From positions 1 through 35,083 of the forward strand of contig CATISI010000129.1 of the NCBI GenBank assembly GCA_949538025.1: a DNA stretch of 35,083 nt. The letters run 5' to 3'. A program made the translations under genes and the position numbers. Under the pieces are notes generated by a model, which had not been told where the DNA came from, did no database searches, and saw nothing but the letters and a program-made list of their open reading frames with translations. How positions within the stretch are numbered: the first letter of the stretch is position 1; each line of letters opens with the position of its first letter. Of this stretch, positions 1 to 35,083 are shown one piece after another. The stretch comes from Candidatus Poseidoniaceae archaeon (GTDB lineage: Archaea; Thermoplasmatota; Poseidoniia; Poseidoniales; Poseidoniaceae).

Positions 1-309
1 ATCTTCGCCTTCATCTTCGGATTGAGCCAACTCCTCTTGGTTTGGAACATCATCTACTCCGGAAAGAACGGTGAGAAGGCAGGTAAGGACCCATGGGGCG
101 GTTGGTCGCTTGAGTGGTCCACCACTTCTCCACCACCTACACCTTCCTTCCACGTCATTCCTACGCAGCGCGACATGAACGAGATCTACGGCCACCATGC
201 TGAAGACTCGATGAAAGAGAAGTTGTGGAAAGGCAAGAAGAAAGGCGATGCAGCCAAGAAATCCACTGTAGTGAGTGCTGTACTTTCCACATCAGGGGAG
301 GAGATCTGA
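1..309 (+). CDS. Cytochrome c oxidase / heme-copper oxidase subunit I, C-terminal fragment (5' truncated by window edge)
   Basis: Open frame from base 1 (IFAFIFGLSQLLLVWNIIYSGKNGEKAGKDPWGGWSLEWSTTSPPPTPSFHVIP...) matches the typical subunit I C-terminus (DPW...LEW..SSPPP..NF). Directly followed by subunit III. Confidence 0.87.
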   Translation: MFAFIFGLSQLLLVWNIIYSGKNGEKAGKDPWGGWSLEWSTTSPPPTPSFHVIPTQRDMNEIYGHHAEDSMKEKLWKGKKKGDAAKKSTVVSAVLSTSGEEI

Positions 310-1655
310 TGGGCGGAGGAGGCGGCAGCGACGTCAAGAACGCTGTCTGGATGCGTGCTCTGATCATGGCAGGTATGATTCTCGGTTTTGCCGTGGTCTC
401 ATACGTCGGTCTCGGTGTTGTTGTTGCAGATATGAAGCATCACACCTGGGAAGACGAAGAGTACCACTACAAGGAAGCGAAGTCAGAATGGCAAGAGGCC
501 GTCGATGCTGGTGAAATCCAAAGCGATGACAAGAATGCTGATCTCTACAAGGCCAAGGAAGAAGCCCATCATCACGAGATTGATGCGCATCTCTCCTATC
601 TCACCTACCGAGTTGCTGGATTGGCGATTCTCTTCGTTGGAATCATCTTCACAGCCTTCTTGGTCATCAGTGGAATCATGAATTCCTCACGACCTGATGA
701 GCATCACGATGACCACCACGGTCATGACGACCACGAACACCATGGTTCGGCTTCGCCAATCGTCTTCTCGTTCGGTTGTCTGTTGTTCCTCCTCGGATTC
801 CCTGACTTCGCTGACGGTCTGCATGGCCTGATGATGGGAAGCGCCAAGGGAACTATCGCTGACCTCTCTGTATCGATGATTGGATTGACCGTCGTCACTG
901 TTGGTATTGCCAACTGGTGGCGAGAGGACCTTCCTTTCAATGGCTACGGTGAGCAACTCGCAACTTCTGACCCGTTTGCTGGACAACACATCCGCAAGGC
1001 GGGTATCTGGGTCTTCTTGATGTCTGAAGTCATGGTCTTCGCTACCTTCTTCTCATCGTACCTCCGAATGCGTACCGAGTGGTGCACAAAGTGGGCGCTC
1101 GATGACGGCAAGTGTACTCTTGCTGAAGGTGAATCCGTGGTCATGACCGCCTCGGATTACCTCCGACCAGGTGGTGCTGCTGGAACAGGTGACTTCTGGA
1201 CCATGCTTCCTGGAGCTGTCAACACCTTTGCGTTGATTATTTCCTCGTACACCATTGTCTTGGCACTCAAGGTTGCTAAGTCACACGATTACAAGGTGCC
1301 AAAGGGCATTCTTGGAAATTTGATGCCAACCAAGAAGGCAGCCATCCGCAACTACCTCATCATCACCCTCGCTTTGGGTACAATGTTCATTGTTCTCAAG
1401 CTCGTTGAGTGGAGCCACCTCATCGCAGAAGGCTTCACCGTCGGAACAGAACAGGGTTCAATCTTCTATGTGGCAACCGGTGCACACGGTGTTCACGTCT
1501 TTGCTGGATTGTTGGTCATGCTCTACATGATCTTCAAAGCCGACACGGTTGAGTGGGACGAGGAGAACGCACAAGGAGTCGAATACTTCGGGCTCTACTG
1601 GCACTTTGTCGATTTGGCTTGGGTAGTCATCTTCCCAGCATTCTATCTGTATTGA
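309..1655 (+). CDS. Heme-copper (cytochrome c) oxidase subunit III with N-terminal two-helix extension and His-rich loop
   Basis: ATG at 309 overlaps the cox1 stop (TGATG). The C-terminal part has subunit III hallmarks (WWREDL...HIRKAGIWVFLMSEVMVFATFFSSYLR; GAHGVHVFAGL; YFGLYWHFVDLAWVVIFPAFYL). Confidence 0.9.
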   Translation: MGGGGGSDVKNAVWMRALIMAGMILGFAVVSYVGLGVVVADMKHHTWEDEEYHYKEAKSEWQEAVDAGEIQSDDKNADLYKAKEEAHHHEIDAHLSYLTYRVAGLAILFVGIIFTAFLVISGIMNSSRPDEHHDDHHGHDDHEHHGSASPIVFSFGCLLFLLGFPDFADGLHGLMMGSAKGTIADLSVSMIGLTVVTVGIANWWREDLPFNGYGEQLATSDPFAGQHIRKAGIWVFLMSEVMVFATFFSSYLRMRTEWCTKWALDDGKCTLAEGESVVMTASDYLRPGGAAGTGDFWTMLPGAVNTFALIISSYTIVLALKVAKSHDYKVPKGILGNLMPTKKAAIRNYLIITLALGTMFIVLKLVEWSHLIAEGFTVGTEQGSIFYVATGAHGVHVFAGLLVMLYMIFKADTVEWDEENAQGVEYFGLYWHFVDLAWVVIFPAFYLY

Positions 1656-1664
1656 GGTGAAATT

Positions 1665-2030
1665 ATGGGCGAACACAAGTTGATTATGGGCAAAGACATT
1701 TACTTCTGGAACTTCATCGTGTTGATGCTGTTTACATTGTTTGAAGTTGGAGCGGTTTTCTTCGAAGAATGGCCGGGAACAGACATTCCGATTTCACTGA
1801 CGACCGTTTGGGCAATCCTCATCGTTGTCGGTATTGTCAAGGGATTCGGTATTGGCGCGTTCTTCATGCACCTTTGGGACGATCCTCGAATCTACCTTCG
1901 AGTTGCACTGTTCCCAACAATCTTCGTATTGCTGATGCTCTGGGGAATTGGCCTCTCCAACCCTGAGGGCGTAACTGGGCTTCCAGGATGGTGCACGCCA
2001 AACTGGGATTCACTCGTTACTGAACGGTGA
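1665..2030 (+). CDS. Cytochrome c oxidase subunit IV-like (prokaryotic) small membrane protein
   Basis: 121 aa with three predicted TM helices (FWNFIVLMLFTLFEVGAVFF; IVKGFGIGAFFMHLWDDPR), immediately downstream of cox3. Confidence 0.78.
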   Translation: MGEHKLIMGKDIYFWNFIVLMLFTLFEVGAVFFEEWPGTDIPISLTTVWAILIVVGIVKGFGIGAFFMHLWDDPRIYLRVALFPTIFVLLMLWGIGLSNPEGVTGLPGWCTPNWDSLVTER

Positions 2031-2094
2031 AGCCTAAGCCAACACTTTACGGAATTATTAATTGCGATTTTCACGATTAATACGTTGATTTAAG

Positions 2095-2114
2095 TCTCCC
2101 ATTGAGTTGGGAGA
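2095..2114 (+). promoter_or_regulatory. Perfect 7-bp inverted repeat (TCTCCCA-TTGAGT-TGGGAGA) just upstream of the SCO-like start codon
   Basis: Arms 2095-2101 and 2108-2114 are exact reverse complements with a 6-nt loop. The ATG follows at 2118. Confidence 0.5.
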
Positions 2115-2117
2115 ACC

Positions 2118-3680
2118 ATGGAGAATATGGTAATCGACAGGTCAAGCAAAGCGAGGGCGCTCTCGGCTTACACAATTGTAGCCTGTCTCATGTCAGTGGC
2201 TCTGATTGGAGCCCCAGTCTCTGCATACAATGGGATACAACTCAGTTATGCCAGTGTTGGGAACTTCACATTGGTCGATCAGAACAATTCTGAATACAAG
2301 TTGTCGGATGCAACAGAAGAAATTGTTGTTATCTCGTTCTTCTTTACCCGATGCCCTGATGTTTGCCCAGTCATTACGCAGAATCTAAAATTAGTTCATG
2401 ATACACTACCAGAAGAACTTCAAGACAACGTAGGTTTCGTTGCAATCACACTCGATCCCAAGTATGACACCCCTGAAGTTCTGACCGAATACATGGATCG
2501 ACATGGTGTAGACTGGCCTCACCTTACCGGTCCAACCGAGGATGTCAAGGACGTCTGGTCACGCTTCGCCATCTATGCCGAAGAATACGTCACTGATGCA
2601 CATGATGACAACGTCAGCGACATGGAAGGTCAAGTTCATGACTCAAGTGTCGTCTACGTTCGACCTGATGGTACGGCTGAGGAACTGATGTACCTTCCAA
2701 CGGGCATGACCTTGACTTCTGCAGCTGCTGCTGAAGCAGGTTGGTCGCTCAACACGTCGGACACACAATACGGCACGATGATTAACGGAATCGAAGGCTA
2801 CGATTCACCAGCAGACTGGAGTTGGTGGTGGAGTCTCAAATTGTTCGATGAGGCAACACAACGTTGGGAAGATTCCCCCGTTGGTGTTGATTCCGTGAAC
2901 GCCCTCGAGGAAACCCACCTCGCATGGTATGCGACCAGTGCAAACATCAGCCTCCTCGAACCGCCAATAGGCGATACGCCGAGCGTACAAGTCGTCTTCC
3001 CGGACAACACCACATCCTTCACGAATGTTTCCACATTCACTGGTTACCACCTAACGCAAGGTGCCTTCGATGGCGCTGAAATCGACGTTGACATTCAGAA
3101 CAGTCAGTTTGGCCACTTTCTGAACAGCATCGACAACGTATCCGCTCCAGCCGACTGGAGTTGGTACTGGGAACTTCACACATGGAACGACACCTCAACA
3201 CAGTGGGAAGACTCCACGGTTGGTATGGATGGAATCGATCAGCCGATGGCCATCGCTTGGGCTTCCAACAACACGAGCAACGATGCAATACCACTTCCAG
3301 GCTTTGCCGTCGTTGAAGACAGCGAGTGCAATGGACATGGATGGATCATGGGATCAGGCAGTCGAGCGCATTGCATGTGCGACGCTGGCTACGAATGGGC
3401 CGAAGACGATATGCTCACCTGCATTCCTGTTGAATCCGAACCTGAATACACCGTTGGACACTTTGCTTACACCTACATCCTCGATGAAGACAAGAAGCCT
3501 CGTGTTCGCTACGTTGACGATTCATGGCTCGCATCCGATTTCGTTGAAGATGTTGTCGAACTCGCTGAACGAGAAGGAATCATCTCGAATGAATCGGAAG
3601 GCATCCCTTCGGTTGGAATCCTTGTCTCTGTCGCAGTCGTTTCAATGGCTGCCATTTCCCTGCGCTCAAAATCTGAGTAA
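2118..3680 (+). CDS. SCO1/SenC-like copper chaperone/thioredoxin-fold protein with two DUF4430-like repeats, an EGF-like Cys segment and a C-terminal TM helix
   Basis: Signal peptide, FFFTRCPDVCP (CxxxC), ITLDPKYDTPEVL and VHDSSVVYVRPDG are SCO motifs. Two internal repeats (SPADWSWWWSLKLFDEATQRWEDSPVGVDS / APADWSWYWELHTWNDTSTQWEDSTVGMDG), a C-x14-C-x-C segment and a C-terminal TM follow. Confidence 0.82.
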   Translation: MENMVIDRSSKARALSAYTIVACLMSVALIGAPVSAYNGIQLSYASVGNFTLVDQNNSEYKLSDATEEIVVISFFFTRCPDVCPVITQNLKLVHDTLPEELQDNVGFVAITLDPKYDTPEVLTEYMDRHGVDWPHLTGPTEDVKDVWSRFAIYAEEYVTDAHDDNVSDMEGQVHDSSVVYVRPDGTAEELMYLPTGMTLTSAAAAEAGWSLNTSDTQYGTMINGIEGYDSPADWSWWWSLKLFDEATQRWEDSPVGVDSVNALEETHLAWYATSANISLLEPPIGDTPSVQVVFPDNTTSFTNVSTFTGYHLTQGAFDGAEIDVDIQNSQFGHFLNSIDNVSAPADWSWYWELHTWNDTSTQWEDSTVGMDGIDQPMAIAWASNNTSNDAIPLPGFAVVEDSECNGHGWIMGSGSRAHCMCDAGYEWAEDDMLTCIPVESEPEYTVGHFAYTYILDEDKKPRVRYVDDSWLASDFVEDVVELAEREGIISNESEGIPSVGILVSVAVVSMAAISLRSKSE

Positions 3681-3724
3681 TGAAGGGAAAAGAGTTTGAT
3701 GGAGGGCGTTGTCGCCAGAGTACT

Positions 3725-3809
3725 GCGGAGGTCGCATAGCCAGGTATTGCGCCGGATTTGAAATCCGGTGTCTTATGACTCGGGGGTTCAAATCCCTCTC
3801 TCCGCGCCA
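3725..3809 (+). tRNA. tRNA-Ser (anticodon TGA), long variable arm, encoded CCA
   Basis: Acceptor GCGGAGG (3725-3731)/TCTCCGC (3799-3805), discriminator G 3806, CCA 3807-3809. Anticodon arm CCGGA-TT-TGA-AA-TCCGG (3752-3768). T-arm GGGGG-TTCAAAT-CCCTC. Extra-long variable region as in class II tRNA. Confidence 0.93.
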
Positions 3810-3857
3810 TCCATTTCAAGAGAAGCATTCACAAACTCTAGCACCTCTCAACGTGAT

Positions 3858-5312
3858 ATGGGCCGAGTGTTGCTGGGTATTCTTCTTGCATCCACCATTC
3901 TCCTCGCAGGTTGTCTTGCGCCGGTTGCACCAGATTGGGGCGACGACATTTCCGTTGAGCGCGACGGCGATGGTTCATTCACCTTCACATCCTCAATGTC
4001 CGGTCAAACCGTGAATTCACAATACGATGAACGCGGATGTACCGATGGAACTGTGAATGCAGATCAAACTGGAACCATCAAATTCGAAGGGTACATGAGT
4101 GCGAGTCAAATCTACGAATCGCACAATGGTGAATTGTTGAATGAGGATGTTGCCTTTGCAGCTGCAGCGGCTATCGCCCTTCATTCCATGTCGTTTGCAG
4201 ATGCCAAGAACCTCCAATCGGGACAAGGTGAGCGCGTCGAAGTCAAGGATTGGAGCGACCCTGTCGGTCCAAAAACGGGAGCAGGTACGGCAAACTTAGA
4301 GAAAATCGATAGTGAATCGGACACCAAGTGGTTCGTCCTAGGATTAATTCCTGCCTCTGAAAACATCAACGATGGTGTCGCAGCACTCGGAAAGTACCAC
4401 CAACCGGTCCGAATCACTGGATACCTCGTCGAGAGTCAAAACGGTGGCTCACCCGTAGGAGGCATTTGGAGCGGCCCGAATGATGTCCAGGTATCACCGG
4501 ATTGTGTTGCCCGCACTGGAAATCAAAACATTGCCCAAGTCTATGTCCTTGTCACAAAGATTGAGCTCGCTGACAATGTTGTCAGCCTTGACGGTAAGCA
4601 TGATGACGAGTACAGCTTTGGTAGCGTGCCGTTCCTCGGCCGAGCAGGATTCGTTCTGTTCCTCCTGGTTGTTGGTGCTGGAGGTTCAGTTGGCGCCTAC
4701 ATGTATTCTTCACTTCGACTGAGAATGAGTGCTCGAAGCGTTGCACTTACCCTCCTTGGGAAGGAAGGTGTAGAGAAAGCGGCTCAAGTTCGTAAAGACG
4801 TTGCGAAGGCAAAGAAAGCAGGAGCATACGATGAACCTGCCAAACCAAAAGCAGAATCAAAGCCTAAACCGGCTCCAAAGAAATCAAAGAAGAACGAAGA
4901 CGATGGATTCGGTTCATTCTCAATCGACAGTGCACTTGGTAGCGCCAGTTCTTCCTCTTCACGTTCAGAATTCGGTTCCGGAGGTTCCGTCGTTGCCTCC
5001 GATGATGCTAAGCGTGTCGAGAAGCAAATCGTAGAGAGTGAACCCTTCGTTCCACCGACCTCGACCTTCGGTGGAGGTGCTCCAGTCTCAAGTTCAGTCT
5101 CTTCTGCTCCGACTTCAGTACCCTCCTCCAACCCTCGATCATCAGGACCACCGAAGTCCTCAGAACCTGCTGAGAAACCTAAAGTTCGGCGTCGCAAAGC
5201 AGTTCGAAAGCAGGCTGAGCCCGAACCTGAGCCTGAATCAGAACCAGAACCTCAGCGACAGAAAGAGTTCTGGAACGATGAAGAGGAAGAATTCTCCGAC
5301 TTCAGTTTCTAA
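3858..5312 (+). CDS. Putative lipoprotein with a membrane-spanning helix and a long low-complexity charged C-terminal tail
   Basis: ATG at 3858 gives MGRVLLGILLASTILLAGC, a lipobox. TM (AGFVLFLLVVGAGGSVGAYMY) is followed by a Lys/Ser/Pro/Glu-rich tail ending PEPEPESEPEPQRQKEFWNDEEEEFSDFSF. The ORF-track start at 3768 lies inside the tRNA and is unlikely. Confidence 0.75.
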   Translation: MGRVLLGILLASTILLAGCLAPVAPDWGDDISVERDGDGSFTFTSSMSGQTVNSQYDERGCTDGTVNADQTGTIKFEGYMSASQIYESHNGELLNEDVAFAAAAAIALHSMSFADAKNLQSGQGERVEVKDWSDPVGPKTGAGTANLEKIDSESDTKWFVLGLIPASENINDGVAALGKYHQPVRITGYLVESQNGGSPVGGIWSGPNDVQVSPDCVARTGNQNIAQVYVLVTKIELADNVVSLDGKHDDEYSFGSVPFLGRAGFVLFLLVVGAGGSVGAYMYSSLRLRMSARSVALTLLGKEGVEKAAQVRKDVAKAKKAGAYDEPAKPKAESKPKPAPKKSKKNEDDGFGSFSIDSALGSASSSSSRSEFGSGGSVVASDDAKRVEKQIVESEPFVPPTSTFGGGAPVSSSVSSAPTSVPSSNPRSSGPPKSSEPAEKPKVRRRKAVRKQAEPEPEPESEPEPQRQKEFWNDEEEEFSDFSF

Positions 5313-6346
5313 GCCCAAGAGATGTCTTTTGCACCTCTGAAGATGATTTGGTCTTGATGCCACTCCAACGTTGCTGGTAGTTGCAGCAGCGGTTCACCAT
5401 CGGCTTGGATGAACGTTGCATGACCAACTGGAACATCCGAAGGATTCCCATCCTTGTCAACTGGTCGAAGCGTGACACGATTGACGTCGATTTGTTCAAT
5501 GCCCCACTTACCAACGTGCTTCCCTTTCTTGACCGGACCCATGAGTGAGAGCATCTGCAAGCGACTCAAGCGATGGGCGAGGACGATGGAACCATCCTTA
5601 CGGGTTGGATACATGCCGGGAACAACGCGATAGCCTCCACCAAACGTTTCCCCTGTTGTTACCGTCATCATGGTCAAATCGTGAATCATTGGTTCACCAT
5701 CGTCCAACGTCATCTCGACCTTCCTACGTGGCCAAAACGGAATGGTTGTTACGCCGAGATAGGTATACTTCTTTGGACCCTTGATCCATTTTGCCCGACG
5801 GAGTTTCGCTCGACTGATGGCCGATGTAATTCCAGCATCGGATTCAAGGAACACCCATCGTACGGTTCGACCATCGTGCTTTGCATCTCCATCCCAGGCG
5901 TTGGAAGGTGGACTCGGATAACCGTCGAGTGTGGGTGCTGCGACACCTTCGAGTCGCCAAGCTCCACAGCTTCGATCCACACCATCTACAAGGATTTCCA
6001 GTGCTGCGTTGAGGTTGTTACGCGGAATTCCATGAGTAATGCAACAGTCGTTTCCTGAACCAAAGGGGATCTGTCCAAGAGGGATGTTCGAACCACGGAG
6101 TCCTGAGGCAACTTCGTGAACAATGCCATCACCGCCAACGGCAACAACAAGGGATGATACCTCACCACTCGCTTCGATCTCTGTTCGAATCTGATTGGAA
6201 ATTTCAGCACCATGGCCAATCCGTTCGGTCATATGTTCAATGACCTCAAATCCACGCTCAATCAATCGTTTTTTGATGCCTGGCCAAGCCTTTCCGCAAC
6301 GAAAGTCCCGACTTGCAGGATTGATGATAAAATGCGCTTTGACCAT
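5309..6346 (-). CDS. Diacylglycerol kinase-like lipid kinase (YegS/BmrU/LCB5 family)
   Basis: HFIINPASRDFRCGKAWPGI, VVAVGGDGIVHEVASGL and PFGSGND are the DAGK catalytic-domain signatures. Confidence 0.85.
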   Translation of the reverse strand: MVKAHFIINPASRDFRCGKAWPGIKKRLIERGFEVIEHMTERIGHGAEISNQIRTEIEASGEVSSLVVAVGGDGIVHEVASGLRGSNIPLGQIPFGSGNDCCITHGIPRNNLNAALEILVDGVDRSCGAWRLEGVAAPTLDGYPSPPSNAWDGDAKHDGRTVRWVFLESDAGITSAISRAKLRRAKWIKGPKKYTYLGVTTIPFWPRRKVEMTLDDGEPMIHDLTMMTVTTGETFGGGYRVVPGMYPTRKDGSIVLAHRLSRLQMLSLMGPVKKGKHVGKWGIEQIDVNRVTLRPVDKDGNPSDVPVGHATFIQADGEPLLQLPATLEWHQDQIIFRGAKDISWA

Positions 6347-6440
6347 ACGGTTTGCTGATTCTCACACGGTTTCAATGTATCCATGGATGAACGAACAGAC
6401 TCATCAACTCGATACCTTTCGCCATCGATGAGGAACCCCC

Positions 6441-7463
6441 ATGTGGACTGAAGAAGACGAGGTTTTCATGCAACGCGCACTCGACGTTGCTGAACGTGGT
6501 CGTGGTCGTGTGGCTCCCAATCCATTGGTTGGCTGTGTTCTCGTCAAGGACGGTGAAGTCATTGCAGAAGGATGGCACGACCACCTTGGAGGACTCCATG
6601 CTGAACAGATGGCCATTCACGATGCAGAATCCAAAGGAAAGTCTCCAAATGGAGCAACAGCCTATGTCACATTGGAACCATGCAACCATTATGGTCGAAC
6701 ACCCCCTTGTACCGAAGCACTCCTTTGGTCGGGTGTCAGGCACGTTATCGTCGCTCACCCAGATCCAAATCCAACCGTTCGTGGTAAAGGCTTCCAAGTT
6801 CTGAAAGATGCTGGAATTTCAGTTGAATCAGGGCTTCTCGAAGACCTTGCTGCTGAGCAAATGAAACCCTTCCTCCATTGGTGCGAGAATCGTCGACCGA
6901 TTGTTACGGTCAAACTCGCAGTTGATGCCAACGGTTCAGTCGACGATCGCTCGGAGGAAGCACAACGTTTCACCAGTGAGGCTTGTCTCGATGAGGTTCA
7001 TCATCTCCGGATGGATTGTGATGCCATTCTCGTCGGAGCCGAAACGGTAGAGCGCGACAATCCATCCCTTACCGTTCGACGCATCGAGACCGATCGTCAG
7101 CCGCTTCGAGTAATTCTCGACCCACATGAGCGAACCAATCCAAACGCTGTCGTCTACACCGATGGTTATGAAACTGTACAAATTGGAGCGGATTACAACG
7201 GTCTGCTTCCTCTCCTCAACCGCTTAGGCGATATGGAAAAGCAACGACTGCTCATTGAAGGTGGTCCTACAACCATCCATTCCTTCCTCAAGGAAGGGCT
7301 GGTGGATGAATTCTATCTTGTTCAAAGCCAGGTTGTCCATCAGGAGCCCGTTCCATCCAACATCGATCGAGATGTTCTCACTCAAGCAGGTTTGACGTTG
7401 CATCGGACTGAAACATGGGGCGAAGAGTCCGTTCAACTTTGGTTGCGAAAGGCTTCGCAGTGA
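6441..7463 (+). CDS. ribD: Bifunctional diaminohydroxyphosphoribosylaminopyrimidine deaminase / 5-amino-6-(5-phosphoribosylamino)uracil reductase
   Basis: N-terminal deaminase zinc site (GLHAEQMAI...VTLEPCNHYGRTPPCTEAL) fused to a reductase domain (RPIVTVKLAVDANGSV...ILVGAETVERDNPSLTVR...IEGGPTTIHSFL). Confidence 0.92.
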   Translation: MWTEEDEVFMQRALDVAERGRGRVAPNPLVGCVLVKDGEVIAEGWHDHLGGLHAEQMAIHDAESKGKSPNGATAYVTLEPCNHYGRTPPCTEALLWSGVRHVIVAHPDPNPTVRGKGFQVLKDAGISVESGLLEDLAAEQMKPFLHWCENRRPIVTVKLAVDANGSVDDRSEEAQRFTSEACLDEVHHLRMDCDAILVGAETVERDNPSLTVRRIETDRQPLRVILDPHERTNPNAVVYTDGYETVQIGADYNGLLPLLNRLGDMEKQRLLIEGGPTTIHSFLKEGLVDEFYLVQSQVVHQEPVPSNIDRDVLTQAGLTLHRTETWGEESVQLWLRKASQ

Positions 7464-7478
7464 TGTGAAGATTGAGCG

Positions 7479-7550
7479 GGCGATGCAGGATTCGAACCCA
7501 CGTCTCCGGCTCCGAAGGCCGGAAGGATATCCAGACTACCCTAATCGCCC
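7479..7550 (-). tRNA. tRNA-Arg (anticodon TCG)
   Basis: Minus-strand acceptor GGGCGAT/ATCGCCC, discriminator G, anticodon arm CCGGC-CT-TCG-GA-GCCGG, T-loop TTCGAAT. No encoded CCA. Confidence 0.92.
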
Positions 7551-7588
7551 AACCACTCCGAGTTGGCTCCCCTTTTTGAAGGAGTTGT

Positions 7589-7978
7589 TCAGTTTCCTAG
7601 GCTCTGGAGTATGGAAAGAACAATGAAAATTCCTACGACATAAACCATGAGCGTCATGTAGCCGAGAAGGAGTCCTGTTACAGCAAGCCCTTTGCCGATG
7701 CCTGTTTTGGATGCCTCACTCGTTCCAATATGACCGAATATGACCGCAAGTAGCCCAATAAACCATATGAACAAGCAAGCTTCGTACTCATCCACTGCAA
7801 TTGTGAATCCGAACAAAAGAAACGATAGTACACCACAAACGAAACCAATTGTTGCAAAATGATTGGACGTTACAACTTGAACATGAACCACGTTTGGAGT
7901 CGCAGTCTGTTCTTGTTGAGGTTGTTGAATCACAACCGACTGAATGGGGACCGAAGGAGGTTTTTCAGGAGATTCCAT
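7589..7978 (-). CDS. DUF4190-like small membrane protein (paralog 1)
   Basis: Gln/Pro-rich N-terminus, then two hydrophobic segments around VIFGHIGTSEASKTGIGKGLAVTGLLLGYMTL, the DUF4190 core pattern. Confidence 0.75.
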   Translation of the reverse strand: MESPEKPPSVPIQSVVIQQPQQEQTATPNVVHVQVVTSNHFATIGFVCGVLSFLLFGFTIAVDEYEACLFIWFIGLLAVIFGHIGTSEASKTGIGKGLAVTGLLLGYMTLMVYVVGIFIVLSILQSLGN

Positions 7979-8082
7979 AACGAGAATTCCTTTTCCTTGG
8001 TGTTGAAGATATCGGCGACGCCGCCTTCAAATCGATGAATATGTCGTGTTTCACCAAGAGGATCGAGTGAATTCTGAGAACT

Positions 8083-8496
8083 TCACCAACCGCTTTCGAA
8101 TACGATAAGCAAGAAAATTATTGGAACAACATAGAGTGCCAACGTAATGTAACCAAGGGTCAAACCGATGATACCTTGGGCACGACCTACACCGACTTGC
8201 TTGCCTCTTGCAGCTCCAATGTGACCGAAGATAATGCCAAGAAGACCAAACAACCAGGCAACAAAGCAAGTGCCGCCCTCCGTGAGGGGAGCGAGAAGTA
8301 TCGAACCGACTCCGAAAACTCCGAGAACAAGACCTGAGTTTGCCATTCCATTCGATGTTGGGCCTTGTTGGAGAATGATTTGATTAGTAGGGAAAGCCTT
8401 GACCTGCCCAGCCAGTGTTTGCTGAGAAGGTACTTCCTGTACCTTGGCCGGTTGAATAACGACCGATGAAGGCGGCTTTTGTGCACCATTCGTCAT
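8083..8496 (-). CDS. DUF4190-like small membrane protein (paralog 2)
   Basis: IIFGHIGAARGKQVGVGRAQGIIGLTLGYITLALY aligns by eye with the neighbours. Confidence 0.75.
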   Translation of the reverse strand: MTNGAQKPPSSVVIQPAKVQEVPSQQTLAGQVKAFPTNQIILQQGPTSNGMANSGLVLGVFGVGSILLAPLTEGGTCFVAWLFGLLGIIFGHIGAARGKQVGVGRAQGIIGLTLGYITLALYVVPIIFLLIVFESGW

Positions 8497-8555
8497 GATG
8501 GTCTGTCGAATTCCATGATAATCAAGATGTTCCCATCAAACGTCTCAATCTTGGT

Positions 8556-8981
8556 CTAAATCGACGCACCTGCTCCAATCGATCCAAGAAGAAGGAATGG
8601 GAGAAGGTAACCGGCAAGTGTCAGGTATCCAAGTATCAAACCAGCTACACCTTGGCCTCCACCAACACCGGTCTTGCTTCCTTGTGAAGCTCCAATGTGC
8701 CCAAAAATGACTGCAAGAAGAGCGAACAACCAACTGATAGCGAAGAAGAAACACAAAAATGGGATAAATCCGAGAAGGAAGGTTGTGATGGCTAAAATTC
8801 CCATGACTAACCCCGTCGTTGCAGGGCCATTACCGCTGTTTTGAGCAACCAAGATGTTCTGAGCCATCATCGGTTGGGGTTGTCCATACAGCATCGGTTG
8901 AACCGGCTGGATTGGTTGCTGCATGGGCATGGTCTGAATCGGAACTGGTGCAGGTTGTCCGTTCGGTTGCTGCGGTTGCAT
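8556..8981 (-). CDS. DUF4190-like small membrane protein (paralog 3)
   Basis: VIFGHIGASQGSKTGVGGGQGVAGLILGYLTLAGY; strongly Q/P/M-rich N-terminus. Confidence 0.77.
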   Translation of the reverse strand: MQPQQPNGQPAPVPIQTMPMQQPIQPVQPMLYGQPQPMMAQNILVAQNSGNGPATTGLVMGILAITTFLLGFIPFLCFFFAISWLFALLAVIFGHIGASQGSKTGVGGGQGVAGLILGYLTLAGYLLPFLLLGSIGAGASI

Positions 8982-9020
8982 ACTTGGTGCTGTACATCTC
9001 GGATATTCAAGATGACGGTC

Positions 9021-10613
9021 TCAAACAGCCTTTGGCGCTGCTTGGTTCACTGCGTCAGAAACTCCAGCAGCATATCGCTCGAAATTCTCGTTGAACATGT
9101 TGGCGAGTTTGTCCGCTGTTGCATCGTATGCTGTCTTGTCATCCCATGTGGTACGTGGCTGCAAGACATCGCTTGGTACGTCTGGACACGAGGTTGGAAC
9201 TTCAAATCCAAATCGTTCGTCTTTCACGTACGCAACGTTGTCAAGTTCACCATCGAGGGCTGCGTTCAACATGGCACGAGTGTATCGAATCTTCATTCGG
9301 TTCCCGACACCGTACGGACCACCGTTCCAACCGGTGTTGATGAGCCAAGCTGTTGATCCATGTTGCTCCATCTTTGCAGACAGAAGATCAGCATAGACAC
9401 CTGGATGCATCGGCATGAACGGTTCACCAAAGCAAGCCGAGAAGGTTGCTTGTGGCTCCTTGACACCGACTTCCGTTCCGGCAACCTTTGCGGTGTAACC
9501 AGAGATGAAATGGTAGGCGGCCTGTTCTGGCGTAAGACGAGAAATCGGTGGAAGAACACCAAAAGCATCACAGGTCAGGAAGATGACATTCTGGGGGTGA
9601 CCGCCAAGGGAATCCATGGTACGGTTGTCGATGAATTCGATTGGATAGGAACCGCGTGTGTTCTGTGTCTTGCTGACGTCAGTAAAGTCAGGCACGCCAT
9701 TTCCATCGAGAACAACGTTCTCAAGAACAGTTCCTCGACGTCGAGTGGTTCCGAAAATCTCCGGTTCGTCTTCCTCGGACAAATCGATGAGTTTAGCATA
9801 GCATCCACCTTCGAAGTTGAAGACGCCGTTTGCACCCCATCCGTGCTCATCATCACCGATCAGTGCACGCTTTGGATCGGCTGAGAGCGTGGTCTTTCCT
9901 GTACCAGAGAGGCCAAAAAAGATCGCCGTGTTTTCACCAGTGGTGTTGGCAGAACAGTGCATTGGGAGGATACCCTTCTTCGGCAGAATCAGGTTCATGA
10001 CCGAGAAAATCGACTTTTTGATCTCGCCAGCGTATCGTGTTCCGCCGATGATCACTTCGCCGGCAGCATAATTGACGATGACGAAACATTGCGAGTTGAG
10101 TGCATCGTCATCGGCTTCGAAATGCGGTGCGTGGAAGACGGTGAATTCTGGCGTGTGTGAAGCAAGTTCTTCACCTGATGGTCGAATGAACATGTTACGA
10201 GCGAAGGTGCTGTGCCATGCATTGTGGGTGATGACTCGAATTGGCAGTGCTTCGCTTGGCTCTGCTCCACAGGCCAAATCTTGGACAAACAGGGCGTCTT
10301 GTTCTGAGAGGAAGTCGACGACTTGAGCCCGCATACGTTCAAACGTTGCAAGGTCGGTTGAGACGTTGACATCGCCCCAATTGACGTCATCTTGCGTCGA
10401 TGCTTCATTGACGATGTACTTGTCGTTCGGCGAACGACCGGTGCGTTCTCCAGTCTCTGTGACGAGTGCTCCGTGAGCGCTCAAAACGCCCTCATTTCTT
10501 GACAAGGAAATATCGATTAGTACGTCGGTATTGAGGTTCCAGTGAACCTCGCCTTTCGCATTGATGCCATGCGCCGAAAGAGGGGTTGATGTCGGGGTGG
10601 AGGTCTCCGCCAT
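9021..10613 (-). CDS. pckA: Phosphoenolpyruvate carboxykinase (ATP)
   Basis: 530 aa with FFGLSGTGKTTLSADPKRALIGDDEHGWGANGVFNFEGGCYAKLI, GGTRYAGEIKKSIFSVMN and RGSYPIEFIDN, ATP-type PEPCK signatures. Confidence 0.96.
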   Translation of the reverse strand: MAETSTPTSTPLSAHGINAKGEVHWNLNTDVLIDISLSRNEGVLSAHGALVTETGERTGRSPNDKYIVNEASTQDDVNWGDVNVSTDLATFERMRAQVVDFLSEQDALFVQDLACGAEPSEALPIRVITHNAWHSTFARNMFIRPSGEELASHTPEFTVFHAPHFEADDDALNSQCFVIVNYAAGEVIIGGTRYAGEIKKSIFSVMNLILPKKGILPMHCSANTTGENTAIFFGLSGTGKTTLSADPKRALIGDDEHGWGANGVFNFEGGCYAKLIDLSEEDEPEIFGTTRRRGTVLENVVLDGNGVPDFTDVSKTQNTRGSYPIEFIDNRTMDSLGGHPQNVIFLTCDAFGVLPPISRLTPEQAAYHFISGYTAKVAGTEVGVKEPQATFSACFGEPFMPMHPGVYADLLSAKMEQHGSTAWLINTGWNGGPYGVGNRMKIRYTRAMLNAALDGELDNVAYVKDERFGFEVPTSCPDVPSDVLQPRTTWDDKTAYDATADKLANMFNENFERYAAGVSDAVNQAAPKAV

Positions 10614-10726
10614 GAGACTTGCTACCGCAGACCCTCTTTGTCCCTTTCTCTCCAGCCTCCATAAAATCCATGCGAATCTTTGGGAAATGGAGAAGGTTTC
10701 AAACGGGACTCTGCTAGGACGTTGGC

Positions 10727-13700
10727 ATGGAGGAGGACGGTCAAGACCACGACTCAGTGGAAGACGATGTCCTCCGTCAGAAAGAATTCCGCCGAGGCGG
10801 GGGGATCGACCTCGGCCAGTTCATGATTCAAGAGCTTGAAAACGAAGTCATCGTAGAGGAGGCTGTTCCAGAGAAAGAAACGGATGAGGCCGTTGGAGAG
10901 ATTGCCGCCTTGTTTAGTTCTGAAGACGAGCAAACGGTCGAGCCGGGCGCCATCAAACGTGATGGAACTGTTGATGAAGCCGCAGCACCGGATAGTGTGA
11001 CCGATATGGCTGTTCATGGCGAGCGGCGGCTCGGGTACGGCCTCCTTGCCGGCATGGTCCTTGTTTGGTCCGTTTTGGGTTGGGTTGTTGGAACCGCATT
11101 ACCTCCGTTTCTTGGAGGACCATTGCTCATCATCATGGGTCTCTCTGGGTTATGGGCTGGAGAAAAATGGATTCCAAATCCAACCATGCATCTACTCGGT
11201 GTGACTTGGGTCATCATATCGATGAAAATCCTCTACGGATTTGCTCTTGACGTCCATCACTGGGGATGGTTGGATGCTTCCCCGCTTGGTGCGGATCTTT
11301 CGCTTGGTATCTTCTTGCTCGTTTTGATTGGGTTCAACATCCTCATCGCTCAGCGTCACGATGATGACGCCATTGCTGCACAAGCAACGTTGGTCTTACT
11401 CGCACTTGGGAGCGCCACGGGAGCACTGTACGACGATCTGGGTGTTGCAGGGATGATTCTGCTTGGCACCTTGTCCATGCATGGTCTCGCCCTCCATCGA
11501 AAGTCTGGAAATCTTGCAAGTCTCGGTATTGCCGTTTCCTATCTTTGGATCGGTTTGCATGCCTTTTCCAACGATTGGACCATCGTGAGCATTGAGATTG
11601 TTTCGTTCGATGATGATCTTCTCTTGTTCATGCTGATGTTCGCTGTGACTGCAACCAATGCCGTAATGGCGACTCAGTTCCACAAAGCGGACAATTGGTT
11701 CTCGGCTGCAGCCAAAGCCCTCGGTCTCGGTAAACCAGGATTGTGGGCCATCTCCGTTGGTCTAGGAATGATTGGAGCGTTGCTTTCAATTGCTGCAAAT
11801 CGGGACGAAACAGGGTACGCACTCGCTCAACTACTCTTGTTGATGAGCGCCTTTGGCGGCTCCTATCTAGCAGTTCGTGGTGTTGAATGGAAACGCCTCG
11901 CACCGTTCATTTTGTTCCCAGCACCGTTCCTGTTGATCCTCGTCATTCTTCTCAATCAGGAAGTCTTCACCGTCGACATTGCCAATCTAAGCGCTTACAG
12001 CATCTATGCCATCCTAACAGCTCTTCTCACATCCATCGCACTACTTCGCAATCAGCAGGCTGTTTCGGATCACGTTCTGTGGATGGGTGGCATCATCATC
12101 GTCATCCTCCTGACCATTCTGATTCCAGCGGAAACCGACGGCTGGCGACTCCTCACCTCCCAAGCGACGGTCTGGCTCGGCCTTGCATGGCTCGGCGTCC
12201 AGCGCCAATCCCCGTCCATCTCCGGTGTTGCTGTCTTGATGCCATGGGTTTGGTTGTTGATGTTTGCAACTGATGTCGAATCGCGCATGTTCTCGAACGA
12301 TTTTATTCCAGTCGTTCTCGACGAGCAGCACGTTGCAGCATGGATGCTGCTGCTCATCGTTCAGCAACTGTATGTCAACCTCAGCCAGGGTCAAGCGACA
12401 TTGAACTTAGCTGGACGATTGGCTGGTTTGAGCGAGCTCGGCGCTCGAGCTCGTGATTCTGGACTGTTGCAATTGTGGAACCTTTCGTTCGTTCTTTCAC
12501 TCGTTTCCGTATGGGGCATCACGCGTGTCGGAGGCATGCCTGCATGGGGTCTTATCGGCATTATGGCGGCCATTCTTGTGTTCCATGGCACCTTGGTTGC
12601 ACTTGGGCAACATCGTGGACAACCGAGGACGATGTTGGTTGCATGGAGCATCTTTGCACTCCACTTTGGGTGGAAATTCGGCCATACGTCGATGTTTGCT
12701 GCAACGATGGTCGCTGGATGTTCCTTGATGTTGGTCCATACCGATCGCTTCCTGAGTGACAGAGACAACGCTAAGCGAAACCAAACTAACAGTATCGTCA
12801 CCTATCAATTGCTTGTCATGAGCGCCCTGTTGGCCATTCCAGCACTGAGGAACGATGCTTCACTCGTACTCACTAATGCCGATTGGTTCCCACAAGATGG
12901 ACAAGATGCCATGATGGTGGGCCTCATCTCTTTGGGAACCCTGTTCCATTACCTGAGTCGTGTCACAAAGATGGACAAATTGCTTCCACCAACACTCGCA
13001 ACGGTCGCAATGATTGGTTTGATGTTGTTCAGTGGTACTGCACTCGAGCTTCAATTACTGACCATCATGGCATTGCTCAGTTTCGTTGGATCCGGCGCGT
13101 ACCTTGCCTTCCAAGGCGAATGGCGCTCTGGTATGCGTTCTGTTGCTCGACGTGATGAGCGATTGCGAGAAATCGAAGCCAAACAACGCACGCAAATTGC
13201 GTACAATCAAACGAGTGAACAGACCGGAGTTCAGTTCATCGACCCGAAGATGATTGAACTCGCTGAAAAACAGAAAAAACGTGCTAAGCGCGCTGGTAGC
13301 ACTGGTGAGATGGATCTTGAATTAGGTGATATTCAACATCGTCCAAGCATCGTTCTGTCCTTCATTGGTGTGACAATTTTTGCTTCAACGTCCTTTGCCT
13401 ATCTCAGTGGTTCTGGCATGATTGCCTTGTTGCTGATGGGAGGGATGTCGTTCCTCTTCATCAGTTTGGCACGGCTGCGTGCCGATTCACTCAATCTCCG
13501 CTTGGTTGACGTTCTTGGCGTCGAAATCCCAATCGCCGTCACAATGGCTGGTTTGGTGTTGGTTCATCTCGCGTCACGGATGACGCAAGGCACAGTCTTT
13601 CTCAATGAGCAGTTCGATTTACTGACTCTCATTTCAGGCTTGGTCGCTTTGGCTGGTTTTGCTCTGGTTGGTCGAAACGATTTGGGCGTACGGATTCCGA

Positions 13701-14524
13701 ACGTCCTCGACATGGTGGTCGGTTTGTTGGTCATCGATCGCTTGTTCGGTGTTCTCGCCGGAGGCGAGCTCCCTATTCCAACACTGACGAATCCGCTCGA
13801 ATTTGATGAGATGGCATGGATGGTACCTGTCATCGGTAACGAAGTTCTGTTGATTGGTGCTGCCCTGCTGTGGAACTGGGTTGAACGTGAACGTCAAAAA
13901 CGCAATTTGCAAGACCATCGCGGTGCTCTCGGTCGGATCTCTTTCGGATTGTCCATCCTTCTCCTTTCGTTTGGACCAGCAGCCATGGTTGCCCTTACGC
14001 TCATGTTTTTGCGCGGATGGGAATGGAAGCAACCAGCCGTCTTGATGATCGGATTCATCGTTCTTCCAGTCGCATTCAACGAACTCGTGTGGTGGGTTGA
14101 AGATGAATTCAGTCTTACCTTATTCGAAATGTGGATGTCATCCGTTGCCATTGGAACGCTCGGTCTCATCGCTGGAGGGGTTGCAACCTACACCAATCAG
14201 GGCCTGTGGGTTTCAGCATCGCTCTGGGTCGCTCAGGTGCTCTTCATCGTCACAGGACTTCTCTCGCCGTCCCTGCTGTTGTTCGTCCTGTTGACGCTCG
14301 CAATGTCCACAACTTCGTGGGTCATCGGCGTCCTTACCTTACGTCGTGGATGGCGAATTGTTGGATTCTTTAATCTCGTTCTTGCATGGATTGTTGCCAG
14401 CGTACTCATCTTCCAAGGTATGACATCATTTGCCGCTCTTGCTTTACTGCTCGCAACTGCGGCCTTGCTTGCCATCATCACCTACCTGACGCAATCGCGC
14501 GACGAATTGCTCGCATCTCAATGA
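10727..14524 (+). CDS. Very large polytopic membrane protein of unknown function (1265 aa, roughly 30 hydrophobic segments)
   Basis: Acidic N-terminal region of about 100 aa, then near-continuous hydrophobic helices, interrupted by one basic loop (RSVARRDERLREIEAKQRTQIAYNQTSEQTGVQFIDPKMIELAEKQKKRAKRAG). Confidence 0.85.
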   Translation: MEEDGQDHDSVEDDVLRQKEFRRGGGIDLGQFMIQELENEVIVEEAVPEKETDEAVGEIAALFSSEDEQTVEPGAIKRDGTVDEAAAPDSVTDMAVHGERRLGYGLLAGMVLVWSVLGWVVGTALPPFLGGPLLIIMGLSGLWAGEKWIPNPTMHLLGVTWVIISMKILYGFALDVHHWGWLDASPLGADLSLGIFLLVLIGFNILIAQRHDDDAIAAQATLVLLALGSATGALYDDLGVAGMILLGTLSMHGLALHRKSGNLASLGIAVSYLWIGLHAFSNDWTIVSIEIVSFDDDLLLFMLMFAVTATNAVMATQFHKADNWFSAAAKALGLGKPGLWAISVGLGMIGALLSIAANRDETGYALAQLLLLMSAFGGSYLAVRGVEWKRLAPFILFPAPFLLILVILLNQEVFTVDIANLSAYSIYAILTALLTSIALLRNQQAVSDHVLWMGGIIIVILLTILIPAETDGWRLLTSQATVWLGLAWLGVQRQSPSISGVAVLMPWVWLLMFATDVESRMFSNDFIPVVLDEQHVAAWMLLLIVQQLYVNLSQGQATLNLAGRLAGLSELGARARDSGLLQLWNLSFVLSLVSVWGITRVGGMPAWGLIGIMAAILVFHGTLVALGQHRGQPRTMLVAWSIFALHFGWKFGHTSMFAATMVAGCSLMLVHTDRFLSDRDNAKRNQTNSIVTYQLLVMSALLAIPALRNDASLVLTNADWFPQDGQDAMMVGLISLGTLFHYLSRVTKMDKLLPPTLATVAMIGLMLFSGTALELQLLTIMALLSFVGSGAYLAFQGEWRSGMRSVARRDERLREIEAKQRTQIAYNQTSEQTGVQFIDPKMIELAEKQKKRAKRAGSTGEMDLELGDIQHRPSIVLSFIGVTIFASTSFAYLSGSGMIALLLMGGMSFLFISLARLRADSLNLRLVDVLGVEIPIAVTMAGLVLVHLASRMTQGTVFLNEQFDLLTLISGLVALAGFALVGRNDLGVRIPNVLDMVVGLLVIDRLFGVLAGGELPIPTLTNPLEFDEMAWMVPVIGNEVLLIGAALLWNWVERERQKRNLQDHRGALGRISFGLSILLLSFGPAAMVALTLMFLRGWEWKQPAVLMIGFIVLPVAFNELVWWVEDEFSLTLFEMWMSSVAIGTLGLIAGGVATYTNQGLWVSASLWVAQVLFIVTGLLSPSLLLFVLLTLAMSTTSWVIGVLTLRRGWRIVGFFNLVLAWIVASVLIFQGMTSFAALALLLATAALLAIITYLTQSRDELLASQ

Positions 14525-16107
14525 GCAACCGGGTTGAACGTACGCAACAAGAGGTTCTGTACCGATCGCATCAATAGCATTGCATCGAAACCTGGTTCAG
14601 GCTCGGAAAATCGTAGACTGATGCTCGTCTTCTCCTGCGTTCCACTGTTTCTCAATCCGAAACTGACGTCCATGCCATTGAATTGACAACGAAGTAACAT
14701 CAGGTTGGCCTCACCTTCCAAACCCATACGCTGCCAGTTTCTAACGTCACCTGCAAGTTCCAGATGGGTTCGAACCATCGCTTCGACCGTATCGGCAAGT
14801 TCGTTTCGACCGTCCCACATCCAACGGTTTGGATTCTTGACACTCAGCCGCTTTTTCCATCCTTTTTGCATCGATTTAGTTCCTGCGGATTCGAAGGCAA
14901 GCAAAGCAAGAAGCATGGTCATGGCTCCGTCTCCAACCAAGCTCCATCGATTGTTTTCCGATGGATGCGGTGATGGGAGAACGATATGACCTGAATCCTC
15001 AATGCCGAATAGGAGCGGCTGCTGTTCTTGTTGATGTACATAAGGAGTGAGAACGTGTGACAACCATCGATCGCCAACTGCCGTTTCAAAGCCCTGCATG
15101 TTGGCATCCTCTTCGATGTTGGACAGAAGTTTGAGATTGGACTCAATGCTTGCGGCGACCTTCCATGCCGTGGGACATGCACGAAGAACGGCATCAGCAA
15201 TGTCGTCACCATCGACCACTTCGACCCCATCGTTGGTTTCGCGGACGAGCAAGCAACGGTCACCATCGCCGTCAAGAGCAGCCCCCAGAAGTGTTCCAAC
15301 GCCTTGGGTTGTCAACGATTGAATCAAGAGATGTCCACTTGTGCTCAGTTCATCCCAGGTCCACGATTGTCCTGGCGAGAGTTCTCCTGCTCCACACCCA
15401 TCGTTCATGGAAGGTGCGTCTTGACTCACTTCCTCGATGGAGAGCCCCTGCTTCTGTAACCATGTTGCCAACCAGTGTGCTGCATGGCCTTTTGATGAAT
15501 CCAATAACAGGGCGTTGGAAGGAAATGATGGTTCAAAGATGTGTTGGAGTAAAGCCAGTCGGCGCTCCAACCATGCTGCATGGTCAACATAATGTTCCAA
15601 ATCTGGCTTCATCCATGTTTGTCGGTCAACATCGTCGATTTCACGGTCTTCCTGTGACAACGAATACGCCGTTTCTGAGACGAGTGTTTCGTAAGCAGGC
15701 ATGGATTTTCGACCGTGCGCATCGAATACTTTGATGCCAGAATCGTCCACAGGATTGTGGCTTGCTGTAATCATACAACCGAGTCTTGACTTGGTTTCGA
15801 GGACACCATAATGCAACATTGGAGTCGAAACACAACCAATGTGAACGACTTCACAATTCGATGCATGGAATCCTAGTGTTAACCATGCTGCAAGCGTTGC
15901 ATTGTGCGGACGATCGTCCCATCCAATGACAACCTGACTACCCTCACCTTCCTCTGGTAAACAGCGCCCGAGGGCTTCACCGAGCAGTTTCATTAATTGT
16001 GGTGTGAGCGAACGCTGATCAACGATACGTTCCAACGCACCTTCATCGTCGCACGAATCAAGGGAAACACGCCCGCGGATTCCATCGGTTCCGAACAGAT
16101 TGGACAT
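14518..16107 (-). CDS. Phosphoglucosamine mutase / phosphomannomutase family protein
   Basis: NLFGTDGIRGRV, active-site MITASHNPVDDSGIKVF and metal loop DGDGDRC; C-terminal phosphate-binding loop reads LRNSGTQEKTSISLRF. Confidence 0.88.
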   Translation of the reverse strand: MSNLFGTDGIRGRVSLDSCDDEGALERIVDQRSLTPQLMKLLGEALGRCLPEEGEGSQVVIGWDDRPHNATLAAWLTLGFHASNCEVVHIGCVSTPMLHYGVLETKSRLGCMITASHNPVDDSGIKVFDAHGRKSMPAYETLVSETAYSLSQEDREIDDVDRQTWMKPDLEHYVDHAAWLERRLALLQHIFEPSFPSNALLLDSSKGHAAHWLATWLQKQGLSIEEVSQDAPSMNDGCGAGELSPGQSWTWDELSTSGHLLIQSLTTQGVGTLLGAALDGDGDRCLLVRETNDGVEVVDGDDIADAVLRACPTAWKVAASIESNLKLLSNIEEDANMQGFETAVGDRWLSHVLTPYVHQQEQQPLLFGIEDSGHIVLPSPHPSENNRWSLVGDGAMTMLLALLAFESAGTKSMQKGWKKRLSVKNPNRWMWDGRNELADTVEAMVRTHLELAGDVRNWQRMGLEGEANLMLLRCQFNGMDVSFGLRNSGTQEKTSISLRFSEPEPGFDAMLLMRSVQNLLLRTFNPVAH

Positions 16108-16116
16108 GGACTTCCC

Positions 16117-16797
16117 TCAACGTAACACACTCTCATCAGCATGATACCCACCTACGGTCGTATTGGGATGGACCATGCATGATTTTCCAAGAACGGTTCC
16201 TGGATTGGTGACAGCGTTGCAACCGATTTGTGCATCATCGCCTAGAACAGCTCCGAACTTACGCAACCCTGTTTCTCTTCGGGCATCGTCAAGCCAAATA
16301 CCGATGTGTTGACCATCGTTACGAAGGTTCGACAACTTAACGCCTGCTCCGAGATTGACATTTGAACCAAGGATTGAATCACCGACGTAGTTGAAGTGTG
16401 GCGCCTTGGCATCATGGAGGAACAACGAATGCTTCGATTCACTGGCATGACCGAGAAGGCTACCTGTCATCATCCATGTGTATTCTCGTACATAAGCATG
16501 CGATCGAATGGTTGCATTGGCTTCAATGAGGCATGGACCGATCAAGTGAACATGGGGTTCAATAACCGCTCCATCTTCAACGTGAACCGGACCTTTTCGT
16601 TCATCGATGGTGACGTACTCAACACCCTGAGGATGCTTTGAGCCAACATCTGAAAGTTTTGCATCGAGTTGGTGTTTCAATCCAGAAGGATTGTTTGGAT
16701 CGAGCAGTGACCAGGCAGGCTCGTCCAAATTCATCATGTTGCGAACAACATCGGATGAAAATAGAGCCTCAGCTTTGACACCAGAAGGCCAGTCCAT
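16117..16797 (-). CDS. Left-handed beta-helix (hexapeptide) acyltransferase-like protein, related to the GlmU C-terminal domain, without a nucleotidyltransferase domain
   Basis: Hexapeptide-type repeats (GAVIEPHVHLIGPCLIEANATIRSHAYVRE; VGDSILGSNVNLGAGVKLSNLRNDG; LGDDAQIGCNAVTNPGTVLGKSCMVHPNTTVGG). Confidence 0.8.
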   Translation of the reverse strand: MDWPSGVKAEALFSSDVVRNMMNLDEPAWSLLDPNNPSGLKHQLDAKLSDVGSKHPQGVEYVTIDERKGPVHVEDGAVIEPHVHLIGPCLIEANATIRSHAYVREYTWMMTGSLLGHASESKHSLFLHDAKAPHFNYVGDSILGSNVNLGAGVKLSNLRNDGQHIGIWLDDARRETGLRKFGAVLGDDAQIGCNAVTNPGTVLGKSCMVHPNTTVGGYHADESVLR

Positions 16798-16833
16798 GCT
16801 TACTCGACGGACCCCGCTACATTGAATGTTTGG

Positions 16834-17094
16834 TCATCCCATGGCGTGATAGATACGCTTGCCCGTGGTCGCATCAAGTTTGAAGCCGATGCTGTTTTTC
16901 ATGTGACGCGGGATGAAGTATCCGATCTTCCGTGCGGTAAGACCATGATTTCTCATCTTGCGCTCGTTCGACAAGTATGCAACAATATCCGCTGCTGAGC
17001 AACCAGGTCGATCTTCGATGTAGGTTGCAATTTCTGCCTTGAGGCGCTCCAATCGTGCCTCTTTCTGCGTGCCTTTTCCTTTCATTGCGGCCAT
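16834..17094 (-). CDS. Small HTH/winged-helix-like protein
   Basis: Start chosen at MAAMKGKGTQKEARLERL. RPGCSAADIVAYLSNERKMRNHGLTARKIGYFIPRHM resembles an HTH fold. No strong family recognised. Confidence 0.55.
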   Translation of the reverse strand: MAAMKGKGTQKEARLERLKAEIATYIEDRPGCSAADIVAYLSNERKMRNHGLTARKIGYFIPRHMKNSIGFKLDATTGKRIYHAMG

Positions 17095-17201
17095 GTAGTA
17101 TAGTTGTCTTTGGAAGTATATGATACAATGATGGGACCTCCTTGGGCGCCCCATGAATTTGCCTGCAAAGGTTCTTCAAACGACGGCCGACCGGGAGTTG
17201 C

Positions 17202-17531
17202 ATGGGCGAAGTGAAAGCGGTCACCGATTCGGAGTTTGAAGGCGCAATCAACGAGAGTGAATGGGTTCTGGTCGATTTCTGGGCAGAATGGTGTGGACCA
17301 TGCAAGGCTATTGCCCCTATATTGAACGATCTCGCGTCCGAACGTGACATTCTTGTTGCTAAGGTGGATACCGATGCCAACACCATGCACGCCGCTCGAC
17401 TCGGGGTTCGTGGGATTCCTGCTCTCTTCTTGTTCAGAAACGGAACCATGGTCGACAACAAGAGCGGTATGATGTCCAAGGCTGCTTTGACCACTTGGGT
17501 CGACAACCATATGACAGCTGACGACTTCTGA
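17202..17531 (+). CDS. Thioredoxin
   Basis: VLVDFWAEWCGPCKAIAPIL (WCGPC active site) and GIPALFLFRNG (cis-Pro loop); 109 aa. Confidence 0.95.
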   Translation: MGEVKAVTDSEFEGAINESEWVLVDFWAEWCGPCKAIAPILNDLASERDILVAKVDTDANTMHAARLGVRGIPALFLFRNGTMVDNKSGMMSKAALTTWVDNHMTADDF

Positions 17532-17532
17532 A

Positions 17533-19083
17533 TCAGTTGATTCGTTGACGGCGTTCTGTTTCTGGAGAACCAACTTCACGTACCAGGCGTTCGCGTAATG
17601 CTTCATGCAACCACATACCTTGCTCCAACTCGATGAGGAGACCATAATCGATCAAGCGCTGTGGAGGTGTCCCGTCCCAATCCAAACTGTTGGCAAGGGC
17701 TTTCCAAGGAATCGGTTTGTCCGAAACAGCGAGCGTTGCCAAGAGTTCTCGCTCATCATCAGGCAAGGGCGCTAGAATTTCTTCATCCAAGAATCGTAAC
17801 CAATCTTCATGCGTCGGTTTACCGTAGAGTTCGAGCATCTCAATCGCCAACGGATGCCCCCCGGTTCGCTCATGGACATCACTCGCATCAACGTCACTGA
17901 GGTCAAGCTCATCCAACCACTGCGAGGTTTCATGCAGTGAAAGCCCGGAAAGTGGCAACTCTTCAACGATGTCTCGCGTGTGAACATCTCTTCGATCGTA
18001 AAAGTCCAGGGATGTTCGGGAAATGAGTACGAAACGTAACGGCGTTTTCTGAGAAATTTGCAGCAGTGCTCCGAGGAGATTCTTCGATTCGGATGCAATG
18101 TGATGAACGTCATCGAGAACAATCAGCCAGTATGGAGGTGGCCCGCCTGGAGCGATGGAGAAGCGCTCTCGAACAGTATACGCATCGGTCAAGTAGGCGA
18201 GCAATCGGCGTCGCCATGTATCAACGTCCAATGGAGCACCTGGGCGCAATGGAAGCGTTTCAATGAGATTGTATGGATCATGCTTCTCATCAATACCAAA
18301 ACGATGTAAAAGACTGACTGCAAGACCAACTTCACGATCCCAAGGTTGACAGGGATACCAGCAAATTGAGAGATTCGGTTGCTCGTCTTGCTTACCCGCT
18401 AACCATTCTGCAACAAGTGTCGACTTTCCAATTCCTGCAATGCCTGAAACGACGGCGAAGGCAGAGCGGCCATCAAACCAGTCATCCAGACGCTTGAGTT
18501 CGTCGTCTCGTCCGCGCATTTTTCGGGTCTGTGGTGCACTCGTGTGATAGGTTGCATGAACCCCAGCGAGCGGCTGAAGGCGCCCCGGTGGTGGAGTTGA
18601 ATCCTCATCATCCTGCTTTTTGATCAGACCAAAACGAATGTCGCCCCACGTTAGAACACCTTCGTGCTGCGCATGAAGTAGTACTTGCAACAACGACATA
18701 TCCGAAGCCAAACGGTCGGCTGCATCTTTTGATTCAATCTCAAGAAGTTGCCCATCTTTGTCCCGTACCAAGACCTTGGTTTCACCCAATTTGTTCGTTC
18801 GAAGTTTGGCCATGTCGCGACCTTCTACGGTCAATTGCCATGTCTTCTGACGTCGGTCATCGTTCTGAATCGAACGCGTGTGTTCACTCACCCAACCTTT
18901 GCGAACAAGGTCTCGCATGGTTCGGCTGACGTTCGGTGGATGTTGTGCGCATGCTTCCGCAATTCCTGGACGAGTCAAAGCAGAGGTCACGATAAATCGG
19001 TCAGCAAGATGGTCATGGTGCAAGAGGTGCAGCAAGACGCGGTCTGAGACAGCGACATTGACTTTTGGCAACCCCTCGGCCAT
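17533..19083 (-). CDS. Winged-helix (MarR-like) and STAND-type AAA ATPase, predicted transcriptional regulator
   Basis: N-terminal HTH (ALTRPGIAEACAQHPPNVSRTMRDLVRKGWV), MRGRDDELKRLDDWF, Walker A GIAGIGKST, Walker B WLIVLDDVHH, VLISRT and GGHPLAIEMLELYG STAND motifs. Confidence 0.82.
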   Translation of the reverse strand: MAEGLPKVNVAVSDRVLLHLLHHDHLADRFIVTSALTRPGIAEACAQHPPNVSRTMRDLVRKGWVSEHTRSIQNDDRRQKTWQLTVEGRDMAKLRTNKLGETKVLVRDKDGQLLEIESKDAADRLASDMSLLQVLLHAQHEGVLTWGDIRFGLIKKQDDEDSTPPPGRLQPLAGVHATYHTSAPQTRKMRGRDDELKRLDDWFDGRSAFAVVSGIAGIGKSTLVAEWLAGKQDEQPNLSICWYPCQPWDREVGLAVSLLHRFGIDEKHDPYNLIETLPLRPGAPLDVDTWRRRLLAYLTDAYTVRERFSIAPGGPPPYWLIVLDDVHHIASESKNLLGALLQISQKTPLRFVLISRTSLDFYDRRDVHTRDIVEELPLSGLSLHETSQWLDELDLSDVDASDVHERTGGHPLAIEMLELYGKPTHEDWLRFLDEEILAPLPDDERELLATLAVSDKPIPWKALANSLDWDGTPPQRLIDYGLLIELEQGMWLHEALRERLVREVGSPETERRQRIN

Positions 19084-19185
19084 GTCCCTCTGTAGAGAAT
19101 ATCACGTTCAAGCGTTCCGATGACCTGTGTTTGCACGCGCACAGAAAGACCACAACCCCTAATAAGATATCAACCTCGGAGGAGT

Positions 19186-22100
19186 ATGAGTTCTGAATTG
19201 CGCGAGAAAAGGGTCGTGAGTTGGCTTCTCATCTTCCTCATGGTTGGGATTGTCCTCTCGCCGTTGAGCGCGCACGCCGCAGATTCAGATGGTGACGGCG
19301 TGGACGATTCTATCGACGATTGCCCGTGGGCCTATGGAACCTCGACCACAGACCGCGATGGTTGTCCTGACAAAGACGGCGATGGTACGTCCGATTTCAA
19401 CGATGGATGGGCGATTGGAAATCCAAACTTCCAAAATGAATTCACAACAACGTCCAGTAGCGAATACTTTGGCGTTGATTTCTCACCCGATGGCGAAATG
19501 ATTGTTACTGCATCCGAAGATGGGTTTGTCCGGGTTTGGAACGTGACATCGCACATTAATCTCCGATCTGCGAACGCTGGAACGGATGTTAATGACGTTG
19601 CGTGGTCGGACGATGGACAGTACATAGCCGCTGCAATCAACGACGATACGATCAACATTTACTATGCAAGCAATTTGTCCTCGCTCCACGGTGCGATCAG
19701 CGTCGATGTTGGAGGAGGGGATCAAGTCAATTCTGTTGATTTCTCACCGGATGGTTCGTTGGTTGCAGTAGCCATTGGTCGTTCTGGAAACAGTGGTACG
19801 AACGGGGAAATCACGCTTATCAAAACCTCAGATGGAACCGAATTTGGTAACATGAATCCCAACGGAGAAGATCGATTCTACGATGTTGCATTCTCCCCTG
19901 ACGGAAAGCACGTAGCAGCTGCTGGAAATGGTGATTTCTTTGTCGTCAATGTGACGACGTCTGCAACCGTTTGGAGTATTTCCGACCCAAGCGCCTCAGT
20001 AAACGCCATTGCATGGTCGCCAGATGGAAACTACATCGTCATGTGCGGTGGCTGGGAAGGGAGTTCTTCGAGTGTTGACATGTACGAATTCACTGGTTCG
20101 TCTTGGTCTCGTATCTGGCAGAAAACGATGTCGACATCCTGTGCTTCAGTTGACTTTTCCTCAGACAGCACGCAAATCGCTGTTGGAATGTATTGGTACC
20201 AAACCGACGGAAATACAGCCTATGTCTATCAAGTTGATACAGGTACACAAGTTGATTCTGTAAGTGGTCCAAGGCCCGGCAACTGTCAGTCTGGAAGTAA
20301 CAACAACTGCGGCACCATCTACGGCATTTCTTGGAGTCCCGACAACACGCGTATCGTCACCGCCCACGGCAGAAACGACGAGGGTGTTTACTACTGGTTT
20401 GCTGATATCGACGAGGACAACGATGGTTACAACACCACCGACCAAGGCGATGGAATCGTTGACGCCTTCCCAACAGAAGGAACCCAATGGGACGACAGCG
20501 ATGGTGATGGCTACGGTGACAATCCTGCACCGGCGTTCCAACCTGACGAATGTCCTAACGACTGGGGCAACAGCACTGAAGACCGATTTGGATGCGCAGA
20601 TTCGGATGGGGACGGTTGGTCCGACCTCAACGACTGGGCTCCGAGCAATAAGGAGCAATGGGTCGATGCTGACAACGACGGATATGGTGACAACTACCTC
20701 TACGAAATTGCATCCAATCAACTCCACATCAACCAACGTGGAGATGCCTTCCCGGACGATGCTACACAATGGAACGACACCGATGGTGACGGTTACGGCG
20801 ACAACTACGAAGACATCTCATGGAACGAGTATCGTGCGCCAGAGTGGCCTGGTGAAATCATCGTTGGTGCACAAAACATCGACGTGTTTCCACTTGACCG
20901 AACCCAGTGGAAAGATACCGACGGAGACTGGGTTGGTGACGAACAAATGAGCGACAGAGCCGATGGATGTCCCACCATCTGGGGTGATTCCGTATACGAT
21001 CGTCTCGGCTGTGCTGACACCGACGGAGACGGATGGTCCGATCCTGACGGGAACTGGCCTGCACGAGCAGATTGTTACGGAGCAGATGCCTTCCCGAACG
21101 ATGCTACACAATGGTGCGATGAAGACAACGACGGCTTTGGTAGTAACCCTGATGGAAACAGTTCAGATGATTGTCCAAACCAAGCCGGACCGTCCACGGA
21201 AGACCAATACGGATGTCCTGACCGAGACGGTGATGGTTATTCAAACACAGGCGATCCGTTCCCCGATGACGGCACGCAATGGGAAGACTCAGACGGCGAC
21301 AACTATGGTGACAACCCTGATGGAAACAATCCTGACTTCTTCCCCAACGATCCTTCACAATGGCGAGATTCCGATGGTGATGGCTACGGAGACAATCCTG
21401 GTGGTACCAATGGCGACCGCTTCCCGAACGACCCTACGCAGTGGTCTGATGCTGACAATGATGGCTATGGAGACAACTTTGTCGATACGGATGGCGATGG
21501 CGTTTCGGAAGGTAACTCCGACGTCTGTCCCCAGACCTATGGTGAATCCAACTCAGCAACTTCTCGTGGATGTCCTGATTCCGATGGAGACGGCTTCACC
21601 GATCCAGAAGACGCATTCCCGGACCAACCGCTCCAATGGGCTGATCAAGACGGTGATGGTTTTGGCGACAACGTTCAGTTCACCGATGGTGACGAGTGTA
21701 TCGATGTCTACGGCAAGAGCACGGAGAACGGTGTGCAAGGCTGCCCTGATTCCGATGGAGACGGTCATGCCGACCCCTTCGGTGACTTCGTTGCGAAGCC
21801 GGATTGCACCGGTGCCGATGCCTTTCCGAGCGATCCACTACAGTGGTGCGACAACGACGGAGATGGTGTTGGTGACAACTACGTCTTCACGAACATCACC
21901 GTTCCTGACGAAGAGAACACCGGGTTGATGATTGAGCTCTGCGAACAAATTGGCGACGCCTTCCCAAACGATATTACACAATGGTCCGATATGGACTGCG
22001 ATGGTTATGGTGATAACCAGACTGGCATTTCGCCAGATGCTTTCCCATTACGGAAGACTCAGTACAAAGACAACGATGGTGATGGTTATGGCAACAGCAT

Positions 22101-22653
22101 TATTCAGGGTGCATACCAGAGTGATGATTGTACGAACGTTTACGGAACATCAACCATCGATCGATACGGTTGTCCTGATAGCGATAACGACGGAGTTTCA
22201 GACGCAACGGACCCGTGTATTTGGGACCCGACTGTTTCAGTAGGAGTTCCAGGACAAGTCGACTGCCCAATTTCAGAAGATCCGAACAAGGCCGATGACG
22301 AAGAGGCGGTTGCTGAAGTTGAGGCAAAATCATCCAATGTGGTGCTCTATGCAATGGGAGGTGTCATCGCATTCATGCTTGCGGCTATTCTGGTTGCTAT
22401 GCTTGCTCGACAATCAAGTCGCAACAGGCTCATGCGTGAGCGAGCCATCGAGCGAAAGGCTGAGGAACAACTCATGGATGAAGAAGAACGCCGACAACAA
22501 TGGATTGACTACTACGTCGCCAATGGTGATTTCGACAAAGCACGTGAACTTGGTTGGGTCGACCCTGCATCGCTTCCTGCATGGAAGCAGCATGAAATTC
22601 AACAACAAGAAGCACTGCAAGCATCCATCCCGACCATGCTTGATCTGGATTGA
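19186..22653 (+). CDS. Surface-anchored protein: WD40-like beta-propeller plus about 22 TSP type-3 (Ca-binding) repeats, C-terminal TM and cytoplasmic tail
   Basis: Signal peptide (WLLIFLMVGIVLSPLSAHAADSDGDG), WD40-like blades (VDFSPDGEMIVTASEDGFVRVWNV), tandem DSDGDGYGDN repeats, TM VVLYAMGGVIAFMLAAILVAML. Start at internal ATG 19186 chosen because the signal peptide follows it. Confidence 0.87.
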   Translation: MSSELREKRVVSWLLIFLMVGIVLSPLSAHAADSDGDGVDDSIDDCPWAYGTSTTDRDGCPDKDGDGTSDFNDGWAIGNPNFQNEFTTTSSSEYFGVDFSPDGEMIVTASEDGFVRVWNVTSHINLRSANAGTDVNDVAWSDDGQYIAAAINDDTINIYYASNLSSLHGAISVDVGGGDQVNSVDFSPDGSLVAVAIGRSGNSGTNGEITLIKTSDGTEFGNMNPNGEDRFYDVAFSPDGKHVAAAGNGDFFVVNVTTSATVWSISDPSASVNAIAWSPDGNYIVMCGGWEGSSSSVDMYEFTGSSWSRIWQKTMSTSCASVDFSSDSTQIAVGMYWYQTDGNTAYVYQVDTGTQVDSVSGPRPGNCQSGSNNNCGTIYGISWSPDNTRIVTAHGRNDEGVYYWFADIDEDNDGYNTTDQGDGIVDAFPTEGTQWDDSDGDGYGDNPAPAFQPDECPNDWGNSTEDRFGCADSDGDGWSDLNDWAPSNKEQWVDADNDGYGDNYLYEIASNQLHINQRGDAFPDDATQWNDTDGDGYGDNYEDISWNEYRAPEWPGEIIVGAQNIDVFPLDRTQWKDTDGDWVGDEQMSDRADGCPTIWGDSVYDRLGCADTDGDGWSDPDGNWPARADCYGADAFPNDATQWCDEDNDGFGSNPDGNSSDDCPNQAGPSTEDQYGCPDRDGDGYSNTGDPFPDDGTQWEDSDGDNYGDNPDGNNPDFFPNDPSQWRDSDGDGYGDNPGGTNGDRFPNDPTQWSDADNDGYGDNFVDTDGDGVSEGNSDVCPQTYGESNSATSRGCPDSDGDGFTDPEDAFPDQPLQWADQDGDGFGDNVQFTDGDECIDVYGKSTENGVQGCPDSDGDGHADPFGDFVAKPDCTGADAFPSDPLQWCDNDGDGVGDNYVFTNITVPDEENTGLMIELCEQIGDAFPNDITQWSDMDCDGYGDNQTGISPDAFPLRKTQYKDNDGDGYGNSIIQGAYQSDDCTNVYGTSTIDRYGCPDSDNDGVSDATDPCIWDPTVSVGVPGQVDCPISEDPNKADDEEAVAEVEAKSSNVVLYAMGGVIAFMLAAILVAMLARQSSRNRLMRERAIERKAEEQLMDEEERRQQWIDYYVANGDFDKARELGWVDPASLPAWKQHEIQQQEALQASIPTMLDLD
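20408..22250 (+). repeat. Tandem TSP3-type coding repeats (FPxDxTQWxDxDGDGYGDN and CPxxxGxSTxDRxGCPDSDGDGxxD units)
   Basis: Repeated Asp/Gly-rich codon blocks; near-identical stretches such as gatgccttccc(g/a)acgatgctacacaatgg recur near 20746 and 21088. Confidence 0.88.
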
Positions 22654-22707
22654 TTTACGCATGGTTTGTACCGTTGCCCTTTAAGTCAATGAGAACTATG
22701 CGAAAAC

Positions 22708-25287
22708 ATGGGAGAGGTGCGTATGCGTCGTCTTGTTGCAACATCCATGGTGATGTTGCTCGTCCTCCTCATCCCGGTGAGTGCTGAGGAAACAGGCACT
22801 GTTCGTCTCGAAATCGAGATATTGGATGACAATTCCAAGCCTTGGTATGGGGCAGGCGATAGCGTTCTTCTCGCTTCTTCCATCGTCAACGATGATGCTG
22901 CAACCTCCATCGCCGAAGACCCATCATGCGGTGCAGTCATGCGTGTTATCGATGCCGCAGGAACAATCATTCTCGACGAAAGCACAACGTGTCGAGGCCA
23001 AAGCCGTGGTCTTGACATCGGATCCGGAACAACAGCGCTGGACCAACATGCATGGGACTTGAGCGATCAAGAAGGCAATCTCGTTTCACCTGGACTCTAT
23101 ACCATCACCATCGAACTTGCAGGTTCTGGACTTTCAGCAACATCTGAGGTGATGGTTCAACAAAATGCAGGCATTCCATCGGAGTTGATTTTCTCAACTT
23201 CCGTCACTCATCGAGAAGATGTGTTGTCCCTCGGCGACCCGTTCATCGTCGCATACGAACTTCGCAATCCAACATCGGAGGCCATCAACATCAATTCTCT
23301 GGACGCATGTCAGCTGCTGATTTCGTTTGAAGAACAGCGGCTCGGACCATCATGCAATGCTGGACTCACGACCATTGATGCCTACGCCGTTCTCGGATTG
23401 GGTCACACCATGCATCAGGCAACCGCTGTCGGTGCCTCGACGCTGACAATTGAAACACCCGATGCGCAAGTCATTGATTCGTTCGAACTCTTCGTTCAAG
23501 AAGCGCCTGTCCTCTCTACGCCACTTGACGCTTCCGTCAACGCACTCTCTACCTCGTTCATCCAAGGCGAGTTGTTGGATGGCTCGCTCACCCTTGAAAA
23601 TGACGGAACCGAGAGTGAACTGTTGCGATTCACAAACACCTGCCGAGCAAGTTACTGGGTAGCAGGAAGTAACGGAGTTGTGTTTGATTCACTCGACCAA
23701 GCAAACTGTCGAACAGCAGAACTTGACGTTGTTGTGGGCGCATCTTCTCAGACCACATTCCCTCTCCAATCCTGGGCCTTTGTCGACGAAACGGGATGTT
23801 CCATGTTAAGCGGTGATTACGTACTCGTTGCCGAAGTGCCCGAGTTCGGCTATGCAGCCTCGATGGATGTCGACTATCGCCGCATTCAGTCCGCCGATTG
23901 CGGTACCGCTTCCGAACCTCTCACGGCCATCTCTGCTACGCTTGATGACAACGACGAGGTAATGTTCGAGTTGCAAATCACTGGAGTTGATGAGGCAACT
24001 GATATTCAGTGGCTTGAAATTTGCAAGGCATCGCTTCAACTTTGGAACCTCGATCTCTCGGAGAAAGTCGTTGCAATGAACGTTCTGTGCAACAGTAACG
24101 GGGAAGTCGATCAGGCCCTGCGCCTCTCGACAGGCGATGCTCTTCGATTCGAACTAGATGCACTGAATGTCTTTGAGTACCAAGATGCAGAATATCAAAT
24201 CCAAATCGATATGGCAACCGACCAAGACATGATGCTCGAGTACAAGTTCTCGTGGCCGTTGAACGTTGCCGTAGATGAAACGGTGGTCGTTGATGGAGAG
24301 GTCACACAGGAGGCACCAATCATCCTAGTCGATGGTGTATGGAGTGGCATCTTAACGGCTGATGGGACATGCTGGATGCTCGAGAACGATGAGGGTGTTG
24401 TGCACATGCTCGCAGATACAACCATGACCTCATGGACTCCAGAGCGTGGGCTGACAGGTACCTACCAAGCACAACAAACGAATGCTAACGATGCTTGTAA
24501 TCGATTCACTGCCGACAGTTTCACGTTTGTTGGTATCCTTCAAGAAATTCCGTTGGTAGAACAATCGCCAGCTGTCGAGGAATCCTTGATTGTCGAGAAC
24601 GAAGTTGTCGAACAAGAAACCCTCCCTGAATGGGCACCTCAAGCCGTCACAGTGCTGACCGTGAGCGCCATTCTTTCCATGCTTGGCTTTGCTGTATTCA
24701 ACAACGAAGCAATGCGCATCTCGACCACGCTCACAGGATTGTGGTTCCTCGGATTGATCGGAAAAACCTCTGAGACGAGCGATGGTCGTTTCCAACGTGG
24801 ACGGTTGTTGGGTTACCTCACAGCAAATCCTGGTTGTCATTTCCGCGCTCTCTTGTCCGCCTTGGACATGAGCAATGGACAACTCTCTCACCACCTACGC
24901 ATCCTTGAACAAGAAGAGAGTGTTTGGCGACGTAAAGACGGTCGCTTGGTCCGCTACTACCCATTGACCAACACGCTTCACCCATTGCTTGAGGATGATG
25001 CGCTTCCAGTACCGATTCTCGCTCCGGACCCACTTTCGCTTCAAGGTAAGATTTTGGTTTTGCTCGATCATGATAGCCAAATGGGAGACTTTCCAACACA
25101 AGCTGAACTTGCACAGCGACTTGACAAATCCCAACAACTCATCTCCCACCACCTCCGTACCTTGGAGAAATACGGCCTCATCGAAGGACGTCGTATGGGT
25201 ATGCGGAACCGATACAAACTCACCAAAGAAGCGATGTTCCTTCTTGAGACCAGCGAAGCGTACCTACAGAACGAGATGAACCTCTGA
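22708..25287 (+). CDS. Membrane-anchored one-component regulator: secreted BsuPI-like/beta-rich ectodomain, one TM, two C-terminal ArsR-like winged helices
   Basis: Signal peptide LVATSMVMLLVLLIPVSAEE. The repeated pattern DSVLLASSIVNDDA...DLSDQEGNLVSPGLYTITIEL is BsuPI-like. TM at AVTVLTVSAILSMLGFAVF. HTHs: LLGYLTANPGCHFRALLSALDMSNGQLSHHLRILEQEESVWRRKDGRLVRYYP and FPTQAELAQRLDKSQQLISHHLRTLEKYGLIEGRRMGMRNRYKLT. Confidence 0.8.
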   Translation: MGEVRMRRLVATSMVMLLVLLIPVSAEETGTVRLEIEILDDNSKPWYGAGDSVLLASSIVNDDAATSIAEDPSCGAVMRVIDAAGTIILDESTTCRGQSRGLDIGSGTTALDQHAWDLSDQEGNLVSPGLYTITIELAGSGLSATSEVMVQQNAGIPSELIFSTSVTHREDVLSLGDPFIVAYELRNPTSEAININSLDACQLLISFEEQRLGPSCNAGLTTIDAYAVLGLGHTMHQATAVGASTLTIETPDAQVIDSFELFVQEAPVLSTPLDASVNALSTSFIQGELLDGSLTLENDGTESELLRFTNTCRASYWVAGSNGVVFDSLDQANCRTAELDVVVGASSQTTFPLQSWAFVDETGCSMLSGDYVLVAEVPEFGYAASMDVDYRRIQSADCGTASEPLTAISATLDDNDEVMFELQITGVDEATDIQWLEICKASLQLWNLDLSEKVVAMNVLCNSNGEVDQALRLSTGDALRFELDALNVFEYQDAEYQIQIDMATDQDMMLEYKFSWPLNVAVDETVVVDGEVTQEAPIILVDGVWSGILTADGTCWMLENDEGVVHMLADTTMTSWTPERGLTGTYQAQQTNANDACNRFTADSFTFVGILQEIPLVEQSPAVEESLIVENEVVEQETLPEWAPQAVTVLTVSAILSMLGFAVFNNEAMRISTTLTGLWFLGLIGKTSETSDGRFQRGRLLGYLTANPGCHFRALLSALDMSNGQLSHHLRILEQEESVWRRKDGRLVRYYPLTNTLHPLLEDDALPVPILAPDPLSLQGKILVLLDHDSQMGDFPTQAELAQRLDKSQQLISHHLRTLEKYGLIEGRRMGMRNRYKLTKEAMFLLETSEAYLQNEMNL

Positions 25288-25330
25288 ATTCGATTCGCTG
25301 AGGTGGATTGAAGAAGGATAGCATGGAGGC

Positions 25331-28180
25331 GTGTTTAGCGTAGGATGTGTCGACGTGTCGGATGAGATGAAGACGACGGATGAAGTTGCATGGCAACAAG
25401 CATGGGACAATGCGAACGTCTTTGCTTCGAGCGATGATGCATCAAAACCGAAATTCTACTGTTTGGAAATGTATCCCTATCCCTCTGGAAAAATGCACAT
25501 GGGTCACGTTCGAAACTATTCGATTGGTGATGCTGTTGCCCGATACAAGCGAATGAAAGGCTTCAACGTCCTCTACCCTATGGGATTTGACTCATTTGGA
25601 ATGCCAGCCGAAAATGCAGCCATTGCTGAAGGCGGACATCCTCATGACATTACCGAGAAGAACATGGCATCGATTACGGAACAGATCAAGCGCATGGGAT
25701 TTTCGTACGATTGGAGTCGTTTGGTCAAAAGCCACGATCCGAATTACTACAAGTGGAACCAATTATTCTTCACGCGCTTTTTCAAATCTGGACTCGCCTA
25801 TCGTGAGTTTGCTCCAGTCAATTGGTGTGAATCCTGTTCCACGGTCCTTGCGAACGAACAAGTCAAAGCGGGCCGATGTTGGCGATGCAATGGTCCTGTC
25901 CGACAAAAGGACATGAGTCAGTGGTTCATTGACATCACCAAGTATGCGCAACAGTTGCTCGATGGTCTCGATACCATCGAATTTCCAGAAAGTGTTCGCT
26001 TGATGCAAGAAGACTGGCTGGGTCGTTCCGAAGGAGCAGAAATCGAATTCGGTATTGAAGGGAGCGAAGAAACCATTCGCGTTTTCACAACCCGCCCTGA
26101 CACGCTTTTCGGGGTCACATTCATCACCCTCGCACCAGAACATCCGCTCGCTGAAAAGCTAGTCAGAGGAACAGAATACGAAGCCGGCTGGAAGGCTATG
26201 CACGATGTCTATGCGAATATGAGTGAGTTCGATCGAATCAAGAACCTCAACAAAAAGGAGGGTGTTTCACTTGGGCGTTTCGCTATCCACCCGCTTACTG
26301 GTGAAAAGATCCCAATCTGGGCAGGTAATTTCGTTCTCGCCACATACGGAACAGGTGCTGTCATGGCTGTTCCAGGTCATGATGAACGTGATTTCGATTT
26401 TGCTAAGACGTACGATTTGCCCATCAGGCGTGTGCTGATCGAAAACGAGAATGACGATGCTGATGAAGAACTTGAATCGGCATACACGGAAGATGGATAC
26501 ATGGTTCATTCTGGTAAGGACGGATTCGATGGCCAGTTCGGGGATGCTGCGCGTACTTCTGTCATAGATGCCCTTGAAGTTGCTGGTAGGGGCGATCGTC
26601 GAATCAATTGGAAGATTCGCCCTTGGCTCATCAGCCGCCAGCGCTATTGGGGAACACCGATTCCAATCATTCACTGTGAAGGCTGTGGAGCCGTACCTGT
26701 TCCTGAAGATCAACTTCCAGTTGAACTTCCACGAGATGTAGTCTTTGATGGCAAAGGGAACCCATTGGAAACATCAGAATCCTTCCTTAACGTATGTTGC
26801 CCAGAATGTGGCAAGGATGCTCGACGTGAGACCGATACGATGGATACGTTTGTTGATTCATCGTGGTACTTCTTGCGTTACACCGATGCTACCAACCTCG
26901 AACAGTGGTACAATGCGGATATTGCCGACTATTGGATGAACGTTGACTTCTATTGTGGTGGCATTGAACACGCCCAAATGCACTTGATTTACGCTCGGTT
27001 CTACACGAAAGCACTCCGTGATCTTGGCTTCCATAGCATCGATGAGCCATTCAACGAATTGCTTTGTCAAGGGATGGTCAATAAGAGCGCCCCCTTCTGT
27101 GAAAGCTGTTCTGTGACTCTCTCGGTCGATCACGCTGGCTCACCATGTCCACATTGCAATTCACCACTCGGTGAGCGCTCGGCCAAGATGAGCAAGTCAC
27201 TTGGAAACACCGTTTCTCCTGAACAAATGATTGAACAATTTGGTGCGGATACCGTTCGATTGTTCATTCTCTTTGCTGCGAATCCAACCGCTGGAATGGA
27301 TTGGTCCGATTCAGCTGTTGAAGCCAATCATCGAGTGATGCAACAACTGCAAACCCTGCCAGATCAACTCCTCGGATGGAACAAGCCTGCAAATTCCATC
27401 GATGCTTGGATGATGGCCCGACTCCGACAACGCCTCCAACAATGGTCCGATGCAATGGACCGATACGACTTGCGTCGGGCTGTCGAATGCTCCCATTATG
27501 ACATGGTCAAGGACATCAACTGGTACGTACGTCGTGGAGGCGGCAACGCTGAAGTTGGACGAACATTGCTTCATTCTTGGACCCACATGGTCGGCATCGC
27601 AACACCTCACCTCGCAGAAGATTGGTGGGCGGAACTTGGTGGTGAGGGACTCCTCGCTGCACATGTTATGGACGACATTCAAGCCGTCAGCGAAGAAGAT
27701 CAGGCACTCCTCGATGGAGAAGCATTGATTCGAGATCTCCTCGAACAAGCACGAAAAGTTCGTACTGTTGCTGAGCGACACATCGATGGGGAACCAACAT
27801 TGCTCACCATCGTCACCTCTGCACCATGGAGAAACACGATGGCAGAAATGGCATTGGCCCATCTCTCTGAAGGAAACAACGTCAAGACCTTCATGGGCAT
27901 TTTGACCCAATCCGAACTCGCTCAAGGTGAAACACGGGGTGAGCGACTCGGATTCTGGAACAAGCGCATGCTACCTCAAGTGTTCAAGTGGGACGATGAA
28001 AAGAAGCGAATTCTTCTTTCAACACTTGATGAAACCCAGGTCTATGCCAACGCTTCTGATTTTATTGCAGGAGAACTCGGTCTTGCATCGGTACGCATTG
28101 TCCGTGGTGAAAGCGAAGAGGATGAGACTGGGAAAGCTGGCGTTGCAATGCCACTTTCACCTGCATTCATCTATGCTTGA
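25331..28180 (+). CDS. leuS: Leucyl-tRNA synthetase, bacterial type (start GTG 25331 or ATG 25367)
   Basis: MYPYPSGKMHMGHVRNYSIGDAVARYKRMKGFNVLYPMGFDSFGMPAENAA, VFTTRPDTLFGVTFI, ATYGTGAVMAVPGHDERD and KMSKSLGNTVSPEQMIEQFGADTVRLF. Confidence 0.95.
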   Translation: MFSVGCVDVSDEMKTTDEVAWQQAWDNANVFASSDDASKPKFYCLEMYPYPSGKMHMGHVRNYSIGDAVARYKRMKGFNVLYPMGFDSFGMPAENAAIAEGGHPHDITEKNMASITEQIKRMGFSYDWSRLVKSHDPNYYKWNQLFFTRFFKSGLAYREFAPVNWCESCSTVLANEQVKAGRCWRCNGPVRQKDMSQWFIDITKYAQQLLDGLDTIEFPESVRLMQEDWLGRSEGAEIEFGIEGSEETIRVFTTRPDTLFGVTFITLAPEHPLAEKLVRGTEYEAGWKAMHDVYANMSEFDRIKNLNKKEGVSLGRFAIHPLTGEKIPIWAGNFVLATYGTGAVMAVPGHDERDFDFAKTYDLPIRRVLIENENDDADEELESAYTEDGYMVHSGKDGFDGQFGDAARTSVIDALEVAGRGDRRINWKIRPWLISRQRYWGTPIPIIHCEGCGAVPVPEDQLPVELPRDVVFDGKGNPLETSESFLNVCCPECGKDARRETDTMDTFVDSSWYFLRYTDATNLEQWYNADIADYWMNVDFYCGGIEHAQMHLIYARFYTKALRDLGFHSIDEPFNELLCQGMVNKSAPFCESCSVTLSVDHAGSPCPHCNSPLGERSAKMSKSLGNTVSPEQMIEQFGADTVRLFILFAANPTAGMDWSDSAVEANHRVMQQLQTLPDQLLGWNKPANSIDAWMMARLRQRLQQWSDAMDRYDLRRAVECSHYDMVKDINWYVRRGGGNAEVGRTLLHSWTHMVGIATPHLAEDWWAELGGEGLLAAHVMDDIQAVSEEDQALLDGEALIRDLLEQARKVRTVAERHIDGEPTLLTIVTSAPWRNTMAEMALAHLSEGNNVKTFMGILTQSELAQGETRGERLGFWNKRMLPQVFKWDDEKKRILLSTLDETQVYANASDFIAGELGLASVRIVRGESEEDETGKAGVAMPLSPAFIYA

Positions 28181-30870
28181 ACGTCTTCTTCAATAGGCTC
28201 TGAGGGTGCCTCAAGTGCTGGCTCGGTTTCAAGGGTTGGAACCGCTTTCTGTTGTGATTGATTCGTCGGTGCTTTGACCGGCTTGAATGTGAAGTAACCG
28301 GCAACACAGGCAAGAGCAATTGCAACCAAAATCAGAACTTGGTTGATTCCGAACGATGACTCAGAACTTTCGCCCTTGTTCTCAATGACAATCAAAGTAC
28401 AACCATCCGCATCGACTTGCTCCCCAAGTAAGGTTGATGGGCACAAATCATCATCATTGAGGATTCCATCAAAATCCGTATCGGCTTGTTGAGACGAACA
28501 TCCCGCACCATCGACGACGGTACTCAGTGGTGTCCTCGGACAAATGTCGGCTTCGTTGAGAACACCATCTGCATCATCGTCTACGTCTTCTTCACCATCG
28601 ACGCATCCATCCGAATCAAAGTCTTGGGAAGGCAACACTGGTCCGACGAGACCACGGGGGCAGAGGTCGAAGATGTCCTCGAATCCATCGTCATCGTCAT
28701 CCTCGTCTTCTTCATCGTCATGGCAGCCATCTTGGTCGCGATCGAGGAATCTGTCGGTCGCATTCCAGTCACGGTACCCCTTAGGACACATATCAAGCTG
28801 ATTTGAACCAATCATATCGAGCATCAAATCATTGTCATCGTCCATGTCGTTAATGCTGTCTTGACAACCATCACGGTCCCAATCGTTCATTTCTGTTGAA
28901 TCCCAAAGAGCAAGATCTCGCGGGCAACCATCTTCGATGTTGACGATACCATCGCCATCCTCATCCAAATCGCACGCATCCCCAATGAAATCACCATCAA
29001 GGTCTTCCTGTCCAGCGTTTGACGTGCTTGGGCAGTTGTCGCGTTGGTCAACAAAACCGTCCTCATCCGTGTCGAAATCCGAACATCCATCTCCTTCAAC
29101 ATCGGTTTCGGAGGTTGAAACCCATCCGATTGGCCCCTTTGGACACGTGTCGAGGTGGTCATAGACGGTGTCGTTGTCATCGTCAAAATCCTCATCTGCA
29201 TCCCGACATCCATCGCTGTCATGATCGGTTGAAGCACTGCTTGTCCAACCGATTTCGCCTTGTTGACAAATGTCAAGATCGTCGGCAATGCCGTCATTGT
29301 CATCGTCATCATCGCAGACATCGCCAAACATGTCGGATTCGAAGTTTGCTTGGTCTGCATTGGATACTCTTGGGCAATTGTCGATACCATCGAGAATACC
29401 GTCTCCATCGATATCGGTCTCATAGTGCCAAACACCGCCGTCCTGTCCTCCAACGGAAACAACGGAATGATTACCATACATGCCTGCATCTTCAAAGGAG
29501 AAAGCGATGAGAGAACCACCTGATGCGGACGAAACCATCTCATAGACACGGTCTCGACCATCGCTTCCACCGGTGAGTGCCCACAACCAACCATCATCAA
29601 CATCGTATTCGCCCATGAAAATATCGGTTCCGAAGTAACTCGAGTCATCATCGTAATCGGTCAAGATCTCTCCGCCGAGCGTGAACGCATACGTCGTCAC
29701 GCCAGCGTAAATCAATGATCCAGATGCTGTTTGATACGCTGCACTGTACATATCGTAACCGGAACCGCCCTCAACGATGAGTCCGTCCCAAGCACCATTG
29801 GTGGTGATATCAGCGCGGAAAGCATCGAACCATTGTGTGGCCTCACTGTAATCCGAGCCAAACGTCGAATTGCCCTCAATGGTTCCGTAGACTTGCACAT
29901 CCAATCCTGCACCTGCAACGCAACCGTTGACGAGATCATCGCCTGTTCCGCCTGCTTGTTGCATCCACTGCCAACTGTTGGCATCGTACTTGGCCACAAC
30001 GATGTCGCCACCGCCATTTGAATCAACAGAACCGAACTCATCGAATGTGAGTTGCCCAATGAATGTAAGGGCGACAAATGTATCACCAACGCTGTTTTGA
30101 CAAAAGCCTCCAAATGGCTCGACACCGTCTTCTGTGAACGCAGTAAAACCGTTGCTAAAAATTCCAAATTCATCAAAAATCATTACTGCAAGGCTCGTTT
30201 GAGATCCGCCAGCAAAGAGGGTTTGATTCATCTCAAGAAGGTCCTTGAACAATACACTCACATGGATTTGATCGTCCCCATCAACAAACATATCGAACAT
30301 CAAAATTTCTTGTTGGTTGGCGATGGAAACAGCCCATTGCCATCCGGTTTCAACATCGTATCGAGCGATGTAGGCATTGCCCTCATCGGAATTTGCTGCT
30401 TTATCCAACGTCGGTAGTGATCCCAACGTCATGTTGCACTGAAGGCCTGCACTGCCGAGGCAATAATTGCCTGCGATGATGAAATCACCATCGCTCATCA
30501 AAGCAAGTACATCCACTGTATCGACGCCAATACTCCCAAATGATTCACTGAAATTCCATTCATTCGTTTCGTTTGAGATAGCAATGAAACCATCGACATC
30601 TTCCAACCCAAGTTGATTGGATTCATGTCCGTTATCTCCAATGAGGATGGAGGCTGTGAAACTACCTCCAACAAGTACAGAGTTGTTTTCCAAAGAGGCG
30701 AGGGTTTTGATGGAGTCTTCTCCAAAGCCACCAACCGAAGCCGCCCATCCCAATTGTTCGGGTTCTTCGTCGTTGAATTGCGGAGTAATTTCAGTATCCA
30801 GGACCTCTGCTGGAGTGTTGGGCATCGTTGCAAGAAGGAGCGCAAAAACGATGAACAATGGACGAAGCAT
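28171..30870 (-). CDS. Surface protein with SBBP/delta-60-like propeller repeats and TSP type-3 repeats, C-terminal TM
   Basis: Signal peptide MLRPLFIVFALLLATMPNTPAEV (start at 30870 rather than 30972). Repeats of type GWAASVGGFGEDSIKTLASLENNSVLVGGSF. Asp/Cys-rich TSP3 section (DTDEDGFVDQRDNCPSTSNAGQEDLDGDFIGDACDLDEDGDG). TM INQVLILVAIALACVAGYFTF. Confidence 0.83.
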   Translation of the reverse strand: MLRPLFIVFALLLATMPNTPAEVLDTEITPQFNDEEPEQLGWAASVGGFGEDSIKTLASLENNSVLVGGSFTASILIGDNGHESNQLGLEDVDGFIAISNETNEWNFSESFGSIGVDTVDVLALMSDGDFIIAGNYCLGSAGLQCNMTLGSLPTLDKAANSDEGNAYIARYDVETGWQWAVSIANQQEILMFDMFVDGDDQIHVSVLFKDLLEMNQTLFAGGSQTSLAVMIFDEFGIFSNGFTAFTEDGVEPFGGFCQNSVGDTFVALTFIGQLTFDEFGSVDSNGGGDIVVAKYDANSWQWMQQAGGTGDDLVNGCVAGAGLDVQVYGTIEGNSTFGSDYSEATQWFDAFRADITTNGAWDGLIVEGGSGYDMYSAAYQTASGSLIYAGVTTYAFTLGGEILTDYDDDSSYFGTDIFMGEYDVDDGWLWALTGGSDGRDRVYEMVSSASGGSLIAFSFEDAGMYGNHSVVSVGGQDGGVWHYETDIDGDGILDGIDNCPRVSNADQANFESDMFGDVCDDDDDNDGIADDLDICQQGEIGWTSSASTDHDSDGCRDADEDFDDDNDTVYDHLDTCPKGPIGWVSTSETDVEGDGCSDFDTDEDGFVDQRDNCPSTSNAGQEDLDGDFIGDACDLDEDGDGIVNIEDGCPRDLALWDSTEMNDWDRDGCQDSINDMDDDNDLMLDMIGSNQLDMCPKGYRDWNATDRFLDRDQDGCHDDEEDEDDDDDGFEDIFDLCPRGLVGPVLPSQDFDSDGCVDGEEDVDDDADGVLNEADICPRTPLSTVVDGAGCSSQQADTDFDGILNDDDLCPSTLLGEQVDADGCTLIVIENKGESSESSFGINQVLILVAIALACVAGYFTFKPVKAPTNQSQQKAVPTLETEPALEAPSEPIEEDVQA
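28420..29430 (-). repeat. TSP3-type Asp-rich coding repeats
   Basis: Repeated DxDxDGxxDxxDxCP motifs in the minus-strand translation. Confidence 0.8.
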
Positions 30871-30970
30871 AGTCTTGTGATGAACTGCCACTTCATGAAG
30901 GTGTTGCGTTGCAGTCCAGTCAGCCCATTGTGACGATTGGTTCAAAGACGGTCGAGGTCGAGGTCCACTC

Positions 30971-32017
30971 ATGTCCCAAGGTCGTAAACCAAAACGTGGC
31001 GGTCAGGGGCGGCAGCGAAACCGTCGTCGGTACGGCGGACCGCGCAAGGCCAATCTCATTGAACAATCCAAGAAGGAACTTCTCGAATACAATCTACGAG
31101 CCAACGACCGATTCGATTATGAAAAAACCGGCCTCCAACCGGTTGGCCTGCCGGATGATTCATCCAATGCAAAATCGTTCTCGTTCACATGGAAATGCAA
31201 TCCTGTTCGGCTCTCGGATGAGGAGAAAATGGCCGATTTTGTTGTCCGTAGGGGCGAGTTTGGTTGGCTTGATGACGATCGTGTCGATGAAATCGCAGAG
31301 TTTGCTAAACCGCTTTCGATTTCCGCAGATCAAGCATTGTCGCTTCGCTCAGCTCTTCTCCAACAGAAGACTGTCTACGGCCACTCAACCATGCGCAACC
31401 GCGGGCGTCAAATCCATCGCGATTACAAACAAGGGATGTCCGTGGTCGAATTATCAAAAAAATACGACTTCCCTCCAATGAACATCTTCCGGCAAATTCT
31501 TGCTGAGAAAGGATGGTCGAAGACGAAGATCAAAGAAGCCGTTCGGGCACCATCCCGATTTTCAACTCGTGAACGCAAAGAATTCGAAGCTGCTGAGGAA
31601 GCCGATCGAGTTTCCAACGTGGACCAAAGCGAGACGCATCTTCGTGCTGATGTATTCGAAACAATCCTTGCCGATTGGTTTGAGGAGCAAGGTGTACGAC
31701 TCCGCCGTCAGCCTGAACTTGTCAAAGAACAGTCAATTGAAATCGGTGGTCCAAAATTGACGCCAGATATTCTGTTCCTTGATCATGTTGAAATCAACGG
31801 TCAGCCAGTCGCTTGGATCGATGCAAAGCACTTCTATGGGGCCGATGTAGGATTCCAGCGCAAGAAGATGTCCAAGCAAATGATGCGTTACATCAACGAA
31901 TGGGGGAGTGGAGCCATTGTGTTCAGACACGGTTTCTCAGAAAACCTGTACATGGCTGGAGTGACCATGTTGGATGCCAGTCCACTGGACCTCACCGAAT
32001 TGCAGGATCGGCCTTAG
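30971..32017 (+). CDS. HTH and TPD-motif (PD-(D/E)xK-like) nuclease, CDIN1/C15orf41-like family
   Basis: KLTPDILFLDHVEINGQPVAWIDAKHFYGADV...QMMRYINEWGSGAIVFRHGFSE matches the TPD family pattern. Upstream HTH (IHRDYKQGMSVVELSKKYDFPPMNIFRQILAEKGWS) and basic Arg-rich N-terminus. Confidence 0.75.
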   Translation: MSQGRKPKRGGQGRQRNRRRYGGPRKANLIEQSKKELLEYNLRANDRFDYEKTGLQPVGLPDDSSNAKSFSFTWKCNPVRLSDEEKMADFVVRRGEFGWLDDDRVDEIAEFAKPLSISADQALSLRSALLQQKTVYGHSTMRNRGRQIHRDYKQGMSVVELSKKYDFPPMNIFRQILAEKGWSKTKIKEAVRAPSRFSTRERKEFEAAEEADRVSNVDQSETHLRADVFETILADWFEEQGVRLRRQPELVKEQSIEIGGPKLTPDILFLDHVEINGQPVAWIDAKHFYGADVGFQRKKMSKQMMRYINEWGSGAIVFRHGFSENLYMAGVTMLDASPLDLTELQDRP

Positions 32018-33047
32018 GCGCAACCCGCTGCGGTGCGATTCGCGTTACGAGTGAATCCAAATTAATGGAACGAAGACGTTCAGAAAGTTGTCGCAAATCA
32101 CTCTCATCCAGAGGTTCTTTGGCTTTTGCAGGGAGCATGACACACGAAGTTCCAAGCATGCATAATCGCGCTCGTATCTTTGCTTGAAAGTTCAATTCAT
32201 TGATTACAGATTGAACCGAAGCAAGCATCGATTGTCTGGAAGGTTCCTCCAACATCTTGGACATGCGACCAAACGTTTGTGCTTCCTTCAGTAGTTCATT
32301 CCAAATGGATGCATCCCATTGTTTCAAAGCAAGACGGTCCACTGCGGCATCACCTGCACGCGTAATGCTCGCTTTCCAGTTCGGATGGTCGATGTACTCC
32401 GACGTATGCTTGGATTCACTTGATTGCCAAACCAAGAGGATATGTGAATCTAGAGAAAAACTTCGAGCAACGCCTGGTGAAGGTGGTGAACCGGGATGCG
32501 TTCGAAGTTCAACACCTCCGACATAGAGTCCAAGAACGTCACCAAGGCCCCCAGAATAGCGTCGCTCGATGTGATGTGCAGCACGGAAATACTGCGGAAC
32601 AGATCCTTTCTCAGTCATTTGGTAGCAAGCCAGTGCAAGTGCTGAAAGTCCTGCAGCAGACATACCGAATCCTTGGCTAAGTGGCAACTCAATGTCGACT
32701 TGGATGGAATAATTGGCATCCTTTGGAAGAAGACGTGCTTGACGTAGTTCGTCGATCAGATCGTCGTACATTTGCTCACTGAGTGATTCGCTCGGTATCT
32801 GCGCATTGATCGTAATCTCAGTCGTACCTTTCGATTTAATTTCGGGAATGTCTTGGTCCCAACCAGCCATCTCCTGGCCTGGTTCGATAACCTCGCTTCG
32901 CCCCGATTCTTGAATCGACACGGTAACACCATGCTCAAGACAAATTCCCGCTCCTCGGCTTCCTTGGTTCCGGGGGAGAAGAGCATCATCATGGATTGAA
33001 AACAGCAAGGTGATGTGCCCACCGACCCGAACTGTTGCCATGGTCAT
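31992..33047 (-). CDS. Pantoate kinase (GHMP superfamily, archaeal CoA biosynthesis)
   Basis: VGGHITLLFSIHDDALLPRNQGSRGAGICLEHGVTVSI and ELPLSQGFGMSAAGLSALALACY (GHMP motif), typical of archaeal PoK. Confidence 0.85.
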   Translation of the reverse strand: MTMATVRVGGHITLLFSIHDDALLPRNQGSRGAGICLEHGVTVSIQESGRSEVIEPGQEMAGWDQDIPEIKSKGTTEITINAQIPSESLSEQMYDDLIDELRQARLLPKDANYSIQVDIELPLSQGFGMSAAGLSALALACYQMTEKGSVPQYFRAAHHIERRYSGGLGDVLGLYVGGVELRTHPGSPPSPGVARSFSLDSHILLVWQSSESKHTSEYIDHPNWKASITRAGDAAVDRLALKQWDASIWNELLKEAQTFGRMSKMLEEPSRQSMLASVQSVINELNFQAKIRARLCMLGTSCVMLPAKAKEPLDESDLRQLSERLRSINLDSLVTRIAPQRVAPKADPAIR

Positions 33048-33095
33048 GCCATCTCACAATGAATCATCAAGATGGCGGAGGGTCCAATATCCGAA

Positions 33096-34034
33096 TCAAG
33101 CAAAGGCTCGTCCAAGATCATCGCCGAGGTCAGAGAAGCGGGACTTTAACTCCTCAATGGCGCTGTTGAAGACAGCTTCAGGAGCCAATGAACCATCGGT
33201 CTCGAAAGAGAAGACGAAACTGCCGTCAACCTTGTTGAGAACAATCGCCTCATCGAAGTCTGTATCTCGGCCAGTACCGTGACCGACCTGGTGGAGAGCC
33301 TTCTCGAGATCGAGAACGGTTGAAACATCATTGCACTTTTTGTTGCTGAAGAGTTTCGCATCAATGGCTCGGCCATCGCTGGTCTTGAGGTCAAGATCGA
33401 AGAGAACGGAGGCCTTCTTTGGCTTCTTGAGTTCTGCTTCGTAGCGTGGTTGGAAGGTGACTGCAGATGCAGCGGACCACTTAGCGTGGTCACGGCCTCG
33501 ACCGAGCGTTGCGAATGCAATGAACTCGAGAAACTGTCCCTGAGCGAGGTAGGTAATCGGGATAGGTTGCATTTCTGCGCTAATATCGAATGTAGGATCG
33601 GATACGTTGGTCAAGTCACCAGCACGAACAACACGATACGGTTCGTCGCTGTCTGCGGATGGGCCTTGAACGTTGAGCGTGTACAAGACTTGACACATTG
33701 GGCACCCGCGGTCATCTTCAGCCATGTCCATGCAATTTGGACAGTCGTTAGGAGCAACAATGCTGTTCTCAGGGCATGTTGGAATCGGAATCATGGCGAG
33801 ACGGTGCGCAATAACTTCGTCTGGAAGTGCGTTAACCGACTCAAAAATTTCGCCACGGTTGTTGTCTTGGTTCACACCGAGCGTGAACATGACCTTGTCG
33901 ATGGCCATTTTTGGTACATCGGCGATAATCGCACGACGAAGTGCGTTTATCTGAGATGCATCAGCATCTTCAATAAGAATCTTCATTTTGTTTCCTTGTG
34001 GATATCCGTCAACAACGCTTGCCTTCATATTCAT
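33096..34034 (-). CDS. rpo3: DNA-directed RNA polymerase subunit D (Rpo3)
   Basis: NALRRAIIADVPKMAIDKVMF, DEVIAHRLAMIPIP and the Cys cluster CPNCMDMAEDDRGCPMC; located directly downstream of rps11. Confidence 0.95.
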   Translation of the reverse strand: MNMKASVVDGYPQGNKMKILIEDADASQINALRRAIIADVPKMAIDKVMFTLGVNQDNNRGEIFESVNALPDEVIAHRLAMIPIPTCPENSIVAPNDCPNCMDMAEDDRGCPMCQVLYTLNVQGPSADSDEPYRVVRAGDLTNVSDPTFDISAEMQPIPITYLAQGQFLEFIAFATLGRGRDHAKWSAASAVTFQPRYEAELKKPKKASVLFDLDLKTSDGRAIDAKLFSNKKCNDVSTVLDLEKALHQVGHGTGRDTDFDEAIVLNKVDGSFVFSFETDGSLAPEAVFNSAIEELKSRFSDLGDDLGRAFA

Positions 34035-34043
34035 TCCTCCAAT

Positions 34044-34427
34044 TCAGACACGACGTCCACGTCGTCCACCCTTTTTCTTGGTGCCGTCGTGAGCGATTGG
34101 TGTGACATCCTCGATTCGAGTGATGGTCATACCTGCACGTGTCAGTGCTCGAATAGCTGCTTGTGCACCAGGTCCAGTGTTGTTGGACTTGTTTCCGCCA
34201 GGTGCACGATACTTGACGATGAGTTGTGTGAATTCCTTGTCCTTGAGCATGTCAGCGAGACGCTCAGCAGCACGAGTAGCAGCGAATTGTCCACCACTGT
34301 CCTTGGACGACTTGACAACTTGTCCACCGGAGCATGTTCCGATGGTTTCAGCACCGGTCAAATCGGTTGCTGTCATGAGGATGTTGTTGTAGGAGGAGAA
34401 GATGTTGACGATGGCTCGACGTGTCAT
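34044..34427 (-). CDS. rps11: 30S ribosomal protein S11 (uS11)
   Basis: [46 protein letters not shown]... and C-terminal [18 protein letters not shown]. Confidence 0.97.
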
Positions 34428-35083
34428 CAGGCCTCACCTCCATCTTCTGCACTTGGTGCTGCTGCTGCGGCTTCTGCGACTTCATCTGCGAATGGCTTGG
34501 TTGCTTCTGGATCGACTTCTTCCTCGTCGACGGCATACTCAGCCATTTCACGTCGTCCGTCGATGGCCTTGCGGATATCGTGGTCTGGATTGTTGAGTTC
34601 GCTGGAAGGGTGGTATTGGATGATTTCTTCCTCGTCACGAGTGACTGGGTAAGAAGGAATGGTGACCTTTTGGTCCCCAATGCAAATGTGACCGTGGGTC
34701 ACGAGTTGTCGTGCTTGCTTGAGTGAGCAAGCAAGACCCTTGTAGTAGACTTGTGCTTGTAGACGTCGGTTGAGGATGTCCTCTGCGTTAAGCGAGAGAA
34801 TGTCGTCAAGGGATGCTTCCTTGGTGATGAGACCCTTGTGGTGGAGCGAACGGAGAAGGTCGTCCTTCTCACGCATTCCGTGACCTTCAGTGGTGTCGAT
34901 CATACCGATCAAGCGCATGGCTTGACGTCGGTGGCGGCGGAGCTGGGACTTGGCCTTCCAAATCTCACGCATGTTCTTCAAGCCGTGATTGGCTTGGATG
35001 AGATGCTCTTCTTCGATTCGTGCCTTCTTCCAAGGATGTGGAGGCGTATCGAACTTTGGTCTAGAAAACTTTGGCTCACCCAT
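34427..35083 (-). CDS. rps4: 30S ribosomal protein S4 (uS4)
   Basis: [29 protein letters not shown]... and the S4 domain [39 protein letters not shown] overlap with rps11; start codon at the window edge. Confidence 0.97.

Follow-up and report, generated by a model that had tools for sequence, protein, structure and literature searches.

The 520-residue protein encoded at positions 2118-3680 (+) of the window, a 35,083-nt stretch that constitutes a whole contig of an 84%-complete, 1.88-Mb Poseidoniaceae genome (a MAG), belongs to the SCO family and has a new architecture. Judged from sequence comparison, it comprises one SCO fold, split by an insert of about 270 residues that lies in the copper ('Sco') loop just before the copper-loop histidine, H448. 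We believe, with a probability of roughly 70%, that this split SCO would bind copper through C79, C83 and H448, that the inserted domains serve docking or gating from the copper loop itself, and that the protein transfers copper to the oxidase. No description of a split-loop SCO was found in the literature searched, of which coverage was partial.

The 520-residue open reading frame is a genuine gene. It is a single frame, conserved in nearly all congeners, most of which encode full-length orthologs; the close records that carry names are mostly Candidatus Poseidoniales or Poseidoniaceae, with the closed Marine Group II chromosome CM001443.1 among them. An assembly or binning artefact, in which the frame would be chimeric, might be suspected of a contig from a metagenome-assembled genome that is 84% complete, but the same architecture, gene order and length recur in 77 other records, one of them the closed genome, and these rule out a chimera, leaving it a negligible chance. 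The gene is the final one of a cox operon and lies on the same strand as coxC (COX3; 225-1655 (+), Pfam COX3 4.3e-17) and the gene for subunit IV directly upstream (COX4_pro; 1665-2030 (+), Pfam 2e-10). That it adjoins cox genes had been recognized in the first-pass annotation, and a homolog survey bears this out: the gene forms an operon with cox1, cox3 and cox4, with cox4 directly upstream (5-169 nt) at 78 of 80 orthologous loci, cox3 also upstream at 79 of the 80, and the order cox2, cox1, cox3, cox4, SCO in CM001443.1. The COX2 of the same genome has the ligand motif for CuA, CAEYCGLQHSVM, and the usual target of an SCO is therefore available; the putative role of a specialised copper-insertion factor, proposed at first pass, is plausible.

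A tRNA-Ser(TGA) gene lies directly 3' of the SCO gene (3725-3809 (+)). Elsewhere, the window encodes a 1265-residue frame with no match in Pfam or NCBIfam (10727-14524 (+)), a 1177-residue protein with WD40-type beta-propeller repeats (19120-22653 (+)) and a 933-residue protein that has thrombospondin type 3 repeats in four stretches (28171-30972 (-)). In two relatives (L060:9238-11565 and L062:10402-12813), COX1 is extended at its N-terminus, ahead of the oxidase domain, by about 240 residues that include a CxCHGG-type motif.

The two halves of the SCO fold are recognized separately. The first, residues 48-166 (2259-2615 (+)), matches PF02630 (SCO1/SenC) at 97.1 bits against a cut-off of 22.8 (1.1e-27), as well as SCOs in the PDB. 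It contains the copper-site cysteines C79 and C83 (CPDVC, 2352-2366 (+)) and the DPxxDTP motif (D113-P119), and lacks the copper histidine; the Pfam match covers profile positions 2-119 of 134, and the end of the family model is therefore missing there. The second, residues 442-486 (3441-3575 (+)), consists of the H448 strand, a beta hairpin and the terminal helix, and was located with an HMM built from 11 SCOs that have no large insert. This plain-SCO model matches the protein twice, with model positions 3-167 falling on residues 13-172 and positions 190-235 on residues 439-484 (c-E 9.4e-11), and finds no match between residues 172 and 439, which argues for a single SCO fold split in the Sco loop. 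An HMM of the plain-SCO tails scores 32.5 bits at residues 444-484, where the best of 1000 shuffles reaches 8.0 bits. Likewise, a profile of 46 aligned same-class SCOs matches solved SCOs in two blocks, which lie next to each other in the chain of the known structure, as in 2k6v, where one block runs to residue 125 and the next begins at 130. Conservation was assessed in these 46 SCOs and in 77 further two-module orthologs: F74, T77, C79, C83, D113, P114, D117, W133, H448, W470 and D478 are invariant in the former, and C79, C83 and H448 (3459-3461 (+)) in all 77 of the latter as well. H448 aligns to the histidine of the PDB SCOs. What places the protein in SCO1/SenC is the PF02630 core, the CxxxC site and a distal Sco-loop histidine followed by a strand and a helix.

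The predicted structure of the tail is in keeping with a single split fold. In the AF2 model of the full protein, two strands (451-455 and 461-466) and a helix (472-485) make up the tail, mostly at pLDDT 86-94; overall pTM is 0.49, and pLDDT drops below 50 at both joins (157-173 and 441-443). Foldseek searches with this model aligned mainly one stretch to SCOs, and for this reason could not show a split alignment. The model also has hydrophobic helices at both ends, consistent with the sequence: one at residues 9-29 (2142-2204 (+)), a signal or anchor, and one at residues 500-519 (3615-3674 (+)), a probable membrane anchor. An NCBIfam search gave no information on sorting signals or SCO subtype.

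The first-pass annotation had described a normal SCO core containing CxxxC, DPxxDTP and VHDSSVVYVRPDG, followed much later by a second stretch, YTVGHFAYTYILDEDKKPRVRY, resembling the SCO histidine strand and terminal helix, and had left open whether the fold was interrupted by a large insertion or the histidine motif duplicated. The motifs are all present, with the histidine of VHDSSVVYVRPDG being H174 (2637-2639 (+)) and that of YTVGHFAYTYILDEDKKPRVRY being H448, and the likeness of YTVGHFAYTYILDEDKKPRVRY to an SCO tail is confirmed by the tail HMM, but the core is not a normal one: the Pfam match ends at residue 166, and VVYVR (177-181), directly after VHDSS, is the first strand of an inserted module when the modules are predicted alone. 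For a duplication, the first core would have to be complete with H174 and the C-terminal stretch would be a second copy of the tail. Indeed, VHDSSVVYVRPDG is loosely like an SCO histidine strand, and several relatives likewise have a histidine near the start of this strand. Yet H174, at the start of module 1, is conserved in just 17 of the 77 orthologs; the strand is part of module 1, and its counterpart in the alignment, strand 1 of module 2, has no histidine; a further module copy in a congener (L021) reads NASVVYVKPDG, again with no histidine; and the tail HMM finds no match around H174 (168-186). Module alignment, conservation, module fold and tail HMM together rule the duplication out at the level of sequence, and we consider it very improbable. 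The conservation of the histidines, the HMM matches and the PDB alignments instead identify the C-terminal stretch, and not VHDSSVVYVRPDG, as the SCO copper-loop strand and terminal helix, and this stretch (443-486, with H448) is the sole such element in the protein. Of the alternatives posed at first pass it is the interruption that stands: the first core is incomplete, the tail is predicted to be SCO-type, and the arrangement is conserved in relatives. H162 (2601-2603 (+)), at the N-side edge of the insert, is present in 77 of 77 two-module orthologs and in 27 of the 46 in the wider set.

Most of the insert consists of two tandem modules, at residues ~172-281 (2631-2960 (+)) and ~282-396 (2961-3305 (+)). 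The Trp-rich duplication noted earlier is real: the modules are homologous to each other (hhalign probability 99.8%, E 1.6e-29), and a 24-nt direct repeat at 2808/3147 further marks the second. Predicted alone from 72 sequences, the modules reach pLDDT 94 and pTM 0.87. Among solved structures, Foldseek matches them best to 3u7z, which is annotated as a putative metal-binding protein, and to 5no0, a transcobalamin beta domain (probability 0.99, E about 0.005-0.01). A DUF4430/transcobalamin-beta fold is thus predicted, and the relationship to DUF4430 suggested at first pass is supported by weak but consistent sequence matches, namely hhalign at 92% and Pfam DUF4430 (PF14478) matches in 8 of 46 members (best E 0.0013), although the window protein itself has no match above the gathering score. 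What sets these modules apart from DUF4430 domains is their occurrence as a Trp-rich tandem pair, below the Pfam cut-off, in the loop of another domain.

Between the modules and the SCO tail is a segment with four cysteines, C404, C419, C421 and C435 (residues 401-437, 3318-3428 (+)). All four, together with M411, H418 and M420, are conserved in 77 of 77 two-module orthologs, and the cysteines probably form disulphides. The first-pass reading of C-x14-C-x-C-x14-C was correct but for the last spacing, which is x13. Its 'EGF-like' label is plausible: the C-terminal half of the EGF pattern, CxC..GY..C, is present (CMCDAGYEWAEDDMLTC), while EGF-type Pfam matches, some members included, are weak, no curated EGF domain matches the segment above cut-off, and the six-cysteine pattern (C1-C3, C2-C4, C5-C6) is absent from this C-x14-C-x-C-x13-C arrangement. 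In comparison with EGF modules, the usual first pair of cysteines is missing and invariant methionines and a histidine are added. A search of 60 genomes with the 44-residue segment found it in SCOs and in one other secreted protein (G026:C130, 630 residues), which carries the same HCMC segment. An origin exclusive to SCOs would be mostly true of these genomes but is countered by this protein, from which the segment can be taken to be a mobile module.

Purifying selection on the insert matches in strength that on the SCO core: in comparison with the closest ortholog, the modules have dN/dS values of 0.009 and 0.046 and the core one of 0.034, and the EGF-like segment and SCO tail have no amino-acid change at all; beyond the closest ortholog pairs dS is saturated and the ratio loses its meaning. 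Across the class, the Sco loop ranges from 4 to several hundred residues and holds from 0 to 5 module copies. In 132 collected SCO proteins with both halves, the loop has the window-type content of two modules plus EGF-like segment in 87, one module plus the segment in 9, one module in 6, five modules plus the segment in 1, two modules with no segment in 1, a thioredoxin plus the segment in 7 and another domain plus the segment in 1; it is plain in 18, with the shortest being 4 residues. The insert is therefore dispensable in some relatives. The plain SCOs L038, L042, L045 and L195 nest inside inserted clades of a tree in which several deep nodes are weak, which makes losses of the insert likely and indicates that the SCO core exists with or without it. 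Matches to PF02412 reveal Ca-type TSP3 motifs in some plain or near-plain SCOs; the loop of L029 contains a His-rich run, and a 22-His loop insert is present in a relative.

Other members of the class illustrate how far this variation goes. A 766-residue congener SCO (L021:259-2592, also L088) has five module matches, and is a recent module amplification. In L192, L193 and L196-L199 (e.g. L196:3515-5008, minus strand), the Sco loop contains the EGF-like segment and a complete TlpA/ResA-like thioredoxin with CxxC, beside cox1-cox3-cox4; the thioredoxin-bearing form has a single origin in the tree (support 100/97), adjoins cox genes, and possibly provides an intramolecular reductant. These proteins come from a family, f3, that from kinship we take to be MGIII, and family f2 to be MGIIb. 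L200 (G051:C16) is an SCO of the thioredoxin-bearing group that comes from an f2 bin yet is nearly identical to the MGIII-like ones, and its contig may well be misbinned. Family f2 also has tandem SCO genes (L036, L037 and L039-L041 being the first of two adjacent): in one, the insert is acidic and TSP3-like and a conserved HHP precedes the histidine strand, and the other has a DUF4430-like module and/or the EGF-like segment.

The module is also found outside SCOs. The six non-SCO module proteins examined from Poseidoniaceae are ZnuA-like zinc-binding proteins with very His-rich loops (L205 and L209-L213), and these have long His-rich stretches, EF-hands and, set within the ZnuA domain, a DUF4430-like module. 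Five of them match the ZnuA profile in two separated stretches, of which the second begins near position 91-97 of the profile; the sixth, L212, is truncated by the end of its contig and shows the second stretch alone. Other Thermoplasmatota have the module together with PQQ-type beta-propellers, as well as in further secreted proteins.

A mechanism can be outlined from these observations and from what is established for SCO proteins, which bind copper through CxxxC and the Sco-loop histidine, and in which recognition through the Sco loop matters for copper transfer to COX2 (PMC6696091). At the outer surface of the membrane, the two parts would come together as an ordinary Sco fold, bind copper through C79, C83 and H448, and load it into the CuA site of the COX2 that this genome encodes. 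Attached to the mobile copper loop, the inserted domains would overhang the metal site and would most likely serve there for docking or gating, as an integral device that helps to engage the apo-oxidase or a copper donor; M411, H418 and M420 of the EGF-like segment may add ligands. The Sco loop of relatives takes unrelated metal- or redox-type inserts, including a ResA-like thioredoxin, and the clearest hint that partners are brought in cis by way of this loop comes from the thioredoxin inserted in a sister lineage.

We favor docking or gating over two other roles for the inserted domains. They could be generic cell-surface or binding modules that are carried along, for example as an envelope tether, with no role at the copper site; DUF4430-like modules in other secreted proteins of the phylum Thermoplasmatota, copy numbers of 1 to 5 and the existence of plain SCOs all fit such a role. 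However, the same loop is hit in all inserted SCOs, the modules are under strong purifying selection, and insertion into metal-binding proteins is repeated, which argue for a role linked to position and make a passive one unlikely. Alternatively, the insert could be an intramolecular copper store or donor in which M411, H418 and M420 bind Cu(I) and pass it to C79, C83 and H448, replacing pCuAC, a periplasmic chaperone. In this context, the full conservation of these residues and the four cysteines is suggestive, as are the relative with 22 histidines in its loop, the absence of pCuAC (PF04314) from 60 of 60 relatives in a search with positive controls, and the H..M..HxM motif of pCuAC (PMC6696091), of which H418-C-M420 provides the HxM; the resemblance is one of motif beside a Sco system, with no homology. 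Set against this, the cysteines are probably engaged in disulphides, HCMC is also found in a non-SCO secreted protein, several module-bearing SCOs have no EGF-like segment, and the absence of pCuAC may just be typical of archaea. Such a store strikes us as decidedly unlikely.

Regardless of the precise role of the insert, the protein retains the hallmarks of SCO1/SenC (2k6v, 4wbj/4txo, 1wp0), with CxxxC, DPxxDTP, copper-loop histidine, terminal helix, membrane anchor and cox neighbors, and differs in the ~270 residues before the histidine and in a probable C-terminal anchor besides the N-terminal hydrophobic segment. In Bradyrhizobium, TlpA reduces ScoI and COX2 (PMC6696091). TlpA is a separate membrane protein, whereas a thioredoxin of the TlpA/ResA type lies inside the SCO of the MGIII-like relatives; the window protein has none. 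One tentative idea, which we regard as doubtful, is that the Poseidoniia Sco loop is an evolvable socket, whose inserts supply in cis functions that are elsewhere those of separate proteins, with the module serving likewise at the metal-facing loop of ZnuA. If so, the contents of the socket would include DUF4430 modules, the Met/His/Cys EGF-like segment, a His-rich run, a Ca-type repeat and a ResA/TlpA-like thioredoxin, and the functions replaced would be those of a copper donor like pCuAC, a reductant like TlpA, and oxidase docking.

The copper loader of Sco, its reductant and its recognition of apo-COX2 are all still debated. Here, evolution has attached domains to the copper loop itself, in the MGIII-like lineage as much as an entire thioredoxin, and the roles of partners may thus be readable from natural fusions. 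The split fold also corrects domain annotation in the uncultured Poseidoniales (Marine Group II), one of the ocean's most abundant archaeal groups, in which Pfam-style searches see a truncated SCO.
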